From positions 62,001 through 126,000 of the forward strand of contig JAFRJE010000002.1 in the NCBI GenBank assembly GCA_017432425.1: a DNA stretch of 64,000 nt, in the 5' to 3' direction. Of the stretch, positions 1 to 64,000 are shown in pieces. The position numbers and the translations under genes were made by a program. Source of the DNA: Candidatus Saccharimonadota bacterium (lineage in GTDB: Bacteria; Patescibacteriota; Saccharimonadia; Saccharimonadales; Saccharimonadaceae). Each line of letters starts with the position of its first letter. Position 1 is the stretch's first letter. The notes under the pieces are model-generated. The model saw only the letters and a list, made by a program, of their open reading frames with translations, was not told the DNA's origin and searched no databases.

Positions 1-419
1 CCGATTTCTGCTTCGACAAAACCGTTGATCTTTTTGAAGCTGTCGCAAAAAACTACGCCGGCGTCGCCTGCGTGCTTGTCGACGAGGCGCAGTTCTTAAC
101 CAAAGACCAAGCCGACCAACTCATGATGATTACGATTCAGCTCGACATTCCCGTCATGGCGTATGGTCTCCGCCTTAACTTCCGCCAAGAAGACGGCGGT
201 TTTGAGGGCGCAACCCGCCTCCTCCAAATCGCCCACGATATCGAAGAAATAAAAACCATCTGCGAATGTGGAAAAAAAGCGACCTGTAACTGCCGCTTCC
301 TAAACAATAAATTCGTCTCAAAAGGTCCCGACGTTTTAATTGACGACGGAACCTCAAAAATCGAATACCGCGCGCTCTGTCCCGCCTGCGTCGAAAAATA
401 TAAACGAGAAGAAAACTAA
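1..419 (+). CDS. tdk: Thymidine kinase, 5'-truncated by window edge
   Basis: The reading frame is open from base 3 and ends with TAA at 417-419, so only the C-terminal part is present. It phosphorylates thymidine to dTMP in nucleoside salvage. The visible part starts just before the Walker B-like VLVDEAQFL, followed by a TK1-type core. The zinc-binding lasso has Cys residues in TICECGKKATCNC and again in LCPACVEKY, as in type II thymidine kinases. The stop overlaps the next ATG by one base (TAATG), so tdk and the thymidylate kinase are translationally coupled and together convert thymidine to dTDP. The internal GTG at 72 is not the real start, because homologous sequence continues upstream of it. 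Confidence 0.9.
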   Translation, partial: DFCFDKTVDLFEAVAKNYAGVACVLVDEAQFLTKDQADQLMMITIQLDIPVMAYGLRLNFRQEDGGFEGATRLLQIAHDIEEIKTICECGKKATCNCRFLNNKFVSKGPDVLIDDGTSKIEYRALCPACVEKYKREEN

Positions 420-1033
420 TGTTTATTGTTATTGAGGGTCAAGACGCCGCCGGCAAAGATACTCAAGCCTCTCTTTTAAAATCCTATTTTAAGAAAAAAG
501 GCGAAACCGTTGTCCATTATTCCGAATCCGGAACCGAATCGACCGACCCGTTTGTCTCAAAAATCGCCGAACTTAATTATAAAAAAGATTACGGCGTCGA
601 CAAAAAAACTCGCGTCCTTCTCTATCTAGTCAATCGCTATGAACAATGGAAACGTTTTGCCGAACCCGCACTAAAAGAAAATAAAACCGTTATCCTTACG
701 CGTTCTTGGCTCTCGACTTTAATCTACGAGGGCTATGGAACCGGCGTCTCGAAAAACTTAATTATTAAGCTCCATAAAGACCTTATGCCCGAAAAATATT
801 TCTCCCCCGACAAAATCGTTATTCTAACTCTCGACGAAGAAGAACGTAAACGCCGCCTAATTTCCCAGGGTAAACGTTCCGAAGAATTTTTTAAGTCAAA
901 AAAATCCGCTTTCCAAAAAACTCTTAACTCCGCCTATTTAAAAGTCGCAAAAGATTTTAAAATCCCAACTCTCGACGCCTCCGGCTCGCGCGAAGCCGTC
1001 TTTTCCGATTTAAAGAATCTTTTTAATATTTAA
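419..1033 (+). CDS. tmk: Thymidylate kinase (dTMP kinase)
   Basis: 204 residues, the usual length for Tmk. It phosphorylates dTMP to dTDP. The P-loop GQDAAGKDT lies at about residues 7-15, a TRSWLSTLIYEGYG segment occupies the place of the family's substrate-binding DR motif, and a basic LID-like stretch (EEERKRRLISQGKRSEEF) follows. Its ATG overlaps the tdk stop, giving a two-gene thymidine salvage unit. The family also contains deoxynucleoside kinases, so the exact substrate rests on the P-loop type and on the tdk neighbour. Confidence 0.85.
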   Translation: MFIVIEGQDAAGKDTQASLLKSYFKKKGETVVHYSESGTESTDPFVSKIAELNYKKDYGVDKKTRVLLYLVNRYEQWKRFAEPALKENKTVILTRSWLSTLIYEGYGTGVSKNLIIKLHKDLMPEKYFSPDKIVILTLDEEERKRRLISQGKRSEEFFKSKKSAFQKTLNSAYLKVAKDFKIPTLDASGSREAVFSDLKNLFNI

Positions 1034-1074
1034 AAATCTAAATATAAAGTCTTTAATTTTTTTCCGCTAACGTT

Positions 1075-1080
1075 TATAAT
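1075..1080 (+). promoter_or_regulatory. Promoter -10 box of the FAD oxidoreductase gene
   Basis: A TATAAT lies 28 nt before the ATG at 1109. It leaves a short leader with an AGGTGGG ribosome-binding site, so this gene is SD-led, unlike many others here. Confidence 0.6.
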
Positions 1081-1108
1081 AGTTTTATGTATATTAGGTG
1101 GGTTAAGA

Positions 1109-2698
1109 ATGAATAAGATTGCGATTTATCTAAATCGCCATATTACCGGAAATGTTTTTGATCGCGACTCAATTCTAGAGGCTTATTCTTTTGACCACTC
1201 CGCCTTGAAGATTAAGCCTCGCCTTGTCGCCCTCCCCGAATCGACCTCCGACGTCCGAAAGCTCGTCCGCTTCGTTAACCAACTCGCCGTTAAAAACTAT
1301 AATCTCCCCCTCGCTGTCCGCGGTTCTGGACTCTCGAAAACCGGCGCCGACCTTTCCTCCGGTATGGTCGTCTCGATGGAAAAAATGAATAAATTGCGCG
1401 AACTCGACGCGCACGATCGCCTCGTTCATGTCCAATCCGGCGTTACCCTCGGACAGCTCAACTCCGTTCTCGCTCCGCACGGTCTCTTCCTCCCAATTTC
1501 CGCCGACCCGCGCGAAACAATCGGCTCCTTAATCGCGACCGCCCCTGTCGATTCCTATTCCGGAAAATACGGCGGGATCATGAACTATATCGATCGCGTC
1601 GAAGTCGTCCTCTCGAACGGCGACATTCTCCAAACCTCTCGTCTTTCTCGCGGAAAGCTAAAAGCCTTTAAAAAGAAAAATTCCCTCGAGGGTGACATTT
1701 ATAACGACCTCGACAGTCTCCTCGAAAACAGTCCCGACGTCCTCGTCAATCTGAAAGACTCAAAATCCCGCTCCGGTTACGTCGGCGTGAAACATATTCG
1801 TCGCCTTAATGGTCGCGTTTTCGACCTACTCCCCGTTTTCTACGGTTCTGAGGGAACGCTCGGAATCATAACCGAAGTTATTCTCCGTCTCGACGTTCTC
1901 CCCGCCCGTCCACATCGCCTCCTTGCCGTCTTTAATTCTTTCCGAACCGCGAGCGAATTTCTTTCCTACGCGAAAACCCTCTCTCCCCTCGAACTTAATT
2001 TCTACGATTTAAACTTAGTTAAATCCGTCGAAGATTACGGAAAAAGACCCGAGCTCCTCTCGAAAAAGTTCGAAGACGGTTTTCTTGTTTACGTCTCCTT
2101 TAACGACAAGTCCCACGTCTCCCGCAAAAAAATTAGAAAATGCCTAAACTTCCTCCCGAAAAACGCCTACGTTATTCCCGAAACCCTAAAAAACTCCGAC
2201 CTCTTTAACGACCTCCCCTCGATGGTCACGAGCTATTTAAACGATACTCCGAAAGGCGAACGCGTCCCGCTTGCTCCCGATTTTTATCTCCCCGACGAAG
2301 AAGTTGCAAATTTCCTCGCCGACCTCCCCGCTCTCTCCGCGAAACTAAAAAAGCCGCTCGAACTTTCTGGCTCTTTCTCGACTGGCGTCTATTCTCTCCG
2401 CCCCGACTTTAAACTCGATACGCTCGAAGACCGTCGCGCCGCGATGAACTTCCTAAAAGAAATTAACCTCCTAATTTCCGCCCATAAAGGCTTTTTAAAC
2501 GGCGGTTCTCCGGAAGGGCGCGTTAAAGCGATTGTCTCGAACCCCGCTCTTTCCGAAAAAGAAAAACGCTTCTACCGAAAAGTTAAAGAAATTTTTGACC
2601 CAAATAAAATTCTCTCCCCCGATTCTAAAACCGGAACCGATACCCGCTCAACCGTTCGCGCGCTCCGCTCGACCTATAATCCCTATATTTCGCTCTAA
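1109..2698 (+). CDS. FAD-binding oxidoreductase (GlcD/FAD_binding_4 family)
   Basis: 529 residues. The N-terminal half is a PCMH-type FAD-binding domain, recognisable by RGSGLSKTGADLSSGMVVSM (about residues 70-90), PISADPRETIGSLIATA (about 130-146) and the family signature GSEGTLGIITEVILRL (about 248). A C-terminal domain of the FAD-linked oxidase type follows and ends in FDPNKILSPDS, matching the usual 'DPxxxLNPG' end. No cysteine-rich iron-sulfur domain is fused. The family includes glycolate/lactate and D-2-hydroxyacid dehydrogenases; with an L-LDH elsewhere in the window a D-lactate or other 2-hydroxyacid substrate is plausible but unproven. AGGTGGG about 10 nt upstream supports the ATG. 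Confidence 0.8.
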   Translation: MNKIAIYLNRHITGNVFDRDSILEAYSFDHSALKIKPRLVALPESTSDVRKLVRFVNQLAVKNYNLPLAVRGSGLSKTGADLSSGMVVSMEKMNKLRELDAHDRLVHVQSGVTLGQLNSVLAPHGLFLPISADPRETIGSLIATAPVDSYSGKYGGIMNYIDRVEVVLSNGDILQTSRLSRGKLKAFKKKNSLEGDIYNDLDSLLENSPDVLVNLKDSKSRSGYVGVKHIRRLNGRVFDLLPVFYGSEGTLGIITEVILRLDVLPARPHRLLAVFNSFRTASEFLSYAKTLSPLELNFYDLNLVKSVEDYGKRPELLSKKFEDGFLVYVSFNDKSHVSRKKIRKCLNFLPKNAYVIPETLKNSDLFNDLPSMVTSYLNDTPKGERVPLAPDFYLPDEEVANFLADLPALSAKLKKPLELSGSFSTGVYSLRPDFKLDTLEDRRAAMNFLKEINLLISAHKGFLNGGSPEGRVKAIVSNPALSEKEKRFYRKVKEIFDPNKILSPDSKTGTDTRSTVRALRSTYNPYISL

Positions 2699-2703
2699 TT
2701 TTA

Positions 2704-2712
2704 TGCTATAAT
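2704..2712 (+). promoter_or_regulatory. Extended -10 promoter of tig
   Basis: TGCTATAAT ends 7 nt before the tig ATG. Initiation at the normal distance would place the 5' end at or next to the ATG, implying a leaderless mRNA. Confidence 0.65.
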
Positions 2713-2719
2713 TATCCCT

Positions 2720-4000
2720 ATGAAAACTACACTTAAGAAAATTTCCGATACTCGGATTGAAATTAAAGTTACCCTCGAAAAAGAAGATTTAAAAATCGCC
2801 CGCGAAAAAGCTCTTGAACGTTTGTCGAAAGAAGTTAAACTCGAAGGCTTTAGAAAAGGAAAGGCTCCGAAAGAACTCGCCGAGAAAGCGATTCCCGAAA
2901 ACGAGCTAAACCAAAACGCCCTCGACATTGCCGTCCGAACTTCCGTTCCGCGCGCTTTCTCCGAAAACGAAAAAGCTCCGCTCGTTATCCCGAACGTAAA
3001 CGTAACGAAATTCGTCCCGAACGAAACCGCCGAATATACCGCGACCGCCGACATTCTTCCAGAAATTAAACTCGGAAACTATAAAAACCTAAAAGTCAAA
3101 AAAGAAAAAGTCGCCGTTAAAGAAAAAGATATTGAAGAAATCCTCGAAAATATCCGCGCCGCTTACGCCGAGAAAAAAGCCGAAAAGAAAAAAGCCGAAC
3201 TCGGCGACGAAGTTATTATCGACTTTGTCGGGAAGAAAGACGGAACCCCGTTTAAAGGCGGAACCGCGAAAGATTTTCCGCTAACCCTCGGCTCAAAAGC
3301 CTTTATTCCTGGCTTCGAAGAGGGAATTGTTGGAAAAGAATCCGGCGATAAATTCGATCTCCCCCTGACTTTCCCGAAAGATTATGGCGAAAAATCCCTC
3401 GCTGGAAAGAAAGTCGTTTTCGAAATTCTCGTAAAGCAAGTTAATAAGATTACGAAACCCGAGCTAACTGACGACTTCGCGAAAAAATGCGGGCCTTTTA
3501 AAACCGTCGCCGAGCTAAAAGCCGACATTAAGAAAAATCTCGAAGCCCAAAACAACTATAAACTCGAAGAAAAATATAAAGACGATCTCGTTGACGCTCT
3601 CGTCAAAGCCTCGAAAGTCTCCGCCCCCGAAATCCTCATTTCCGACCAACTCCGCATCATTAAAGACGACATCTCCCGCAACGCCGCCGCCCAGGGACTT
3701 AAATTTGAAGATTATCTTACCCAAATTAAGAAAACTGAAGAGGAATGGAAAAAAGACGCCCGAACTCTCGCCGAAAAACGCGTTCTCGCTTCTCTCGTTC
3801 TCCAGATCCTCGCTCGCGAAGAAAAAATCGACGTCTCCGAAGACGAAGTTGCCGCTAAAATCGCCGAACTTCGCGATGTCTATAAAAAATCCCCCGAAGC
3901 GCTTAAAAATCTAAAAGACCCACGCGTGAAAATGGACGTAAAAAACCGTATGGTAATCGAAAAAACTCTCGACTTTCTTATTCAGGCGAACGAAAAATAA
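2720..4000 (+). CDS. tig: Trigger factor, ribosome-associated chaperone
   Basis: 426 residues, close to the family norm. The protein binds the ribosome near L23 and shields nascent chains; it also has peptidyl-prolyl isomerase activity. The N-terminal ribosome-binding signature GFRKGKAPKELAEKAI (about residues 43-58) is intact. The FKBP-type domain follows (GDEVIIDFVGKKDGTPF, then SKAFIPGFEEGIVG, about 165-210), and the C-terminal half is the charged helical chaperone domain. Many families place clpP/clpX next to tig; here it stands alone between its own promoter and a terminator at 4014-4044. Confidence 0.95.
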   Translation: MKTTLKKISDTRIEIKVTLEKEDLKIAREKALERLSKEVKLEGFRKGKAPKELAEKAIPENELNQNALDIAVRTSVPRAFSENEKAPLVIPNVNVTKFVPNETAEYTATADILPEIKLGNYKNLKVKKEKVAVKEKDIEEILENIRAAYAEKKAEKKKAELGDEVIIDFVGKKDGTPFKGGTAKDFPLTLGSKAFIPGFEEGIVGKESGDKFDLPLTFPKDYGEKSLAGKKVVFEILVKQVNKITKPELTDDFAKKCGPFKTVAELKADIKKNLEAQNNYKLEEKYKDDLVDALVKASKVSAPEILISDQLRIIKDDISRNAAAQGLKFEDYLTQIKKTEEEWKKDARTLAEKRVLASLVLQILAREEKIDVSEDEVAAKIAELRDVYKKSPEALKNLKDPRVKMDVKNRMVIEKTLDFLIQANEK

Positions 4001-4013
4001 AAACTTCCCGAAA

Positions 4014-4044
4014 AATAACCGCTAGCAAAATGCGGTTATTTTTT
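4014..4044 (+). terminator. Intrinsic terminator after tig
   Basis: A perfect 9-bp stem AATAACCGC / GCGGTTATT (4014-4022 and 4032-4040) is followed by T6. The T-run abuts the -10 box of the next gene at 4046, so terminator and promoter are fused. Confidence 0.85.
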
Positions 4045-4045
4045 G

Positions 4046-4051
4046 TATAAT
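4046..4051 (+). promoter_or_regulatory. -10 box for the 4061 gene
   Basis: A TATAAT lies 9 nt before the ATG at 4061, immediately after the tig terminator T-tract. Its -35 would fall inside the terminator stem. Confidence 0.6.
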
Positions 4052-4060
4052 AAAATTATT

Positions 4061-4684
4061 ATGGATAGAGAAAAGGTAAAACCTATAGAAATAAAAATCG
4101 ATGATAGATCTTCCTCTGCTGTCCCGCCGGCGCCCGCCCGCCCGGACTATTTTTCGAACCCCGTCGTTCCGGATTCTTCGATTTCTTCCGGAAAGCCCCG
4201 CCGTTCTTTCGATTTTAAAATAACTCTCCCCGTTCTGATTATTTCGATTCTCTTGACCGCCGGTCTTTCCGTCGGAATTACCTATTTTCTCATGTCCCGA
4301 AAAAACTCCTCAATTTTCTCAGACAACTCTATTCTCCCCGAAAAGTCCGACGCAAACGTCTCCGACATAATCTCGACCGACGGCAGCGAGTCGAAAGACG
4401 ATGTAATCGCCGAACTCGATAAAAAAATCGCCAGTTCTTCCTCCGACTCTAGCGATTCTTTCGACGCAACAATCTCTAAAGTTTCTTTCCTTTTCGACTA
4501 CGAAGATTATGACAGCATAAAAAAGACTCTCGACAGCGTTTCCGAGTCTAGCCTAACTAATTTCCAGTTATACCAACTTTACTCCGCCTACTCTCGCTAT
4601 TATTCCGAAACTGGCGACTCAAATACCGCCGCCTCGTTCGACTCGAAAGCCGCCGAAGCCGAGAAAAAATATCTTTCCGAATAA
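4061..4684 (+). CDS. Hypothetical single-pass membrane protein
   Basis: 207 residues; not recognised. It has a Pro-rich cytoplasmic N-terminus (VPPAPARPDYF), one hydrophobic segment (LPVLIISILLTAGLSVGITY, about residues 53-72) and a Ser/Asp-rich outer part with a tetratricopeptide-like helical end (SLTNFQLYQLYSAYSRYYSETG). An earlier in-frame TTG at 4043 overlaps the terminator and promoter, so ATG 4061 is the better start. It sits just before the giant vWA protein, from which it is separated by a promoter. A role in that protein's export or anchoring is only a guess. Confidence 0.6.
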   Translation: MDREKVKPIEIKIDDRSSSAVPPAPARPDYFSNPVVPDSSISSGKPRRSFDFKITLPVLIISILLTAGLSVGITYFLMSRKNSSIFSDNSILPEKSDANVSDIISTDGSESKDDVIAELDKKIASSSSDSSDSFDATISKVSFLFDYEDYDSIKKTLDSVSESSLTNFQLYQLYSAYSRYYSETGDSNTAASFDSKAAEAEKKYLSE

Positions 4685-4721
4685 GTCAAAAAATCTTCTC
4701 GACTTTTCCGTTTAAGTTTAT

Positions 4722-4727
4722 TATAAT
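4722..4727 (+). promoter_or_regulatory. -10 box of the vWA protein gene
   Basis: A TATAAT lies 11 nt before the ATG at 4739. There is no clear Shine-Dalgarno, so the leader is absent or only a few nucleotides long. Confidence 0.55.
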
Positions 4728-4738
4728 CATAAGTAATT

Positions 4739-7700
4739 ATGGGAAATAAAAAGCTTCTTTTCGTCTTAGCCTGTTTAAGTCTATCTTGCTCCGTCTTAAT
4801 GCCGTTTACTGAAAGTTCTTACGCCCTAGATAAAGCTGGTTGTATCTCCGAAGCAAACAACCACGATAAGTCCGGCTCCGCCGCGAAAGACTGCGAATAT
4901 TACGGCGACTCCGCCCGCGGAACGCTCTATTTTTCCAGCGAATCCGGCGAAATCCCTGAAAGCGAAAGCCCGTCTACAAACTTTAACGTCTACATTAGAG
5001 GCGGCGTCTTTTCCGGAACAAAAACCTCGTATTACGATATGACCGCGAATCATATCTACGCCCTAACGAGCAGCTATAAAGGCGGTAAACCCAGCAACCA
5101 AACCCAATCCGACGTCTTCGTTAATCTTAGCTCCTTAACCGTTAAACGCGCCCGAAAAAGCGGTCAAAGCGCTCATACCTGGAACTGGAGTAGCGACAAA
5201 CAACAAGCAACCGTAAACAGCTCAAAATTCTGGGCAGTCGCCTCAAAAAACAGTTCAATCCCCGGTCTATATCGAACAACCGTCCATCTATACCGTTGCC
5301 CAAATACTAGCCCGTCCGATTCTTGTTATACAACCGAAACTTATGTCCCGGCATACAAAATCGCCCGCGTTGACGACAAATTTTCTATTACTGTTAACGG
5401 CTCTAGCGCCTCGAACGGAGAAACTATTAAGCTCCCCGTCGGAACAAGTTCCGCGCAAGTTTCTTTTTCCCATAAACTTTACCGAAAAGACGGGTGGACA
5501 AGTCTCAACCCCTCCGCAACGACTAAATATACAATTTCTGACGCCGTCCCGTCCCAAACAAACGTCGAACTAACGGGTACTAACGAAGTCGCTCTGCCCG
5601 TAAATACCCGAACAGTCAATAACATACCGACCGGCGAAAAGAACGCAGTCGAAGTTTGTTCAACTTTAACTTATTACGAAATAATCGGCTTAGACGGATA
5701 CAGCGCCATGAAAAACCAAAAAAGTAAAAAGATTTGCGTCAAGGTTTACCAAGCCGAACCCGACTATAAATCCGTCTCCGAGCTCTCAAAAGTTTCGTTC
5801 GGCGCCGGAAAAGTAAAATCCAACGAAACAACCGACAATACCTTAAGTATAAGGCGCGACTCCGGCGTTTCGAGCTATACTTTCCATTTTACTCATAATC
5901 TCTCCGTCCCCGAAACGTTTACCGACGCAACCATGAGTTATAAAATCCACCGAACCGTAAGGAAAAACGGTAGCATAACCGAAGATAAAGATATTATCGT
6001 CGAAAGCAATAAAGCCAATTTCTTCAATAGTCAGAAAAACGTTAATATCCGTAGTGGCGACGTTAAGCTCGAAAATTTAAGCGGCTCTGATACCGCCAAA
6101 GTCTGCGAAACAGTAACTTATTCCCCAACGCGCTTTACAATCGCCAGCGGTAAAGCCATCGACAATAACGGCGAAGCGAAAACCGCGCGAGAGGTCTGTG
6201 GTGAAATTACCGCCGCCGAGGCGCAAGAAACCGAAATCGAGTCAAAAACAACTGCTACCGTCTCCGCTCGCTACCTTACTCCCGAAAACGCCTCCGCCTC
6301 CGCCAAGTTCCATTTCTCCCATAAATTCCGCAATAAAGACTCTAATAATAAATATGCCGATTTAACGACTAGCTATCATATCAGTCGTACCGTTACCGTA
6401 ACCAAAAACGGCGTTAAAGACGAGAGCCGCAGCAGTAGTTATGACGTTTCTGGCTATACTAGCTCCGACGGAAAAACTTATACCGTAGCCCATAATAGCG
6501 ATTACAGTGGCAATAGTCCAATTTCCTACGAGTTTAACTATACAGTTTATGAGGGCGAAACCGTCGAAATCTGCGATACAATCCACTATTCCCCGAAAAA
6601 ATTCTCGTTTATGGACGACGGGAGTTCTAGCGGAAGCTCAATTAGCAGCAATAACGGCAAATCAACCGCCTGCGCTACAACTTCAAAGCCCTCAATAACC
6701 TGGGAAAAAGTCGGCGACATCACAATTACCGGAACTACTGACGCCTTCGCCGAACCAACTAGCTCCGACAGTAGCGTTGATAGTTGTCCTGGCGGTTTTT
6801 GTACTATCCGCGGCAATAATATCTCCGTCCAATTTACCCATACCTTAACTAGGAGTCCAGCAAACCCCGATACAGCCGACAACTTATCTATTTCCGAAAG
6901 CATTACCGAATATTATAAATTCGGCGCTAGTAGTTCGTTTAATACGAATGACTATACTAATCTCGCAAAGCCCTCCCGAACCGGCGAAAGCGTCTCGAAA
7001 CTTATTGACGAAGATGCACGCGACGTCGCTAGTGTCGGGCTCGGTACCGCCGGTCAACAAACCTATTGTAGTAATATCTATTTTAAGTCTAGTTTCTTCG
7101 TCCTTGAAAAGGCTTTTGCGACTCTCGACGGCGCGCACATCAACGAAACTGTTTATGGAACCCGCCAACGCTCCGAACCGACCTCTCCGGAACCAGTCGG
7201 GAATTCCGCCGAACGTTGTTTAACGTTCTTCCGCCCGTACAACTTTAAACTAACTAGTCTCAAAAATACTAAATTTGCTAACGAAGTCGTTACTCCAAAT
7301 AGCGAAGTTTCCGTCAAATACGACGTTAATATAAGTAAATACAATCCAAACGCCGACATTACCTATATCCCCGATGCTAGTATTCGTCTCTTCCGCTTTA
7401 CTCTCGATGCAAACACCCCGAAAGAAATTAATCTCGACGGGGCTGAGGGTGTCGCCGATCCTTATAATTATATTTATAGTAAAGTTTCAGGCTATCTCAT
7501 CGGTAATATTATGGGTAACGCCGACGACGACCCCTATTATAAACAACATCATGAGTTTCGCAACACCGCTAACGGTACCCCTAATACAACAAATCATTAT
7601 TCCAACATCAACGATTATAGTACGACTTATGCCCCAAGTTCCGCAGTCGTCGTCCCCAGTATTGAAAACGGTCAAAAATTCTGTATTGCGCTCGCCGTTT

Positions 7701-9472
7701 CTCCGCTCGATAGTGGCGCCGGTCGTAGTTCTGACGACTTTAATCGCCAATGGATTGTCTCTAACTTTTCTTGCGCTAACGCCGGAAAAAAGCCGACGAT
7801 GCAAGTTTGGGGCGGCAATGTCTTTACCGAAGAAGGCGGAATCAATACCTCAACTACCGTCAAAGTCAAAAGCGAAACCATCGAAGAAGTAGTCCACGAT
7901 TCCAATCTCCCCAATCATAAAATCTTCCTTATCGTCGACCGCTCCGGTTCTATGGCGAGCGTTATTAGCCAGTTTAAGGTCGCCGGCGTCAAAATCGCCA
8001 AACAATTCCTTAGCGCCGGAGCTAAAGTCTCTATCTATTCTTTCTACGGTCAACGTTGCCAAAACGGCAGTAGCGACAACAATTGTTCTGGCTCCGATTA
8101 CGACAATTCAACCGCCAAAGTTCAAAAACATTGCTCCTTTACGGAATGTAATTCCGCCTCCGCAATCCAATCTAGCGCAAATACAATTTCGACTTCCGGA
8201 ACGCCTCTAGCTAGCGGTTCTAGTGGAAAAGGAAGCGAAAAACCGCTCAGTGCCGCGCTTAAGGCTTTCGAGCAAGAACAAGCCGCCGGTAACATTAGCT
8301 CAGGTGACAAAATAACTTTCCTCCTCATAACCGACGCCGGAATCGACAACGCCAATCTCGAAGCTATAAAAACCCTTAGCCTCAATAACGGAAAAATCAA
8401 TTTATTCTTCATGGTTACTTCAACCTCGACTTATAATCCGCCTAGCCGGCTTGGTCCGACCGAAGATAGTAAATTCTGCCAAAACAAAGTCGTTGCTAAT
8501 TGTTCATACCAACAAATCCTCAATAGCCAAGACTACTTCAATATTCTCGAAATCTATAATAGTGACAATACCGATATTTATGATTTAATTCAAGAAACCG
8601 CGACAACGACCATCGTAACGACGACTAATATTCTCAGCAAAAATCTTTTTGGCTCCTGGGGCGACTTCGCTTTAATCTCTCGAGGAAAAATCAACGCCTC
8701 AACCGAAACCGGTATGGCTTCCGGCGCTGCGCTCTCCGGCGGAACGGAAGACTTTAAAAATAGTCGCCAACCGACAATCTGTAGTTACTCCCCGCTAACT
8801 ATTGCTAATGAAAAATGTCTAGCCTCTACGACCAGCGTTGATTCCCTCGGCGAGTCAACCGCATCCCATAGCCGAAACCTCTATTCCGAACTTAAAACGC
8901 GCTATATCGGCGACAGCGATTTCCAAAATACCGGATTTGAAGACTCTCGAGTTTCAATCCCCGCCGGCGCCAACTATAAAATAGTTGAGAGTGATCATTA
9001 TATAATCTATTACTCCTCTGGAGACATACAAATTAAAAGCAACATTACCGACGACAATAATTATTCAAATATCAATGACGTCAACCAGGTTATTATCCTA
9101 GCGAACAACATTAATATTAACGAAAACGTTACACGTCTCGACGCCGAACTTGTCGCGAGCAACAACATTAATACCTGTACTGGACACAATACCGACAATC
9201 TCAACTCAGATACCTGCAACAAGTCGTTAACAATTAACGGGCCAGTTTATTCGAGCAGCTTAACCCTCCCACGTACCTTTGGCGGCGATCCTAGCATTGA
9301 CGAATCTGGAGACAGAGCCCTCAGCGGCCTCGACTCTGCTAACGGCTCCCTGAATTCCCCCGCCGAACGCCTCGATTATAACCCTCTCTCGATTCTCTGG
9401 GGCTATGCCCAGTCTACTAAAGAAAAAATCCCCAATACCGTCTATCTAAAAAAGCTCGCCCCGCGTTATTAA
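4739..9472 (+). CDS. Giant secreted surface protein with repeats and a von Willebrand A domain
   Basis: 1577 residues. It has a Sec signal peptide (MGNKKLLFVLACLSLSCSV, likely cleaved near SSYA-LD, about residue 30). About residues 230-830 hold at least four related beta-rich units of roughly 140-175 residues. Each is recognised by a phi-x-F-x-H-x-L/F-x-R strand (VSFSHKLYR, FHFTHNLS, FHFSHKFRN, VQFTHTLTR). The earlier units end in a Cys pair about 30-35 residues apart (such as VCETVTYSP...REVCGEI), suggesting disulfides. A vWA domain with a complete MIDAS follows: DRSGS near residue 1066, Thr in SGTPLASG near 1155 and Asp in LLITDAG near 1198. The tail has a beta-helix-like NNININENVTRLDAELVASN segment and ends in KKLAPRY without LPXTG. 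A metal-dependent adhesin role at the cell surface is inferred. Confidence 0.8.
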   Translation: MGNKKLLFVLACLSLSCSVLMPFTESSYALDKAGCISEANNHDKSGSAAKDCEYYGDSARGTLYFSSESGEIPESESPSTNFNVYIRGGVFSGTKTSYYDMTANHIYALTSSYKGGKPSNQTQSDVFVNLSSLTVKRARKSGQSAHTWNWSSDKQQATVNSSKFWAVASKNSSIPGLYRTTVHLYRCPNTSPSDSCYTTETYVPAYKIARVDDKFSITVNGSSASNGETIKLPVGTSSAQVSFSHKLYRKDGWTSLNPSATTKYTISDAVPSQTNVELTGTNEVALPVNTRTVNNIPTGEKNAVEVCSTLTYYEIIGLDGYSAMKNQKSKKICVKVYQAEPDYKSVSELSKVSFGAGKVKSNETTDNTLSIRRDSGVSSYTFHFTHNLSVPETFTDATMSYKIHRTVRKNGSITEDKDIIVESNKANFFNSQKNVNIRSGDVKLENLSGSDTAKVCETVTYSPTRFTIASGKAIDNNGEAKTAREVCGEITAAEAQETEIESKTTATVSARYLTPENASASAKFHFSHKFRNKDSNNKYADLTTSYHISRTVTVTKNGVKDESRSSSYDVSGYTSSDGKTYTVAHNSDYSGNSPISYEFNYTVYEGETVEICDTIHYSPKKFSFMDDGSSSGSSISSNNGKSTACATTSKPSITWEKVGDITITGTTDAFAEPTSSDSSVDSCPGGFCTIRGNNISVQFTHTLTRSPANPDTADNLSISESITEYYKFGASSSFNTNDYTNLAKPSRTGESVSKLIDEDARDVASVGLGTAGQQTYCSNIYFKSSFFVLEKAFATLDGAHINETVYGTRQRSEPTSPEPVGNSAERCLTFFRPYNFKLTSLKNTKFANEVVTPNSEVSVKYDVNISKYNPNADITYIPDASIRLFRFTLDANTPKEINLDGAEGVADPYNYIYSKVSGYLIGNIMGNADDDPYYKQHHEFRNTANGTPNTTNHYSNINDYSTTYAPSSAVVVPSIENGQKFCIALAVSPLDSGAGRSSDDFNRQWIVSNFSCANAGKKPTMQVWGGNVFTEEGGINTSTTVKVKSETIEEVVHDSNLPNHKIFLIVDRSGSMASVISQFKVAGVKIAKQFLSAGAKVSIYSFYGQRCQNGSSDNNCSGSDYDNSTAKVQKHCSFTECNSASAIQSSANTISTSGTPLASGSSGKGSEKPLSAALKAFEQEQAAGNISSGDKITFLLITDAGIDNANLEAIKTLSLNNGKINLFFMVTSTSTYNPPSRLGPTEDSKFCQNKVVANCSYQQILNSQDYFNILEIYNSDNTDIYDLIQETATTTIVTTTNILSKNLFGSWGDFALISRGKINASTETGMASGAALSGGTEDFKNSRQPTICSYSPLTIANEKCLASTTSVDSLGESTASHSRNLYSELKTRYIGDSDFQNTGFEDSRVSIPAGANYKIVESDHYIIYYSSGDIQIKSNITDDNNYSNINDVNQVIILANNININENVTRLDAELVASNNINTCTGHNTDNLNSDTCNKSLTINGPVYSSSLTLPRTFGGDPSIDESGDRALSGLDSANGSLNSPAERLDYNPLSILWGYAQSTKEKIPNTVYLKKLAPRY

Positions 9473-9499
9473 ACCCTTGAAAATTTTTATAATTAGCGT

Positions 9500-9505
9500 T
9501 ATAAT
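9500..9505 (+). promoter_or_regulatory. -10 box of the rpsL-rpsG operon
   Basis: A TATAAT lies about 90 nt before the rpsL start, leaving a leader of roughly 80 nt that contains the hairpin at 9523-9555. Confidence 0.55.
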
Positions 9506-9522
9506 AATCTAAAGAGTTTCGT

Positions 9523-9555
9523 GTCTCGATTTTGAATGCTGTAAAAAATCGGGAC
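9523..9555 (+). promoter_or_regulatory. Hairpin in the rpsL leader
   Basis: GTCTCGATTTT (9523-9533) pairs with AAAATCGGGAC (9545-9555) over 11 bp with one G-U. No T-run follows, so it is not a terminator. Its place in an r-protein leader suggests autoregulation by S7 or S12, which is inference. Confidence 0.45.
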
Positions 9556-9593
9556 GAATATAAATCATAAAAGTTAAAAGGAATAGTTTAACT

Positions 9594-10007
9594 GTGCCAA
9601 CAATCAATCAGTTGATTAGAAAACCGCGCAAGAAATCCGCGAAAAAGTCGAAATCTCCTGCGCTCGGTTCAATCGTTAATACCCTAAAAACCCGCTACTA
9701 TGACCAGGCTGCTCCGCTTAAACGTGGCGTCTGCATTAAAGTAACGACAAAAACCCCGAAGAAACCGAACTCCGCGCTCCGCAAAGTCGCTCGTGTTCGC
9801 TTGACTAACGGTCAGGAAGTCTGGGCATATATCGGCGGCGAGGGTCATAACCTCCAAGAACACGCCGTTGTTCTCGTTCGTGGCGGTCGCGTCCCCGATC
9901 TTCCGGGTGTTCGCTATCATATCGTCCGCGGGAGCCTCGACCTCCAGGGCGTTCAAGGTCGTAAACAAGGTCGTTCTAAATACGGCGCAAAAAAGGAGGA
10001 TAAATAA
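9594..10007 (+). CDS. rpsL: Small ribosomal subunit protein uS12
   Basis: 137 residues. S12 lies at the decoding centre of the 30S subunit. The start is GTG at 9594 preceded by AAAAGGAA. The N-terminus [18 protein letters not shown] is diagnostic, and the streptomycin-site loop [20 protein letters not shown] is wild-type, including the conserved lysine. About 15 additional residues (around [15 protein letters not shown]) sit before KRGVC, longer than E. coli S12. Two bases separate it from rpsG. fusA and tuf, usually downstream in the str operon, are absent here. Confidence 0.97.
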
Positions 10008-10009
10008 TC

Positions 10010-10489
10010 ATGCCTCGCAAAACTACTAAATCTCTCGAAAGAAAAGTTAATCCTGACCGAAAATACCAGTCAATTCTTGTCCAAAGATTAATCAATAAAT
10101 CCATGCTCGACGGAAAGAAACAGGTCGCTGAGCGCGCTGTTTATGCTGCGCTTGAGGGTGCTGCGAAAAAACTCAAAAGCGAAGACCCCGTCGAAGTTTT
10201 TGAAAAAGCTCTCTCGAACGTCTCTCCGGATTTCGAAGTTAAGTCTCGCCGTGTCGGCGGCGCAAACTACCAAATCCCGTTCCCGATTTCTGGTCATCGC
10301 CAGCTCCACTTTGCTTTTTCTTGGCTAGTCGAAGCTGCTCGCGCCCGAAAAGGAATGCCCTATTCTAAACGTCTCGAAGCTGAGATCATCGACGCTTATA
10401 ACGAAACCGGCGCTGCTTTCAAGAAAAAAGAAGATTGTCATCGCATGGCAGAAGCCAACCGCGCTTTTGCGCACTTCGCCCGCGCTTAA
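10010..10489 (+). CDS. rpsG: Small ribosomal subunit protein uS7
   Basis: 159 residues, family-typical. S7 nucleates the 30S head and contacts the E site. The N-terminal region (PDRKYQSILVQRLINKSMLDGKK) and the hairpin segment (RRVGGANYQIPFPI) are diagnostic. It is co-transcribed with rpsL (2-nt gap, GGAGGATAAATAATC before the ATG). A terminator follows at once, so the str operon is reduced to rpsL-rpsG. Confidence 0.97.
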   Translation: MPRKTTKSLERKVNPDRKYQSILVQRLINKSMLDGKKQVAERAVYAALEGAAKKLKSEDPVEVFEKALSNVSPDFEVKSRRVGGANYQIPFPISGHRQLHFAFSWLVEAARARKGMPYSKRLEAEIIDAYNETGAAFKKKEDCHRMAEANRAFAHFARA

Positions 10490-10511
10490 GGTTCTCTTTA
10501 AAAAACAAATT

Positions 10512-10537
10512 TCCCCCGATTGCTCGGGGGATTTTTG
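10512..10537. terminator. Bidirectional intrinsic terminator
   Basis: The stem TCCCCCGA / TCGGGGGA (10512-10519 and 10524-10531) has a TTGC loop, T-rich sequence on the + side and T-rich flank on the - side. It ends rpsG on + and the convergent 10549-11139 gene on -. Confidence 0.85.
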
Positions 10538-10548
10538 GTGTAAGGCTA

Positions 10549-11139
10549 TTATCCGTCATAGTATTCGTTGTCATCTTCGTCTTCATCATCGTCATCATAA
10601 TCGTCGAATTCGTCCGACACCCCAAATTCTTCTTCCGATTCTTCGCCCAGGCGGCAGATGTACGCCTCGTAGAGAACTGTATTGACGAATTTGAGCAATA
10701 ACGACTTCTTCTCGTCCGTCTCGGCAACATCTTCGTCATCCAACTTGATCAAGTTTTTCTCAAGTCCCTTAAACCTGAGTCCGACAAAGAAGACTCCTCG
10801 GTCGTCCTCGGAAACCCGATAACCGCGAAGACGCCTACGCATCACAAACATTCTCACGTGATGACAAGACAGCCGCGCATATCTCCACAGTTCAAAGTCG
10901 CTTTTGAATACAACCGGCTCGTCGAGATGCTTGAGGACAAACCTCGTCAAGAATCCAGACATGAAGACCAACGTATCCAAGGTCGTAAACCGTTCGACCA
11001 TATTCAGGTCAAGATACTTGCCCATGATCCCTCGAACTCGCTGATCAAATCTAACGACTTCTTTGGAACCAACTCGGCGGAAAAGATACCGAGCAAACTC
11101 GGACGGCGACGGGTTCACATACGATTTTCTAAACCTCAA
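10549..11139 (-). CDS. Hypothetical protein with acidic tail, compositional outlier
   Basis: About 196 residues; not recognised. The body is basic and helical (FVMRRRLRGYRVSEDD) and the last ~30 residues are almost all Asp/Glu, ending in DNEYYDG. No signal peptide or membrane segment is seen. An AGGAGG lies 8 nt before a TTG at 11139; the GTG three codons earlier (11148) overlaps that Shine-Dalgarno, so TTG is preferred. The promoter is near-consensus (see 11162-11190). Codon use (CTG, CGG, GAG, AAG) differs from the surrounding genes. It sits alone between rpsG and gap, which suggests a separately acquired unit. Confidence 0.6.
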   Translation of the reverse strand: MRFRKSYVNPSPSEFARYLFRRVGSKEVVRFDQRVRGIMGKYLDLNMVERFTTLDTLVFMSGFLTRFVLKHLDEPVVFKSDFELWRYARLSCHHVRMFVMRRRLRGYRVSEDDRGVFFVGLRFKGLEKNLIKLDDEDVAETDEKKSLLLKFVNTVLYEAYICRLGEESEEEFGVSDEFDDYDDDDEDEDDNEYYDG

Positions 11140-11161
11140 AAGAACCACCTCCTATCCCCTT

Positions 11162-11190
11162 ATTATATCACAGACTAGCAAAAAAGTCAA
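11162..11190 (-). promoter_or_regulatory. Strong sigma70-type promoter
   Basis: On the minus strand TTGACT (11190-11185), a 17-nt spacer and TATAAT (11167-11162) precede AGGAGG. Its -35 lies back to back with the gap promoter's -35 (TTGACG, 11194-11199), 3 bp away. Confidence 0.75.
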
Positions 11191-11193
11191 TAT

Positions 11194-11222
11194 TTGACGC
11201 TTAAAAACGCCTGTGCTAAACT
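11194..11222 (+). promoter_or_regulatory. Promoter of the gap operon
   Basis: TTGACG (11194-11199), a 17-nt spacer with an extended TG, then TAAACT (11217-11222). An AGGAGGT at 11239-11245 follows before ATG 11255. It is divergent from the 10549-11139 gene. Confidence 0.65.
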
Positions 11223-11254
11223 AAGTATAAGTATATTTAGGAGGTAAATTTTCT

Positions 11255-12259
11255 ATGGTAAAACTGGCTATTAACGGTTTCGGGCGAATCGGTAGAAACG
11301 CGTTAAAAATCGCGTTCGAAAGAAAAGACGTCGAAATCGTCGCGATTAACGATTTAACAGATACAAAAACCCTCGCAAAACTCCTCCAATTCGACTCGTC
11401 TTACGGGATTTATGACGAAAAAGTCGGCTTCGACGCCGAAAATCTTGTCGTTAAGGGAAAGAAAATCCGCGTTTTTTCCGAAAAAGACCCGCTTAATCTC
11501 CCCTGGAAAGACCTCGGAGTTGACGTCGTAATCGAATCGACCGGTCTCTTTACTGACCCCGAAAAAGCCAAGGCGCATCTTACCGCTGGCGCGAAACGCG
11601 TCGTCATTTCCGCTCCTGCGAAAGGCGAGGGCGCAAAGACAATCGTTATCGGCGTCAACGAAGATACCGTCGACGAAGACGACGTTATTCTCTCGAATGC
11701 CTCCTGTACAACCAACTGTATCGCCCCCGTTATGAAAATCCTCGAAGATAATTTTGGAATCGATAAGGCGATGATGACGACCGTCCATTCTTATACCGCC
11801 TCCCAGCGTCTCCAAGACGCCCCCGCGAAAGACCTTCGCGAAGCCCGCGCCGCCGCCGAAAACATCGTCCCGACGACGACCGGCGCCTCAAAAGCCGCCG
11901 CTCTAACGATTCCGTCTTTAACCGGTCGCTTTAACGGTCTCTCTGTCCGCGTTCCGACCCCTGTCGTCTCTCTCGCTGATATTACCGCCGTCTTAAAACG
12001 CCCGACTTCCGTCGAAGAAATCAATAAAGTCTTTAAAAAAGCCGCGAAAGAGCCTTACTATGAGGGAATCGTTGACGTAACCGAAGAAGAACTCGTCTCT
12101 TCCGATTTCCGTGGCAACGCACATTCCGCCGTCGTCGACTTGCCTCTAACGGACGTCGTTGGCGGAACTCTCGTAAAAGTCGTCGCTTGGTATGATAACG
12201 AATGGGGCTATTCTAACCGCCTCGTCGAACTCGCCGTCGATTTTGGAAAGGCTGCCTGA
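11255..12259 (+). CDS. gap: Glyceraldehyde-3-phosphate dehydrogenase
   Basis: 334 residues, full length. It oxidises glyceraldehyde-3-phosphate with phosphate and NAD+ to 1,3-bisphosphoglycerate. The Rossmann start INGFGRIGRNALKIA is followed by AINDLTDT, whose Asp is typical of NAD-preferring enzymes. The catalytic Cys is in SNASCTTNCIAP (near residue 150), the catalytic His in TTVHSYT, and the family end WYDNEWGYSNRLVELA is intact. The strong SD AGGAGGT fixes the start. It heads a sugar-phosphate cluster; the TGA stop directly touches the rpiB ATG. Confidence 0.97.
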   Translation: MVKLAINGFGRIGRNALKIAFERKDVEIVAINDLTDTKTLAKLLQFDSSYGIYDEKVGFDAENLVVKGKKIRVFSEKDPLNLPWKDLGVDVVIESTGLFTDPEKAKAHLTAGAKRVVISAPAKGEGAKTIVIGVNEDTVDEDDVILSNASCTTNCIAPVMKILEDNFGIDKAMMTTVHSYTASQRLQDAPAKDLREARAAAENIVPTTTGASKAAALTIPSLTGRFNGLSVRVPTPVVSLADITAVLKRPTSVEEINKVFKKAAKEPYYEGIVDVTEEELVSSDFRGNAHSAVVDLPLTDVVGGTLVKVVAWYDNEWGYSNRLVELAVDFGKAA

Positions 12260-12736
12260 ATGGAAAATTCTTCCCCGAAAGTTTATATAAATTCCGACCA
12301 TCGCGGCTTTGCTTTGCGCAAAAAAATCTGCGAGAATTTTCCCGAATTTATTGACTTAGGCGGAGAAACCCTCGACGAAAACGACGATTATAACGATTCC
12401 GCCGTTTCCGTCGTAAAAGAAATCCTAAAAGATCCCGAAAATTCGTTCGGGATCCTGATTTGCGGCTCCGCAATCGGCGTTTCGATTCAGTCCAACCGCT
12501 TTAAAAAAATCCGCGCTGCGATTGTCGAAGACGAACCCTCCGCGAAGCTGACTCGCGAGCATAACGACTCGAACGTCCTCTGTCTTTCTGCCGATAAAAT
12601 CGGCGACAACCCCGAAAAACTCTCCGAAACTTTCCGAATTATTAAAGCTTTCCTCGAAACCCCCTTTTCCGCCGCCCCGCGCCATCTCCGCCGAGTCGAA
12701 AAACTTGATAAAAATTATCTTTTGGAGGAAAACTAA
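12260..12736 (+). CDS. rpiB: Ribose-5-phosphate isomerase B
   Basis: 158 residues (RpiB/LacAB family). It interconverts ribose-5-phosphate and ribulose-5-phosphate. Diagnostic stretches are NSDHRGFALRKKI at the N-terminus (the Asp-His pair of the active site), FGILICGSAIGVSIQSNRF with the catalytic Cys, and the REHNDSNVLCLSADKIG loop. It abuts gap (TGA then ATG) and overlaps the next gene by one base, so translation of the cluster is coupled. Confidence 0.93.
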   Translation: MENSSPKVYINSDHRGFALRKKICENFPEFIDLGGETLDENDDYNDSAVSVVKEILKDPENSFGILICGSAIGVSIQSNRFKKIRAAIVEDEPSAKLTREHNDSNVLCLSADKIGDNPEKLSETFRIIKAFLETPFSAAPRHLRRVEKLDKNYLLEEN

Positions 12737-13386
12737 TGGCAGAAATCGTCCCAACAATCCTAACCGCCGACCTTAACGCCTACCGTCGCCTTTACGAATC
12801 CTTTAATACCTTTACGAAGCGTGTCCAAGTCGATATCTGCGACGGCGTTTTTACCCCGACTTTAACGATTGATGAATCAAATCTTTGGTGGAGCCAAGGT
12901 TGGGCGGCTTGCGACCTCCACATGATGGTCATGAACCCCTCGCGTCACCTCCCGGCAATCCTAAAGTTAAAGCCCCACCTCTGCATTTTTCACGCCGAAA
13001 CTAACGAAAATCTTCTCCCGATTTTCCAAACTTTAAAAGCAAACAATATCCAAGCCGGCGTCGCCATTCTAAAACAAACTTTCCCGAAAAAAATCGAACC
13101 CTATCTAAAAGCCGCCGACCATTGTCTAATTTTCTCCGGTAAACTTGGTCAAATGGGCGGCAAAGCCGATATGCTCCAAATTGAAAAAGTCCCAATCATT
13201 AAGTCAATTAACCCGAACCTCGAAATCGGTTGGGACGGCGGCGCAAATCTCGAAAACGTCCGCGAACTTGCCCATTCCGACATCGACGTTATTAACGTCG
13301 GCTCCGCAATCGCAACCGCCGTTAACCAAGCCGAAACCTATAAAGCCCTTACCGTCGAAGCCGAAAAACAAGGAGTTTTGATTTAA
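12736..13386 (+). CDS. rpe: Ribulose-phosphate 3-epimerase family protein
   Basis: 216 residues, family length. A TIM barrel with VPTILTADL at the start, VQVDICDGVFTP (catalytic Asp), DLHMMVMNP (metal-binding His) and GWDGGAN (second catalytic Asp). The sequence is divergent from classical Rpe: the usual HxDxMDG is VQVDICDG, so the first His ligand is missing, and substrate identity is less certain. It overlaps rpiB and the next gene by one base each. With RpiB it would link ribose-, ribulose- and xylulose-5-phosphate. Confidence 0.8.
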   Translation: MAEIVPTILTADLNAYRRLYESFNTFTKRVQVDICDGVFTPTLTIDESNLWWSQGWAACDLHMMVMNPSRHLPAILKLKPHLCIFHAETNENLLPIFQTLKANNIQAGVAILKQTFPKKIEPYLKAADHCLIFSGKLGQMGGKADMLQIEKVPIIKSINPNLEIGWDGGANLENVRELAHSDIDVINVGSAIATAVNQAETYKALTVEAEKQGVLI

Positions 13387-14351
13387 TGGCTCGCATCGTT
13401 TCGCTCGGTTCCGCGCTCCAAGACCTCTATCTAATCGACCACGACGATTTTGGCGGTGCCGAAATTGGCGGCGTCTCGATTTTTAAAGACCTAAAAATCG
13501 GCTCAAAAGTCGACATCGACAAAATCCAATTTTTCATTGGCGGCGGCGGGACAAATTCCGCAGTTACGTTCGCCAAAAACAACCACGAAGCCATCTTCCT
13601 CGGTAATATCGCGAACGACCCCGCCGGCAAAGCCGTCCTCGAAAAACTCGACGAAGAGGGAATTGACTCTAGTTTCGTCAACGTCCTAAAAAAAGGCAAT
13701 ACCGGAACCTCCGTCATTCTCCTCGATTCAAAAACCGGCGAGCGAACCGTCTTAACCTGTCGCGGCGTCTCTGCCAAATTCTCAAACCTCTCCCCGAACG
13801 ACCTCGACTTAATAAATCCCGACTGGCTCTACGTTACGACCCTCCGCGGCGACATGGGAACCCTCCTCGGCTTCTTCGAAAAAGCCAAATCCCTCGGCAC
13901 GAAAATCATGTTTAACCCCGGAAAACTCGAATTTATCAATAAAAACCAGCTTCTCGGTCTCTTAAAAGACGTCGATATCCTCCTCGTCAACCGCGAAGAA
14001 GCCTCCTCGCTCGTCCCTGGCGTTCTGCTTTCCGAACTTCTCGCTCGTCTAAAAAATTATGCAAAAACCGTCATCATTACCGACGGCGCGATGGGCGGAA
14101 TCGCGACCGACGGCGAAATTTCTTTCCGTTTCGGAATCTACGAAGACGTTAAAGTAAAAGATACGACCGGTGCCGGCGACGCGTTCGGCTCTGGTTTTCT
14201 CGCCGCCTATTCCGCCGGAAAATCTTTCCGTAGCTCCCTGATTTTCGCCTCCGCAAATTCAACTTCCGTCGTCCAAAAACTCGGCGCAAAAAACGGTCTC
14301 CTCTCTCTCGAAGAAACCTCTCTCCACCCCATGCCAATCCAACGGATTTAA
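13386..14351 (+). CDS. PfkB-family carbohydrate kinase (ribokinase-like)
   Basis: 321 residues. It has the PfkB signatures: the N-terminal Gly-rich FFIGGGGTNSAVTFAKN and the C-terminal DTTGAGDAFGSGFLAAY, whose Asp is the catalytic base. Substrates of the family include ribose, fructose-6-phosphate, tagatose-6-phosphate and nucleosides. The rpiB-rpe context favours a pentose, adenosine or sugar phosphate, but the residues visible do not decide it. It overlaps the epimerase gene by one base and is the last tightly coupled gene of the gap cluster. Confidence 0.85.
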   Translation: MARIVSLGSALQDLYLIDHDDFGGAEIGGVSIFKDLKIGSKVDIDKIQFFIGGGGTNSAVTFAKNNHEAIFLGNIANDPAGKAVLEKLDEEGIDSSFVNVLKKGNTGTSVILLDSKTGERTVLTCRGVSAKFSNLSPNDLDLINPDWLYVTTLRGDMGTLLGFFEKAKSLGTKIMFNPGKLEFINKNQLLGLLKDVDILLVNREEASSLVPGVLLSELLARLKNYAKTVIITDGAMGGIATDGEISFRFGIYEDVKVKDTTGAGDAFGSGFLAAYSAGKSFRSSLIFASANSTSVVQKLGAKNGLLSLEETSLHPMPIQRI

Positions 14352-14364
14352 AAAGGAACTATTT

Positions 14365-15090
14365 ATGGAAATCAACAAATCAGACATTGAAAAAGCAAAA
14401 AAAATCTTTAAAGACCTCGAAGCCGCCGATACCGAACGCGCCCGTGCCTACTCAAAAGACTTGCTTAACGGCCTAAAGAAAGTCCGAACATACCCCCAGG
14501 GCGTTACGATTTTTGGCTCCGCTCGTCTTTCTGAAAACAATAAATACTATAAACAAGCCCGCCTCCTCGGACAGCTCCTTGCCCAAAACGCCCATACCGT
14601 CATTACCGGCGGCGGTCCCGGAATCATGGAAGCCGCTAACCGCGGCGCGTTTGAATATGGCGGTCGTTCAATCGGCTTAAACATCACTCTCTCCCACGAA
14701 CAGCACCCCAACCCATACCTAACCGACGTTCTCCAGTTCGAATATTTCTTCGCCCGAAAAGTCATGCTCGCCATGTCCGCCAAAGTTTATGTCTTTTTCC
14801 CCGGCGGTTTCGGGACGATGGACGAATTTTCCGAAATCCTGATTCTAATGCAAGAGAAAAAAATGCCCGTCATGCCAATGTTCCTCGTCGGAAAAAGTTT
14901 CTGGCGTCCGCTCGACCGCTTCTTCGCAACCCGCATGTCCCCCTTAAAAACCATTAACCCTACCGACCGCAAAATCTATAAACTAACCGATAACGTCGAA
15001 GAAATTGTCCGCGCCGCCAATAAAATTGGTCATCCAAAAATCAAAACCAACTATTACGACGGTTTTCGTGAAGCGACCGAAAAATTATGA
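14365..15090 (+). CDS. LOG-family nucleotide nucleosidase (TIGR00730-like)
   Basis: 241 residues. The two family signatures are present: GGGPGIMEAANRG (about residues 90-102) and PGGFGTMDEF (about 148-157). LOG-type proteins hydrolyse nucleoside 5'-monophosphates to base and ribose-5-phosphate; they were formerly annotated as lysine decarboxylases. Ribose-5-phosphate released here would feed the RpiB/Rpe genes directly upstream, which fits the operon position (13-nt gap, AAAGGAA SD). The stop is TGA, used as a normal stop. Confidence 0.88.
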   Translation: MEINKSDIEKAKKIFKDLEAADTERARAYSKDLLNGLKKVRTYPQGVTIFGSARLSENNKYYKQARLLGQLLAQNAHTVITGGGPGIMEAANRGAFEYGGRSIGLNITLSHEQHPNPYLTDVLQFEYFFARKVMLAMSAKVYVFFPGGFGTMDEFSEILILMQEKKMPVMPMFLVGKSFWRPLDRFFATRMSPLKTINPTDRKIYKLTDNVEEIVRAANKIGHPKIKTNYYDGFREATEKL

Positions 15091-15096
15091 TACAAT
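15091..15096 (+). promoter_or_regulatory. Putative -10 box of the 15103 RNA
   Basis: A TACAAT follows the LOG gene's stop directly, 6 nt before GGGAC at 15103. This position would start the RNA exactly at the 5' arm of its closing stem. Confidence 0.4.
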
Positions 15097-15102
15097 AAAA
15101 AA

Positions 15103-15221
15103 GGGACAAGAAAAAATCCGGAACGCTCCGTGGTTCGGACTTAAACCAATATTATAGGGCTACGGCTTTATAATACAAAAAATCGTTCCATATCCCGATT
15201 TCTTCTTGCGTCCCCTTTTTT
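15103..15221 (+). ncRNA. Candidate structured RNA or attenuator leader before nifS
   Basis: Hand folding gives a closed, branched RNA. P1: GGGAC (15103-15107) pairs with GTCCC (15210-15214), continuing as 15108-15118 with 15197-15207 (one mismatch, two-base bulge). P2: GGAACG (15120-15125) pairs with CGTTCC (15184-15189). P3: TCCG / CGGA (15127-15139). P4: 15151-15160 with 15165-15174, ten pairs including two G-U, capped by a C(UACG)G tetraloop. A T-run at 15216-15221 follows P1, as in an intrinsic terminator. It could be a free-standing small RNA (a short 6S-like RNA is one thought) or a transcription attenuator for nifS. I do not recognise a known family. Confidence 0.5.
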
Positions 15222-15231
15222 GGAGTTTATT

Positions 15232-16443
15232 ATGATTTATTTAGATTCCGCCGCGACCGCCCCGCTTTTACCCTGCGTAAAAAACGCCGTCTCGGAAATT
15301 CTGGAAAAACTCGCTCGAGCCGAAGTCGGAAACGCGTCTTCGCTCTATTCGTCTGGCGTCTATGCGAAAGAACTAATCGAAACCGCTCGCGAAAAAGTCG
15401 CGCGCTTTCTTGATGCCTCCCCCTCGGAAATTATTTTTACTTCCGGCGGCTCCGAGTCGAACAATACCGTCCTAAAAACTTTCGAGAATAAATCCGTCGC
15501 CGTCTCCGCAATTGAACACCCTTCCGTTCTTCGCCCCGCCGAAGCCTACGCGAAAAACTTAACCCTCCTCCCCGTCGATAAAACCGGACGCCTCGACCTT
15601 AATTTTCTCGAAAATTTCCTCGAAAAAACCCCCGCTTTTCCGAACTTAATTTCCGTCATGTTAGCGAACAACGAACTCGGCGTTTTAGAACCAATAACAG
15701 AGGTCAAAAAAAAGTTACAGCGCGTATTAAAACTCCGCAAAAATCCCCGCGAAAAATGCCCAAAATTCCACTCCGACCTAACCCAAGCCGTCGGAAAACT
15801 CCCCCTTTCCGTTAAACAGCTCGATCTCGACTATGCCTCCTTTTCTGCTCATAAAATCGGCGGCCCGCTCGGCGTCGGCGTCCTCTACATAAAATCCGGC
15901 TCACCCTATAAACCCCTCCTTCTCGGCGGGGAACAAGAAAACTCCCGCCGCGCCGGAACCTATAATCTCCCTGGGATCGTTGGGCTCGGCGTCGCCTGCG
16001 ACTATTGTTTTGAAAATCGAACCTGGGAAATTTACGAAAAAAAGGTTAAACCCCTCCGCGACTCTCTCGCGAAATCCCTCCTCGAAAAAATCCCAACTGC
16101 TCGCCTAAATACCGACCTCGAAAATTCCGTCCCAAACATTTTAAACCTCTCTTTTCCCGCCGCCGAGGGCGAATCAATCCAACTCTACCTCGACCTTAAC
16201 GGCGTCCAAGTCTCAACCGGCTCCGCCTGCGCCTCCGGCTCGCTCGAACCGTCCCATGTCTTAATGGCAATCCACCACGACCCCGAATCCGCCCATAATT
16301 CCATTCGCTTCTCCCTCTCTCTCGAAACCTCTCCCGCCGACCTCGAAAAAGTTATCGCGACCCTCCCGAAAATCGTTTATAATCTCCAGCAAATCTCAAC
16401 CATCAAACTTAAGGAGCCAAAAAAATGTCTAACGAAAAAATAA
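15232..16443 (+). CDS. nifS: Cysteine desulfurase (NifS/IscS family)
   Basis: 403 residues. A PLP enzyme that removes sulfur from cysteine for Fe-S clusters and tRNA thiolation. The N-terminus IYLDSAATAPLLP is diagnostic. The PLP lysine is in SFSAHKIGGPLGVG (near residue 208), and the mobile loop carrying the persulfide Cys is STGSACASGSLEPSHVL (near 330). An in-frame TTG at 15220 overlaps the RNA's T-tract; ATG 15232 with GGAG 7 nt upstream is preferred. The 3' end overlaps the nifU start by 19 nt, indicating a coupled pair. Confidence 0.93.
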   Translation: MIYLDSAATAPLLPCVKNAVSEILEKLARAEVGNASSLYSSGVYAKELIETAREKVARFLDASPSEIIFTSGGSESNNTVLKTFENKSVAVSAIEHPSVLRPAEAYAKNLTLLPVDKTGRLDLNFLENFLEKTPAFPNLISVMLANNELGVLEPITEVKKKLQRVLKLRKNPREKCPKFHSDLTQAVGKLPLSVKQLDLDYASFSAHKIGGPLGVGVLYIKSGSPYKPLLLGGEQENSRRAGTYNLPGIVGLGVACDYCFENRTWEIYEKKVKPLRDSLAKSLLEKIPTARLNTDLENSVPNILNLSFPAAEGESIQLYLDLNGVQVSTGSACASGSLEPSHVLMAIHHDPESAHNSIRFSLSLETSPADLEKVIATLPKIVYNLQQISTIKLKEPKKCLTKK

Positions 16444-16874
16444 AACCTTTTGCTTATACCGAAATCGTCAAAGACCATTTTCTAAACCCTCGTAATTTTC
16501 TCATGGGCGATGAAAAAAACTTCACCTACGACGCGAAAGGAACCGTCGGCAATCCCGTCTGTGGCGACCAAATGAATATGTACTTAAAAATCTCCTCCCG
16601 AAAAAACCCCGAAACGAACGAATCCGAAACCTATATAAAAGACATCAAATGGAAGACCTATGGTTGTGCCTCCGCAATCGCCTCGACTTCTGCCCTCTCC
16701 GAACTCGCAAAAGGAAAAACCCTAGAAGAAGCCGAAAAAATCTCCGCGAAAGAAATCTGCGACTTTCTCGGCGGTCTCCCCGAACACAAATTCCACTGCT
16801 CCGTCCTCGGTCATGAAGCCCTAAAAGACGCAATCAAAAATCATCAAGAAAAAGGGAGTCCGAAGACTCCCTAG
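16425..16874 (+). CDS. nifU: Fe-S cluster scaffold protein (NifU N-domain/IscU/SufU type)
   Basis: 149 residues. It carries the three scaffold cysteines in GNPVCGDQM, TYGCASAIASTSAL and FHCSVLGHEALKDAI. It receives sulfur from the overlapping cysteine desulfurase and assembles 2Fe-2S clusters. AAGGAGCC inside the nifS end supports the ATG at 16425. The last codons and stop run into the stem of a terminator that serves the opposite strand (16853-16872). Confidence 0.92.
   Translation: MSNEKIKPFAYTEIVKDHFLNPRNFLMGDEKNFTYDAKGTVGNPVCGDQMNMYLKISSRKNPETNESETYIKDIKWKTYGCASAIASTSALSELAKGKTLEEAEKISAKEICDFLGGLPEHKFHCSVLGHEALKDAIKNHQEKGSPKTP
16846..16872 (-). terminator. Terminator of the minus-strand uvrD operon, overlapping the nifU 3' end
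   Basis: On the minus strand AGGGAGTC-TTCG-GACTCCCT followed by T5: a perfect 8-bp stem with a TTCG tetraloop (16853-16872). On + the same bases encode the nifU C-terminus and stop. Confidence 0.85.
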
Positions 16875-16895
16875 TGGCGAAAAGAGAATTACAGA

Positions 16896-17138
16896 TTACC
16901 AAAGCCCGAAAGGTCCAGTATTGTGCTTCCTGCCCTGGTCGTCATATCCCAAATTCCTCAATCCGCTCAAGGTACCAGTCCCGTCATCGCTGACGGTATG
17001 CCCCTTCGCGAGGCACTCTGCCCTAAATTGCGCCGCGCGCGCATATTCTTCTTTGCTCGAACCGAACGCAACCGACTTGCCGGTAACATTGTCCCGAAGA
17101 ATATGATCGTTCGAAAACAATCCAAACACATTTCTCAC
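16896..17138 (-). CDS. Small hypothetical protein, compositional outlier
   Basis: 80 residues; not recognised. GTG start preceded by GAGAGGGG. The protein is hydrophilic, with SKEEYARAAQFRAECLAKG (probable helix) and a Gly-rich end YDDQGRKHNTGPFGLW. It lies 28 bp downstream of uvrD on the same strand and before a strong terminator, so it is probably the last gene of gpsA-uvrD. Its codons (TTG, AGG, GGG) differ from neighbours. No signal peptide or membrane segment is seen. Confidence 0.5.
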   Translation of the reverse strand: MRNVFGLFSNDHILRDNVTGKSVAFGSSKEEYARAAQFRAECLAKGHTVSDDGTGTLSGLRNLGYDDQGRKHNTGPFGLW

Positions 17139-17166
17139 CCCCTCTCGCGCGTAGGACTTCCCGATT

Positions 17167-20100
17167 TTATTCTAAATTTCCCGCCTTGTCAACAATAAGC
17201 CGAATAAATTCTTTAATTTCCTTTAGTCCTTTCCCCTTGTCCGCTTCGAGTTTTAGCTTCTCGTCGTCCATAAACCTTAACCCCTGAATCTCTCGATAAA
17301 CCGCCCGAATTAGCTCAATCTCCTCTCTCTCGTCTTTTTCTTTAAACTCTAAAACTTTATCATAAACTTTCCCGTCCGCGTCCGGCGAAACGAATAAAAT
17401 ATGCGCCCGCGAAACTTGATATTTTTTATAGCTCGGCGAAACGTTTAACAATAATTTATAAAACAATAGTTGTAGTTTATATTTAAACAAACTCTCAATC
17501 CTGTCCCAACTTTCCGGATGATATGTCCCCGTCTTAAAATCAAAAATCTCAATCTCTTTCGTCTCCGGATAAACTCGGATATGGTCAATTTTCCCCGTAA
17601 CCGGAACCTCAAAAACCGAAAGATGTTCCGAATATAAATTGACTTCCGCCTTTGCGTTCTCCGCCCTAAGTTCCGCCCCAAACGACTTCAAAGAAATCTC
17701 TAAACTCTGTCGCCCTCTCTCTTTTAAGTTTTTAATTACTTTTTCCTCGACGTCCTGTTTTTCCGCCTCGCGAAGATAAAATTTAACCGCTTCCTCGTCG
17801 CTAACCCCCGTGTTTGTAATTCGCTCAAACGTCGCGTGGACTAAGTTCCCAAACAAAATCGACTCACTCGCCGGCTCTCCGGGCGCGCGCAAAACTTTTC
17901 GTTTATAAAACTCAATCGGACCGGCGTAATGTAAATCAACAAAACAAGTTAAATCCGACGCCGTCAGTTGATAATTTTCTAATCTCTTTTCTAAAATCGG
18001 TCTTAAACTCGGCGTCAGCTTTTTATATGCCGCAACCCAACTTTTCCTTAAATCCGTCTTCTTTTTCGCCTCGTCTAAATCCTCATAATGCGAAACGACT
18101 TTAACTCCAAACCCGCCTTTTCCGTCCGGAATTAGCGGCGAAATAACTTCTCCTCCTTCCCCAACATATTCCTCAAGATAATCGAGCCGTTTCGGCGACT
18201 TCCCCGAAAAATCCCTTAAACTATTCGAAAGGATTAAATTCGACTTCGCCCGCGTCAGCGCAACAAAGAACAACCGAATTCGCTCGTCGTCCGTCGCGCC
18301 AGTATGCCGAATTTGCGTTACGTTTTTCGGCAAAACCAGCATATTATTATTCCCCTTACCTTTTCCCCACGCCACGTTATCCGTCGCAATCAAAAAACAA
18401 TACTGATACTCTAACCCTTTTGACTTGTGCGCCGTAACAATTTGAATCGCGTCCGCCGAATCTTGATAGGGCGACGTATTCTGAACCTGAACCCCCGCCG
18501 CCTGATAATCCTCGACCATCGTAATAAAATCCTCTAGCCGCGGATTTTCGTTTTTTGTGTGCGCCTTAATTTTTTCTTTTAGAACCGCGAGATTTTCATA
18601 CAACTCAAACGTCCCATATTCGTCCTGCTCCCGATCATAATATTCCAAAAACGGCGACCGAAACTCTCGAACTTCCCCCATTTCCTCATCTTTTCCGAGT
18701 TGAACTGGCGCCGAACCCGTTAAATAATCTATAAACAACTCTAGCGGCGTATCATACGACCTTAAAACCAACGTCGCGAGATATTCCGCTAACTCTCTCA
18801 GCTTCGCGCTCTCTGATTTTTTCAAATAATCTAGCGCATTTCGTTTCTCATTTCGCGCTTCCTGAACCGTCGTAATCGCTTCGATAGGCGGAATCTCAAA
18901 AAACGGAAACGCCAGAATTTCGAGCAACCTATGCGCCGACATTTTTACCCTCGACAAATCATAAACAAACCTCGAAAGCGTAATTAACTCCGCAAGCCTC
19001 CGATCCTCGAGCAAATTATCTCGTTTTTCGTAAGCGATATTAATTTTCCCGCTCGCCTTAAGATAGGGAAGCAAAGGCAAAATATATTTATGCTTCGGCG
19101 CGATAATCGCGATTTCGCTCTGTTTAACGCCCCTCTTAATCAGTTTTTCAATTTCCTCCGCAACAAAATAATACTCCGCGTCCGCCGAAATAAATTCGTG
19201 CCGCTCAATTTTTCCGCCCGCCCCCTTAAACGCGTTTAGTTCTTTCTTAAGCTCGCGCTTTTTTGCAAACGAATCGTCGAGTTCGTCCGCAATTTTTCGC
19301 GCAAAATCCAAAATCTCCTGATTCGAGCGATAATTTTCCTCAAGGTTAATTACTTTCGCATTGTAATATTCCTGGAACGTGATTAAATTCGACGCGTCCG
19401 CCCCCTGAAACTCAAAAATCGCTTGATCGTCATCCCCAACCGCCATCACGTTCGGCTGTTCATAATCCGTCAACAATTTTATCAACTCAAACTGACTCGG
19501 ATTCGTATCTTGAAACTCGTCGAGCAGAATATACTGAAACTTTTCCTGAAGCGTTAGCCTAAATCCCTTGTCTTTCTTTAAAATCCGAATCGCCTCCTCG
19601 ATCATATCCGAAAAATCATAATACCCCCGCTCACGGAGATAATCGTCATACTTATTCATAATCCGCCCGAGCGACTCAAGTTTTTTGTTCGCGACCCGGT
19701 CTTTTGAGATATAATGTCCGTCCTCGTCTTTAACAAAATATTTATTTCTAAAATCCGTTAGCGGTCGCGCCGACGGTTTTTCTTTCTCCGCCTCCGCCTC
19801 GAGAGCTCGCTTTAAATCTCGATACATTGCGTTCGTATTTATTTCAATCTGCCCAACAATATACTCGTCCGACCGTTTCTCGCCGAGAATTTTTAAAATC
19901 GGCAAAAACGTTTTTTCTGCCGCTTCCGAAAATCTCGCCCCCGACTTCGCCGCTTCTAAAATTGGTGAAACTTCCGCCGAAATTTCCGCGCTTGTCTCAA
20001 TATTCTTCTTTGCTATTTTAATCAAATCATCTCCCGAAAGTCGCGCCGCTTTCGCATTCGCGATTGTCGAAACAATATCCGCCGCCCCGCCCGACTTTAA

Positions 20101-20490
20101 AATATCAAACGGCTCTAAACCTTCCTGAATTTCCCGAATAATTTTAAATTGCGTAACCGTATCAATCTGCGCGTCGAGATTGCGGTCATATTTCTCCGCG
20201 TAATTTTTATATTGCGCCAACAAATCCGACCCGAACGCGTGATAAGTATGAATTTCAATTCGCCTCGCCGCCGACCCAACCGTCGAGATTAGTCGCTCGC
20301 GCATATTGCTCGCCCCCGATTCCGTAAACGTTAAACACAAAATATTTTCCACGTCCGCGTCCGTCGTTTTTAAAATATATTCGACTCGGCTTGACAATAA
20401 ATGCGTTTTTCCTGTCCCCGGACCTGCCAAAACTAAAAGCGGTCCCTGAATCGTCTCGACCGCTTCTTTTTGCTTCTGATTAAGCGGCAT
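17167..20490 (-). CDS. UvrD/PcrA-like superfamily I helicase fused to a RecB-type nuclease domain
   Basis: 1107 residues. The SF1 helicase core starts with the Q motif region MPLNQKQKEAVETIQGP and Walker A LAGPGTGKT (about residues 22-30), then LLDEFQDTNPSQ (Walker B), GDDDQAIFEFQGA (motif III) and TAHKSKGLEYQ. The C-terminal ~230 residues hold a PD-(D/E)XK nuclease: GNLVHATFERI (His, near 880), KIDHIRVYP (Asp), IFDFKTG (near 981) and KLQLLFYKLLL. This layout matches AddA/AddB- and RecB-like recombination-repair helicase-nucleases. SD GGAGG lies 6 nt before the ATG. Its start overlaps the gpsA end by 11 nt. Confidence 0.9.
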   Translation of the reverse strand: MPLNQKQKEAVETIQGPLLVLAGPGTGKTHLLSSRVEYILKTTDADVENILCLTFTESGASNMRERLISTVGSAARRIEIHTYHAFGSDLLAQYKNYAEKYDRNLDAQIDTVTQFKIIREIQEGLEPFDILKSGGAADIVSTIANAKAARLSGDDLIKIAKKNIETSAEISAEVSPILEAAKSGARFSEAAEKTFLPILKILGEKRSDEYIVGQIEINTNAMYRDLKRALEAEAEKEKPSARPLTDFRNKYFVKDEDGHYISKDRVANKKLESLGRIMNKYDDYLRERGYYDFSDMIEEAIRILKKDKGFRLTLQEKFQYILLDEFQDTNPSQFELIKLLTDYEQPNVMAVGDDDQAIFEFQGADASNLITFQEYYNAKVINLEENYRSNQEILDFARKIADELDDSFAKKRELKKELNAFKGAGGKIERHEFISADAEYYFVAEEIEKLIKRGVKQSEIAIIAPKHKYILPLLPYLKASGKINIAYEKRDNLLEDRRLAELITLSRFVYDLSRVKMSAHRLLEILAFPFFEIPPIEAITTVQEARNEKRNALDYLKKSESAKLRELAEYLATLVLRSYDTPLELFIDYLTGSAPVQLGKDEEMGEVREFRSPFLEYYDREQDEYGTFELYENLAVLKEKIKAHTKNENPRLEDFITMVEDYQAAGVQVQNTSPYQDSADAIQIVTAHKSKGLEYQYCFLIATDNVAWGKGKGNNNMLVLPKNVTQIRHTGATDDERIRLFFVALTRAKSNLILSNSLRDFSGKSPKRLDYLEEYVGEGGEVISPLIPDGKGGFGVKVVSHYEDLDEAKKKTDLRKSWVAAYKKLTPSLRPILEKRLENYQLTASDLTCFVDLHYAGPIEFYKRKVLRAPGEPASESILFGNLVHATFERITNTGVSDEEAVKFYLREAEKQDVEEKVIKNLKERGRQSLEISLKSFGAELRAENAKAEVNLYSEHLSVFEVPVTGKIDHIRVYPETKEIEIFDFKTGTYHPESWDRIESLFKYKLQLLFYKLLLNVSPSYKKYQVSRAHILFVSPDADGKVYDKVLEFKEKDEREEIELIRAVYREIQGLRFMDDEKLKLEADKGKGLKEIKEFIRLIVDKAGNLE

Positions 20491-21274
20491 TTTTTATCCT
20501 CCTAATTACCGACTTTAAAATTTCTGCCTTTCGCGGAACTTCTAGCCCCTCCTCCTCAATCCCTCGAACTGCGTTAATCGCCTCCGTCGTTTCGTCTGGC
20601 GTTCCGGAAAATCGCGAACGCAGCCTAACCCCAAACCGATAATTCCTCGACTCTTCCGACGAACAAGTCAGCCTCAAATCTCCCTCCCCGCAGGCTAGTC
20701 TCGCCGTCTCTCGTCTCGCTCCGTTCATCTCCAAAAAACTCTCCATTTCTTCTAACGCTCGAAAAATAAACTGTTCAAACTCAATCGTCTCCGGCTCTAA
20801 TTTTCTAAATCCCGCCTCGACCGCAAAAATATTCTTTAAACTCCCCGCAAAAATCACGCCCAGTTCGTCGTCCGTCTTATCAAATTCAATAAATCCCGCC
20901 TTAAACAACGCCTCCGTCAACTCCCCCGTAATCGTCAACTTCACTTTCTCGCGGTCTAGAATCTGACTTGCAAACGCCGGACCAGAAATAATCTCGACTT
21001 GTTTAAATTTCCTAAAATCGCGAAGGCTAAGAAGCCCTTTCGACGCAACAATTACTGACTTCGAGAATCCGAACTCCGGAAACTCTCGAACTAGCGCGCT
21101 GATTTTTTCCGACGGAACCGCGACTAAAATTACTTTCGCAAACCTAAGAACGTCTTCGAGCGAATTGTCCGGAAACTTAATCGGGTCATAATAAATAACT
21201 TTATGTCCTTTTTCCTCCAGTAAACCTCCGAGGCTCGAGCCAAACGCTCCCGCCCCTAAAACCGCAATCTTCAT
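20480..21274 (-). CDS. gpsA: Compact NAD(P)-dependent glycerol-3-phosphate dehydrogenase-like protein
   Basis: 264 residues from MKIAVLGAGAFGSSLGG; most GpsA are about 330. The Rossmann GAGAFG, SKGLLS, ISGPAFASQI, the catalytic-lysine region FAGSLKNIFAVEAG (about 143-156) and GEGDLRLTCSSEESRNYRFG are all GpsA signatures. The shortening is mainly in the N-terminal half, where spacing between Rossmann motifs is reduced. It would reduce DHAP to sn-glycerol-3-phosphate for phospholipids. The frame stays open upstream to 21403, but that part crosses the divergent dus promoter; the ATG at 21274 lies 7 nt after a TAGAAT box. Confidence 0.8.
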   Translation of the reverse strand: MKIAVLGAGAFGSSLGGLLEEKGHKVIYYDPIKFPDNSLEDVLRFAKVILVAVPSEKISALVREFPEFGFSKSVIVASKGLLSLRDFRKFKQVEIISGPAFASQILDREKVKLTITGELTEALFKAGFIEFDKTDDELGVIFAGSLKNIFAVEAGFRKLEPETIEFEQFIFRALEEMESFLEMNGARRETARLACGEGDLRLTCSSEESRNYRFGVRLRSRFSGTPDETTEAINAVRGIEEEGLEVPRKAEILKSVIRRIKNAA

Positions 21275-21281
21275 GTATATT

Positions 21282-21287
21282 ATTCTA
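21282..21287 (-). promoter_or_regulatory. -10 box of gpsA
   Basis: TAGAAT on the minus strand, 7 nt before the gpsA ATG at 21274, compatible with a leaderless mRNA. It is divergent from the dus promoter. Confidence 0.5.
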
Positions 21288-21297
21288 TCATAAAAAA

Positions 21298-21306
21298 TGC
21301 TATAAT
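21298..21306 (+). promoter_or_regulatory. Extended -10 promoter of dus
   Basis: TGCTATAAT followed by an alternating AT stretch and the ATG at 21320, 13 nt downstream. No SD is visible. Confidence 0.6.
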
Positions 21307-21319
21307 ATATATTATATAT

Positions 21320-22267
21320 ATGAAAAATATTTGGGAAACTCTGCCGAAACCTTTTTTCTGTCTCGCTCCAATGGAGGGGGTAACTGACGCTGTCTTTCGC
21401 CAAGTCGTCGCCCGCGCCGCCCGTCCCGACCTTTTCTTTACTGAATTTACGAACGTTTCTTCTTTCGCAAACGAAAAGGGAAGAGAAAACGCCCTCTCCC
21501 GCCTAAAAATCGCCCCCTCCGACCCGCCGATTATCGCCCAAATCTGGGGCAAAAATCCGGAACATTTTTCTGCCCTCGCGAGTAGTCTAAAAGACCTCGG
21601 TTTCGCCGGAATCGATTTAAATTTCGGTTGCCCCGACAAAAACGTTAACCGCGCCGGCGGTGGCGCCGCCATGATAAAAACTCCCGACCTCGCCGTCGAG
21701 TGTTTTAGAAACGCAAAAGAAAATTCAAACGGTCTTCCCGTCTCAGTTAAAACCCGCCTCGGCTTTTCTTTCCTCGATGAATATAAAAATTGGCTCTCGA
21801 CCCTTTTGAAAGAATCCCCCGCCGCTTTGACCGTCCATCTCCGAACCAGAAAAGAAATGTCAAAAGTCCCAGCCCATTTCGAGCTTATTCCCGAACTCCT
21901 TGCTCTCCGCGAAAAAATCTCCCCCGAAACAAAGTTAATTATCAACGGCGATCTCGATTCGCGCGCCGCTGCTCTCGAACTCTCCGAAAAATTCCCCGCG
22001 CTCGACGGTTTCATGATTGGTCGCGGCGTTTTTAAAAACCCGTTTTGCTTTAAAAAAGAGCCCTACTCCCCCTCGAAAGACGAACTTCTTTCTCTCCTCC
22101 GCGTCCATCTCGACCTATACGACGCCGCCGATTCGAAAAGACCCTACGAAACTCTAAAACGCTTTTTTAAAATTTATATAAAAGATTTCCCCGGCGCTTC
22201 CGACCTCCGCGTAAAATTAATGGAAACGACCTCGACCGCCGAAGCCCGAAAAGTTTTAAATTTCTAA
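21320..22267 (+). CDS. dus: tRNA-dihydrouridine synthase
   Basis: 315 residues. An FMN enzyme that reduces uridines in tRNA D-loops. It has LAPMEGVTDAVFRQV at the N-terminus, NFGCPDKNVNRAGGGAAMI (catalytic Cys near residue 101), SVKTRLGF (FMN/RNA-binding Lys-Arg) and NGDLDSR plus MIGRGVFKNPF (FMN phosphate binding), ending in the helical tRNA-binding domain. All family landmarks are intact. It is transcribed from its own divergent promoter. Confidence 0.95.
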   Translation: MKNIWETLPKPFFCLAPMEGVTDAVFRQVVARAARPDLFFTEFTNVSSFANEKGRENALSRLKIAPSDPPIIAQIWGKNPEHFSALASSLKDLGFAGIDLNFGCPDKNVNRAGGGAAMIKTPDLAVECFRNAKENSNGLPVSVKTRLGFSFLDEYKNWLSTLLKESPAALTVHLRTRKEMSKVPAHFELIPELLALREKISPETKLIINGDLDSRAAALELSEKFPALDGFMIGRGVFKNPFCFKKEPYSPSKDELLSLLRVHLDLYDAADSKRPYETLKRFFKIYIKDFPGASDLRVKLMETTSTAEARKVLNF

Positions 22268-22296
22268 AAAGCCTTGTTTTTTGTTTTTGCTTAAGT

Positions 22297-22302
22297 TAAA
22301 AT
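22297..22302 (+). promoter_or_regulatory. -10 box of the surface-protein operon 22370-28280
   Basis: TAAAAT exactly 7 nt before an in-frame ATG at 22310, with another ATG at 22370 preceded by GGAGGT. Transcription would start at the first ATG, leaving a 61-nt leader to the second. Confidence 0.45.
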
Positions 22303-22369
22303 AAAAAGTATGAATAATGGCGAGGTATATTTTAATAATAACGTCGTTTTTGACGGAGGTAATATAAAC

Positions 22370-22999
22370 ATGGTAAAAAAGAAGAATAAACTCCCCTGGA
22401 TAGTTGTCGGGATTGTCGGAGTCTTACTTTTAGCTGGAATAATCTTCCTGCTGATTCGACTCTTCCCGAAAAAGGCAGTCGTCTCGATTCTTGTCGCTCC
22501 CGAATCCGCCGAAATTGAAATCGACGGCGAAACCTATAAAAACGGCGTCTATTCTCTCCCCGTCGGAGAACATTTTGTCGAAATCTCCGCCGATGGTTTT
22601 TCTAGCTCCTCTTTCTCGTTCGACGTCGAAGCGGACGAAGCGAACGAAATCTTCGAATATCTCGACGAAGAAACCGCCGTCTATTCCGACCGTGACTACG
22701 AAATCCTCTCGTTAATCGCCGACGACGATTCTGCCGTCGCGAAACTTCGCGCTCGCGCGAAAGCGAAAACCCTCTTTACTCTCCTCCCATATTCCGACTC
22801 CGAAAACCGCGTCTATCTAACCGACCAAACCTCGAACCCCGCCTGTAAAACCTCCGAACTCTGCCTCGGCGTTACGAATCTCGGAAGTTTAAGTGAAAGC
22901 GGCGCCTACGATGTCGTCCGCTCCCTCGGCTACGATCCAAACGACTATACCGTCTTTTATGAACTAGGAACAAATAATTATTATAAGGAGACCGACTAA
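22370..22999 (+). CDS. PEGA-domain single-pass membrane protein
   Basis: 209 residues from ATG 22370 (SD GGAGGT 9 nt upstream); an in-frame ATG at 22310 would add 20 AT-rich codons and could be a leaderless start. The N-terminus is basic (VKKKNK), then one membrane segment (IVVGIVGVLLLAGIIFLLIR). A PEGA domain follows: VSILVAPESAEIEIDGE, then PVGEHFVEISADGF, a beta module common in extracytoplasmic surface proteins. The C-terminal ~100 residues (from DYEILSLIADDDS) are not recognised. It heads an operon with the giant hydrolase at 23001. Confidence 0.75.
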   Translation: MVKKKNKLPWIVVGIVGVLLLAGIIFLLIRLFPKKAVVSILVAPESAEIEIDGETYKNGVYSLPVGEHFVEISADGFSSSSFSFDVEADEANEIFEYLDEETAVYSDRDYEILSLIADDDSAVAKLRARAKAKTLFTLLPYSDSENRVYLTDQTSNPACKTSELCLGVTNLGSLSESGAYDVVRSLGYDPNDYTVFYELGTNNYYKETD

Positions 23000-23000
23000 A

Positions 23001-26000
23001 ATGAAAAACCCTCTAAAATTAATTTTTTCTTTTGCGGTCATAGTCCTGAGTTTTTTGTTTAGCTTAGGGAATCTCGGCGAAGCGTATGCCGCGACAAAAA
23101 CCTATGGTTTTTCTAGTCCGAATAAAGATTATCTATATTCCCAGTCCGCTGAATGGTGGAAAGGTGTCGGCGACGGAACTGCGAAAAACGGCTCGGCGAT
23201 CGTTTCTTTCGCAACCCTCGCTTCCGTAATCAATAATAAAAAAATAACCCCCGCCGCAATCGCGAAGCTCGCCTACGAAAAAGGCTATTGGAATCTTTCC
23301 GGCGCGACTCCGACCGATTTGATTGAGAAACTTCTCGGCGAATACTCGAACGTCGAAAAAGTAATCGCCGCCGGTTCAAAAACCTCCCAACGCGTCTCCG
23401 CGACCGCAAAAACCTTTACAAAAATGAAAAATGCCGCAATCATCGTCCGCGCAACCGGTAAAAAACCGTTCGATACTGGCGAAACCGGTGGTCATTATAT
23501 CGTTATTCTAGCGTATAAGTCGAACGGAAAGGTGCTCGCTTTTGACCCTGCCCAAAACAAATCGACTTGGATTAAAGCTAGTACGCTTTACGGAAAAATG
23601 TCGAAAGATATTATGTTCTACGCCGTAACTTTCTCCGGCGAGGGAAACGATTTAGCGCAATTCGCCCCCTCGAATCTTCCAGTTGACGACGACGACGGAG
23701 ATACTGGAATTGAACCAGAGGGCGACCCAGACGAACCTTTCGACGACGAAGAGGAGGAACAACAACAGCCAGAAAACTATTCAACAACCGGCTCCGACAT
23801 TCTCATTATCGGCGATTCAATGATTTATCGCTCAAATTCGACCAAGAAAACCGTAAAAACGAATTTAAGTTGGTATAAAAAATATTATAACGGGAAAATC
23901 CTTTCCGCGAACGCGAATCTAAAACAGGCTCGTATTATCTCCGGTGATTCAAAAACCTTTGGCGATGGAATTAACTACATTAAAAACACTCTGAAAGCTG
24001 CCGACGTTAGAGCGAACGTCGTAATTGATTTGGGGAATAATGATTGTATTTCGATTTCGTCGATTCTTTGTCCGCACGGCGCTAACGTTTCTAGCTCCCA
24101 AGTCAAAGAAATGGTTCAAGCTATTCGCGCCAAAAACTCAACCGCAAAAATCTATTTCACAACGAACTACCGCGCCGTAGTTGAGCCGAGTAGCGCAAGC
24201 GACTATTCAAAGCTCGAAGAAATCAACCGCGACGTTTTCGTCGAAGCAACAAAATCTTTTACGGACGTTTATTTAATTGATTGGGTCACCGCCGTAAAGG
24301 CGCAGAGCAGTCCGTCTTATTATGTCCATGTCGATGGTCATCCTACCGTTGCTGGCTCGACCGCCCTCGGAAACCTAATCGCCAACGCCGTCATTAACGC
24401 CAACAATCAAGGAACCGGCGGAAGCGACGGAGGAAGCGGCGACGATAGCGGAACTGGCGGCGAAAGCGGCGACGCTGTCGATTGCGAAACGAATCCGACC
24501 GATCCAGGTTGTACTAGCGACGGCGACGACGGCGGCTCCGACGGACAAGGCGGTCAACAACAAGGGACCGTAGTAACGACCTACGGACAAGTCATCGCCG
24601 AAAACGCTCTCGAAGTAACTTGGCCAGCCGAAGACGGAACCTGTAAGGGAACTAACGGCACAACTTATAGTTGGCTAACAATGCGCGACTATTGTAAGTC
24701 CAGTATTAACGACGAGTACGCCGCAAGATTAAGCGGCGCCGGAATTAACCCTAGCGTCGAAACCGCCCAAAAACCCGCTAGCTTTATTGCTGCCGTTATT
24801 GCCGCTAGCTCAAATCTCGGTCGTATTCCCGAAACCGTTTTAAACGGAACGACCTCTCTCTACGATTACTTTGAATCCGAAGCGAAAAAATCCGACGCGG
24901 ATTGGGAAAAGGGAAATGGCGTCCCCGCGATTGGCGACGTCGTCTATCAAAATAATCAGTTCTATATCTATGTCGGCGACGCAAGAATCATGTACGGTAA
25001 CGCCGTAACCGTAAAAGCCGGCGAATGGGTTCCATACATGGACAATATCTCCTCAAACCAGTCCTATAATTATTACCGCGTGACGAAAAAATACATGGGC
25101 GGAGATTCCGGGCTAGACGACCAAGTTCCCCCCGAAGACCAGTCCGAGGGCGAAGACGCCGCAGGAGACGGAACTCCTGGCGAAAAAATCGCCGCCCGCG
25201 CGATGTCATTCTCTTGGCCTCTAACAAAATACTCAACCGACAACGCAGAAGTCTACGGAAAATGTGTCGCGAAATATACGAGCCGCTATACTTCCTCTTC
25301 CGAAATCAATCTCTTTAATCTCTCGACTTATCCGTCCGAAACAACCAAATCCTGGAAATTAAAAACCTATCCGACCGGAACGAAGTGTAATAAAACCATT
25401 ACCCCGGCTTACGCAAAGTTCAAAGGCGTTGACGGAAATATCTCGAAAATGAATAGTTATAGCGTTGGTTCAATGAGCTTCATTCGCAACGTTTTCTTAA
25501 GCCTCGGCGTCGACATTAACTATCTCAGCATCTCCGATTTACGCTCAAAACTCGAAACTTCCTCGAACTGGGAGTTAGTAACAAAAAACGCGACCGCGGA
25601 AACCGAATTTGTGCTTGGCGATTTAATCGTCGCGCCTGACGCCGCCATGATTTACGTCGGCGAGTTCGGCGGAATCTACGGAAAAGTTACCCAAGCCTAT
25701 AAAGGCAGTTGGTCTCCTCGCGTAACTCCGCTCTACCTCCCGAAAGGAAAGAAAACCTACGTCTTCCGTCTAAAGACTGACGCGAACATTAGCGAAAGTG
25801 GCGATTGTCCCGAAGTCTCGCTCGATTCCGTCGAGGGAAACGAAAAAATCGCGGTTGCTGCTTCGGAAATGGCTTGGCCATACCGAACCGGTTCCGGCGA
25901 TAAGCTCGGAAAATGTTTAAACTCCTCGAACGCTCTCGTAACTTTCCCCGAAAAACTAACTTATAGCGTCGCGAACAATAAATTAACGACAAAGTCAAAA

Positions 26001-27437
26001 TCCGCCTCGACCCTAGCGAAAGAAAGAAAGAAAACTGGCTGCTTAACGACCTCGCGCGAATTATACAGTTCAACGCTTAACGAATATCTTGGGCTTAACG
26101 CAAAAAGCGATATTGCGTTCGTCTATGTCGCCCTCCGAAAAGCCGGCGTTAAACGCTTCGAATCTGGCGCCGCTCTCGATTTGCTCTCCGTCCAAACCGC
26201 GTTTAATAACCTAAAAAACAGTTCCGACTTTACGCTCGTAACAAAAAAGTTAACCAGTAAGACCAGCCTCCAACGCGGCGACATCATCATCGCCTCCCAA
26301 ACCAAGGGCAAAAAGACCTACTCGAAGATTATGCTCTATATTGGCGCGTATGGAAAAACTTGTACAGGCTTAAAATACGGTAGCGTCGTCGATCTCGATA
26401 ACGGAAGCTCAACTCCCTACGTCCGTCCGATTTACTATTACCTAAACAATAGTAGTAAATATATGCGCTTCTATGTTTACCGCGCGAACCCGAGCGCCTA
26501 TGAAGACCCTGAAGTAGCCGAAGATCCTGGCGAAGATCCAGGAACCCCCGAAGACCCCGAAACTCCAAGTTCCTCTAAAAGCGAAAAAATCGCCGAACAG
26601 GCTCTAAAGTTCTCTTGGCCTTATACAGAATACTCAATTCCGACCAGTTCAGCTTGGGGTAAATGTGTCTATTGGTGGGGAACGAAAAAGAACGAACTCG
26701 TTAACTATCCGCGCCCGTTTGCGAACGGAAAGTTTAGCGATCAAACGAACGAATGGAGTAATGGCGTCGTTAAGCTAAAAAGTCCGAACAACTACTACTA
26801 TACCTGCGCGAATACCATTCCGCCATATTACGCAAAATATAAAAACCTTTCCTCCTGGAGCATCGACGACATTCGTGACCCAGAGGGCGAGTACAACGCG
26901 AACATCATTCTAAAAGAAAAAGAGCGTAGCGTCATGTTTACAAAACCGAGTCAAATTGAAAACGGTTGGGACTGTATTAGCTTCGTCAACGACACTTTGA
27001 AAGCAGCCAGCGTGACTAAATTCCCCAGCGGTATTAAAAGTACCGTAAACGCTAATCCGAGCGGTTGGACTAAAATCGGCGACTATGTCCTCGACACCAA
27101 AGCCGCCCGCTCCGCCTACAAAAAATCCTCGACTCTAACCGCCGTTGACGGAACGACGAAAAAAGAAACCAAGCTCGAACCTGGCGACGTCGTCGTTCGC
27201 TACGATACCTACGAAAGCAAATGTAGCGGCTGTGTAAAGACAATGACCAAGAACGGCGAACAATGGGTTAAAGGAGTTCACATCTTCATCTGGGTAGGTC
27301 AAAAAGGCTGGCCTTACGGCGACCGCGCCGAGGGCGCTAAAGGGTGGTACTCCGGCGGTTTAGTTATGGATACCTGGATTGGCGACCATATCTATAACTA
27401 CGGTAACGTTAAAGTCTTTCGCTATACTGGAGCATAA
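23001..27437 (+). CDS. Giant secreted protein: C39-like, SGNH hydrolase and four NlpC/P60-like modules
   Basis: 1478 residues with a signal peptide ending near residue 30 (GEAYA). About 31-215: a C39-type papain-fold domain in which the expected catalytic Cys is lost (NGSAIVSFATL), although the His segment (GGHYIVILAY) and FDPA remain. About 265-460: an SGNH/GDSL hydrolase with IIGDSM (Ser), LGNND and DGHPTVAGS (Asp, His). Then four units begin with an I-A-x-x-A-x-x-x-x-W-P motif near 529, 727, 946 and 1194. Each resembles NlpC/P60, but only the last has GWDCISFV (Cys) and GVHIFIWVG (His). Peptidoglycan or host-wall hydrolysis is inferred. AAGGAG before the ATG; it follows the PEGA gene by 1 nt. 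Confidence 0.8.
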   Translation: MKNPLKLIFSFAVIVLSFLFSLGNLGEAYAATKTYGFSSPNKDYLYSQSAEWWKGVGDGTAKNGSAIVSFATLASVINNKKITPAAIAKLAYEKGYWNLSGATPTDLIEKLLGEYSNVEKVIAAGSKTSQRVSATAKTFTKMKNAAIIVRATGKKPFDTGETGGHYIVILAYKSNGKVLAFDPAQNKSTWIKASTLYGKMSKDIMFYAVTFSGEGNDLAQFAPSNLPVDDDDGDTGIEPEGDPDEPFDDEEEEQQQPENYSTTGSDILIIGDSMIYRSNSTKKTVKTNLSWYKKYYNGKILSANANLKQARIISGDSKTFGDGINYIKNTLKAADVRANVVIDLGNNDCISISSILCPHGANVSSSQVKEMVQAIRAKNSTAKIYFTTNYRAVVEPSSASDYSKLEEINRDVFVEATKSFTDVYLIDWVTAVKAQSSPSYYVHVDGHPTVAGSTALGNLIANAVINANNQGTGGSDGGSGDDSGTGGESGDAVDCETNPTDPGCTSDGDDGGSDGQGGQQQGTVVTTYGQVIAENALEVTWPAEDGTCKGTNGTTYSWLTMRDYCKSSINDEYAARLSGAGINPSVETAQKPASFIAAVIAASSNLGRIPETVLNGTTSLYDYFESEAKKSDADWEKGNGVPAIGDVVYQNNQFYIYVGDARIMYGNAVTVKAGEWVPYMDNISSNQSYNYYRVTKKYMGGDSGLDDQVPPEDQSEGEDAAGDGTPGEKIAARAMSFSWPLTKYSTDNAEVYGKCVAKYTSRYTSSSEINLFNLSTYPSETTKSWKLKTYPTGTKCNKTITPAYAKFKGVDGNISKMNSYSVGSMSFIRNVFLSLGVDINYLSISDLRSKLETSSNWELVTKNATAETEFVLGDLIVAPDAAMIYVGEFGGIYGKVTQAYKGSWSPRVTPLYLPKGKKTYVFRLKTDANISESGDCPEVSLDSVEGNEKIAVAASEMAWPYRTGSGDKLGKCLNSSNALVTFPEKLTYSVANNKLTTKSKSASTLAKERKKTGCLTTSRELYSSTLNEYLGLNAKSDIAFVYVALRKAGVKRFESGAALDLLSVQTAFNNLKNSSDFTLVTKKLTSKTSLQRGDIIIASQTKGKKTYSKIMLYIGAYGKTCTGLKYGSVVDLDNGSSTPYVRPIYYYLNNSSKYMRFYVYRANPSAYEDPEVAEDPGEDPGTPEDPETPSSSKSEKIAEQALKFSWPYTEYSIPTSSAWGKCVYWWGTKKNELVNYPRPFANGKFSDQTNEWSNGVVKLKSPNNYYYTCANTIPPYYAKYKNLSSWSIDDIRDPEGEYNANIILKEKERSVMFTKPSQIENGWDCISFVNDTLKAASVTKFPSGIKSTVNANPSGWTKIGDYVLDTKAARSAYKKSSTLTAVDGTTKKETKLEPGDVVVRYDTYESKCSGCVKTMTKNGEQWVKGVHIFIWVGQKGWPYGDRAEGAKGWYSGGLVMDTWIGDHIYNYGNVKVFRYTGA

Positions 27438-27452
27438 ACAAGGAGGAAAACT

Positions 27453-28280
27453 ATGGAAAATCAATCAATCATCTCATCAGCCAAAAATGCTCGCGGTCCA
27501 CGAACTCCCGCGAGACCCGCTAAAAAAGGGCCCTCGAAGATCTTCCTCGCCGCCTCCGCCGTTCTCGTCGTTGCTGGCGTCGCGTTCCTCGTCATCTCTA
27601 ACAATTCCTCTGCCGAAACTTTTAACGAAGACGCCGCGCCGCGCGGTTCTCTCGAAACGACCGCAAATTACGCTAGCCTAGAAGACTTTGAGCTCGAAAT
27701 CGACGAGCTCTCAATCGACGACCTCGAAGAAATCGAAAACAAAATCTCTCTCTTCTTTACATATTCTTTCCCCGAAATAAAAACCCTGACCGCCGGAACC
27801 CCGGAAGTTTCCGAAGAGAAACCCGAAGAAACCGTTAGCGAAGAAGAAAACCCCTCGGAAACAACTTTAATAAAAATCCCTCTCTCCGCGAACACTAACC
27901 AAAAATTCTTCGCCGAACTCTCGCTCATGTCTAATATCTCCGGCTATACTTTAACGATTCTCGACAACAAAAACAACGAAATCTACGCTTATAACGGCGG
28001 GGCGTTTAATAACTCCGTTTACGATACTTCCTCCGAACCTTTCCTCGACTCAATCATTACCAAACTCCCTTATACTGATAAAGCCGATTCTGGCGTCGAA
28101 TTTACCGTCGAATACCAAGGCGCCGACGAAGACCGCCTAACAATTTCTCCTGTCGAAGAGGGAAAAACTCTTTCTGAAGTCGATTGCGAAAACGCTCTCA
28201 AAAAATCAATCGACTGGGCGAGCTCGCTCAACATTACCTACTCCGGAGAGATTACCGAAGCTAACTTCGTTTGCGAATAG
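27453..28280 (+). CDS. Hypothetical membrane-anchored extracytoplasmic protein
   Basis: 275 residues. A Pro/Arg-rich cytoplasmic start precedes one membrane segment (IFLAASAVLVVAGVAFLVIS, about residues 30-49). The outer part is strongly acidic (EIDELSIDDLEEIE) and then forms a beta-type domain (FAELSLMSNISGYTLTILD). No family is recognised. It is the third gene of the operon with the PEGA and giant hydrolase genes (16-nt gap, AAGGAGG SD), so a role in anchoring or folding that protein is possible but not shown. Confidence 0.65.
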   Translation: MENQSIISSAKNARGPRTPARPAKKGPSKIFLAASAVLVVAGVAFLVISNNSSAETFNEDAAPRGSLETTANYASLEDFELEIDELSIDDLEEIENKISLFFTYSFPEIKTLTAGTPEVSEEKPEETVSEEENPSETTLIKIPLSANTNQKFFAELSLMSNISGYTLTILDNKNNEIYAYNGGAFNNSVYDTSSEPFLDSIITKLPYTDKADSGVEFTVEYQGADEDRLTISPVEEGKTLSEVDCENALKKSIDWASSLNITYSGEITEANFVCE

Positions 28281-28293
28281 CCGAAAAACCTGA

Positions 28294-28299
28294 TATAAT
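28294..28299 (+). promoter_or_regulatory. -10 box of the ABC transporter gene
   Basis: A TATAAT lies 8 nt before ATG 28308 with no SD, consistent with a leaderless mRNA. Confidence 0.6.
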
Positions 28300-28307
28300 C
28301 ACGTATT

Positions 28308-31300
28308 ATGTTAGAGTTACGGAAGATTACTAAGGTTTATGAAACCGAAAGTCTAAAACAGACCGCGCTTAATAAAATTAGCGTAAACTTCCGCGAATCC
28401 GAATTTTGTTCAATCCTCGGTCCCTCTGGTTCTGGAAAGACAACCCTCCTCAATATCATTGGCGGTCTCGACAAATATTCCTCCGGCGATTTAGTTATTG
28501 ATAAAGTCTCGACAAAAAAATATAAAGATTCCGACTGGGATAGTTACCGGAACCATCGCATTGGCTTCGTTTTCCAAAACTATAATCTAATCTCCCATCA
28601 ATCAATCCTAAACAACGTCAAACTCGCTTTAACCCTTTCCGGAGTATCAAAATCCGAGGCAACCCGCCGCGCGAAAAAGGCGTTAAACGACGTCGGACTT
28701 GGCGACCACATCCATAAACGCCCGGCTCAGCTTTCTGGCGGTCAAATGCAACGCGTCGCAATCGCTCGCGCCCTCGTCAACGACCCAGACATTCTCCTCG
28801 CCGACGAACCAACCGGCGCGCTCGATACAACTACTTCCGTCCAAATCATGGAACTCTTGAAAAAGATTTCTGAACGAAAACTTGTTATTATGGTTACTCA
28901 TAATCCCGAACTCGCCGAAAAATATTCTTCCCGCATTATCAATATTAAAGACGGAAAACTCCTCTCCGACTCAAACCCTTTTACCATAAATTGGCGTAGC
29001 TCCCTAAAGCCCAACTCCGCTAAAATCCTCAGAAAAACCAGAAAAACAAAAATGAACTTTCTAACCGCGCTCAGTCTTTCCTTTAATAATTTAATGACGA
29101 AAAAGGGAAGAACCGTTCTAATTGCTTTTGCTGGCAGTATCGGCATTATCGGCATCGCCCTAATTCTCGCCGTTTCAACCGGTTTCCAAAATTACGTCGA
29201 TTCAATCCAAGAAGATACTCTCGACTCTTACCCATTAATGATAACCGAAGAATCTTTTTCTCTAACTAGTTTAATGACTAGTGGCGAAGAAGATCTCGAG
29301 AAATCGAACGAACTCGACTATAAATCCCTCCGCGAAGAAAAGAATAAAGACCTCGTCGAATATCCCGTCCTCGCGAATACTTTAAAATCCGTCGCAACCA
29401 ACGACCTAAAAAGTTTTAAATCATATTATGAGAAAAACGCCACCGCGCTTAAAAACGACGTAAAATCCGTTCTCGTCGGCTACGATATTAAACCCCTCGT
29501 TTATTCTGTCGACAAAACCAACCGCGTCGCAAAACTAAACCCAAACGATACTTTCTCCTCTATGTTCGGCGGTAGCATGAGTATGTTGACTAACTTTACC
29601 GGCGGCTCAATGTCGCTCTATAGCCCGCTCTACAATACCGACCGTTCGTCGGTCGAATCGAAATACGAAATCCTCGCCGGTCGTCTCCCCGAAAATTATG
29701 ACGAAGTTATTATTAACCTCGGAATTAAAGGCGTCATGTCCGACCTCCTCGCCTACGAACTCGGTCTAAAAGATACCTCCGAACTTTCGACTTTAGTCCA
29801 AAAACTTATGTCCGGCGAATCTGTTGATATTGAATCCGATCCAATCGTAATGGACTATGAGGATTTTCTCGATCTCGACCTCCGCCTAATTCTCCCCTCC
29901 GACTTATATTCTTATAACGAAAAATACGACGTCTACGAAGATATGTCTTCCGACCAGGCTTTCCTCGAAAACGTCTATAAAACTAAAGCAATCAAATTAA
30001 AAGTCGTCGGCGTCATTACCGCGAAAGAGGGCGTAATGACCGAATCTCTCGAACAAGGCGTTAATTATTCTGCCGATTTAATCGACTATATTATAAAACA
30101 AAGCGAAAATTCCGAAATCGTCAAAAAGCAACTCGAAAACCCCGAAATTAACGTCCTCTCCGGCAAACGTTTCGACGACGACAAAGCCTCGTTCGACTAT
30201 TCGTTCGAAGATCTTGTTTCTGTTGATAACGAAAAACTTTCCTCTCTTTTTAACGTCGAGATTGACCAGAAAACCTTAAATTCAACAATCGAAGATTATA
30301 TGAAAAAAATTTCCGACTTAGTCAACGTCGATACCGAGCCCGCAAAAACCGCTTTTCTTTCCGCTTTCGATTCTCTAACTTCTCTCCTTTCCAAAAAACT
30401 CGCTGATTATGAAGCCGAAACTTCCTCCTTGCCCGCCGACGCCGATGCTTTCGTCGAAAGTTTTCTCTATGAATACGCTCCAGGCGAAGTCCTCTCAACT
30501 CTCGAAGCCGACTATGTTCTCCCCGCCGACATCTACCGCGAACTTTTTTCTGGTTTCTATAAATCCCTCCTCCCGGCTTTCTTAAACGCCCGCTCTCTCG
30601 GCGTTGATGTTTCGCTTGAAGATTCTGTCGCCTACTTTAAAACTCTCGCGCCTTTCCTCGAAACCGAAGAAACTTTTGCGAAAATGATGACCGAAGCAAA
30701 AATTAAAAAATCCATCCTCGAACAAGTCGGCAATTTAACCGCCTACCTCTCTAAAACCTTTGCCGAAAGTTTTAATATCGACGCTTCTGCTTTCTCCTCC
30801 GCCTTTACTCTAAATTTCTCCGAAGACGAACTAACCCGCGTAATGGAATCGCTGCTTAATCGAACTGACGCAACTTTAAAATCAAACCTTTCGCTTCTCG
30901 GTTTCCAAGACAAAGATGATCCGTCCTATCTTTACTTTTATTTTACAAGTTTCGACGGTAAAGAAAATTTTCTTAACTTCCTAAAAAGCTATAACGAGAA
31001 AGTAGGAAAAGAACAACAAATCAACTTTTCCGACGTAACCGGAATTTTAATGGACTCCGTAAAAATTATCGTTAACGCCGTTTCTTACGTTCTAATTGCT
31101 TTCGTCTCAATCTCCCTCGTCGTCTCCTCGATTATGATTGGAATCATAACTTATATTTCCGTTTACGAACGAACTAAAGAAATTGGAATCCTCCGCGCAA
31201 TCGGCGCCTCAAAACACAACATCTCAAGCATCTTTAACGCCGAAACCTTTATTATCGGTCTTCTCTCCGGACTTTTCGGAATCATCATTTCCTATACTAT

Positions 31301-31484
31301 TATCCCAATCATCAACGTCATTCTCAACAACTTAACTAACGTCGCAAATCTCCGCGCCGCCCTAAACCCCTCCTCCGCGCTAGTTCTCGTCGTCCTAAGT
31401 ATAATTTTAACGTTAATCGGCGGCTTAATTCCCGCTCGTTCCGCCTCGAAAAAAGACCCCGTCGAAGCCTTACGCACTGAATAA
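28308..31484 (+). CDS. MacB-like ABC transporter, ATPase fused to FtsX-type permease
   Basis: 1058 residues. The ATPase domain (about 1-225) has Walker A GPSGSGKTT, FVFQNYNLI (Q-loop), the LSGGQMQRVAIARAL signature and ILLADEPTGALD. A membrane segment near residue 265 (VLIAFAGSIGIIGIALILAV) is followed by a very large extracellular region of about 640 residues. Three more membrane segments form the FtsX end (VLIAFVSISLVVSSIMIG, then YERTKEIGILRAIGA). MacB-type proteins act by mechanotransmission in export of lipoproteins, peptides or antibiotics. The periplasmic-like domain is far longer than in MacB. The next element is the structured RNA at 31503. Confidence 0.88.
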   Translation: MLELRKITKVYETESLKQTALNKISVNFRESEFCSILGPSGSGKTTLLNIIGGLDKYSSGDLVIDKVSTKKYKDSDWDSYRNHRIGFVFQNYNLISHQSILNNVKLALTLSGVSKSEATRRAKKALNDVGLGDHIHKRPAQLSGGQMQRVAIARALVNDPDILLADEPTGALDTTTSVQIMELLKKISERKLVIMVTHNPELAEKYSSRIINIKDGKLLSDSNPFTINWRSSLKPNSAKILRKTRKTKMNFLTALSLSFNNLMTKKGRTVLIAFAGSIGIIGIALILAVSTGFQNYVDSIQEDTLDSYPLMITEESFSLTSLMTSGEEDLEKSNELDYKSLREEKNKDLVEYPVLANTLKSVATNDLKSFKSYYEKNATALKNDVKSVLVGYDIKPLVYSVDKTNRVAKLNPNDTFSSMFGGSMSMLTNFTGGSMSLYSPLYNTDRSSVESKYEILAGRLPENYDEVIINLGIKGVMSDLLAYELGLKDTSELSTLVQKLMSGESVDIESDPIVMDYEDFLDLDLRLILPSDLYSYNEKYDVYEDMSSDQAFLENVYKTKAIKLKVVGVITAKEGVMTESLEQGVNYSADLIDYIIKQSENSEIVKKQLENPEINVLSGKRFDDDKASFDYSFEDLVSVDNEKLSSLFNVEIDQKTLNSTIEDYMKKISDLVNVDTEPAKTAFLSAFDSLTSLLSKKLADYEAETSSLPADADAFVESFLYEYAPGEVLSTLEADYVLPADIYRELFSGFYKSLLPAFLNARSLGVDVSLEDSVAYFKTLAPFLETEETFAKMMTEAKIKKSILEQVGNLTAYLSKTFAESFNIDASAFSSAFTLNFSEDELTRVMESLLNRTDATLKSNLSLLGFQDKDDPSYLYFYFTSFDGKENFLNFLKSYNEKVGKEQQINFSDVTGILMDSVKIIVNAVSYVLIAFVSISLVVSSIMIGIITYISVYERTKEIGILRAIGASKHNISSIFNAETFIIGLLSGLFGIIISYTIIPIINVILNNLTNVANLRAALNPSSALVLVVLSIILTLIGGLIPARSASKKDPVEALRTE

Positions 31485-31489
31485 AATTA

Positions 31490-31498
31490 TGCTAAAAT
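31490..31498 (+). promoter_or_regulatory. Extended -10 promoter of the 31503 RNA/31648 gene
   Basis: TGCTAAAAT follows the ABC transporter stop by 5 nt. Initiation around 31505 would start the transcript at the first hairpin. Confidence 0.5.
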
Positions 31499-31502
31499 TA
31501 TC

Positions 31503-31611
31503 TTATCTAGCTATACTTCGGTCCCTCGCTAGATAAAAGAAACTTGGTTATAGATATCGTCATTTATATCTATAACTTTGAGCCGTTTAAGTTTAGGCTC
31601 GCATAAATGAC
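31503..31611 (+). ncRNA. Structured leader RNA with pseudoknot before the 31648 gene
   Basis: Three perfect hairpins are visible. P1: TTATCTAGC / GCTAGATAA (31503-31511, 31528-31536), 9 bp. P2: GTTATAGATAT / ATATCTATAAC (31547-31557, 31566-31576), 11 bp. P3: GAGCC / GGCTC (31580-31584, 31596-31600). The P2 loop GTCATTT (31559-31565) is complementary to AAATGAC (31605-31611), so a pseudoknot enclosing P3 can form. A 36-nt linker with AAGGAG leads to the ATG. The design is that of a cis-regulatory RNA or a riboswitch-like element; no known class is recognised. Confidence 0.55.
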
Positions 31612-31647
31612 TCTAAGTTAATTTAAAAAATTTTCAAGGAGTTACTT

Positions 31648-31905
31648 ATGTTAAATTCTAACAAACTTAACAAATCAGAACGCGTCGAAGTCATGGCTCT
31701 TTTCGGCTATGAAATGACCCCGTGCCAACCGCTTTCGTTTAAAAAGCGTGGCGAATCTGAAATTGAGGTAACGGAGCTTCTCCGAACCCACATCAAATTC
31801 ACTGGCGCGACGGCGCATCACATCTTCGACGTCCTCTGCGGACGCAAGCAATTCACGCTAGAGTTCAACTCGACAGATTTGTCTTGGCATCTCCGCTCAG
31901 AGTAA
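31648..31905 (+). CDS. Small hypothetical protein downstream of a structured leader
   Basis: 85 residues; not recognised. No signal peptide or membrane segment. It is mixed alpha/beta in look (SERVEVMALFGYEM, then EIEVTELLRTHIKF), with Cys at CQPL and VLCGRKQF. AAGGAG lies 8 nt before the ATG. It is monocistronic: the structured RNA at 31503-31611 precedes it and a terminator follows at 31914. The investment of a 140-nt structured leader in a single small gene suggests tight control, possibly feedback by its own product. Confidence 0.6.
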   Translation: MLNSNKLNKSERVEVMALFGYEMTPCQPLSFKKRGESEIEVTELLRTHIKFTGATAHHIFDVLCGRKQFTLEFNSTDLSWHLRSE

Positions 31906-31913
31906 GTTCTGTA

Positions 31914-31937
31914 AAAATAGCCCTTTCGGGCTATTTT
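31914..31937 (+). terminator. Intrinsic terminator after the 31648 gene
   Basis: AAATAGCCC-TTTC-GGGCTATTT followed by further T residues. On the minus strand the AAATAGC flank can also serve the end of lepB, which converges from the right. Confidence 0.85.
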
Positions 31938-31973
31938 TTCTCCCCTCTCCTCCTAGACTTTACTTCACAATCC

Positions 31974-32612
31974 CTAGAACGTCCTCAATCTTTCCAACGG
32001 GAACAATCTCAAAATTACCGGTCCAACTACCCTACAATACGGAACCGTCCCCAACCCATTTCTCGAATCATAACTATGCGACCCCTCGCGATTATCTCCC
32101 GAGACAAACAATTCTCCCTCCGGAACCGTTACATCGACTTCTCCGCTCGTATATTCTTTCGGACCGTCGTCGTCGCTCACTCTCCAGTCCTCGTCATAAA
32201 CATGTCCCTCCGGATATTCGCTATTATAAACTGTCATTATCCCGTCTTTAACCGTTACTCGCTCCCCCGGAAACGCAACTACGCGCTTAATAATATACTG
32301 GTCTTTAATCCCTGACGGCGGGTCACAAGTCAACTCTCCGCTTGAGCTTCCGTTTGCAAAAACAATTATATCACCTCGCTCGGGAACATATTCCTTACTG
32401 TTAAAATGCGCCCAAGTTACCGTTAGTCGATTAACAATCATTCGGTCATCGCCGAGCAACGTATTTTCCATACTACTCCCAACCACGTTATATGACCGGA
32501 AAATATATTTATTTAACAAAAACGTCCCAATAACAACGCACAGAACAAACCCAATCAAACTCAAAATATCTTTTAGAATCGGGTGTTTCTGTAAAAAAGT
32601 AGCTTTCTCCAT
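31974..32612 (-). CDS. lepB: Signal peptidase I
   Basis: 212 residues. A membrane-bound serine protease that removes signal peptides from exported proteins such as the giant secreted ones here. It has one N-terminal membrane segment (ILSLIGFVLCVVIGTFLL), the nucleophile in VGSSMENTLL (near residue 47) and the general-base lysine in IIKRVVAFPGE (near 107), then the SGDNREGSHSYDSR box. The ATG at 32618 touches the TATAAT box at 32619-32624; the ATG at 32612 lies 6 nt after it and is the better leaderless start. Confidence 0.93.
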   Translation of the reverse strand: MEKATFLQKHPILKDILSLIGFVLCVVIGTFLLNKYIFRSYNVVGSSMENTLLGDDRMIVNRLTVTWAHFNSKEYVPERGDIIVFANGSSSGELTCDPPSGIKDQYIIKRVVAFPGERVTVKDGIMTVYNSEYPEGHVYDEDWRVSDDDGPKEYTSGEVDVTVPEGELFVSGDNREGSHSYDSRNGLGTVPYCRVVGPVILRLFPLERLRTF

Positions 32613-32618
32613 ATACAT

Positions 32619-32624
32619 ATTATA
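32619..32624 (-). promoter_or_regulatory. -10 box of lepB
   Basis: TATAAT on the minus strand, 6 nt before ATG 32612, divergent from the promoter at 32658-32666. Confidence 0.6.
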
Positions 32625-32657
32625 ATATCATACTTATCGTTAAAAATCGAAAAAATC

Positions 32658-32666
32658 TGCTATAAT
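32658..32666 (+). promoter_or_regulatory. Extended -10 promoter of the 32678 gene
   Basis: TGCTATAAT, 11 nt before ATG 32678, without SD. Confidence 0.6.
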
Positions 32667-32677
32667 ATATATTGTCT

Positions 32678-33463
32678 ATGGCTGATTATATTTTTATTCG
32701 TAAATCCCGTAACGCCCTGAGTTCCTTTCTCCATTTATTCCTAAATATTCTCCTCGGCGTCGGCTCAATTTTCATTACCGTTGTCTCCGGAAGCTGGATT
32801 ATCGGGCTTTTTCTCGTCTTGATTTCAAAATGGCGCATGTTTGCCGTCCGCCCGCGTTTCTGGTTCTTAAACTTAAAGTCGAATCTCGTCGATTTAATCG
32901 TCGGCTTCTCTTTTGTCTTCCTGACTTATTTCTCCGGCATGACCCTCCTCCCCGTCCATTATACCCTGACCGCTCTCTATATTATCTGGCTCGTCATCAT
33001 CAAACCAATTACTAAAGAAAGCGGAAACCTAATTCAGTCAATCTTCGCTATTATTCTTGGAACTTCCGCCGTCATTCTCGCGACCGCAAACCTAAATTCC
33101 GCCGCTATGATTCTTCTCGAATTTTTTATCGGCTATGGCGCCTCCCGCCACGTCCTCTGCCAAAACAACAACACTAAAGATTTCGAGCTAACGTCCTTGA
33201 TTTGCGGCTTGCTTTTCTCGGAAATTTCTTGGCTAGCGCATTCTTGGTTAATTATTTACTCTTTCGGAACGACCGGAATTATCCTCCCCCAGCTCGCAGT
33301 TATTCTTGGAATTGTCGCTTTCGTTTTCCATAAAGTCTATGCCGAGACGACCAAACGTGACGGCGACTTAAAATTAAAAGACGTCACGCTTCCGGTTTTC
33401 TTCGGAATTTTAACGATTGCCGTTATTGTTCTCGGTTTCTCAAATCCTTTCTTTAACGTCTAA
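32678..33463 (+). CDS. Multi-pass membrane protein of unknown function
   Basis: 261 residues with about eight hydrophobic segments (for example FLHLFLNILLGVGSIFITVV, LIVGFSFVFLTYFSGMTLL and FFGILTIAVIVLGFSNPFF). The cytoplasmic loops carry RMFAVRPRFWFLNLKSN. Family not recognised; no transporter or enzyme signature is visible. An in-frame TTG at 32672 would add only two residues and lies too close to the -10, so ATG 32678 is preferred. It is divergent from lepB and followed by a 22-bp palindrome. Confidence 0.65.
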   Translation: MADYIFIRKSRNALSSFLHLFLNILLGVGSIFITVVSGSWIIGLFLVLISKWRMFAVRPRFWFLNLKSNLVDLIVGFSFVFLTYFSGMTLLPVHYTLTALYIIWLVIIKPITKESGNLIQSIFAIILGTSAVILATANLNSAAMILLEFFIGYGASRHVLCQNNNTKDFELTSLICGLLFSEISWLAHSWLIIYSFGTTGIILPQLAVILGIVAFVFHKVYAETTKRDGDLKLKDVTLPVFFGILTIAVIVLGFSNPFFNV

Positions 33464-33469
33464 ACTTAA

Positions 33470-33491
33470 AAACCTTAAAATTTTAAGGTTT
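33470..33491. repeat. 22-bp perfect palindrome upstream of htrA
   Basis: AAACCTTAAAA-TTTTAAGGTTT is fully self-complementary. There is no T-run after it, and it overlaps the expected -35 position of the htrA promoter. An operator is as likely as a weak terminator. Confidence 0.6.
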
Positions 33492-33507
33492 AATTAAAAT
33501 TCCAGCG

Positions 33508-33513
33508 TATAAT
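33508..33513 (+). promoter_or_regulatory. -10 box of htrA
   Basis: A TATAAT lies 7 nt before ATG 33521 with no SD. Confidence 0.6.
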
Positions 33514-33520
33514 AATAATC

Positions 33521-34702
33521 ATGGAAAACAATACTAAAATCATAGAAGGAAATATTAAAAACAAATCAGAAGAAACTAAAAAGTCCAGCGGGAACGCACT
33601 TGCAATTACCTTTTCGAGTCTTGCGCTCGTCTTTGCTCTCGGCTCTTGTTTCCTCTCTTTCTTAACATACCAAGATTCTCTAACCCCAATTACTTTCCTC
33701 GGCTCCGGAACTGACGGAAATTCCGCAAATTTCGTCGAGGGCAGTATTGCCGACGTCGCGAACTCCGTCGAAAAATCCGTCGTCTCAATCTTGACCGAAA
33801 CTCGAACAATGAGTTATTTTGGCGGCGCCTCAACTTCTGCCGCTGCTGGAACTGGTATGCTTGTTACAGAAAACGGCTATATTTTGACTAACAAACACGT
33901 CGTCGACGGCGCGAATAAAATCTACGTCGTCCTCGCTGACGGAACCGAATACGAAAATGTTGAGCTCATAACGACCGACCCCCTAAACGACGTTGCCGTT
34001 CTTAAAATCCCTGACGTTTCTGGGCTTTCTCCGGTTACCCTCGGCGACTCAAAAACCATTTCCGTCGGTCAACAAGTTATCGCAATCGGTAACGCCCTCG
34101 GTCAATACCAAAACACCGTTACCTCCGGCATTATTTCCGGAACCGGTCGTAACATTACCGCAACCGACGAGTCTTATTCTTCCTCAGAAACTCTGACCGA
34201 CATGATTCAAACCGATGCCGCGATTAACTCTGGCAACTCCGGCGGACCGCTCGTCAACGCTGCCGGCGAGGTCATCGGCATCAACACCGCCGTCTATTCC
34301 GACGGAAACAATATCGGCTTCGCAATCCCCATTTCCTCCGTTAAAGGTCTCTTAAATAATATTATCGAAAATAACTCAACCACCCGCGCCTACGCCGGAA
34401 TCTATTATTCAAACATCACAACCGACCTCGCAAAAGCCTATAATCTCCCCGTAACTGCCGGCGCTTATGTCTACAGTAATTCAGTTTATTCCTCCGTTAT
34501 CTCTGGCTCACCCGCCGAAAAAGCCGGCTTGAAAGATAAAGATATTATTATCTCCGTTAACGGCGTAAAAATCGGCAAAGCTGGTTCGTTCTCCTCGCTT
34601 ATTGGCGAATATAAACCCGGCGATACGGTCGAGCTGCTCGTCCTCCGAAATGGCAACGAAATTGGCATCAAACTTACGCTCGGCGAATACAAGGCGAACT
34701 AA
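33521..34702 (+). CDS. HtrA/DegP-like serine protease with PDZ domain
   Basis: 393 residues. One N-terminal membrane anchor (ALAITFSSLALVFALGSCFL, about residues 28-48). The trypsin-like domain has the full triad: His in ILTNKHVVDG (near 126), Asp in DPLNDVAVLKI (near 158) and Ser in NSGNSGGPLVN (near 239). A C-terminal PDZ domain (about 290-385) contains GSPAEKAGLKDKDIIISVNG. It degrades misfolded extracytoplasmic proteins. Its stop shares bases with the convergent prmC stop (CTAA). Confidence 0.94.
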   Translation: MENNTKIIEGNIKNKSEETKKSSGNALAITFSSLALVFALGSCFLSFLTYQDSLTPITFLGSGTDGNSANFVEGSIADVANSVEKSVVSILTETRTMSYFGGASTSAAAGTGMLVTENGYILTNKHVVDGANKIYVVLADGTEYENVELITTDPLNDVAVLKIPDVSGLSPVTLGDSKTISVGQQVIAIGNALGQYQNTVTSGIISGTGRNITATDESYSSSETLTDMIQTDAAINSGNSGGPLVNAAGEVIGINTAVYSDGNNIGFAIPISSVKGLLNNIIENNSTTRAYAGIYYSNITTDLAKAYNLPVTAGAYVYSNSVYSSVISGSPAEKAGLKDKDIIISVNGVKIGKAGSFSSLIGEYKPGDTVELLVLRNGNEIGIKLTLGEYKAN

Positions 34703-35493
34703 ACCTTATAGCTAAAAACTAGTTGGAAACCTCGGGTCTCGATATGAACGAATCCGAGGTTTTTCGAAAACTTAATCATTGTTTTATGCTGGCAGGGGTC
34801 ACATTCCAAAATTACATACCTCGTCCGTCCGACTGCCTCCGTCATAAACTTTTTAATTATCTCCGTTCCGCCGTCGCCCGCGTATAGTGCCGACCCCGGC
34901 TCCCACTCCAACTCCTTACTTCGCCACGGCCAGCCAATATCAACATACGGCAAATTAGCGACAATCAAATCAAACTTCTCGTCTTTCGGGAATCGCTTTA
35001 AAAGATTCGACTCCAAAAAATCAACTCGCGCGCCAAGACTAATAGCGTTTTTCGACGCGACAAACAACGCGTCCCTCTCAATGTCCGATGCCGAAACCCT
35101 TGCCATCGGCATTTCCAAACTCAGCGTAATCGCCAAAACTCCGCTCCCCGTCCCAACGTCAAGTACTTTCCCTAAAAAAATCCTCGGGTCGAGCCGTTTC
35201 GCAATATCAATAATCGTCTCCGAATCCGGACGGGGAATTAAAACGTGTTGGTTGACCTGAAAAACCCGCCCGTAGAATTCTTTTTCTCCCGAAATATACG
35301 CAAGCGGCATCCCCTGTTCCCGCATCTCAATCAATTTATCCAATAATAATACATCCGCGTCCGCCAGCCTCATTTCAAGATGTGTCATCAAAAAGATTCT
35401 GTCTCGCTCCTGGAGAACAAATAATAAAAGCAGCTCCGCATCTAACGCGCTAATTCGCGTTCTGGCTTTTTTCAGCCATGAGTCTACGTTCAT
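34699..35493 (-). CDS. prmC: Release factor glutamine methyltransferase
   Basis: 264 residues. It methylates the Gln of the GGQ motif in RF1/RF2. It has the N-terminal helical domain ([12 protein letters not shown]), [29 protein letters not shown] and the SAM loop [14 protein letters not shown]. The catalytic NPPY motif reads NLPY ([10 protein letters not shown]), a Pro-to-Leu change at the second position. It overlaps the end of prfA, its substrate gene, by 44 nt. The stop codon shares bases with that of htrA on the other strand. Confidence 0.92.
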
Positions 35494-36514
35494 AACCGGA
35501 AAGCTCCTTCAATAAATCATCAATCTCGCCATCCATCGCCGCCGGAATATTCGAGCGCGAATAATGGATTCTATGGTCAGTAATTCGGTCTTGCGGAAAA
35601 TTATATGTCCTAATTTTTTCGCTTCGATCCCCCGTCCCAATCAACGATCTCCTCGCTTCTGACGCTTTCGCGCGTTCTTCTTCTTTCTGTCGCTCAACCA
35701 GCCTCGATCTTAAAATCGTCATCGCTCGCTCGCGATTCTGACGCTGAGACCTTTCGTCCTGCATCGCAACCACAATTCCTGTCGGTAAATGGGTTATTCG
35801 AACTGCCGAATCGGTCGTATTAACCGACTGTCCGCCGTGTCCGCCCGAACGATAAATGTCGATTCTTAAATCTTCGTCCTTAATCTCAATGTCTTTTTCT
35901 TCCGCTTCCGGAATGACCGCAACCGTAACCGTCGAAGTATGAATCCGCCCCTGGCTCTCCGTAACCGGAACTCGTTGAACACGATGAACTCCCCCCTCGA
36001 ATTTTAATTTTCCGTACGCGTCTTCACCCGAAAGTTTAAAAATAACTTCTTTCATTCCTCCCGCTTCGTTCTCGTTTTTCGAAACCAACTCCGCTTTCAG
36101 TCCAACTCTCTCCGCGTATTTTAAATACATTTTCGTTAGCTCCGCCGCGAACAACGACGCCTCGTCTCCGCCCGCCCCCGCGCGAATCTCAACAATCGCG
36201 TTTCGATTATCGTCTGGGTCTTTCGGCAACAATTTTTCTTCCAACTCCTCTGATTTTTTCTTAATTAGCTCCGTAAAAGTCTCAACGTCCGCTTTCGCAA
36301 GCTCTCCGAGTTCCGCGTCTCCCTCCAGTTCTTTTGCCTCCGCTAAGTTTTTCTCCGCGGCTTCTATCTCTTTTTTTAATTCTAAAATTTCTTTAATCTC
36401 TGCGAGTCGCTTCGACTTCTCCGCAAAATCCGGCTTTGCGTAAGAATCTGGCAACGCCAAAAATTCCTCAATCCTCCCTGCTTCGCGTTCTAATTCCTGG
36501 AAATCAATATTCAT
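35450..36514 (-). CDS. prfA: Peptide chain release factor 1
   Basis: 354 residues. It terminates translation at UAA and UAG. A coiled N-terminal domain precedes [16 protein letters not shown], and the peptidyl-hydrolase motif is [17 protein letters not shown] (near residue 225). The [12 protein letters not shown] segment replaces the SPF tripeptide region of RF2, identifying RF1. A TATAAT at 36525-36530 is 10 nt from the ATG. It is coupled to prmC, which modifies it. Confidence 0.96.
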
Positions 36515-36524
36515 ATATGCTAAT

Positions 36525-36530
36525 ATTATA
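36525..36530 (-). promoter_or_regulatory. -10 box of prfA-prmC
   Basis: TATAAT on the minus strand, 10 nt before ATG 36514; no SD. Confidence 0.55.
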
Positions 36531-36551
36531 TCATATATATTATTATATGTC

Positions 36552-36628
36552 GGACTGTTAGCTCAGCTGGCTAGAGCGTACGATTCACATTCGTAAGGTC
36601 GGAGGTTCAATCCCCCCACAGTCCACCA
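36552..36628 (+). tRNA. tRNA-Val (CAC)
   Basis: The acceptor arm GGACTGT pairs with ACAGTCC, the D arm is GCTC / GAGC, and the anticodon arm TACGA-TTCACAT-TCGTA gives anticodon CAC. The T arm GGAGG-TTCAATC-CCCCC contains one A-C mismatch. The discriminator is A and CCA is encoded (36626-36628). It reads GUG codons. Confidence 0.92.
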
Positions 36629-36639
36629 CAAAGGAAACT

Positions 36640-38145
36640 ATGCTAAAAAAACTAAAAGCTATTCTCCCTCCAGTCCTCTCCGCCTGTCTTTTTTCATTCC
36701 TCGCCTGCTTAAACTTAAAAACCGCGATTTGGTTCGACGAAGCCTATTCCGCCTTTCTAATTCGCGGAAACTTCCAAGAAATTTGGACTTCGACCGCCGT
36801 CGATGTCCATCCTCCCCTTTATTATTTTTGCCTAAAAATCTGGAGCCTCGTTTTCGGAACTTCTGACTTTGCGCTCCGCTCAATGAGCGTCTTTTTCGCC
36901 GCCCTCGGAATTATTCTCGCTTTCTTCCTTCTTCGCCGTCTTTTCGGTTCTCGCCCTGCGACGATTTCGACTTTCCTCCTCTCCCTCTCCCCGCTCTTAA
37001 TTCGCTACGCCGAAGAAATGCGGATGTACGGAATTGTTTTCTTCCTTATTATTAGCGCAACTCTCGTCCTCGACTACGCTTTAAAGTCGAAGCGAAAATC
37101 TTTTTGGTTTCTCTACGCCGTTCTAATTTCTCTCGGAATGTGGACGCATTATTTTACCGCCCTCGCTTGGATCGCGCATCTCGCTTGGATCGTTTATTAT
37201 CTAAGAAAAACTAAAGAGCTAAAAACAATGCTTAAGACCCTCGTCCTGAGCTATTCTCTCGCCGTTGTCCTCTTTCTTCCTTGGCTCCCCTCTTTCTTTT
37301 CCCAAGTCAGAACCGTCCAAAACGGCTTCTGGATTCCCGAAGTTTCGCTCTCGACCCCGCTTAGCTTCTTCTCCGAATCTTTAACCTTAAAATCCCCCGA
37401 CGAGCTGACGAGCTGGCTTCTTCTCCCCGTCTTCGGCGTCCTTGTCCTCTCCCTTTTCTTCCTGAAAAAAGTTTATAAAGCCCTCCCCCGCGAGAAAAAG
37501 TTTAACTTTCTCTTTCTCTCGACTTTGATTTTCCTTCCGCCCCTCCTCTTGATTCTCCTTTCGCTCCCGCCCTTAAAGTCGACTTACGTTACTCGCTATA
37601 TAACCTATTCTTCCGCTCTTTTAGCTAGTCTCCTCGGGCTTATTTTCGCTTTTTCTCTAAGTTTGAATTTAAAGAAAAAAGAAAAAATTCTTCCCGCGCT
37701 CTTCTTGGTCGTTCTTTTGGCTTGTTCCGGAATCGGGATTCATGCCGCCCTAACCCGCGAAAACAATTCCGAAGTTCGCGAGCTAATGAGTTTAATTTCC
37801 CCGAATAAAGAGGGAAAAACCGAACCCGTCCTAGTTAGCGTCGAGCCGATGGACTATTATAATTTCTTTTTCTATGAAACGCCAGAAAATCCCGTTTATA
37901 GTTTTAACGTTGATTTTATTTGGAGCTCGCTCGACCCGCTAAAGAACCTAAAAACCTCCGAAAATCGAAAGTTCTACGTCGAGAATTTTAACGCCGAGTT
38001 CAAGAACGTCGAAAACTTCTACGTCATTCTCTCAAAAGATAAAGTCGAAGATTCCGCTATCGAGACTTTTCTTCCCGACGAATATTCCTCGACCGAAACT
38101 ATCGCGACCGACAATTTCGTCCTTTACTTTTTCTCCCTTTTATGA
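36640..38145 (+). CDS. GT-C (family 39-like) membrane glycosyltransferase
   Basis: 501 residues with about 10-12 membrane segments. The first outer loop carries WFDEAYSAF and, about 25 residues on, DVHPPLYYF. This Asp-Glu plus HPPLYY pattern is that of the ArnT/PMT-type GT-C enzymes that transfer sugars from polyprenyl-phosphate donors. A soluble C-terminal domain (from about residue 385) follows the last helix. Target and sugar cannot be told from the sequence; a cell-surface glycan or glycoprotein is inferred. It lies 12 nt after the tRNA. Confidence 0.8.
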   Translation: MLKKLKAILPPVLSACLFSFLACLNLKTAIWFDEAYSAFLIRGNFQEIWTSTAVDVHPPLYYFCLKIWSLVFGTSDFALRSMSVFFAALGIILAFFLLRRLFGSRPATISTFLLSLSPLLIRYAEEMRMYGIVFFLIISATLVLDYALKSKRKSFWFLYAVLISLGMWTHYFTALAWIAHLAWIVYYLRKTKELKTMLKTLVLSYSLAVVLFLPWLPSFFSQVRTVQNGFWIPEVSLSTPLSFFSESLTLKSPDELTSWLLLPVFGVLVLSLFFLKKVYKALPREKKFNFLFLSTLIFLPPLLLILLSLPPLKSTYVTRYITYSSALLASLLGLIFAFSLSLNLKKKEKILPALFLVVLLACSGIGIHAALTRENNSEVRELMSLISPNKEGKTEPVLVSVEPMDYYNFFFYETPENPVYSFNVDFIWSSLDPLKNLKTSENRKFYVENFNAEFKNVENFYVILSKDKVEDSAIETFLPDEYSSTETIATDNFVLYFFSLL

Positions 38146-38176
38146 TATTATATTGAAAATCTAAAGGGAATAATTT

Positions 38177-38989
38177 ATGCCTAAAAAAGTTACCGAAGCT
38201 CCTTCGCCGGTCTTTAACCCCGAAGAGCTTGAGACGAAGTTAAAAGACGAACTTCGTCATTATCTCGACGAAAAACTTGACGACCGTTTTTTGGATAAAA
38301 TCGAAGACGTGAACAAAAAACTTCTCCGCGAAAAAAATCATAAAATCTGGTTTCGCAACATTTTTATCCTAATTCTTCTCGTTCTAATTGGTTTTGAAAC
38401 TTGCGCGCTCTATAATTCCGGCTTTTTCGACAATTTCCTTAGCCATAAATCTGAGGAAACTTCTGTCTCAGCTTCCGCCGAAAAACCGAAATCGAATCTA
38501 GAAGTTTCCGTCGAAGAGAAAACGCCATCCCTCTCCGAACTTAAAGAAAAATATTCTCCTCTCCTAAAGAATTTTAACCTCCCCGCCGACTCCGCTTATT
38601 ATTCCGACTTTATGTCCGGAAACTTAACTAACGAGCTGAAATTATATTTCTCTCTAAACTCTCTCGATTTCACTTCCCTCGAGACCGAAGAAGATTATAA
38701 TTTAGTCGCCGGCTCCGCTCTCCTCTCCGCCGCGAAAAAACTCTTTTCTAGCTCCGATTTAAAGCTAGCCTCTTTTGACTTTAATGGTAATAAGCTCCGC
38801 TATCTCGAAAAACTCGATTCTTTCGTTTCCTCCGAAATCTTGAAAAAATCCGAAACCTCGACCGAGCTTTCCGCCGACGTTACGGAAATTAAAGAACTCT
38901 CCAATTCGGAAGTCGAAATAAAAACAAAGGCCGGACTCTCCTTAAAATTTAAAGATAATCGCCTCGCCTCTCTTTCTAAATCCGAATAA
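38177..38989 (+). CDS. Hypothetical single-pass membrane protein
   Basis: 270 residues; not recognised. An N-terminal charged coiled region (ELETKLKDELRHYLDEKLDD) precedes one membrane segment (IFILILLVLIGFETCALY, about residues 61-78) and an outer domain rich in Ser, Leu and Lys (ATG 38177 has AAAGGGA upstream). Topology resembles the 4061 and 27453 proteins, with a short cytoplasmic part, one helix and an outer domain. No enzyme motif is seen. Confidence 0.6.
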   Translation: MPKKVTEAPSPVFNPEELETKLKDELRHYLDEKLDDRFLDKIEDVNKKLLREKNHKIWFRNIFILILLVLIGFETCALYNSGFFDNFLSHKSEETSVSASAEKPKSNLEVSVEEKTPSLSELKEKYSPLLKNFNLPADSAYYSDFMSGNLTNELKLYFSLNSLDFTSLETEEDYNLVAGSALLSAAKKLFSSSDLKLASFDFNGNKLRYLEKLDSFVSSEILKKSETSTELSADVTEIKELSNSEVEIKTKAGLSLKFKDNRLASLSKSE

Positions 38990-38995
38990 TTCTTA

Positions 38996-39001
38996 TATAA
39001 T
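38996..39001 (+). promoter_or_regulatory. -10 box of the glutaredoxin gene
   Basis: A TATAAT lies 6 nt before ATG 39008; leaderless layout. Confidence 0.6.
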
Positions 39002-39007
39002 AGAATT

Positions 39008-39211
39008 ATGATTAAAGTTTATACGACCCCGACTTGCGTCTATTGCCACGCGCTCATGGATTGGCTCGACGAAAGCGGGATCGAATATAAAGAAATCGAC
39101 GCCCGCAACGTCGAGGGAATCTCGGCGGTTCCTGTCGTCGAAATCGGTTCGAAAAAAATCGTCGGTTTCGACCGCCGCGCCATTAAAAAAGCCTTAAAAG
39201 AGTTAAACTAA
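39008..39211 (+). CDS. Glutaredoxin-like/NrdH-type redox protein
   Basis: 67 residues, shorter than most glutaredoxins (about 75-85). The N-terminal VYTTPTCVYCHALMDWL carries the CVYC redox pair, and the cis-Pro loop is SAVPVVEIGSKKIVGF. Either a thiol-disulfide reductant, for example for ribonucleotide reductase, or an Fe-S/arsenate accessory protein. lysS starts 4 nt downstream, so the two share a transcript. Confidence 0.88.
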   Translation: MIKVYTTPTCVYCHALMDWLDESGIEYKEIDARNVEGISAVPVVEIGSKKIVGFDRRAIKKALKELN

Positions 39212-39215
39212 AACT

Positions 39216-40769
39216 ATGACAACTTTAGCCGATTATCGCAACGAACGCTTAAAAAAACTCGAGGAAATTAAATCCCTCGGAATTAACCCTTACCCCTCGA
39301 AAACTTCCCGTTCAATAAAAATAAAAAATCTTCTCGAAAATTTCGCCGCCCTCGAAAATAAAGAGGTCTCGATCGCCGGACGCCTCGTCGCGATTCGCTC
39401 GTTCGGAAAAATCGCCTTTCTTAAACTCCGCGACGATTCCGGCGAAGTCCAAGTCTTTATGAGAGAACCCGAGGTTCCTTCTCGGGAATCTCCGGAGGTC
39501 ACGACCGAGGACGAAGGAGCGCGACACCCGCAACGGCGGGCTGGCGCGACTCCGTGTCCCGAAAGGAATTTCGGGTTCGACCTTAGCCGCTTAAAACTCC
39601 TCGATACGGGCGACTTTATCGAAGCGACCGGAACCGTCGGAAAATCCTCGACTGGCGAAATCTCCGTCTTTACCGACTTCATTAAACTCCTCGGAAAATC
39701 CCTCCGTCCCCTCCCTGGCCGCGACGGCTTTACAAATAAAGAAGAACGCTACCGCCGCCGCTATGTCGACATGAACGTCAATCCCGAAGTTCGCGACCGC
39801 CTCGTCCGCCGTAGTAAATTCTGGCAGGCAACCCGCGATTTTATGAACTCTAAAGGCTTTATTGAAGTTAATACTCCTGTCCTCGAACATACGACCGGCG
39901 GCGCCGACGCAACTCCGTTCGAGACCCACATGAACGCAACCGGCGAAGATTATTATCTCCGAATTTCCCAAGAACTTCCCCTGAAGCGTCTTCTCGGCGG
40001 CGGTTTCGAAAAAGTCTATGATATCGGCCCCCGCTTTCGCAACGAGGGCGTCGACGACGAACACCTCCCCGAGCATATCGCCTTTGAGTCTTACGCCGCC
40101 TACGAAAACTACGAAGACGGAATGAACCTTTACGAAGAAATGATAAAATACGTCGCGAAAGAAACTTGGGGAACGCTAAAGTTTAACGTTTCCGGTTTCG
40201 AAATCGACCTCGAAAACGGCGGAAAGCCCTGGCCGCGAATTAAATACGCTGACCTTTTAAAAGAAAAATTTAACATCGACGTCTTTAACCCTGATAAGAC
40301 CCAACTAATTAAAATCCTAAAAGACAACCACGTCGAAGCGAAGAATCTCGAAAACCTCTCTGAAGCCCGCCTAATCGACCACGTCTGGAAGCTAATCCGC
40401 AAAACTTCCGCCGGCCCGTTCTGGCTCGTCGAAGAACCGCTTTCCCTCTCTCCGCTCGCGAAAACCTCTGAAGAAAATCCTCTCGTTACCGAACGTTTCC
40501 ATCCGATTATCGCCGGAACCGAAATGGGGAACGGCTATTCCGAGCTAAACGACCCGATCGACCAGCTCGAACGCTTCCGCGCCCAACAATCCCTCCGTGA
40601 CGCCGGCGACTCCGAAGCCCAAATGCTCGACGAAGATTTTGTCGAAATGCTCGAATACGGCATGCCTCCCGCCTGCGGCTGGGGAAATAGCGAACGAAAC
40701 TTCTGGCTTCTTGAGGGCGTCTCCGGTCGCGAAGCCGTCCCGTTCCCGATTATTAAATCCTTGAAATAA
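39216..40769 (+). CDS. lysS: Lysyl-tRNA synthetase, class II, with in-frame palindromic insertion
   Basis: 517 residues. It charges tRNA-Lys. The OB-fold anticodon-binding domain (VSIAGRLVAIRSFGKIAFLKLRDD) is interrupted after VQVFMR by codons 84-121, which coincide with the palindromic element at 39465-39578 and read as a Pro/Arg/Glu-rich stretch. The class II core follows: motif 1 region (FWQATRDFMNSKGFIEVNTP), motif 2 (YDIGPRFRNEGVD) and motif 3 (GYGMPPACGWG-like: LEYGMPPACGWG). All catalytic motifs are intact, so the enzyme is presumably active with an extra surface loop. The unusually GC-rich codons of the insert stand out. Confidence 0.94.
   Translation: MTTLADYRNERLKKLEEIKSLGINPYPSKTSRSIKIKNLLENFAALENKEVSIAGRLVAIRSFGKIAFLKLRDDSGEVQVFMREPEVPSRESPEVTTEDEGARHPQRRAGATPCPERNFGFDLSRLKLLDTGDFIEATGTVGKSSTGEISVFTDFIKLLGKSLRPLPGRDGFTNKEERYRRRYVDMNVNPEVRDRLVRRSKFWQATRDFMNSKGFIEVNTPVLEHTTGGADATPFETHMNATGEDYYLRISQELPLKRLLGGGFEKVYDIGPRFRNEGVDDEHLPEHIAFESYAAYENYEDGMNLYEEMIKYVAKETWGTLKFNVSGFEIDLENGGKPWPRIKYADLLKEKFNIDVFNPDKTQLIKILKDNHVEAKNLENLSEARLIDHVWKLIRKTSAGPFWLVEEPLSLSPLAKTSEENPLVTERFHPIIAGTEMGNGYSELNDPIDQLERFRAQQSLRDAGDSEAQMLDEDFVEMLEYGMPPACGWGNSERNFWLLEGVSGREAVPFPIIKSLK
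39465..39578 (+). mobile_element. 114-bp palindromic element inserted in frame in lysS
   Basis: It begins GAACCCGAGGTTCCTT and ends AAGGAATTTCGGGTTC, which are inverted repeats of each other with 14 of 16 bases matching. Pairing continues inward (TCGGGA with TCCCGA, GGAG with CTCC) to an apical CCCGC-AACG-GCGGG hairpin (39527-39540), so the whole stretch folds as one long hairpin. It is exactly 38 codons without a stop and is richer in G+C than its surroundings. The behaviour resembles Rickettsia palindromic elements. No other copy was found by eye in this window. Confidence 0.65.
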
Positions 40770-40783
40770 CCATAATAATTATA

Positions 40784-40789
40784 TATAAT
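40784..40789 (+). promoter_or_regulatory. -10 box of ldh
   Basis: A TATAAT in an alternating AT tract, 25 nt before ATG 40815; GGGTGG in between serves as SD. Confidence 0.5.
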
Positions 40790-40814
40790 ATATATAAACT
40801 AAACAGGGTGGACT

Positions 40815-41723
40815 ATGTCTAATAAAATCATGATTGTCGGGACGGGGAACGTTGGTGCGTCGATTGCGTTCTCGCTTATCAACCAACGAACCGCCGTCAA
40901 CGAACTCATCTTAACCGATATTAACGCCGAAGACGCCGAGGGCGAAGCAATGGACTTAAAAGACGCTCTTGCCGTCGCTCCGAGCTACATGAAAATCAAA
41001 TCCGGAACCTATAAAGACGCAAAAGGTTGCGACATTATCATCATCACCGCTGGCGCAAACCAAAAACCCGGCGAAACTCGTCTCGACCTTTTGAAGAAAA
41101 ACGCCTCGATTTTCCGTCCAATGATTAAAGAAATTATGGCGAATGGTTTTCGCGGAATTTTTCTCGTCGTAACGAACCCGATGGACGTTTTAACATATCT
41201 AACCTGGAAATATTCCGGTCTTCCGAGCGACCATGTCCTAGGAAGCGGAACCGTCCTCGACTCCGCCCGCCTCCGCATGAAACTCGCCGAAAAATTAAAC
41301 GTAAACCCGAAATCCGTTCATGCTTACCAAGTCGGCGAACATGGTGACACAGAATTTGCGCTTCTCTCCTCTGCCGACCTCGGCGGACAGCCAATTACCT
41401 CCCTCGTTTCCGAAACCGCCCTCCTCGACATCGAAGATTTTGCCCGCAACGAAGCCTACGAAATCATCAAGAAAAAAGGCGCAACCTATTACGGAATCGG
41501 CGCCTGCGTCGTCCATATCATTAACTGTATTTTGAATGACGAACGTCGTGTCCTCTCGGTTTCGAGTTATGACGACAACAATAACCTCTTTATTGGCTTC
41601 CCGACCGTCGTCGGAAGAAAAGGCGCAATCCGTCGCCTTGACTTAAAATTGACCGAAGCCGAGGGAATTAAATACCAAAAATCCGTTAACGCCCTAAAGA
41701 CCGCCCTTAAATCCGTCAAATAA
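40815..41723 (+). CDS. ldh: L-lactate dehydrogenase
   Basis: 302 residues. It reduces pyruvate to L-lactate and regenerates NAD+. The Rossmann GTGNVGASIAFSL and the Asp in LTDINAEDAEGEAMDL indicate NAD. The substrate loop ANQKPGETRLDLL has Gln at the specificity position, which marks lactate rather than malate dehydrogenases, followed by the catalytic Arg. The catalytic His is in QVGEHGDTEFALLSS. With GAPDH in the same window it fits a fermentative energy metabolism. It has its own promoter. Confidence 0.95.
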   Translation: MSNKIMIVGTGNVGASIAFSLINQRTAVNELILTDINAEDAEGEAMDLKDALAVAPSYMKIKSGTYKDAKGCDIIIITAGANQKPGETRLDLLKKNASIFRPMIKEIMANGFRGIFLVVTNPMDVLTYLTWKYSGLPSDHVLGSGTVLDSARLRMKLAEKLNVNPKSVHAYQVGEHGDTEFALLSSADLGGQPITSLVSETALLDIEDFARNEAYEIIKKKGATYYGIGACVVHIINCILNDERRVLSVSSYDDNNNLFIGFPTVVGRKGAIRRLDLKLTEAEGIKYQKSVNALKTALKSVK

Positions 41724-41737
41724 TTTTAAAAATCATA

Positions 41738-41743
41738 TATAAT
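41738..41743 (+). promoter_or_regulatory. -10 box of the DUF2207 gene
   Basis: A TATAAT lies 7 nt before ATG 41751; leaderless layout. Confidence 0.6.
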
Positions 41744-41750
41744 ATATATT

Positions 41751-43658
41751 ATGAAAAGGTTTTTAAGGTTAATTCTAGGTTTAGCATTAATTTTTAGCAG
41801 CGCGCTTTCTCTCGCGAAAAACTCTTTTGCAAGCGCGAACGACTTTTATTTTGAGTCTTTCGACGCCGAATACTATCTCGACAAAGCAGAAGAGGGTTAT
41901 AGTTATATGGACGTCAAAGAAACTCTTGTCGCCGTCTTTCCGGATTTCGCCCAAAACCACGGTATCGAACGCTGCATCCCCCAATTCTACCAAAACATTA
42001 ATACCTTAATTTCTCCTAACTTCTCCGTCTCCCGTAACGGCGCCTCCGAACCATATTCCCTCTATACCGAAAACAGTTATACCGACAATAACCAATATAC
42101 CTGTCTCCGTATCGGCAACGCCGACTCCTACGTTACGGGAACCCAAACCTACGAAATCTCCTATCGCCTCTCTAACGTTATTCTGACCCCAAATAACTCC
42201 ACGAACCAAGAACTTTATTGGGACGTTAACGGAACCGGCTGGTACCAAAAGTTCAATTCCGTAACTGCAACTATAACCCTCTCCGACGCCGTAAAGCCAA
42301 ATTTTCTAGATAAAACTTCCTGCTACGCCGGAGGCTACGGAGTTTCCGGTCTCGCCGCGACTTCTCGTTGTTCGACCAAAAAAGACGCGACTAACTCCCC
42401 AAAAATCACGTTCACGTCAGAAAACCTTTCCCCGACCGAAACTCTGACGATCGACCTCGAATTTTCGCCGAATTCTTTTTCTATTCGCGAACCCGAAAAA
42501 AACTATATCTTCTTCGTTTTCTTGGGAATTTTTCTCGTCATTATCGCGTTTAGCATCGCCGCCTGGCTAAAAGCCGAAAGAAAGATTAAGGCGAAAAAAT
42601 CCCTCGCCAAGTCAAAAATCGTCGCCCCCGAATTTACCCCGAAAGCTGGTCTAACTCCGGCGGAAATGGCAACCGTCTATTTAAAGACGCTCTCCGGCTC
42701 TTCCCAAGTCGCTAGCCTCCTCGATCTCGCCGTCAATAAACATATTGCCCTCGAAAAAGGCGAGAAAAAACTCCTCGGCGGCTTTAAATGGAAAATCCAT
42801 ATTAAAAACATCGACCATATCCCGACCGAACAAAGAATCGTCCTTGAGATTCTTAACGGCGGCGACGAAGTTAAAAACGGCGACGTTGTCGAAGTTAAAA
42901 AACACTCTTATTCCTCAAAACTCGAACGTCTCGGACGCTCCTATGATACGACCGTTGAAAGTTCTCTAAGAAACAAAAAACTTTTCGAAGAAAAGAAGAA
43001 AACCAAATCTAAAGAAGTTAAAAGTTCGAGTGCCGGAACCGTCGTTCTTATTACGGTTCTAATCATAGTCGGAATGCCGATTATCGGTACTATTATCGGA
43101 TTGGTTTTTAGCGGTCTTGAAAACTTTCTCTCTAAACCTGGCGTTAACTACGTTGGAAAAGATTTTATCGTTCCGATTCTTCTGATTGGTTTCTTCGCTT
43201 ACTTCTTTGTTCTTGCCGTCGTCGCTTCTGGCGTCTATAAATACAATAAACGTACGCTCGAGGGAATTAAAGCGAGCAAATATCTCGACGGTCTAAAACG
43301 CTATATGAAACTCGCCGAGAAAGACCGTATAAAATTCCTCCAAAGCGTTAAAGGCGCCGATACTTCCGCCGAGGGAATCGTTAAGCTCTATGAAAAACTC
43401 CTCCCTTACGCCGTTCTTTTCGGAATCGAAGAATCTTGGATGAAAGAACTTAATAAATATTACGAATCCGCTAACTTAGATAGCGGCTGGGTCGCGAGAG
43501 GCGTTATTATTTCCGCTTCCGACTTCCGCTCGTTCTCCTCCTATACTTCTAGTTCAATTTCCAGTTCAACCGCCTCTAGTTCTTCCGGCAGTTCCGGCGG
43601 TGGCGGGGGCGGCTTCTCTGGCGGCGGCGGCAGCGGCGGGGGCGGCGGAGGCTGGTAA
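41751..43658 (+). CDS. DUF2207-family membrane protein with Gly-rich tail
   Basis: 635 residues. A signal peptide (FLRLILGLALIFSSALSLA) is followed by an extracytoplasmic DUF2207-like domain (YLDKAEEGYSYMDVKETLVA), a membrane segment near residue 255 (YIFFVFLGIFLVIIAFSIAA), a cytoplasmic region and two further membrane segments (VVLITVLIIVGMPIIGTIIG; FIVPILLIGFFAYFFVLAVV). The last ~40 residues are Ser, then almost pure Gly with a terminal Trp, the typical end of this family. The function of DUF2207 proteins is unknown. Confidence 0.85.
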   Translation: MKRFLRLILGLALIFSSALSLAKNSFASANDFYFESFDAEYYLDKAEEGYSYMDVKETLVAVFPDFAQNHGIERCIPQFYQNINTLISPNFSVSRNGASEPYSLYTENSYTDNNQYTCLRIGNADSYVTGTQTYEISYRLSNVILTPNNSTNQELYWDVNGTGWYQKFNSVTATITLSDAVKPNFLDKTSCYAGGYGVSGLAATSRCSTKKDATNSPKITFTSENLSPTETLTIDLEFSPNSFSIREPEKNYIFFVFLGIFLVIIAFSIAAWLKAERKIKAKKSLAKSKIVAPEFTPKAGLTPAEMATVYLKTLSGSSQVASLLDLAVNKHIALEKGEKKLLGGFKWKIHIKNIDHIPTEQRIVLEILNGGDEVKNGDVVEVKKHSYSSKLERLGRSYDTTVESSLRNKKLFEEKKKTKSKEVKSSSAGTVVLITVLIIVGMPIIGTIIGLVFSGLENFLSKPGVNYVGKDFIVPILLIGFFAYFFVLAVVASGVYKYNKRTLEGIKASKYLDGLKRYMKLAEKDRIKFLQSVKGADTSAEGIVKLYEKLLPYAVLFGIEESWMKELNKYYESANLDSGWVARGVIISASDFRSFSSYTSSSISSSTASSSSGSSGGGGGGFSGGGGSGGGGGGW

Positions 43659-43682
43659 TGCTCGACTAAAAACCCTAATCTA

Positions 43683-43691
43683 TGCTATAAT
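43683..43691 (+). promoter_or_regulatory. Extended -10 promoter of serS
   Basis: TGCTATAAT ends 6 nt before ATG 43698; leaderless layout. Confidence 0.65.
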
Positions 43692-43697
43692 TGTCAC

Positions 43698-44948
43698 ATG
43701 TTAGATATTAATTTTATCCGCGAAAATCGAGCGGACGTCGAGCGTGCGATTAAGGAAAAACGCTATAAAATCTCTCTGAGCGACCTCTTGAAGCTCGACG
43801 ATGAACGCCGTGAAATTCTGAAAAAAGTCGAAGATCTTCGTCGCGAGAAAAACGAAGTCGCCTCGAAGATGAAAGGCGGAAAACCCTCCCCCGAACTAAT
43901 CGAAAAAGGGAAGAAAATAAAAGAATCTCTTTCGCTCGACGAAAAGAAACTCTCCGAACTCGAAACCGACTTGAAAACCCGTCTAAAATCCGTCCCGAAT
44001 ATTATCTTCGACGACGTTCCGCTTGGCGGCGAGGAAGATTCCGTCGAAGTTAAATCTTGGGGCAAAAAACGCCCAAAAAGCGAAGCCGTCGACCATCTCG
44101 ACTATGCCGTCTCTCGCGATTGGGTCGATTTTGAGCGTGGTAGTAAAGTCGCCGGCAGTAAATTCTATTATCTAAAGAACGAGCTCGCGCTCCTCGAAAA
44201 CGCCCTAACCCAATACGGAATTTCTAAAGTCCTCGAAGCCGGTTTTAATTTCATGACCGTCCCCGATCTCGTTTCCTCGAAAATCCTCGAGGGCTGCGGT
44301 TTTAATCCCCGAACTTCCGACCAGTCCGACGAATACTTCGTCGAGGGCGAAGATCTCGCGCTGATTGCAACCGCCGAAATGCCTCTAACCGGCTATCACA
44401 TGGACGAAATCCTCGACGAAAAAGATCTTCCGCTCTGCTACGCTGGACTTTCCGCCTGCTTCCGTAAAGAAGCCGGAACTTACGGGAAACATACCCGCGG
44501 ACTTTTCCGCGTCCATCAATTCAATAAACTCGAAATGTATGTCTTCTGCCTCCCCGAAGATTCGAAAAAAATGCACGAAAAAATCCTCGCGATTGAAGAA
44601 GATATTTGGCAATCCTTAAAAATCCCTTACCGCGTTATCAACATCGCCGCTGGCGATCTCGGCTCTCCCGCCGCAAAAAAATATGATATCGAATATTGGT
44701 CTCCGGTCGACGAAAAATACCGCGAGCTAACTTCCTGCTCGAACTGTACCGACTTCCAGGCCCGCTCGCTTAATATCCGCGTCCGTAAACAATCCGGCGA
44801 AATCGTCGTCGCCCATACCCTTAACGGAACCGCTGTCTCGCTCGCGCGAACCATGGTCGCCGTTATCGAAAACTACGCTAAAAAAGACGGAAAACTAATC
44901 GTTCCGGACGTTTTAAAGCCATATCTAAATAATAAAGAGGAGTTATAA
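43698..44948 (+). CDS. serS: Seryl-tRNA synthetase
   Basis: 416 residues, family length. MLDINFIRENRADVERAIKEK opens the long coiled-coil arm (about residues 1-110) that grips the tRNA-Ser variable arm. The class II core has motif 2 (ACFRKEAGTYGKHTRGLFRVHQF) with the conserved Arg residues, and motif 3 in LNGTAVSLARTMVAVIENY. serS and hpf are consecutive with no gap, and secA follows, forming a translation and secretion run. Confidence 0.96.
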   Translation: MLDINFIRENRADVERAIKEKRYKISLSDLLKLDDERREILKKVEDLRREKNEVASKMKGGKPSPELIEKGKKIKESLSLDEKKLSELETDLKTRLKSVPNIIFDDVPLGGEEDSVEVKSWGKKRPKSEAVDHLDYAVSRDWVDFERGSKVAGSKFYYLKNELALLENALTQYGISKVLEAGFNFMTVPDLVSSKILEGCGFNPRTSDQSDEYFVEGEDLALIATAEMPLTGYHMDEILDEKDLPLCYAGLSACFRKEAGTYGKHTRGLFRVHQFNKLEMYVFCLPEDSKKMHEKILAIEEDIWQSLKIPYRVINIAAGDLGSPAAKKYDIEYWSPVDEKYRELTSCSNCTDFQARSLNIRVRKQSGEIVVAHTLNGTAVSLARTMVAVIENYAKKDGKLIVPDVLKPYLNNKEEL

Positions 44949-45311
44949 ATGATTAACAAAGTTGATATTTCCGGCTCAAATTATAAAGTCGAAGAAAATC
45001 TAAGAAAATACGCAACTAAAAAAATCGGGAAACTTGACAAATATCTCCCGCGCAACTCGAAAAAAGACGTTGTCGCCAAAATCGTCGTCACCGAAGTCAA
45101 TCGCGAGCATGGCAATAAATACGAAATCTCCGTCGCAATGGAAATTCCGGGCGGAAAAGTTATTTCCGCAAAAGACGAATGCTCAAATCTCTTCGCTGGC
45201 GTTGATATTGTCGAAGCGAAGTTGACAGGTCAAATCCGCCGTTATAAACTTGAACAAACTCCTCATAAATCCCGTCGGGGTTTAAAGAGTTTATTCATTA
45301 AAAGAAAATAA
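44949..45311 (+). CDS. hpf: Ribosome hibernation factor, HPF/RaiA family (short form)
   Basis: 120 residues. It has the S30AE fold: VDISGSNYKVEENLRKYATKK, then KIGKLDKYLP and a second strand-helix (KVISAKDECSNLFAGVDIVEAKL). The short form lacks the long C-terminal dimerisation domain, so it would inhibit or protect ribosomes rather than make 100S dimers on its own. The ATG follows the serS stop directly, with AAAGAGGAG as SD. Confidence 0.88.
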   Translation: MINKVDISGSNYKVEENLRKYATKKIGKLDKYLPRNSKKDVVAKIVVTEVNREHGNKYEISVAMEIPGGKVISAKDECSNLFAGVDIVEAKLTGQIRRYKLEQTPHKSRRGLKSLFIKRK

Positions 45312-45350
45312 TTCTATTATTAATTTCCGTAATTGGGAGCGTGTCGCGTT

Positions 45351-48155
45351 ATGTCTAAAGAAAAAAATAAGAATCCGAAAAAGTCCAAAAAACCAACCGA
45401 TAAACTTGCCGATAAGACCAAGTTAGAAAAGTTCCTCCAGGGCGTTTTTGGCGATGCCCAGAAAAAAATTCTTAAACGCCTCTATAAAAAGGTTCAAGAA
45501 ATCAACAAGCTCGAACCGAAATACGAAAAAATGACCGACGAAGAACTCGCCGAACAAACCGAAGTTCTTAAAAAGCGTCTCGAAAAACTAACCCGCCAAG
45601 AAGAAGCAAAACGCGCCAAAGAAAAAATTAAAGACGAAAAGACCGAAGAGAAGAAAAAGAAGAAGTCGAAAAAACTAAAAAATTCTGCCGTCGAAAACGC
45701 CCTGAACTCGATTCTTCCGGATACTTTCGCCCTCTGTCGCGAGGCGACTAACCGTATTCTGAAAATGCGCCCATACGACGTCCAGCTAATCGGCGGTATT
45801 GCGCTCCACGAAGGAAATGTCGCCGAGATGAAAACCGGCGAGGGGAAAACTCTCGTTGCTCTGCTTCCTGCCGTCTTGAACGCTTTAACCGGTCGCGGCG
45901 TTCATATCGTTACCGTCAACGATTATCTCGCCCAGCGCGACGCCGGTTGGAACGGACCGGTTTATGATTTTCTCGGACTTTCCGTCGGAGTCATTATCAA
46001 TAACGCCTCTTTCGTCTATGATAAAGAATACATCAACGAAGACCACGCCGACGAACGTTTCCGTCATCTAAAACCCGCGACGCGTAAAGACGCTTATAAC
46101 GCCGACATCACTTACGGAACCAACAACGAATTTGGTTTCGACTACCTCCGCGACAATATGACTTCCGAAGTTAAATTCCTCCGCCAACGCGAACTCAACT
46201 TCGCGATTGTCGACGAAGTCGACTCAATTCTAATCGACGAAGCCAGAACTCCGCTAATTATCTCCGCTCCCGCCGGCGACAATCCCGACGCTTATTATCA
46301 GTTCGCTAAAATCGCCTCGCGCCTAACGCCCGAAGATTACGTTCTCGACGAAAAACACCGCTCCGTTACCTTAACCGACAAAGGCGTCGAAAAAGTCGAA
46401 GACCTCCTCGGAATCGATACTCTCTATTCGACCGCAAACACCCGCCTCGTTTATCACATGGAACAAGCCCTCCGTGCCGAAGTTATCTTTAAACGCGACA
46501 AGGACTACGTCGTTACGAACTCTGGCGAAGTCATTATCGTCGACGAGCATACCGGTCGTTTAATGCAGGGTCGTCGCTATAACGAGGGTCTCCACCAAGC
46601 CATCGAAGCCAAAGAGGGCGTCGCCGTTAAACAGGAATCAATGACCCTCGCAACAATTTCTTTCCAGAACTTCTTCCGTCTTTATAATAAACTCTCCGGC
46701 ATGACCGGAACCGCCTTTACCGAAGCCGAAGAGTTCCAACAAATCTACGCTCTCGACGTTATCCAAATCCCGCCTAACCGTCCGATTAAACGCATCGACA
46801 AAGATGATTTAATCTTCCGAACGAAAGCCGGGAAACTCCGCGCCATCGCCGACGAAATCGAAAAATACCACACCAAGGGTCAACCCGTCCTCGTCGGTTC
46901 CGATTCGATCGCAAACAACGAAGAAATTGCCCGTTATCTCGACGAACGCGGCGTCCCCTATGAAATCCTTAACGCAAAAAACAACGAACGCGAAGCTGCT
47001 ATTATTGAAAAGGCCGGCGAGAAAGGCGCAATTACTCTCGCGACGAACATGGCAGGTCGCGGAACCGACATTAAATTAGGCGAGGGCGTTAAAGAACTCG
47101 GCGGTCTTGTCGTTATTGGCTCCGCTCGCCACGATTCTCGCCGCGTCGATAACCAACTCCGCGGTCGTGGCGGTCGTCAAGGCGACCCCGGAACGACCCA
47201 ATTCTTCGTTTCTTGCGAAGACGATTTGATGCGCATTTTCCAGGGCGAACGCGTTGCGATGTTAATGTCCCGCCTCGGCGTTGACGAAAATACCCCGATC
47301 CAAACCAAATCCATCTCGAAAACTCTCGAAGCCGCCCAAAAACGCATCGAGGGCTTTAACTTCGATTCCCGAAAGAACGTTGTCCAATACGACAACGTCA
47401 TCAACCGCCACCGCAAAGTTGTTTATATGATGCGCCGCAAAATCCTCGAGGGCGAAAATATCCGTCCCGAAATCTTCCGCCTAATTAAAGACGCGACCGA
47501 AGATTTGACTATGTTCTCCTCCCGCGTCAATAAAAAGTTTAAAGAAAACTTCCTCGCCGTCTTTAATCTCGACGAAGATTTAGTCGAAGAAATCGGACGT
47601 TTAAGGAAGGAAAAAGACCGCGCAAAACTCGCTCGAATCGCCGTCGAAGAAGCCTATGTCTCGAAAGAAGCCGAGCTCGGCGAAGATGTCATGCGCAAAG
47701 TCGAACGCGAAGTCTACTTAAAAGTTCTCGATACGCTCTGGATGCAACATCTCGAAAATATGCAACATCTCCGCGAGGGAATCCATTGGCGCTCCGTCGG
47801 TCAACGCGACCCGCTCGTCGAATACCGAACCGAGTCCCAAAAACTCTTCGACGGACTCGAACGCAATCTCCGCGAAGAAGTCCTGAAAATCCTCCTCTCG
47901 CTCTCGAAACAAGAAGCCTCCGCTTCTAACCCGTCCGAAGAAGAATACGATTCCGAACTGACTAAAATGGCAGAATCCTCGACCGAAAAAGGCGTTAACG
48001 AAATCTCCGCCGGTGATAAAAATCTCGACGACGAATTTAAAAAAGATTCAAAAAAGTCTTCCGGAAAAAGTACCAACGCCAACACAAAACGCAACATTGC
48101 TAAGAAAAACAAGAAAAAACAACGTCAAAATAAGAAAAAGGCGCGCCGTCGCTAA
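45351..48155 (+). CDS. secA: Preprotein translocase ATPase SecA
   Basis: 934 residues from ATG 45351; the in-frame TTG at 45333 lies in GGGAG, the probable SD. The N-terminus is Lys-rich. Nucleotide-binding domain 1 has PYDVQLIGGIALHEG and MKTGEGKT (near residue 165). VNDYLAQRDA, VDEVDSILIDEARTPLI and ATNMAGRGTDIKLGEG follow. An extra Lys/Glu segment (about residues 85-107) interrupts the start of domain 1. The C-terminus has no CxC-CH zinc motif and ends in a Lys/Arg/Asn tail. It drives export through SecY (57657). Confidence 0.96.
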   Translation: MSKEKNKNPKKSKKPTDKLADKTKLEKFLQGVFGDAQKKILKRLYKKVQEINKLEPKYEKMTDEELAEQTEVLKKRLEKLTRQEEAKRAKEKIKDEKTEEKKKKKSKKLKNSAVENALNSILPDTFALCREATNRILKMRPYDVQLIGGIALHEGNVAEMKTGEGKTLVALLPAVLNALTGRGVHIVTVNDYLAQRDAGWNGPVYDFLGLSVGVIINNASFVYDKEYINEDHADERFRHLKPATRKDAYNADITYGTNNEFGFDYLRDNMTSEVKFLRQRELNFAIVDEVDSILIDEARTPLIISAPAGDNPDAYYQFAKIASRLTPEDYVLDEKHRSVTLTDKGVEKVEDLLGIDTLYSTANTRLVYHMEQALRAEVIFKRDKDYVVTNSGEVIIVDEHTGRLMQGRRYNEGLHQAIEAKEGVAVKQESMTLATISFQNFFRLYNKLSGMTGTAFTEAEEFQQIYALDVIQIPPNRPIKRIDKDDLIFRTKAGKLRAIADEIEKYHTKGQPVLVGSDSIANNEEIARYLDERGVPYEILNAKNNEREAAIIEKAGEKGAITLATNMAGRGTDIKLGEGVKELGGLVVIGSARHDSRRVDNQLRGRGGRQGDPGTTQFFVSCEDDLMRIFQGERVAMLMSRLGVDENTPIQTKSISKTLEAAQKRIEGFNFDSRKNVVQYDNVINRHRKVVYMMRRKILEGENIRPEIFRLIKDATEDLTMFSSRVNKKFKENFLAVFNLDEDLVEEIGRLRKEKDRAKLARIAVEEAYVSKEAELGEDVMRKVEREVYLKVLDTLWMQHLENMQHLREGIHWRSVGQRDPLVEYRTESQKLFDGLERNLREEVLKILLSLSKQEASASNPSEEEYDSELTKMAESSTEKGVNEISAGDKNLDDEFKKDSKKSSGKSTNANTKRNIAKKNKKKQRQNKKKARRR

Positions 48156-48161
48156 CTTTCC

Positions 48162-49436
48162 ATGCGTCACTTCGTCGAGGAGGTAAAATTACGCTCTGGC
48201 GCAAAAGGACTTCTAATCAACGTCCCTGGCGCCAGCGTTATGTCCATGCGCGTTTGTTTTCGCGCCGGTCTTCGCTACGCCAAAAAACCAGAAATCTATG
48301 AAACTGCCCACGTCGTTGAACATCTTTCTTTCGGCGCCAATTCAAAATTCAAATCTGAGGGCGAATATGAAGCCGAGTTTACCAAAAACGGCGCCTATCA
48401 TAACGCTTGGACGTCCGACATCTCTATCTGTTACGAAACCGAATGTGCCGATTTTGAATGGGACAGAATCCTCGACCTAAAACGCCTCGCAATTTGCGAA
48501 CCAAAGTTTAACGACCTTGAGCTTAAAAGCGAAAAGGGAAACGTAAAATCCGAGCTAACCGGTTATATGAACGATTATAATCGTCTCCTCTGGCCGCGTG
48601 TCCAACAACAAATCGGCGAATCTGTCGCAAACCTCTCCGAACGCCTTCGCACAATCCCGAACATCGAACTCAAAGATATTCGCGAACATTACCGCCGTAC
48701 TCATACTGCTAAAAATATGCGCTTTATTATCGCCGGCAATATCGGCTTTTTCCGCAAAAGAAAAATCCTCAATATGTTAAACAATTGGGAGCTTAAAGAC
48801 GGCGAACGCTTCGACGTCCCCCTCGACACGCTCCACTCCGGCTCGCCAATCCTTATCCGTCGCAAAGACGCAACCAATCTAACTTTCGGCTTTTCTTTTC
48901 TAACCCCTCGCCGCCTCGAAACTTCCGAGTCCTATTCAATCGGCGCCCTAAACCATATTTTAACTGGAACAATGAACTCTAAAATCTTTGGCGAAGCCAG
49001 AAAACGCGGTTTAATCTATTCTTTTGAATCCGGTCTAACTTATGACGAGCTCAATACTTCCTGGGACTTCTCCGGCGAAGTCGATTTAGAAAACGCCGAA
49101 ACTCTTTTCGACCTTGTTCATGATTCTCTCGAAAAAATTCTAAACGGCGACCTCGACGAAAAAGACATCGAAGCTGCAAAAAGTTATATGCTCGGACGTA
49201 CCCAAATCTCCGCCCAAACCGTCGGCAATATCGCCGACTTCTATGCCGACGAATATTTTAAAGCCGACGAAATCGAAGTCTATGATTTAATCCCGTTCTA
49301 TATTAACAAAATCAATAAACAAGAAATCATCGACCTCGCTCGCGAATTTGCCGGCAGCGAAATCTCCGCTCTCGTCGCCGTCGGTTCTTGCGAAAAGTCC
49401 CAAATCACTCCTCTCGCCGAAAGGCTAAAACTCTAA
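48162..49436 (+). CDS. M16-family zinc peptidase (insulinase-like)
   Basis: 424 residues. The inverted zinc motif HxxEH is present (TAHVVEHLSF, near residue 50), with the third ligand Glu in KSEKGNVKSEL about 75 residues on, so the protein looks catalytically competent. Two M16 half-domains fill the length. Bacterial members process peptides or signal fragments. It has no signal peptide and starts 6 nt after secA, which suggests a role around export or protein quality. GTCGAGGAGG lies within the first codons, so the exact start is not certain. Confidence 0.85.
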   Translation: MRHFVEEVKLRSGAKGLLINVPGASVMSMRVCFRAGLRYAKKPEIYETAHVVEHLSFGANSKFKSEGEYEAEFTKNGAYHNAWTSDISICYETECADFEWDRILDLKRLAICEPKFNDLELKSEKGNVKSELTGYMNDYNRLLWPRVQQQIGESVANLSERLRTIPNIELKDIREHYRRTHTAKNMRFIIAGNIGFFRKRKILNMLNNWELKDGERFDVPLDTLHSGSPILIRRKDATNLTFGFSFLTPRRLETSESYSIGALNHILTGTMNSKIFGEARKRGLIYSFESGLTYDELNTSWDFSGEVDLENAETLFDLVHDSLEKILNGDLDEKDIEAAKSYMLGRTQISAQTVGNIADFYADEYFKADEIEVYDLIPFYINKINKQEIIDLAREFAGSEISALVAVGSCEKSQITPLAERLKL

Positions 49437-49451
49437 ACCGCTTTTTCGTGT

Positions 49452-49457
49452 TATAAT
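49452..49457 (+). promoter_or_regulatory. -10 box of murD
   Basis: A TATAAT lies 6 nt before ATG 49464; leaderless layout. Confidence 0.6.
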
Positions 49458-49463
49458 ATTTTC

Positions 49464-50789
49464 ATGAACATCTTAATCTTAGGCTATGGCGTCGAGGGAA
49501 AATCCGCCGAAAACTATTTTAAGAACGACCCCTCTCTTTCTGAACACACCAAAATCGACATTCTCGACCATTTTACTTCCGAAGATTTAAAGTCCGTCAA
49601 CTACGACGATTACGATTTAATTTTCCGAACTCCCTCCGTCCGCCCCGACTGGATTCCGACCGACCCAGCAAAAATAACTAGCGTAACTAAGTTTTTCTTC
49701 TCAAATTGTAAAGCAAAAATAATCGGCGTTACCGGAACGAAAGGAAAGGGAACGACTTGTACCTTAATTCGCGATTTTCTAACTTCGCTCGGAAAAAAAG
49801 TTTTTCTCGTCGGGAATATCGGTCTCCCCGCCCTCGACGTTCTCCCCGAGCTAACCGAAACCGACGTCGTTGTTTATGAACTTTCCTCTTTCCAACTCTG
49901 GGACCTAGAAAAATCCCCAGAAATTTCCGTCGCTCTCCGAATCGAGCCAGATCATCTCGACGTTCACAAAAACTTCGAAGAATACCTTTCCGCAAAAGAA
50001 AATATCGCCCTAAACCAAACTCCGAACGATTTTCTCGTCTATTTTAAAGACAATAAAAATACAAAGTCTCTCGCTGAACTTTCTCCCGCAAAAAAACTTC
50101 CCTATCCGCTCGAAGAAAAATCTCCGCTCCTTGAAGAAATCCTTAACTCCCTTAAAATCCCCGGCGCCCATAACAAAGAAAACGCCGAAGCCGCTCTGCT
50201 TGCTTGCTCCGCCTATCTCGGCTTAGACTTAAAAACCCTCCTCGAAACTTATGAAACCGAGCTAAAATCCGCTCTCGAAAATTTTAAACCCCTCCCCCAT
50301 CATATCGAGCTTGTCCGCGAACTAAATTCCGTAAAATATTACGACGACTCTTTCTCAACCGTCCTCCCCTCGCTCGAAGCCGCAATTAAATCTTTCGAAG
50401 ATATTCCGCTCGTTTTAATCGCCGGCGGAAAAGATAAAGGCGTCAACGTCGAGCCGGTCAAACGCCTTATTTTCGACAACCCCCGCCTCATTAAAGCCGT
50501 CTTAATCGGCGAAACTGCGAAAAAACTCTCCGAAAACGAAGACCCAGAAAAGTTTTATCTCGCCGGAAATAACTTCGAGGACGCTGTCGAAAAAGCAAAG
50601 GAATTTGCCGAATCCTATCTCGAACGCGCCGAAGAAAACTCTGATACTTGCCTCGTCGCTTTAAAAAAGCCGATCGTTCCGCCCGTCGTCCTCCTTTCTC
50701 CCTGCGCTTCCTCGTTTGATATGTTTAAAAGCTATAAAGAGCGCGGTGACATTTTTAAATCTCTCGTCAACCAGCTTCCGGAGTCCTAA
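49464..50789 (+). CDS. murD: UDP-N-acetylmuramoyl-L-alanine--D-glutamate ligase
   Basis: 441 residues. It adds D-Glu to the peptidoglycan precursor. The N-terminal Rossmann domain (ILGYGVEGKSAENYF) is followed by the ATP loop IGVTGTKGKGTTCT (near residue 90), GNIGLPAL, YELSSFQLWDL (about 135), RIEPDHLDVHKNFEEY and the C-terminal PHHIELVRELNSVKYYDDSF with IAGGKDKG. All Mur ligase landmarks are present. It implies that the cell makes its own wall precursors. prfB follows by 3 nt. Confidence 0.95.
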   Translation: MNILILGYGVEGKSAENYFKNDPSLSEHTKIDILDHFTSEDLKSVNYDDYDLIFRTPSVRPDWIPTDPAKITSVTKFFFSNCKAKIIGVTGTKGKGTTCTLIRDFLTSLGKKVFLVGNIGLPALDVLPELTETDVVVYELSSFQLWDLEKSPEISVALRIEPDHLDVHKNFEEYLSAKENIALNQTPNDFLVYFKDNKNTKSLAELSPAKKLPYPLEEKSPLLEEILNSLKIPGAHNKENAEAALLACSAYLGLDLKTLLETYETELKSALENFKPLPHHIELVRELNSVKYYDDSFSTVLPSLEAAIKSFEDIPLVLIAGGKDKGVNVEPVKRLIFDNPRLIKAVLIGETAKKLSENEDPEKFYLAGNNFEDAVEKAKEFAESYLERAEENSDTCLVALKKPIVPPVVLLSPCASSFDMFKSYKERGDIFKSLVNQLPES

Positions 50790-50792
50790 GTT

Positions 50793-51866
50793 ATGAACGA
50801 TCTCGAAAAAACTCTCGCTTCCCTCGAAACCGACCTCACTTCCGCCTGGCAAAAACTCGAGCTCGACTCAAAAATAAAAGAAAAAGCTCGCCTCGAAACC
50901 GAAGTCTATGAACCAGAAATCTGGAACAATCCGAGCCTAGCGAAAGAAAAACACGAAACCCTTTCTAAACTCTCCGCCGAGACCGAACCCTGGCTCCTCC
51001 TAAAAACCCAGCTCTCCGATATTTCCGAGCTCCTTAAACTTGGCGACGCCGATTTGATGGAAGAAATCAAAGCCCAAATCGAAGCCATGCGCTCAAATCT
51101 CGAATCACTTAAAAAATCCCTCCGCTTTACTGGCGAATATGACAAAAACGACGCGATTCTCCGTCTAACCGCCGGCGTCGGCGGAACCGAAGCAATGGAC
51201 TGGGCGTCAATGCTCGAACGAATGTATTTAAGATTTTTCGAGAAAAACGGCTTTAAGGCTAGTTTAATCGAGCGCGTCGCCGGCGAAGAAGCTGGAATAA
51301 AAACCGCCGTTTATGAAATTAAGGGTCAAAACCCTTACGGAACTCTAAAATCCGAACACGGCGTCCACCGCCTCGTTCGTCTCTCTCCTTTTAACGCCGA
51401 TAATCTCCGCCAAACTTCCTTTTCTCTCGTCGAAGTTCTCCCTGTCATTAAATCCGACAGCGAAATCAAACTTGACGAAAAAGACCTCCGTATCGACACC
51501 TATCATTCCGGCGGTCACGGCGGTCAGTCCGTCAACACCACTAACTCCGCTATTCGCATTACCCATCTCCCAACAGGAATCGTCGTCACTATCCAAAACG
51601 AACGCTCCCAACTCCAAAACAAAGAAAAAGCCCTCGAAATTCTTCGCGGTAAACTTGTCCAGATGAAACTCGAGCAAGCCGCCGAATCAATCGACAAACT
51701 TCGCGCTGGCGAATCCGCCAAATGGGGACAACAAATCAGAAACTATGTCCTCCAACCTTATAAACTCGTTAAAGATACCCGAACAAAACACGAAGAAAAA
51801 GACGCCGACGCCGTCCTCGACGGCAAAATCCTCCCCTTTATCGATGCCTACCTCGAAATGTTCTAA
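50793..51866 (+). CDS. prfB: Peptide chain release factor 2
   Basis: 357 residues in one uninterrupted frame, so there is no programmed frameshift like that of E. coli prfB. The RLSPFNAD segment contains the SPF tripeptide that reads UGA/UAA, and the catalytic [17 protein letters not shown] has the GGQ (near residue 243). AGVGGTEAMDWASML is the family signature. Its presence with RF1 and PrmC supports UGA being a stop here. It follows murD by 3 nt and ends before a terminator that serves the opposite strand. Confidence 0.96.
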   Translation: MNDLEKTLASLETDLTSAWQKLELDSKIKEKARLETEVYEPEIWNNPSLAKEKHETLSKLSAETEPWLLLKTQLSDISELLKLGDADLMEEIKAQIEAMRSNLESLKKSLRFTGEYDKNDAILRLTAGVGGTEAMDWASMLERMYLRFFEKNGFKASLIERVAGEEAGIKTAVYEIKGQNPYGTLKSEHGVHRLVRLSPFNADNLRQTSFSLVEVLPVIKSDSEIKLDEKDLRIDTYHSGGHGGQSVNTTNSAIRITHLPTGIVVTIQNERSQLQNKEKALEILRGKLVQMKLEQAAESIDKLRAGESAKWGQQIRNYVLQPYKLVKDTRTKHEEKDADAVLDGKILPFIDAYLEMF

Positions 51867-51873
51867 AATTATC

Positions 51874-51905
51874 AAAAAGGGGCGTCGAAGAAAGGAAAAC
51901 GCCCC
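51874..51905 (-). terminator. Terminator of the pilin gene
   Basis: On the minus strand a 7-bp stem GGGGCGT / ACGCCCC (51879-51885, 51899-51905) is followed by T5. It makes the pilin gene monocistronic. Confidence 0.75.
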
Positions 51906-51916
51906 CGGACAACAAA

Positions 51917-52354
51917 CTAACCAATCCGTCCAACAATAAAGTTCACTATCGCGTACGCCAAAATCGCTACAACCAACCCGACAATCCCGTAAAGAATCGT
52001 ATTCTTCGCTTTCGTTACCTTATTCGTATCTCCTGCCGAAGTCGTATATTGAACTCCCCCGAAAATAATCATTACTACCGCCAAAACGCCAACTACATAA
52101 AGAATTATATTTATAATATTCTTAATCACGTCGGTCAAACTAGTCTGCGTAAAACTGCCCTCTGTCTGTTCCATCCCCTCCTGCCATGCTCCAGCGTTAC
52201 AACTTTCTCCCGTAGCATCATCAGTACATACCTTTTCCCCTGCCGCATTCCTTTCACATTTACAAGTTGCAAAAGTCGGCATCGCTAATCCATTTACAAC
52301 CCCAAAAACCCCCAAAATCCCCGCCAGAATTATCGTTTTTACTTTTTGCTTCAT
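51917..52354 (-). CDS. TrbC/VirB2-like pilin
   Basis: 145 residues. A signal peptide (IILAGILGVFGVVNGLAMP, cleaved near TFA) is followed by a short Cys-rich segment (CKCERNAAGEKVC...SCNAG) and two long hydrophobic segments (IINIILYVVGVLAVVMIIFG and ILYGIVGLVVAILAYAIVNF) joined by a charged turn (GDTNKVTKAKN). This is the layout of type IV secretion/conjugation pilins and related Patescibacteria proteins. No other T4SS gene is nearby. Expression appears to be set by the G14-spaced promoter at 52388-52421. GAAAGG lies before the ATG. Confidence 0.8.
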   Translation of the reverse strand: MKQKVKTIILAGILGVFGVVNGLAMPTFATCKCERNAAGEKVCTDDATGESCNAGAWQEGMEQTEGSFTQTSLTDVIKNIINIILYVVGVLAVVMIIFGGVQYTTSAGDTNKVTKAKNTILYGIVGLVVAILAYAIVNFIVGRIG

Positions 52355-52387
52355 TTCTAACCTTTCATTTATCTAATGCTTAATAAA

Positions 52388-52421
52388 AGTGTACCCCCCC
52401 CCCCCCCGACCATTTTGTCAA
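52388..52421 (-). promoter_or_regulatory. Pilin promoter with a G14 spacer, probable phase-variable switch
   Basis: On the minus strand a consensus TTGACA (52421-52416) and a -10-like TACACT (52393-52388) are separated by 22 nt: AAATGGTC plus fourteen G (C14 on +, 52394-52407). With nine G the spacer would be the optimal 17 nt. The arrangement matches promoter-spacer homopolymer switches such as those of Neisseria porA and opc. Confidence 0.7.
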
Positions 52422-52473
52422 GAAAAAGATTCCGAATTTTGAACGAAACGCAAAAAAAATAGCAAGCACCAAA

Positions 52474-52500
52474 AAGGGACGTATCTTACTTACGTCCCTT
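52474..52500 (-). terminator. Terminator of rpmE
   Basis: On the minus strand AGGGACGTA-AGTAAGA-TACGTCCCT is followed by a T-run. The stem has 9 bp. Confidence 0.85.
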
Positions 52501-52511
52501 GTTTTCCTACT

Positions 52512-52844
52512 TTATTTTTTCTCTTTCGCTTCTTTCTTCGCTAATTCTTTCGCTGCTTTTTTCGTCTTATTTCCTAAGCTCGCGCGAAGTTTCGCAGCCC
52601 TCTCGGCACGCGCCTTAAACCTATCAACGCGACCCTCGGTATCAATAATCTTCTCCTCACCAGTAAAGAACGGGTGGCTTGCGGAGGAAATCATAATCTT
52701 AACTAACGGATATTCTTTTCCGTCAGTCCATTTAATCGTTTCTTCGCTTTTTGCCGTCGAACGAGTTAAGAAAGAAAACTTCGCCGCTTCGTCCGAGAAG
52801 ACGACAAAACGGTAATCTTTAGGATGTAAATCTGTTTTACTCAT
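52512..52844 (-). CDS. rpmE: Large ribosomal subunit protein bL31, zinc-free type
   Basis: 110 residues from [16 protein letters not shown]; the longer frame to 52874 runs through the promoter. It has the L31 body with [22 protein letters not shown], which is the family signature. The CxxC zinc motif of type A L31 is absent, making it type B-like. A Lys/Ala-rich C-terminal extension ([16 protein letters not shown]) is added. A TATAAT lies 10 nt upstream of the ATG, and it is transcribed alone. Confidence 0.9.
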
Positions 52845-52854
52845 AATTCCCGTT

Positions 52855-52860
52855 ATTATA
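52855..52860 (-). promoter_or_regulatory. -10 box of rpmE
   Basis: TATAAT on the minus strand, 10 nt before ATG 52844. Confidence 0.55.
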
Positions 52861-52895
52861 CTAAACTTTTCCAATCTTGTAAACCCTTAAACCCA

Positions 52896-52921
52896 AGAAA
52901 AAGGGAGGCTTCTCGCCTCCC
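52896..52921 (-). terminator. Terminator of the 52939-53292 gene
   Basis: On the minus strand GGGAGGC-GAGAA-GCCTCCC is followed by T5 (stem 52903-52909 with 52915-52921). Confidence 0.85.
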
Positions 52922-52938
52922 GAAAATACTGAATCGGC

Positions 52939-53292
52939 TCAAGCCCCGCAATATCCCTTTACCTTTCCGTCTTCGTCAAAAGCATCTTCCTCATCCACCA
53001 CTTCGCGCGACCGACGCTCGAACTGAAGCTGAGTCTCAAGCTCCTCGATATGCCCCTTAGCTTCCTCAAGCTCCCGTTCGCGCAGCCGAATCTCAGCGAC
53101 CAACATCCGGAACAAACCGGCAAGTCGACTGTCCGGTTTAATCCGCTCTTCCGCGGCCAACTCATACAGCAGATTATATTTCAAATCTCCCGTCTGAGTA
53201 ATCACATGGTAACACCACTCCTGATAATCCTGTATCTCCGAGTTATACTTCAACCCGGTCAAACACAGATCTCGCCGACTCTTAATTTTCAA
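52939..53292 (-). CDS. Hypothetical coiled-coil protein, compositional outlier
   Basis: 117 residues; not recognised. TTG start with AGGGGG 8 nt upstream. The middle is a predicted coiled coil (AEIRLRERELEEAKGHIEEL), with an acidic stretch (VVDEEDAFDEDGK) and Cys near both ends. No signal peptide or membrane segment. It is monocistronic with its own terminator (52896-52921) and a long leader. The promoter (TTATGGTAAAATT, minus strand near 53367) resembles that of the 54881 gene. Codon use (CTG, CGG, GAG) differs from neighbouring genes. Confidence 0.55.
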   Translation of the reverse strand: MKIKSRRDLCLTGLKYNSEIQDYQEWCYHVITQTGDLKYNLLYELAAEERIKPDSRLAGLFRMLVAEIRLRERELEEAKGHIEELETQLQFERRSREVVDEEDAFDEDGKVKGYCGA

Positions 53293-53399
53293 GGTACAAA
53301 CCCCCTAAACTAAAAGTATCTTTTTCCTCAAGCAAGCCTCGCTCTAGAAAAAGACCTAGTCATAATTTTACCATAAAACCGACTTACCGTAAAGTTTCC

Positions 53400-53428
53400 T
53401 TGCTTTTTCTAAAATTCTATGCTAAAAT
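53400..53428 (+). promoter_or_regulatory. Promoter of rpsB-tsf
   Basis: TTGCTT (53400-53405), a 17-nt spacer with an extended TGC, then TAAAAT (53423-53428). It leaves a leader of about 85 nt. Confidence 0.65.
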
Positions 53429-53456
53429 ACCCCCGTAATAATTTTAATTGAAACGC

Positions 53457-53497
53457 CCGCGAGCGATTTCCTGATTTAAAAATCTAATTTCTCGCGG
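53457..53497 (+). promoter_or_regulatory. Hairpin in the rpsB leader
   Basis: CCGCGAG (53457-53463) pairs with CTCGCGG (53491-53497), enclosing a small inner GATTT/AAATC pairing. rpsB leaders are often S2-autoregulated in bacteria; here that is inference. Confidence 0.45.
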
Positions 53498-53518
53498 AAT
53501 AAGAGAAAGGAAATCATA

Positions 53519-54205
53519 ATGACTGTAAAAGTCGATATGAAAGCTCTGTTCGAATCCGGAGCGCACTTTGGTCATAAGACCAGCCGTTGGCACCCTAAAA
53601 TGGCGCCCTATATCCACAGCAAACGCCAAGAAGCCCATATTATTAATCTCGAGAAAACCGTCGAAGGTCTCGAAAAAGCTCTCCCGTTCGCGACTAAACT
53701 CGCAAAAGACGGAAAGAAAATCCTCTTCGTCGGAACAAAAAAGCAACTTAAAGAAATGGTTAAGACCGCTGCCGAATCCGTCGAGATGCCTTACGTAACT
53801 GTTCGTTGGGTTGGCGGAACTCTAACTAACGTCGAAACCGTTAATCGCCAAATTAAAAAAGTAAAAGACCTCGAGCGTCGTATGAAATCCGGCGAACTCG
53901 AATCTCGCTACTCTAAACTCGAAGTCCAGCGTTACCAAGAAGAAATCGACTTACTCAACGAACGCTACGGCGGAATTAAAGATATGTCTGAACAGCCCGC
54001 CGCAATTCTCGTTACCGACGCCGTCGAAGATAAAAACGCAATCAAAGAAGCAAAAACCCTCCATATTCCGATTATTGCTCTCTGCGATACGAACGTCGAT
54101 CCAACCGGAATCGACTACGTTATTCCGATGAACGACGATGCCGTTAAAGCCGAACAACTCGTTCTCGATTATTTCGTCGAAGCTATCAAAGAAGGTAAAA
54201 AATAA
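53519..54205 (+). CDS. rpsB: Small ribosomal subunit protein uS2
   Basis: 228 residues. MKALFESGAHFGHKTSRWHP is the S2 signature, followed by MAPYIHSKRQEAHIINLEKT and VRWVGGTLTN. GAGAAAGGAAA precedes the ATG. It is co-transcribed with tsf (23-nt gap), the usual bacterial pairing; pyrH and frr, often next, are absent. Confidence 0.97.
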   Translation: MTVKVDMKALFESGAHFGHKTSRWHPKMAPYIHSKRQEAHIINLEKTVEGLEKALPFATKLAKDGKKILFVGTKKQLKEMVKTAAESVEMPYVTVRWVGGTLTNVETVNRQIKKVKDLERRMKSGELESRYSKLEVQRYQEEIDLLNERYGGIKDMSEQPAAILVTDAVEDKNAIKEAKTLHIPIIALCDTNVDPTGIDYVIPMNDDAVKAEQLVLDYFVEAIKEGKK

Positions 54206-54228
54206 TAAAAATCTAAAAAAGGAGAAAT

Positions 54229-54819
54229 ATGGCTAATATTTCTATCGAAGATATTAAAAAACTTAAAGAACTCTCCGGCGTTGGTTTAACCGACGCAAAA
54301 AACGCTCTCGTCGAAGCTGACGGCGACTTTGATAAAGCCCTCGACGCAATGCGCAAAAAAGGTTTAACTAAAGCCGAAAAACGTGGCGACCGCGAAACCC
54401 GCGAGGGTCTTGTCGATTCTTATGTCCACGACGGACGTATTGCCGCCATCGTCGAAGTCAACTGCGAAACTTCTTTCGTCGCCAAAACCGACGAATTTAA
54501 AACCCTTGCTCATCAACTCGCGATGCAGGTCGCCTCGATGAACCCGCTTTACGTTTCCGAGGAAGATATTCCCGCTGACGTTCGTGAGAAAAAGATGAAA
54601 GAGCTCGAAGAAAACTTTAAAGGCCCCGAAAACATGAAAGAAAAAATCCTCGAGGGTCAAGCAAAAAAGGCTTTCGCCGACAAGGTTTTAATGAATCAGC
54701 CTTATATCCTCGACGATTCAAAAACCGTCGCCGAATTTATCAAGGAAGCAATCGCTAAAACTGGCGAAAACATTACCGTCCGCCAATTCAAACGCATCGA
54801 ACTCGGCGTTACGGAATAA
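54229..54819 (+). CDS. tsf: Elongation factor Ts
   Basis: 196 residues, a compact form (E. coli has 283). The N-terminal UBA-like domain IKKLKELSGVGLTDAKNAL is followed by EADGDFDKALDAMRKKG and the core EVNCETSFVAKTDEFK, which contacts EF-Tu. The C-terminal coiled-coil subdomain is reduced. A SD AAAGGAG precedes the ATG and a terminator follows at 54839. Confidence 0.96.
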   Translation: MANISIEDIKKLKELSGVGLTDAKNALVEADGDFDKALDAMRKKGLTKAEKRGDRETREGLVDSYVHDGRIAAIVEVNCETSFVAKTDEFKTLAHQLAMQVASMNPLYVSEEDIPADVREKKMKELEENFKGPENMKEKILEGQAKKAFADKVLMNQPYILDDSKTVAEFIKEAIAKTGENITVRQFKRIELGVTE

Positions 54820-54838
54820 AAAATAAAAACAAAATTTT

Positions 54839-54865
54839 AAGCCCCGACCTTAGCCGGGGCTTTTT
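54839..54865 (+). terminator. Terminator of rpsB-tsf
   Basis: AAGCCCCG (54839-54846) / CGGGGCTT (54855-54862) with a T5 run. It may also serve the convergent 54881 gene. Confidence 0.9.
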
Positions 54866-54880
54866 GTTGAAGTAGATAGA

Positions 54881-55423
54881 TTACGGATTCAGGTCGTAAA
54901 GCACCCTGAACGACAGACGCCGGTTGACATCGACCCGTTCGCGGTCGAGAATCGTATTCGTCTCGGTAATAATCAAGGCGTATGCCTGGTGTTCGGCAAT
55001 CGCCGAGTGTGCCGGCGCTTCAGTTCCAGTCCAATACGCTGCCCACTCGCCCTCATGTTCCGCGACTCCGCGACCAACGGGATGACCGATTCCGTTCCGG
55101 TTCAAGCCCAGTTCTCGAACGACATCTCTGCCATCCAAATCGTCGCCCGTCGCTTCCAACGCCATCAGTCCATATTCCGACACCGTCGGCAACCTGAAGC
55201 CGGGGAAAGAACCGCGGATATAGGACTCAATCTCCGCCGCTTCCAGCCAGGTAAACTTCCGAATCTCCTTTCCGTTCTCGTCGGTCAATACCAAGTCTTC
55301 CGGACAATAGAACGCCTCCGCGACTTCTGACAGTACGTAGTCATTCCTCATCGCCTGCCGAAACAGAAAATCTTCGATCTGTCTCATCTGTTCTTCGGAA
55401 AGGGTAAACTTCTCTCGGTTCAT
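54881..55423 (-). CDS. Hypothetical protein with a C-terminal lectin/FGE-like look, compositional outlier
   Basis: 180 residues from ATG 55423 (SD GGAGG 8 nt upstream); the frame to 55471 is not needed. Segments FRLPTVSEYGLMALE, AAYWTGTEAPAH, AYALIITETN and the ending RRLSFRVLYDLNP recall the layout of formylglycine-enzyme-like and Fibrobacter paralogous/DUF1566 domains (W-T-G-T ... F-R-V), but this is a resemblance, not an assignment. No signal peptide is seen. It sits between tsf and rplF, on the opposite strand, with CTG/CGG/CAG codons unlike its neighbours. Confidence 0.6.
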   Translation of the reverse strand: MNREKFTLSEEQMRQIEDFLFRQAMRNDYVLSEVAEAFYCPEDLVLTDENGKEIRKFTWLEAAEIESYIRGSFPGFRLPTVSEYGLMALEATGDDLDGRDVVRELGLNRNGIGHPVGRGVAEHEGEWAAYWTGTEAPAHSAIAEHQAYALIITETNTILDRERVDVNRRLSFRVLYDLNP

Positions 55424-55482
55424 CTTTCTAACCTCCAATGTAAGTTTCTTCCTCTGTCCTCTAGAGAACAAGGATACGACAA

Positions 55483-55530
55483 ATTATACCATAAACCCCG
55501 TTGACTTTAAACCCCTTTTTATGGTATAAT
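55483..55530. promoter_or_regulatory. Divergent promoter pair in a 13-bp inverted repeat
   Basis: ATTATACCATAAA (55483-55495) and TTTATGGTATAAT (55518-55530) are perfect inverted repeats. Each arm holds an extended -10 (TGGTATAAT), one for the 54881 gene on - and one for rplF on +. The + promoter has TTGACT at 55501-55506 with an 18-nt spacer. Confidence 0.7.
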
Positions 55531-55560
55531 CCCGAAGATACTAAAAACTAAAGGAATTAT

Positions 55561-56097
55561 ATGAGTCGTATCGGAAAACAACCTATCGATATTCCGACAG
55601 GAGTGACAATTACGGTCGGCGAAACGGAAATTACCGTCGCTGGACCTAAGGGTTCGCTCTCTGTTCCGGTTCAACAAAATACTAAGACCTCCGTCGAGGG
55701 GACTCAAATTATCGTTACTCGTAAAGACGATGAACCCGAATCCCGCGCCTGGCACGGTCTCCAAAGAGCCCTCCTTAATAACGCAGTCATTGGCGTTACT
55801 AAAGGCTTCCAAAAACAGCTCGAAATTAACGGCGTCGGTTTCCGTCTCCAGGGTAGCGGCAAGTCGATTGAGATGGCACTTGGCTTTTCTCACCCCGTTA
55901 AATATACCGCTCCTGAGGGAGTTGAGCTAAAAACTGATAAAATGACGATTACCGTCAGCGGTATCGACAAACAAAAAGTCGGTCAAGTCGCTGCGGAAAT
56001 TCGCGCTCTAAAGAAACCTGAACCTTATAAGGGTAAAGGTATTAAATATGTCGACGAAGTTATCCTCCGTAAGGCAGGAAAGGCAGGAAAGAAATAA
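55561..56097 (+). CDS. rplF: Large ribosomal subunit protein uL6
   Basis: 178 residues. SRIGKQPIDIPTGVTITVGE at the N-terminus and the C-terminal EPYKGKGIKYVDEVILRKAGK are diagnostic. An AAAGGA SD precedes the ATG. It leads the fragment rplF-rplR-rpsE-rplO; the usual upstream spc genes (rplN to rpsH) are not in this window and the space is occupied by the opposite-strand gene. Confidence 0.97.
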   Translation: MSRIGKQPIDIPTGVTITVGETEITVAGPKGSLSVPVQQNTKTSVEGTQIIVTRKDDEPESRAWHGLQRALLNNAVIGVTKGFQKQLEINGVGFRLQGSGKSIEMALGFSHPVKYTAPEGVELKTDKMTITVSGIDKQKVGQVAAEIRALKKPEPYKGKGIKYVDEVILRKAGKAGKK

Positions 56098-56098
56098 T

Positions 56099-56428
56099 AT
56101 GAAACCTATTTTCCGCGCAAATCGCACCCGCGCCAAAATCCACGGCACCGCCGAGCGCCCTCGCCTCAGCGTCCACATTTCCAACGCGCACATTACCGCC
56201 CAGTTAATTGACGACGATAAAGGCGTTACTTTAGCCTACGCTTCGACCGTCGGCTCAAAAACAACCGGCAGTAAAACCGAAAAATGCGCATTAGTTGGCG
56301 CCGAAATCGCTAAAAAAGCTAAAAAAGCCAAAATCGAAAAAGTCGTTTTCGACCGCGGCGCTAGATTATACGCCGGTCGTCTCTCTGCTCTCGCAGACGC
56401 CGCCCGTAAAGAAGGATTGGAGTTCTAA
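56099..56428 (+). CDS. rplR: Large ribosomal subunit protein uL18
   Basis: 109 residues from MKPIFRANRTRAKIHG. uL18 binds 5S rRNA. AERPRLSVHISNAHITAQLI and the C-terminal FDRGARLYAGRLSALADAAR are diagnostic. The start one base after the rplF stop is chosen over the longer frame, which runs into rplF. Confidence 0.96.
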   Translation: MKPIFRANRTRAKIHGTAERPRLSVHISNAHITAQLIDDDKGVTLAYASTVGSKTTGSKTEKCALVGAEIAKKAKKAKIEKVVFDRGARLYAGRLSALADAARKEGLEF

Positions 56429-56429
56429 T

Positions 56430-57095
56430 ATGCCCGAATCTAAAGAAAAAGCCCCTAAAGTTATTAACAAATCCGGAACCTTGAAGATGACGGATAAGAT
56501 CGCCGCAACCCGCGAACGCAAAGATATCGGCGGTCGCCGTATGGGTCGCAATAACCGTCGCGACCGCGTCAAACCAAACGACGCCCCGAAAGAGTTCGAT
56601 GAAGTTACAATCAACATTGACCGCGTTTCTCGAACTGTCGCCGGCGGTCGTCGTATGCGCTTTAAAGCTCTCGTCGCAATTGGAAATCATAAAAACAAAA
56701 TTGGCGTTGGCGTTGCCAAAGGTAACGACGTTACCTCCGCCGTCGCCAAAGCAACCGCTAAAGCAAAGAAAAATATGATTGTCTTTGCGATGGACGGCGA
56801 AACCATCTGCCACGAAGTCGAAACCAAAGTTACCGGCGCCAATGTTTTAATGAAACCTGCTGCCCCCGGTACCGGAATTATCGCCGGCGGTGTCGTCCGC
56901 TCAATCATCGGTCTGACTGGCGTTAAAAACTTAATCTCTAAATCTCTCGGCTCAACGAACAAAGTCAACATCGCTTACGCCGTCGTCGAAGGTTTAAGAC
57001 AACAAGTCCCACGCAAAGATTGGGAAACAACCGCCCTCAAGGCTCAAAAATCTACTCCCAAACCAGCTAAGAAAGCTGACAAAAAGGAGAAATAA
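56430..57095 (+). CDS. rpsE: Small ribosomal subunit protein uS5
   Basis: 221 residues from ATG 56430 (GGAG upstream). It has an N-terminal extension of about 40 basic residues ([19 protein letters not shown]) before the core. The core has [20 protein letters not shown], then [17 protein letters not shown] and [17 protein letters not shown] Lys-rich C-terminal tail follows. The rplO gene begins 2 nt after the stop: rpmD (L30) is missing from this position. Confidence 0.96.
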
Positions 57096-57097
57096 TT

Positions 57098-57562
57098 ATG
57101 AAATATAACGAATTAGCAGTTAATAAAAACACCCGCCCGACCCGCAAAGGTCGCGGCATCTCCGCCGGTCAAGGTAAAACCGCCGGTCGCGGAACTAAGG
57201 GTCAAAAAGCCCGTACCGGTCATCGCAAAATGCCGGCTGGATTCATGGGCGGCCAACGCGCCATTATGCAGGCAATCCCGAAACTTAAAGGTTTTAAGTC
57301 AATTCACGCTAAAGCCGAAATCGTTTATACCGATCGCTTAAACGATCTAAAAGGGAACGTCGACAATTTCGTCCTCGCGGAAAATTCTTTAATTTCTTCG
57401 CCTTACGCAAAAGTTAAAGTTATTTCTCGCGGCGAATTAAAGAGCAAAATCGCCCTCGAAACCCAATTCGCTTCGAAATCCGCGATTGAAGCTCTAAAGA
57501 AAGCTGGCGGTAGCTTCAAAAAAGTTTCTGTTCCGAAACGCGCGAAAAAAACCGCAGAATAG
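57098..57562 (+). CDS. rplO: Large ribosomal subunit protein uL15
   Basis: 154 residues. [20 protein letters not shown] and the following [21 protein letters not shown] are the signature glycine-rich start. [17 protein letters not shown] ends the protein. An AAAAAGGAG SD precedes the ATG. It is followed by a strong terminator, so secY has a separate promoter. Confidence 0.96.
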
Positions 57563-57567
57563 CCTTT

Positions 57568-57603
57568 AAAAAAAGAACTGTAGAAAATACAGTTCTTTTT
57601 TTT
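57568..57603 (+). terminator. Terminator after rplO
   Basis: AAAAGAACTGTA / TACAGTTCTTTT with a GAAAA loop, continuing to T8. It splits rplO from secY. Confidence 0.9.
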
Positions 57604-57656
57604 ATTCTCCTTTTATGTTATCATAGATAAGATAAATCTAGTTGAGGTTCAGAAAG

Positions 57657-59087
57657 ATGCATTTTAAGACCATTTTCAAATCCCTAAAAAACAAAGATAT
57701 GCTAAAACGCTTCCTAATCATCTTAGGACTTTTAGTCGTCTATCGCTTCTTAGCTCATATCCCCGTCCCGATGGGCGAGCCAACAACTTTCCGCGAAGCC
57801 GTTAAAAGCCTCCTCGAAAGTTCTGATTTCGGAAGTTTTTTGAACTTAATTTCCGGCGGCGGTCTTGTTTCTTTCTCAATCCTAACCGTCGGTCTCTCTC
57901 CTTATATTACCTCTTCGATTGTTGTCCAACTCTTAACTAAAGCAATCCCCTCGCTCGAAGAACTCTCAAACGACGGCGAAGCCGGTCGCCGAAAAATTAA
58001 CCAGTGGACTCGTATCGCAACCATCCCTCTCGCCGTTATTCAGTCAATCGCTTATATATATATTCTCTATCAGTCCGTCGTCGGCGCCAATACCGCCGTC
58101 CTCCCCGATTTAACGACTATGGACTGGGTTATTTCCGTCTCTGCGATGGTCTGTGGCTCAATTATCTTAATGTGGCTCGGCGAGCTAATGACTGAACAGG
58201 GAATCGGCAATGGAATTTCGATGTTGATTTTCGCCTCAATCATTTCCCAATTCCCCAGCACTTTCGCGAGCCTTATCACTGCCCTCTTCAATACCGAAGC
58301 CGGCAGCTTAAGCCTCTTTGGCTGGCTAAATCTTCCTGTTAATCCGACCGTCTTCTGGATTATTCTCGGCTTTGCGCTCGCGATTATCGTTGTCGTTTAT
58401 TTCCTCGTCAAGTTAAACGAGGCGCAAAGGATTATTACGATTAACTATGCTAAACGAGTTCATGGCAACTCGGCTTACGGCGGGATTAAATCAATCCTCC
58501 CGATTAAGTTAATCGCCGCCGGCGTTATCCCCGTCATTTTCGCGACCGCCTTTCTCTCGCTTCCTGCCCTCGTTGGACAGGTTATTACTTCCGTTAACCC
58601 AGAAAATACCCTCGGTTCAACTCTAACAACCCTCTTTACCGCTCCGAGCGCTAATAATTTCTCGACTCAATATCCCGACGGAATTACCGCCCAGTGGTTC
58701 CTTTATCCTGCGCTCTACTTTATCCTCGTCGTCATGTTTACCTATTTCTATACGACGATTATCTTTAATACCAACGAAATCGCCGACAATCTCCAAAAGC
58801 AGGGAGGCTTTATCGAGGGCGTCCGCCCCGGTCTAAAAACCGCCGAATATCTCTCAAAAATCATTAACCGCCTCAATTTCTTCGGCGCCTTTAGCCTCGG
58901 TTTAATCGCTATGCTCCCGTTCATTACCGACTATATCTTTATCGTTATTACTGGCGCTCCGATTGGGCTTTCGCTCTCCGGAACCGGACTTTTGATTGTC
59001 GTTACTGTCGCGCTCGAAAACTTAAGAAGTCTCGATTCGCGCGCTCTCATGGTAACTTATGATGACTACGGAAAGGACGAACTTTAA
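57657..59087 (+). CDS. secY: Preprotein translocase subunit SecY
   Basis: 476 residues from ATG 57657; the TTG at 57642 is part of the SD TTGAGG. Ten membrane segments can be traced, from FLIILGLLVVYRFLAHIPV to LLIVVTVALENLRSL. The plug-region GSFLNLISGGGLVSFSI, LSPYITSSIVVQLL and the cytoplasmic NYAKRVHGNSAYGG are diagnostic. The channel is used by the many exported proteins here. adk and map, often next to secY, are replaced by a sortase gene. Confidence 0.96.
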   Translation: MHFKTIFKSLKNKDMLKRFLIILGLLVVYRFLAHIPVPMGEPTTFREAVKSLLESSDFGSFLNLISGGGLVSFSILTVGLSPYITSSIVVQLLTKAIPSLEELSNDGEAGRRKINQWTRIATIPLAVIQSIAYIYILYQSVVGANTAVLPDLTTMDWVISVSAMVCGSIILMWLGELMTEQGIGNGISMLIFASIISQFPSTFASLITALFNTEAGSLSLFGWLNLPVNPTVFWIILGFALAIIVVVYFLVKLNEAQRIITINYAKRVHGNSAYGGIKSILPIKLIAAGVIPVIFATAFLSLPALVGQVITSVNPENTLGSTLTTLFTAPSANNFSTQYPDGITAQWFLYPALYFILVVMFTYFYTTIIFNTNEIADNLQKQGGFIEGVRPGLKTAEYLSKIINRLNFFGAFSLGLIAMLPFITDYIFIVITGAPIGLSLSGTGLLIVVTVALENLRSLDSRALMVTYDDYGKDEL

Positions 59088-59089
59088 AC

Positions 59090-59782
59090 ATGGAAAAGGG
59101 TGGAATGAACATTTCTAAAACCAAATCTCTTATTAGCAAAATTTTCTGGGGGATTATCCTCGCTCTCGTTATCTTCTTCTTTGGGAAGACCGCGATTTTC
59201 GAATATAATTATTATCGCGAAAAAGAGGGAAGTACTCGCGCCGCTTCCGACGTCCCGACCGACTCCGAAGAAGTCGACGAAACCGAAGTAACCGAAGAAG
59301 AACGCGCAGAATGGACGGTTCCCGCCGACCAACCGCGTTATCTAACCATTGAAAAACTTGGCGTCCGTAACGCCCGTATTCGCCCCGTCGGACGCAAAAC
59401 TTCCGGCGAACTCGACGTCCCCTATAATATCTTCGACGTCGGCTGGTATAACTCCTCCGGAAAGCCCGGCGAAGGTCGAACCATGCTAATCGACGGACAT
59501 AACGGCGGCCCCAATGTCGTCGGCGTTTTTAAATATCTCCCCGAACTAACCGAGGGAGACTTTATTGTCGTCGAGCGCGGCGACGGCATAATTTTTAAAT
59601 ATTCTGTCGTCGAGAACAATACCATCCCGCTTTCCGAATCCGACAGCTATATGTCAACCGCCCTAACTTCCCCCGAACCCAGAAAGGAAGCCCTAACTTT
59701 GATTACCTGTACTGGCGAATGGTCTCAGACCCAACAAACCTACCTCTCCCGCCAATTCACAAGAGCCGTTTTAGTCAACTAA
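59090..59782 (+). CDS. Sortase family transpeptidase
   Basis: 230 residues (ATG 59090; ATG 59105 has the better SD AAGGGTGGA). One N-terminal membrane anchor (IFWGIILALVIFFFGKTAIF) and an acidic stalk. The catalytic domain has LIDGHNGG (His near residue 141), LTLITCTGEWSQT (Cys near 204) and the Arg in SRQFTRAVLVN, a complete sortase triad. Class is uncertain (E/F-like). It follows secY by 2 nt, so it is co-transcribed with the translocon. None of the secreted proteins here has a plain LPXTG tail. Confidence 0.88.
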   Translation: MEKGGMNISKTKSLISKIFWGIILALVIFFFGKTAIFEYNYYREKEGSTRAASDVPTDSEEVDETEVTEEERAEWTVPADQPRYLTIEKLGVRNARIRPVGRKTSGELDVPYNIFDVGWYNSSGKPGEGRTMLIDGHNGGPNVVGVFKYLPELTEGDFIVVERGDGIIFKYSVVENNTIPLSESDSYMSTALTSPEPRKEALTLITCTGEWSQTQQTYLSRQFTRAVLVN

Positions 59783-59821
59783 AACCCCAAAATCCCTCTT
59801 GTATTTTATATAAATATTTGA

Positions 59822-59827
59822 TATAAT
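59822..59827 (+). promoter_or_regulatory. -10 box of the infA-rpsI operon
   Basis: A TATAAT lies 13 nt before ATG 59841; AAGGT lies between them. Confidence 0.6.
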
Positions 59828-59840
59828 AGTAAGGTAATTT

Positions 59841-60065
59841 ATGGCTAGTCAAAAGGAAGTGATTAAACTCACGGGTAAAGTCGTTGAGGCTCTGCCTAAT
59901 ACCCAATTTCGGGTTGAACTCGAGAATGGTCATATTATCATTGCCCACATGAGCGGAAAAATGCGCAAAAACTTTATCCGTCTCGTTCCGGGCGATAAGG
60001 TTGAAGTTGAGTTAACCCCTTACGATCTTACAAAGGGCAGAATCAGCTTCCGCCTCAAAGATTAG
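59841..60065 (+). CDS. infA: Translation initiation factor IF-1
   Basis: 74 residues. S1-type OB fold: [39 protein letters not shown] and [13 protein letters not shown]. It occupies the A site of the 30S subunit during initiation. It heads the alpha operon, separated from secY by the sortase gene. Confidence 0.96.
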
Positions 60066-60148
60066 TGTTTCTTCCGCCCTAATTTTTTATTGGGGTAAAG
60101 AGGCGTTAATTATATATTAATATTAACCAAAGGAAAGGTTTTAACACG

Positions 60149-60265
60149 ATGAAAGTACGCGCCAGTGTTAAAAAAATCTCCCCTGATGATATTCTCGTCC
60201 GCCGCAAAGGCGTTCTTCGAGTTATCAATAAGAAAAAACCTAAAAATAAGCAAAGGCAGGGTTAA
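60149..60265 (+). CDS. rpmJ: Large ribosomal subunit protein bL36, zinc-free variant
   Basis: 38 residues. MKVRASVKK at the start and KNKQRQG at the end match L36. The four zinc ligands of the standard form are all replaced: Cys11 to Ser, Cys14 to Asp, Cys27 to Asn and His33 to Asn. AGGAAAGG lies about 12 nt before the ATG. It sits between infA and rpsM, its conserved place. Confidence 0.95.
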
Positions 60266-60267
60266 GC

Positions 60268-60654
60268 ATGGCACGAATTGCTAGTGTCGTTATCCCGAAC
60301 GATAAACAAGTTTGGATCGCTCTAACTTACGTTTATGGAATCGGACGAACGACCTCAAAAGCCATCCTTGCGGAGGCTAAAATTGAGCCTACCACTCGGG
60401 TGAAAGATCTCACCGAGGCTGAAGAACAAAAAATCAACGACCTTATTTCCTCGAAATATCTCGTTGAAGGTGATCTTAAACGCCTCGTAACTAATAATAT
60501 TAAACGCTTAAAGGATATTAATTCCTATAAAGGTGTCCGCCATAAAGCCGGTCTTCCGGTTAATGGTCAACGTACCCGAACGAACGCGCGTACGCGTAAG
60601 GGTAAAGCGATCGCGGTCGGTGGCGCACAACCTAAAGCGGCTTCTAAGACCTAA
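60268..60654 (+). CDS. rpsM: Small ribosomal subunit protein uS13
   Basis: 128 residues. [33 protein letters not shown] (helix-two-turn-helix) and [20 protein letters not shown] are diagnostic. It begins 2 nt after rpmJ with AGGCAGGG as SD. Confidence 0.97.
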
Positions 60655-60676
60655 AATTAAGGAGTAAAGGAAAATT

Positions 60677-61084
60677 ATGTCAGAAGAAACTACTGTAAAA
60701 TCTACAGCTCCTAAGGTTAAAAAAGGAAAACGCATCGTTACCTCCGGTCAGCTTCATATCCAAGCGACCTTTAACAATACGATTGTTAGTATTTCCGACA
60801 AAAAAGGCGAAGTCCTCTCCGCTTCCTCCGCTGGAGCAAACGGCTTCCGAGGCTCAAAAAAGGGAACGGCGTATGCCGCCCAAATCGCCGCCGAAAAAGC
60901 TGCTGAAATCGCTAAAAAGGAACACGGATTAAACTCCGTCGATGTTTACGTTAAAGGAATTGGACTTGGCCGCGACAGCGCTATCCGCGCCGTCTCCGGA
61001 CTTGGGATTAAAATCGACAGTATTACCGATATAACCCCAATCGCCCACGGCGGTGTCCGTCCTAAGGGAGAAAGGAAACCATAA
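60677..61084 (+). CDS. rpsK: Small ribosomal subunit protein uS11
   Basis: 135 residues. HIQATFNNTIVSISDKKGEV, SSAGANGFRGSKKGTAYAAQ and VKGIGLGRDSAIRAVSGLG are diagnostic. The last base of its stop is the first base of the rpsD ATG, coupling the two. Confidence 0.97.
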   Translation: MSEETTVKSTAPKVKKGKRIVTSGQLHIQATFNNTIVSISDKKGEVLSASSAGANGFRGSKKGTAYAAQIAAEKAAEIAKKEHGLNSVDVYVKGIGLGRDSAIRAVSGLGIKIDSITDITPIAHGGVRPKGERKP

Positions 61085-61701
61085 TGGCTCGCGATAAATC
61101 CCCTATTGTTAAACAATCTCGCCGCGAAAGCTACGCGCTCGCGCCTAAGGCCCATAAAGTCATGAGCCACAAGTCCGGTATTCCCGGTCAACACGCCGAT
61201 ATGCGCGTCCGTGGCGGTAGCCTCTACTTAACTCAGCTTCGCGAAAAGCAAAAAGTTCGCCGTCTCTACGGCTTGCTCGAAAAACAATTCGCTAAGTTAA
61301 TGAAAGAGGCGCAAAGTTCCGAAGGTCTAACCGGCGAAAACCTTCTCGAATATCTCGAACGCCGCGCCGACAACGTCGTTTATCGCGCTGGCTTCGCAAC
61401 TACTCGTCGTCAAGCTCGTCAACTCGTCTCCCACGGTCATTTTACCCTTAACGGAAAAAGGATTAATAGTCCCTCGATTCGTTTAAGCGCCGGAGACGTC
61501 CTCGAAGTTCGTCCGAAGTCCCAGAAATCCGAATACTTCAAAAACCTCGACAACATCGTTTCCTCCGCTGGAAAAAATACCCTTTCCTGGATGAAAGCTG
61601 ACGCAAAAAAGATGAAAATCGAAATTACCGGAAAACCGAAGCGCGAAGAAGCTGAGGTGGGAATTAACGAACAATTAATCGTTGAGTATTACTCACGCTA
61701 A
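61084..61701 (+). CDS. rpsD: Small ribosomal subunit protein uS4
   Basis: 205 residues. The N-terminus has no cysteines, so it is a zinc-free S4. YGLLEKQFAKLMKEAQ and ENLLEYLERRADNVVYRAGF precede the S4 domain ARQLVSHGHFTLNGKRINSP. S4 is a primary 16S-binding protein and the usual autoregulator of the alpha operon. Confidence 0.97.
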   Translation: MARDKSPIVKQSRRESYALAPKAHKVMSHKSGIPGQHADMRVRGGSLYLTQLREKQKVRRLYGLLEKQFAKLMKEAQSSEGLTGENLLEYLERRADNVVYRAGFATTRRQARQLVSHGHFTLNGKRINSPSIRLSAGDVLEVRPKSQKSEYFKNLDNIVSSAGKNTLSWMKADAKKMKIEITGKPKREEAEVGINEQLIVEYYSR

Positions 61702-61721
61702 GGATAAGGAGAGAAATTTAT

Positions 61722-62672
61722 ATGACAACTAAAGCTATTCATACCGCGAACCTCGCCGAAGTCAACGACCTAGGCGAAAATAGCGCCGAGTTCGTTATCA
61801 AGCCGCTTTACTACGGCTATGGTAACACTCTCGGAAACTCTCTCCGCCGCGTTCTCCTCTCCTCGATTAAAGGCGCCGCAATTACGTCTTTCTCAATCGA
61901 CGGAACGACTCATGAATATTCCGCAATTCCAGGTATTCGCGAAGATGTCGTCGACATCATGTTAAACCTAAAAAACATTCGTTTGAAGTCTCACTCCGAC
62001 TCTCCTGTTGAGGCAACGCTCGAAATTAAAGGTAGCGCCCAAAGCGAAAAAGACGGCGACAAACGCGTTACGGCTTCCGACATCAAATTCCCCTCGGAAA
62101 TTGAACTCGGAAACCCAAACCAAGTCATCTGCCACATCGACGATCCGAATTTTGTCCTTAAGATGAATTTCGTCATCGAATCTGGCTGCGGCTACTTAAC
62201 CATCAGTGAATCTGGCAAAGAACGCCTCCATAGCGATATGATTGCGCTCGACGCCGTTTTCACTCCTGTTCTTCGTGTCCGCTATAAAGTCGAAAATACC
62301 CGCGTTGGTCAAGATACCAACCTCCAACAATTAACCCTAACGGTTGATACGGACGGAACGATCACCCCGCGCGACGCTTTCGAAGAAGCTGCTGCGATTC
62401 TCGTTGAACAATACAAAGCCCTCGCCGGCGGAACCGAAGTTAAACCCGCCGAAACCCCCGGAGTTAAAACCGAAGAAGAAACTTCTGGTTTGACCCTCCC
62501 GATTGAGGAACTTGGACTTTCTGCCCGAACCGCAAACGCTCTAACGAATAACGGAATCAAAAATCTCGCTCAGTTAATCGACTTAACTGACGCCCAGCTC
62601 AAAGAGCTTAAAGGTTTTGGTTCTAAAGCACTCGAAGAAGTTACTGAAAAAATAACGGAGTTTAAAAAATAA
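61722..62672 (+). CDS. rpoA: DNA-directed RNA polymerase subunit alpha
   Basis: 316 residues. The N-terminal dimerisation domain has KPLYYGYGNTLGNSLRRVLL, and the C-terminal DNA-binding domain has IEELGLSARTANALTNNGIK and LKELKGFGSKALEEV, which contacts UP elements and activators. The AAGGAGAG SD precedes the ATG. The stop overlaps the rplQ ATG by one base. Confidence 0.97.
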   Translation: MTTKAIHTANLAEVNDLGENSAEFVIKPLYYGYGNTLGNSLRRVLLSSIKGAAITSFSIDGTTHEYSAIPGIREDVVDIMLNLKNIRLKSHSDSPVEATLEIKGSAQSEKDGDKRVTASDIKFPSEIELGNPNQVICHIDDPNFVLKMNFVIESGCGYLTISESGKERLHSDMIALDAVFTPVLRVRYKVENTRVGQDTNLQQLTLTVDTDGTITPRDAFEEAAAILVEQYKALAGGTEVKPAETPGVKTEEETSGLTLPIEELGLSARTANALTNNGIKNLAQLIDLTDAQLKELKGFGSKALEEVTEKITEFKK

Positions 62673-63082
62673 TGCACCGCCACGGATATAAAGGCCGCAA
62701 ATTCGGCCGTGAAACCGACCAGAGAAATGCACTTCTTCGTGGGCTGATGTGTTCTCTGATTAAATACCAAAGTATAACTACTACGCTCGCTAGAGCAAAA
62801 GAAATCCGCCGCCCGACCGAGAAGTTAATTACTCTCGCGAAGAAAGGCGACCTCGCCTCTCGCCGCCTCGTAATTGCTCGTCTCGACAATATGGAACTCG
62901 GCGATTTGCTCGTTGATGTTATCGTCCCCCAGCTTAAGCGCAATTCCGGTTATCTAAAAATCGAACGCGCCGGCTTCCGCAAGGGCGATCATTCCGAAAT
63001 GGCAACGATTTCCTTTGTTGATGACGTCGATTTAAATCTTGACGTTAAAGCGACCGGAGTTAAGAAAGGGGAGAAGAAATAA
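62672..63082 (+). CDS. rplQ: Large ribosomal subunit protein bL17
   Basis: 136 residues. MHRHGYKGRKFGRETDQRNA and LRGLMCSLIKYQSITTTLAR, then ASRRLVIARLDN, with the C-terminal GYLKIERAGFRKGDHSEMA. It overlaps rpoA and rplM by one base each. Confidence 0.97.
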   Translation: MHRHGYKGRKFGRETDQRNALLRGLMCSLIKYQSITTTLARAKEIRRPTEKLITLAKKGDLASRRLVIARLDNMELGDLLVDVIVPQLKRNSGYLKIERAGFRKGDHSEMATISFVDDVDLNLDVKATGVKKGEKK

Positions 63083-63507
63083 TGAAAACCTATTCCCAGA
63101 AATCCTCAGAAATTTCTCGCGACTGGTATCTTATCGACGCTTCGACTCTTCCGCTCGGAAAACTTGCCGTCGTTATTGCCGACAAGTTAATGGGAAAGTC
63201 AAAAGTTACTTATACCCCTCATACCGATAACGGAGACTATGTCGTCGTTGTTAATGCGAAAAACCTCAAAGTAACCGGAAATAAAATGACCGCGAAAAAA
63301 TATTATCGCCATTCCGGTTTCCCAGGCGGTCTAACCGAGCTTAAACTTGAAGAAGTTCTCGAAAAAGACCCGTCCTTAGTTATTAAAGAGGCTGTTAAAG
63401 GTATGCTCCCGAAAAATAAACTCGCTGCTGACCGTCTTGCTCGCCTTCGCGTTTTCGAAGGACTTGAACACCCTCATACTGCTCAACAGCCAAAGGAGAT
63501 TAAATAA
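63082..63507 (+). CDS. rplM: Large ribosomal subunit protein uL13
   Basis: 141 residues. RDWYLIDASTLPLGKLAVVI, DNGDYVVVVNAKNLKVTGNK, YYRHSGFPGGLTELKLEEVL and AVKGMLPKNKLAADRLARLR are diagnostic. Its stop overlaps the rpsI ATG by one base, as in the usual rplM-rpsI pair. Confidence 0.97.
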   Translation: MKTYSQKSSEISRDWYLIDASTLPLGKLAVVIADKLMGKSKVTYTPHTDNGDYVVVVNAKNLKVTGNKMTAKKYYRHSGFPGGLTELKLEEVLEKDPSLVIKEAVKGMLPKNKLAADRLARLRVFEGLEHPHTAQQPKEIK

Positions 63508-63911
63508 TGACTGCCTCTAAAACAACTTACATCTACGGGCTTGGTCGCCGCAAAGCTGCTACCGCCCGCGCTCGCCTTTTTAAAGGTAAAGGCGAAATTA
63601 CAATTAACGAAAAACCCGCTCTCGAATATCTTTCTGGAAACAAAAGTTATCTCGCCGAAATTACCGACCCGCTAGCTTTAACCCAAAAGCAGAAAAATTA
63701 TGACATTTCGATTCGCGTTTCTGGCGGCGGTCTCGCCGGTCAAGTTGACGCAATCAAACTCGCAATTTCGAAAGCTCTCCAGACCGAATCTCCGGATCTT
63801 CGTCCCGTCCTCAAAAAAGCCGGCTTCGTCAAACGCGATCCGCGCGAAAAGGAAAGGAAGAAATACGGTCTTCGCTCTGCCCGCAAGAAAGAACAGTTCA
63901 GCAAGCGTTAA
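63507..63911 (+). CDS. rpsI: Small ribosomal subunit protein uS9
   Basis: 134 residues. YIYGLGRRKAATARARLFKG and VSGGGLAGQVDAIKLAISKA, with the C-terminal RDPREKERKKYGLRSARKKE and the SKR tail that touches P-site tRNA. It is the last gene of the infA-rpsI operon. Confidence 0.97.
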   Translation: MTASKTTYIYGLGRRKAATARARLFKGKGEITINEKPALEYLSGNKSYLAEITDPLALTQKQKNYDISIRVSGGGLAGQVDAIKLAISKALQTESPDLRPVLKKAGFVKRDPREKERKKYGLRSARKKEQFSKR

Positions 63912-63930
63912 AATCGTTCAAAAAACCGAA

Positions 63931-63966
63931 AAAGTTGCCTTTCTTTCGAGAAAAGCAACTTTTTTC
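63931..63966 (+). terminator. Terminator after rpsI
   Basis: AAAGTTGC (63931-63938) / GCAACTTT (63955-63962) followed by further T residues. Confidence 0.9.
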
Positions 63967-63969
63967 TGG

Positions 63970-63975
63970 TATAAT
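63970..63975 (+). promoter_or_regulatory. -10 box of the gene running off the window
   Basis: A TATAAT lies 6 nt before ATG 63982; leaderless layout. Confidence 0.6.
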
Positions 63976-63981
63976 AGCCCT

Positions 63982-64000
63982 ATGAAAATGTCTCAATCAT
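63982..64000 (+). CDS. Start of an unidentified gene, truncated by the window end
   Basis: ATG AAA ATG TCT CAA TCA (MKMSQS) is all that is visible. The terminator and TATAAT box just upstream support it as a real gene start; the product cannot be told. Confidence 0.45.

What the first reader, a model, noticed from the sequence alone, without database searches (positions are those of the whole stretch)
31503..31611. Pseudoknotted leader RNA upstream of a small orphan gene
Three hairpins (9, 11 and 5 perfect pairs) lie in tandem and the loop of the second (GTCATTT) is complementary to AAATGAC downstream of the third. Such a pseudoknot, located between an extended -10 promoter and an SD-led 85-codon gene with its own terminator, is typical of riboswitches or protein-binding leaders. 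I do not recognise a known class.
Basis: partly seen in the sequence, partly recalled or inferred. Interest (0 to 1): 0.72.

Follow-up and report, generated by a model that had tools for sequence, protein, structure and literature searches.

The report
Pseudoknotted switch RNA in Saccharibacteria
A folded stretch of messenger RNA that looks like an on/off switch sits in front of a small gene in tiny parasitic bacteria; related switches in sister species sit in front of a gene pair that includes an error-prone DNA-repair polymerase, which hints that these bacteria control DNA-damage tolerance through RNA rather than through the usual SOS repressor.

Summary
P1 (9 bp), P2 (11 bp), P3 (5 bp) and the GUCAUUU/AAAUGAC pseudoknot are at the stated coordinates. 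In 90 distinct homologous leaders 95.6% of cells in the proposed pairs form standard pairs (83.0% in shuffles, 31-37% when slid); 19 of 32 pairs show changes on both sides. The pseudoknot is kept, but without compensatory changes in this lineage. A further helix (GACUC/GGAGU) can hide the ribosome-binding site and shares GAC with the pseudoknot, so a translational switch is the best reading. No Rfam family matches.

Of 134 strong copies in sampled genomes, 133 lie directly upstream of one small-protein family; the other is cut by a contig end. That family is related to DUF6504. In sister lineages the same P1 motif heads another leader, whose pseudoknot does covary, upstream of [DUF6504-like]-[Y-family DNA polymerase]. 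Outgroup homologues often have LexA-box-like promoter repeats and a full LexA; none of 17 order members checked has an S24 protease domain joined to its LexA DNA-binding domain. The input (own product or small molecule) is unknown; I favour autogenous control. No experiment shows switching.

The parts
31490..31498 (+). extended -10 promoter element TGCTAAAAT; transcription would start at about the first bases of P1
   Evidence: sequence; in 80 of 81 leaders a -10 hexamer lies at a fixed 16-18 nt before the conserved AC of the P1 loop, 66 of 81 with TGn extension
31503..31536 (+). P1 hairpin; loop holds the most conserved motif AUAC-YNMG-GUCMCU (AC 31515-31516, UUCG 31517-31520, GU 31521-31522, CCCU 31523-31526)
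   Evidence: 7 of 7 modelled stem pairs show changes on both sides, AC/GU never varies; motif also in sister leaders
31547..31576 (+). P2 hairpin, 11 bp, 8-nt loop CGUCAUUU
   Evidence: 10 of 11 modelled pairs have changes on both sides; z -6.3 alone
31559..31565 (+). pseudoknot 5' strand GUCAUUU (loop of P2)
   Evidence: paired in 99.8% of cells; 4 of 7 pairs invariant, 2 vary by G-U only, 0 compensatory
31580..31600 (+). P3 hairpin GAGCC/GGCUC
   Evidence: 3 of 5 pairs invariant, 2 with compensatory changes, in two sequences only (by eye L120 and L121)
31605..31611 (+). pseudoknot 3' strand AAAUGAC
   Evidence: sequence
31609..31614 (+). anti-SD strand GACUCU, shares GAC with the pseudoknot 3' strand
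   Evidence: RNAalifold consensus; 98% of cells paired, 4 of 6 pairs change on one side only
31636..31643 (+). Shine-Dalgarno AAGGAG and the 3' strand of the SD-hiding helix
31648..31905 (+). 85-aa small protein gene, divergent relative of DUF6504 (no Pfam/NCBIfam hit of its own)
   Evidence: profile-profile match to homologues that include a PF20114 hit above cut-off
31914..31939 (+). terminator-like hairpin AAAATAGCCC-TTTC-GGGCTATTTT with U run after the gene
   Evidence: sequence by eye; not returned by the scan

Best explanation
It is the 5' leader of a single-gene mRNA and works as a cis-acting translation switch. Shown: a conserved, covarying fold P1-P2-P3, a strictly kept pseudoknot between the P2 loop and a downstream strand, and a second helix that covers the Shine-Dalgarno sequence using three of the same bases. 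Inferred: with the pseudoknot full length only CUC is left to hold the SD, so the gene is ON; when GACUC pairs with GGAGU the SD is hidden and the gene is OFF. Inferred and most likely input: the small DUF6504-like product itself, binding the P1 motif (AUA/CMCU internal loop), so that free product turns off its own synthesis and a DNA-damage task that ties it up releases the brake. In sister species the same kind of leader drives the product together with a Y-family polymerase; in the window's genome no such polymerase was found and the leader stayed with the small gene.
For: Structure: 95.6% of cells paired vs 83.0% shuffled (0 of 500), 31-37% when slid; 19 of 32 pairs and 328 cells with changes on both sides; on a tree from the coding sequences (approximate, short gene) 157 double-compensatory events in P1-P3 against 5-19 for slid partners. 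SD helix 98% paired, 23 pair-keeping one-sided events vs 1 breaking. Same logic with other letters in the sister leaders: pseudoknot GAAACG/CGUUUC changes to forms such as AGAACG/CGUUCU, and the SD helix has 5 of 6 pairs with changes on both sides. Own product as input: strong copies lie upstream of the family gene in 78 of 79 (R1) and 55 of 55 (R2) cases; one copy in the own genome; in g1, 62 of 75 sampled genomes have the leader and 12 of the other 13 lack the gene (the 13th, G067, has a divergent paralogue apparently inside another operon); where the polymerase lies elsewhere (G018, G030) the leader is with the small gene.
Against: No binding, probing or expression data. The type-1 pseudoknot and SD helix show no compensatory change, so invariance could have another cause. 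In sister leaders the pseudoknot and the SD helix share only one base, so they could stack and act together rather than exclude each other. The product is not basic (pI about 6.9) and its fold matches are weak (best Z 6.1, nothing at Foldseek E <= 0.001). The 12 g1 genomes without the gene show it is dispensable. Exclusive linkage to one gene family would also fit a narrow metabolite riboswitch.
Confidence: 0.5

Rival explanations
1. A true metabolite (or ion/nucleotide) riboswitch: P1, P2, P3 and the pseudoknot form an aptamer for a small molecule that reports DNA damage or starvation, and binding fixes the pseudoknot and opens (or closes) the SD.
For: Pseudoknot with near-invariant linker letters, P3 and P1 loop strongly conserved; expression platforms differ between lineages: SD helix in types 1 and 2, terminator-like hairpins just after the pseudoknot strand in several order-level leaders by eye (L237, L242, L244, L251, L254, L255, L261), as is usual for riboswitches.
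Against: Found with one gene family only, never with a transporter or biosynthetic enzyme; outside P1 the sister leaders do not share an aptamer-sized conserved core.
Confidence: 0.38
2. A constitutive or passively regulated leader (thermometer, mRNA stability, or translation-coupled SD masking) with no dedicated ligand.
For: SD-hiding hairpin and start-proximal pairing exist; P2 of the window is A-U rich.
Against: Neither the invariant P1 loop, nor P3, nor a pseudoknot kept in 99.8% of cells is needed for that.
Confidence: 0.1
3. The letters are conserved as DNA (operator, phage or repeat element) and the folding is incidental.
For: The promoter lies next to P1, so some overlap with protein-binding DNA is possible.
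Against: Compensatory changes keep pairing while the letters change; no second copy of it in the genome.
Confidence: 0.02

Closest known systems
Translational riboswitches with a pseudoknot next to or including the SD (preQ1-II, SAM-II; recalled)
   Same: H-type pseudoknot formed by a hairpin loop and a downstream strand close to the SD, translation as the target
   Different: Here a separate SD-hiding helix follows the pseudoknot strand, there is an extra 5' hairpin with its own conserved loop, and no Rfam model matches; ligand unknown
Ribosomal-protein-type autogenous leaders (S15, L20, S6:S18; recalled)
   Same: Leader tracks one protein family, lineage-specific folds share a small motif, one gene or operon controlled
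   Different: The product is not a ribosomal protein; no rRNA mimicry was looked for; binding untested
LexA/SOS control of Y-family polymerase operons
   Same: Homologous gene pair is regulated; many outgroup members have LexA-box-like repeats near the promoter
   Different: In the order to which the window belongs the control region is a structured RNA and the LexA homologues read lack the S24 domain
PF20114 DUF6504
   Same: Small protein next to Y-family polymerases; one homologue reaches the Pfam cut-off
   Different: The window protein itself has no Pfam hit

Membership tests
Any described RNA family (Rfam 15) | match at the family's gathering score | tested here: not met
   only a tRNA elsewhere in the window; best hits in the region E 1.1 and up; 14 sister loci give tRNAs and sub-threshold hits
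Structured cis-regulatory leader RNA | fold kept by compensatory changes | tested here: met
Structured cis-regulatory leader RNA | lies between promoter and start codon of the same gene in relatives | tested here: met
   80 of 81 with a -10 box at fixed distance; 133 of 134 strong copies directly upstream of a family gene
Riboswitch | direct binding of a small molecule or ion | not testable with these tools
   needs in-line probing or ITC
Riboswitch | two mutually exclusive folds, one hiding the SD or making a terminator | tested here: inconclusive
   both helices conserved and overlapping by 3 nt (type 1) or 1 nt (type 2); switching itself not shown
Autogenous protein-binding leader | leader linked only to the gene of the regulator | tested here: met
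Autogenous protein-binding leader | product binds its leader and represses | not testable with these tools
   no binding data; pI about 6.9
DUF6504 (PF20114) | window protein reaches the Pfam gathering score | tested here: not met
   0 families for the window protein at E <= 10
DUF6504 (PF20114) | homology through intermediates | tested here: met
   hhalign of A4 with 15 Patescibacteria homologues: 96.8%, E 3e-10; 6 of those 15 match PF20114 at E <= 1, L273 over the cut-off
LexA-regulated SOS gene | LexA-box-like repeat in the upstream region | tested here: not met
   1 of 80 type-1 and 2 of 40 type-2 upstream regions, chance 1.5 and 1.0; outgroups 8 of 15 and 3 of 5, chance 0.2 and 0.1; motif chosen after looking

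The most novel reading that the evidence does not exclude
In the order that holds the window's genome, control of the translesion-polymerase operon has passed from a self-cleaving LexA to a family of structured leader RNAs. The LexA homologue kept only its DNA-binding domain, the LexA-box-like promoter repeats disappeared, and pseudoknotted RNAs with a common P1 motif and interchangeable outputs (SD hiding or terminator) took their place: an RNA-based stand-in for the SOS switch of DNA-damage tolerance. The window shows a derived form that kept the switch and the small DUF6504-like protein after the polymerase was lost.
Probability: 0.35. Interest if true: 0.92.

Novelty: new variant of a known kind. 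Interest (0 to 1): 0.78.

Why it matters
Gene regulation in Patescibacteria is almost unstudied (passages of PMC11665869, say that how they regulate their cell cycle and differentiation is unknown and that translation control is likely to be key). A native, covarying leader RNA there would give a concrete switch to test, in a group some members of which can be cultured and genetically altered. If the link to Y-family polymerases holds, it would be a case of RNA taking over a role that LexA has in many bacteria, and it gives an orphan protein family (DUF6504, for which the paper search found no paper) a testable place in DNA-damage tolerance.

Tried and rejected
Known RNA class: rejected by Rfam. 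A CsrA-like regulon of P1 hairpins: pattern AHACYWMGGTCMCTR in 60 g1 genomes gave mostly one hit a genome (47 of 60 with a hit; the exact pattern misses the window's own loop, which ends CCCTC), so no regulon was seen with that pattern. Phage or viral origin: no relative in viral contigs and only chance-level hits in phages. Gene neighbourhood in g1: differs between subgroups, so the leader is not tied to a neighbour. Protein fold: model pLDDT 70, first 26 residues low; Foldseek best E 0.76; VIA best Z 6.1, PUR-alpha repeats Z 4.5-5.6 over 44-45 residues, all below the level the tool calls meaningful; no PUR membership is claimed. L118 (weak R1 hit upstream of an unrelated gene, by eye an elongation factor Ts-like start) was set aside as chance; the other 7 of 8 weak extra hits lie upstream of family genes. 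The terminator reading of order-level leaders is by eye on RNAfold output and was not tested against chance; only 15 of 31 family genes there had a matching GAACGG/CCGTTC-type pair. Own errors: a too strict regex found 25 of 81 loops and was replaced; one search had two helices out of register and was replaced. Rows dropped: 16 minus-strand shadow hits were left out of A5; of 39 type-2 leaders found in 40 loci 36 were aligned (L204, L206, L218 with long inserts left out; L193 was missed by the pattern but its genome G047 has an R2 hit there). The related-loci tool kept 80 of 124 relatives. The protein listing used was the truncated list.

Full report
WHAT WAS CHECKED. The window is from a Candidatus Saccharibacteria genome of 711,736 bases in 30 contigs (lineage by its relatives). 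The leader folds far better than dinucleotide shuffles (z -5.04, 0 of 200).

RELATIVES AND COVARIATION. A search of one genome for each of 84,980 species for the 85-aa protein gave 124 relatives, 80 kept: 78 titled Saccharibacteria, one Nanosyncoccus (strain name TM7) and one 'uncultured bacterium'. All 80 and the window have the same leader (81 of 81). A covariance model (R1) placed 91 of 91 leaders of three genera. Counting the fold with the pseudoknot on 90 distinct rows: 95.6% of cells paired (shuffled 83.0, 0 of 500 as high), 19 of 32 pairs with changes on both sides, 328 such cells against 83 in shuffles; slid partners give 31-37% paired. The alignment was fitted to the fold, so it leans towards it; but RNAalifold on the plain MAFFT alignment finds parts of P1 and P2, P3 and the SD helix by itself, with 9 of 24 pairs compensatory. 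On a tree of the coding sequences, P1-P3 have 157 double events against 5-19 for slid partners; the pseudoknot has 0 double, 10 one-sided pair-keeping and 0 breaking events; the SD helix 0, 23 and 1 (the tree rests on about 250 bases, so event counts are rough). So P1 and P2 are well supported by covariation, P3 weakly (two pairs, two sequences), the pseudoknot and SD helix of this type by conservation with G-U type changes only.

ANATOMY. In 80 of 81 leaders a -10 hexamer lies 16-18 nt before the conserved AC of the P1 loop, so the transcript should begin at about P1. The loop reads AUAC-YNMG-GUCMCU in most. P2 has an 8-nt loop, seven of whose bases pair with AAAUGAC beyond P3. The next letters complete GACUC, the partner of the SD. 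With a full pseudoknot only CUC remains to hold GAG; with the full SD helix the pseudoknot keeps only four pairs. That is read from the sequence; that the RNA changes between these states is inference.

WHERE ELSE IT OCCURS. Own genome: one copy. In 294 sampled genomes of the class, R1 matches 82 at E <= 0.1. Weaker second matches in genus g8, and matches in g28, g29 and family f6, share mainly the P1 hairpin and lie upstream of homologous small genes. Other genera of the family carry a second leader type: P1 with the same AUAC ... GUCCCU internal loop on a longer inner stem, a helix of the AUUGUC/GGCAAU kind enclosing a hairpin whose loop GAAACG pairs with CGUUUC, directly followed by a helix hiding the SD. 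On 36 leaders 86.5% of cells pair (shuffled 76.4, 0 of 500), 16 of 27 pairs with changes on both sides, two of them in the pseudoknot; the inner hairpin is poorly aligned there (75.9 and 41.6% paired). The SD helix has 5 of 6 such pairs, although two of its five measures do not exceed shuffles. A model of it (R2) matches 61 of 294 genomes at E <= 0.01. Strong copies lie directly upstream of the protein family in 78 of 79 (R1) and 55 of 55 (R2) cases; the exception G148:C43:45-190 runs into a contig end. At order and class level, 15 of 31 family genes examined have a third form: a GAACGG/CCGUUC-type pair 38-55 nt apart, with AGACGG/CCGUCU and AAACGG/CCGUUU among them, often with a P1-like motif upstream and in several a hairpin with U-rich tail just after the second strand (by eye, no chance test). 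Rfam knows none of those scanned.

THE GENE. The window protein has no Pfam, NCBIfam, PHROGs or PDB sequence match. Its family is in 228 of 294 genomes of the class at E <= 0.01 and 68 of 286 of the phylum sample at E <= 0.001. Fifteen phylum-level homologues match the window family by profile comparison (96.8%, E 3e-10); 6 of 15 match DUF6504 at E <= 1, one above its cut-off. Of ten neighbours scanned, picked by eye, five are Y-family polymerases, four LexA with S24 domain, one RadC. Of 22 genomes checked for PF00817, the polymerase lies just after the family gene in all seven with the type-2 leader (G176, G117, G043, G095, G004, G116, G250), in four order-level genomes (G089, G102, G119, G012) and after the second paralogue of g8 (G049, G060); the window's genome, G099 and G237 have none, and in G018 and G030 it lies elsewhere without the family gene near it. 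So leaders of other types drive a DUF6504-like/polymerase operon, and the window's gene is a stand-alone relative that kept its leader. In some type-2 loci a further short ORF lies between leader and gene.

THE LEXA CORRELATE. LexA DNA-binding domains are in 20 of 21 genomes checked, including the window's (109-aa protein). The six Saccharibacteria ones read are 109-151 aa and show no S24 domain. S24 is absent from 15 of 17 order members; in the other two (G116, G012) it lies far from the LexA domain; in the four outgroups (G005, G009, G473, G493) it directly follows it. LexA-box-like repeats occur upstream of 8 of 15 and 3 of 5 outgroup family genes (chance 0.2 and 0.1) but in 2 of 40 type-2, 1 of 80 type-1 and 3 of 25 order-level regions (chance 1.0, 1.5, 0.5). 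The motif was chosen after looking at these loci and recalls known LexA boxes from memory, so this is suggestive, not a test. Both losses and the appearance of the leader sit on the same side of the sampled groups; no formal test of correlated change was made.

HOW IT PROBABLY WORKS. The linkage to one gene family, kept where the polymerase is absent or elsewhere, the shared small P1 motif with otherwise different folds, and paralogues each with their own P1 fit autogenous control best. Exchangeable outputs and a conserved pseudoknot fit a riboswitch nearly as well. The neutral product and weak fold matches help neither. I put 0.5 on autogenous translational switching, 0.38 on a small-molecule switch, and above 0.95 on a real cis-regulatory RNA of some kind.

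LITERATURE. Searches for Saccharibacteria with riboswitch, structured RNA, SOS/LexA and translesion terms, and for DUF6504, listed no paper on this element as far as titles and abstract starts show (listings only). Passages of PMC11665869 were read; PMC8040213 was searched for Saccharibacteria terms with none found. Subscription papers, preprints and supplements were not searchable, so a description there cannot be excluded.

Noticed in passing
L273-L287 (unnamed Patescibacteria genomes), upstream of the DUF6504-like gene: Direct repeats TTCG-N7-TTCG (one GAACGTTTGTTC) mostly at about -25 to -53 from the start codon: a candidate LexA box of Patescibacteria outside this order.
   Followed up: partly
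G000:C8:3969-4157 (L288): The window's genome has a LexA-like protein of 109 aa with the DNA-binding domain only and no S24 peptidase match in the held assembly: what it represses and how it is relieved is open.
   Followed up: partly
L198, L202, L208, L213, L214: A short ORF of about 50 codons (pattern ..IE.PR..RPERID.LL..RM.EFLL.RR..) sits between the type-2 leader and the DUF6504-like gene.
   Followed up: no
L122-L129 and L002-L010, upstream of the -10 box: A conserved string close to TTTCAAGACTAGCATAAG lies upstream of the promoter in genus g8 leaders, with shorter forms (TCAAGTCT/TCAAGACT) in part of g1: possible activator site.
   Followed up: no
L113-L116: The second, polymerase-linked paralogue of genus g8 has a shorter leader in which a strand between P1 and the next hairpin (AAATCC in L115) can pair with the SD itself (GGATTT) (by eye).
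   Followed up: no
L299 (G067): One g1 genome has only a divergent family member, apparently inside another operon and without a leader.
   Followed up: partly
window 28308-31484: One 1058-aa protein joins an ABC ATPase and an FtsX-like permease, immediately upstream of the leader's promoter.
   Followed up: no

Follow-up and report, generated by a model that had tools for sequence, protein, structure and literature searches.

A homopolymeric run of 14 guanines, lying between the −35 and −10 hexamers of a pilin gene within a 64,000 nt stretch of the genome of a very small, parasitic member of the Saccharibacteria (the window), is probably a phase-variable promoter tract through which slippage would switch expression of that pilin. 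The initial annotation had proposed as much, and the suggestion gains support from comparative evidence: recurrence of the design, a spread of spacer lengths where tract-free promoters are fixed at about 17 nt, differences in G number between related promoters, and the lack of MutS and MutL in the genomes searched. Mechanistically, the spacer of this sigma-70-type promoter would contain a contingency tract, G14, that is prone to slip: replication would add or remove guanines and thereby shift the −35/−10 distance, and such changes would seem to go uncorrected, neither MutS nor MutL having been found. If the RNA polymerase of this lineage works best at a spacer of approximately 17 nt, G8–G10 alleles (16–18 nt) would be ON, whereas the allele seen here, G14 with its 22-nt spacer, is predicted to be OFF or weak. 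The outcome would be random on/off switching of a single VirB2-like pilin, one instance among the G-tract promoters of the genus, which seemingly drive, for the most part, exported surface proteins. We infer that slippage occurs within the population, that it affects transcription, and that it serves host contact or antigenic variation.

The pilin gene and its promoter

Table 1. Features of the pilin locus (positions are those of the window)
Feature	Position	Strand	Basis
VirB2-like T4SS pilin gene, 145 aa	51917..52354	−	PF18895, E 1.1e-15
Pilin start ATG	52354	−	sequence
−10 hexamer TACACT	52388..52393	−	sequence
G14 homopolymer, 3′ part of 22-nt spacer, proposed slippage site	52394..52407	−	sequence
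Eight mixed spacer bases, AAATGGTC	52415-52408	−	sequence
−35 hexamer TTGACA, perfect consensus	52416..52421	−	sequence
Intrinsic terminator 3′ of pilin, where the pilin and prfB-like genes converge	51878..51906	−	hairpin
Intrinsic terminator 3′ of upstream rpmE (L31), parting rpmE from the pilin promoter	52474..52500	−	hairpin

The initial description of this promoter, TTGACA and TACACT set 22 nt apart with G14 between them, proved correct on the sequence in both coordinates and counts, as did its arithmetic, since the eight mixed bases and 14 guanines give 22 nt on the minus strand, whilst nine guanines would give 17 nt. The −10 hexamer is weak, being identical to TATAAT at 4/6 positions, and the same TACACT is also found directly 3′ of a G12 tract at another locus (L065). 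No sigma-70-like pair with 16–18 nt spacing is present on the same strand of the pilin intergenic region, which leaves the 22-nt pair as the only promoter candidate. Most of a leader box that is seen after many tract promoters (described below) is missing from this one. Across both strands of the 64 kb window G14 is the sole G run of at least 9, with six overlapping 9-mers of G counted as against a mean of 0.67 in shuffled sequence (sd 1.03, maximum 4). The G count at this locus rests on one draft assembly, a type of assembly that such tracts often break, and the exact figure of 14 could be off by one or two.

With regard to the gene itself, its product scores 57.8 bits against T4SS_pilin (PF18895), for which the curated cut-off is 26.6, and thus belongs to that family; its N-terminus is a signal-peptide-like segment, and two hydrophobic segments are present. 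No Pfam match to a type IV pilin or N-methylation domain was returned at E 0.1. The protein is a VirB2-like secretion (T4SS) pilin and not a type IV pilus subunit, so that the original designation of pilin holds in the former sense only. The gene had also been described as monocistronic with its own terminator, in agreement with the hairpin-plus-T terminators found on both sides of this one-gene unit: that 3′ of the pilin has a 9-bp stem (−14.9 kcal/mol, z −2.76) and that 3′ of rpmE a 10-bp stem (−14.0 kcal/mol, z −3.38), each followed by a T run.

The neighbours of the pilin are the prfB-like gene and rpmE (product L31, PF01197, E 7.2e-21), with no T4SS or pilin-array cluster around it; the genome's own pilin array sits on contig C1, making the window pilin an orphan copy outside the array. 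Cluster location is frequent but not universal for such genes, a VirB2-like pilin lying near virB4 in 1,135 of 1,948 assemblies according to PMC12102498, and because it is not required for the family, the PF18895 membership of the orphan stands. The window pilin and one of the array pilins on contig C1 share 67% identity over aligned positions, and the window gene may thus be a copy that acquired a switchable promoter. In S. epibionticum the pilins of the T4SS cluster are essential (PMC10633639), and the pilin arrays of Patescibacteria are highly variable (PMC12102498). Taken together, these observations suggest that a switchable extra subunit could alter the surface of the pilus without loss of the machine.

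Recurrence of the tract promoter and the spread of its spacer

A search for TTGAC, 4–30 nt, a run of G7 or more and then TAnnnT retrieved 69 sites, distributed over 45 of 174 genomes of the genus, whilst neither the reversed pattern nor a poly-C version of the original gave a single site in the same 174 genomes. Sampling across the order returned sites in 41 of 393 genomes, nearly all from the window's own family, and across the phylum in 29 of 380; poly-G runs of at least 10 are frequent in the window's genus but less so in the order's other genera. A scan of all bacterial species recovered the same layout in many other phyla, and the architecture is therefore not unique to the Saccharibacteria lineage, whose own matches in that scan came in part from MAGs of ruminant gut and of reactors. 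Promoter consensus also emerges at bases that the search pattern did not specify, with −10 position 5 being A in 64/76 sites and the base after TTGAC being A in 57/76. Amongst 53 genus tracts of at least 9 G, taken without regard to promoters, TAnnnT lies 3′ of the tract in 22 (42%), as against 10 of 226 (4%) G5–7 runs (p 3.5e-11, a value that, like the other given herein, is overstated because the sequences are related by phylogeny and not statistically independent). Only about 60 of the 353 genus tracts of at least 9 G occupy the strict promoter position. The recurring sites look like real promoters, and the pilin switch would be no isolated curiosity but a member of a large group in the lineage.

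Spacer lengths in tract-free promoters provide a calibration. TTGACA/TATAAT pairs of the lineage that have no tract show a 17 nt spacer in 19 of 21 instances, several of which are orthologues, so that the independent cases are fewer. A second, independent promoter set was collected by way of AAGCATAAAGGTYATA, a leader box immediately 3′ of the −10, with guanines not required; of its 37 members with at most three terminal G, 7 have a 16-nt spacer, 22 a 17-nt spacer and 7 an 18-nt spacer (36/37 at 16–18 nt). Tract promoters, in contrast, range from 14 to 26 nt, with a median of 17 and one 35-nt outlier, and carry tracts of 7–19 G; four sites scored at 9 nt possess a second TTGAC at 19 nt. Where the tract is interrupted (L361, L389, L391, L419, L425) the spacers are 16–18 nt, which is what one would see were interruption to lock in an active length. 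The leader box itself starts about 3 nt 3′ of the −10, where transcription is predicted to begin, in exported-protein promoters genus-wide, and is present in 80 of 174 genomes at ≤2 mismatches, with few control matches (L359–L428, e.g. L365 and L404); the genes that follow it encode an N-terminal hydrophobic segment in 41 of 43 proteins.

The number of guanines also differs between closely similar promoters. In one exported-protein family, six promoters from five species harbour G9, 10, 11, 11, 11 and 12 within well-conserved flanks, G number being their main difference, and the G10 copy and one G11 copy are neighbours in a single genome. Tract-free paralogues of the family have a 17 or 18 nt spacer. 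Such variation bears on an alternative in which the tract acts as a fixed element, structural or regulatory (a stiff spacer, a quadruplex-forming strand or a regulator site), whose length is not a switch. The coding strand carries only G and never C, so that the base may matter beyond its being a homopolymer; the runs abut the −10, as the search required but as was also true of 42% of the tracts chosen without it; and TGn, which the guanines partly imitate, precedes the −10 in many strong promoters that lack a tract. However, a fixed element sits poorly with tracts that vary so widely in length, even between nearly identical promoters, and with tract-free relatives of the same promoter class that manage at 16–18 nt, and we consider it unlikely.

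Genes under tract promoters and the origin of the tracts

Tract-driven genes are enriched for exported proteins: an N-terminal hydrophobic segment, a simple proxy for export, occurs in 46 of 71 tract-driven proteins, whose start codons were picked by a rough score, versus 12 of 56 window genes (p 1e-6). Families represented include a weak LRR match, DUF285 with SpaA, and Fib_succ_major, as well as pectate-lyase-like adhesive, papain-type and List_Bact repeat proteins, whilst many other tract-driven proteins have no Pfam match. The window's genome contains six tracts of at least 8 G, of which two are in strict promoter position: one before the pilin, the other on contig C13 before an exported protein whose LRR match is weak.

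A third tract promoter of this genome (TTGAAA, 16 nt, TATAAT; L162:382-1354, G000:C2) precedes an HNH_repeat protein (PF18780, 1.7e-13), and weaker HNH_repeat matches likewise lie 3′ of tract promoters in L106 and L132, these being possibly switchable DNA-binding proteins. Tracts within coding regions were also observed. G10 tracts are found in the signal-peptide region of frames on the minus strand of L035, L036 and L054 (G004, G007 and G048); for the first two the assembled frame ends after approximately 30 codons, where G9 or G12 would read more than 500, and the third is cut by the contig end. Such tracts resemble translational phase variation, alongside the promoter-based kind. A C10 run on the coding strand of a 374-aa frame (L164:1571-1580, G000:C10:7270) is overlapped by a second open frame of 134 aa that extends further, and may frameshift the C-terminus; neither frame has a Pfam match. 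Close to the genome's own pilin array, a partial surface protein (L166:38-673, G000:C1) carries a PNTGFFSHLNEGG segment at its C-terminus together with a hydrophobic helix, and the tract-driven L068 and L100 display similar DTG/NTG segments, a likeness that suggests a common cell-surface anchoring signal.

The tract was also sought at the pilin in related genomes, a check put forward in the initial annotation. None of the 29 best pilin homologues in relatives has a G run of more than 6 upstream, and the pilin as a tract target appears, for this reason, to be species-specific. In those relatives that could be read, the rpmE site holds other genes and no pilin. A pilin switch conserved throughout the genus is rejected on these two results. 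Viral contigs yielded no same-species variant, and a G16 and a G17 tract at contig ends in genome G123, considered as one locus at two lengths, have different downstream bases and represent two loci.

Domains MutS_I and MutL (PF01119) were absent from all 30 genomes searched, including that of the window, with controls found in 11 of 14; a published survey likewise found neither MutS nor MutL in Saccharibacteria (PMC8406219). In another reading the tract slips as a neutral by-product of missing mismatch repair, upstream of a pilin that is a recent and possibly unimportant duplicate of which the expression has no consequence. Compatible with this are the failure to find either protein, the orphan status of a pilin that has no counterpart at the site in readable relatives, and the unfavourable spacer of the observed allele. 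Against it stand the enrichment of tracts at exported-protein promoters and on one strand, and a pilin frame that is intact and retains its PF18895 profile; we assign this explanation a low probability. That the tract arose as an artefact of sequencing or assembly (poly-G called in dark cycles, or a homopolymer counted wrongly) is more improbable still. Two-colour Illumina chemistry is known to produce spurious poly-G, the contigs of some relatives begin or end in poly-G, and two G101 tracts run into scaffold Ns. Against this, unique sequence flanks the tract on both sides, and an artefact is rejected on recurrence at the same promoter position across many genomes, on one strand only, and on flanks conserved in related promoters.

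Phase variation of the pilin promoter remains the preferred reading. Beyond this single gene, we lean slightly towards a wider one, in which the genome-wide G-tract promoters of a lineage of obligate bacterial epibionts with no detectable mismatch repair, along with some coding tracts, are contingency loci for surface adhesins and, in the species of the window, for a T4SS pilin subunit; each population would mix attachment or evasion types that face its bacterial hosts, host defences or phages. Were such a random surface switch to operate, population heterogeneity would be part of how Saccharibacteria choose, keep and change hosts, and any single genome or expression study would capture these bacteria in one phase state only.

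Comparison with known systems

The initial annotation knew of no described phase-variable pilus promoter in this lineage, and a search of the available literature is in accord, having found no report in which homopolymer phase variation is connected with Saccharibacteria or Patescibacteria; the nearest deals with a gene of a Gracilibacterium that has hypervariable repeat arrays (PMC6851277). The pilin is of the same Pfam family as the VirB2-like T4SS pilin arrays of Patescibacteria (PMC12102498; PMC10633639), but unlike the arrays treated in the available text of those papers, which contains no comparable regulation of T4SS pilins, it stands alone between rpmE and a prfB-like gene with its own G-tract promoter. 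A further likeness is to hifA/hifB of Haemophilus influenzae, where, as outlined in PMC3899988, a repeat in the −35/−10 spacer varies the spacing of promoters for an adhesive appendage; that repeat is a TA dinucleotide serving divergent fimbrial genes, whereas the pilin locus has a mononucleotide G run and one gene.

The closest counterpart is porA of Neisseria meningitidis, in which the length of a poly-G tract sets spacer length and transcript level (van der Ende 1995, as described in PMC3899988). As the initial annotation had proposed, the architecture corresponds to porA as described there: a homopolymeric poly-G lies between the −35 and −10 of one surface-protein gene, here the pilin, and the predicted mechanism is, by analogy, of the known porA type. 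The two systems differ in that the present tract belongs to a Saccharibacterium in which neither MutS nor MutL is detectable, in that the gene encodes a VirB2-like pilin, and in that switching here is a prediction from sequence.
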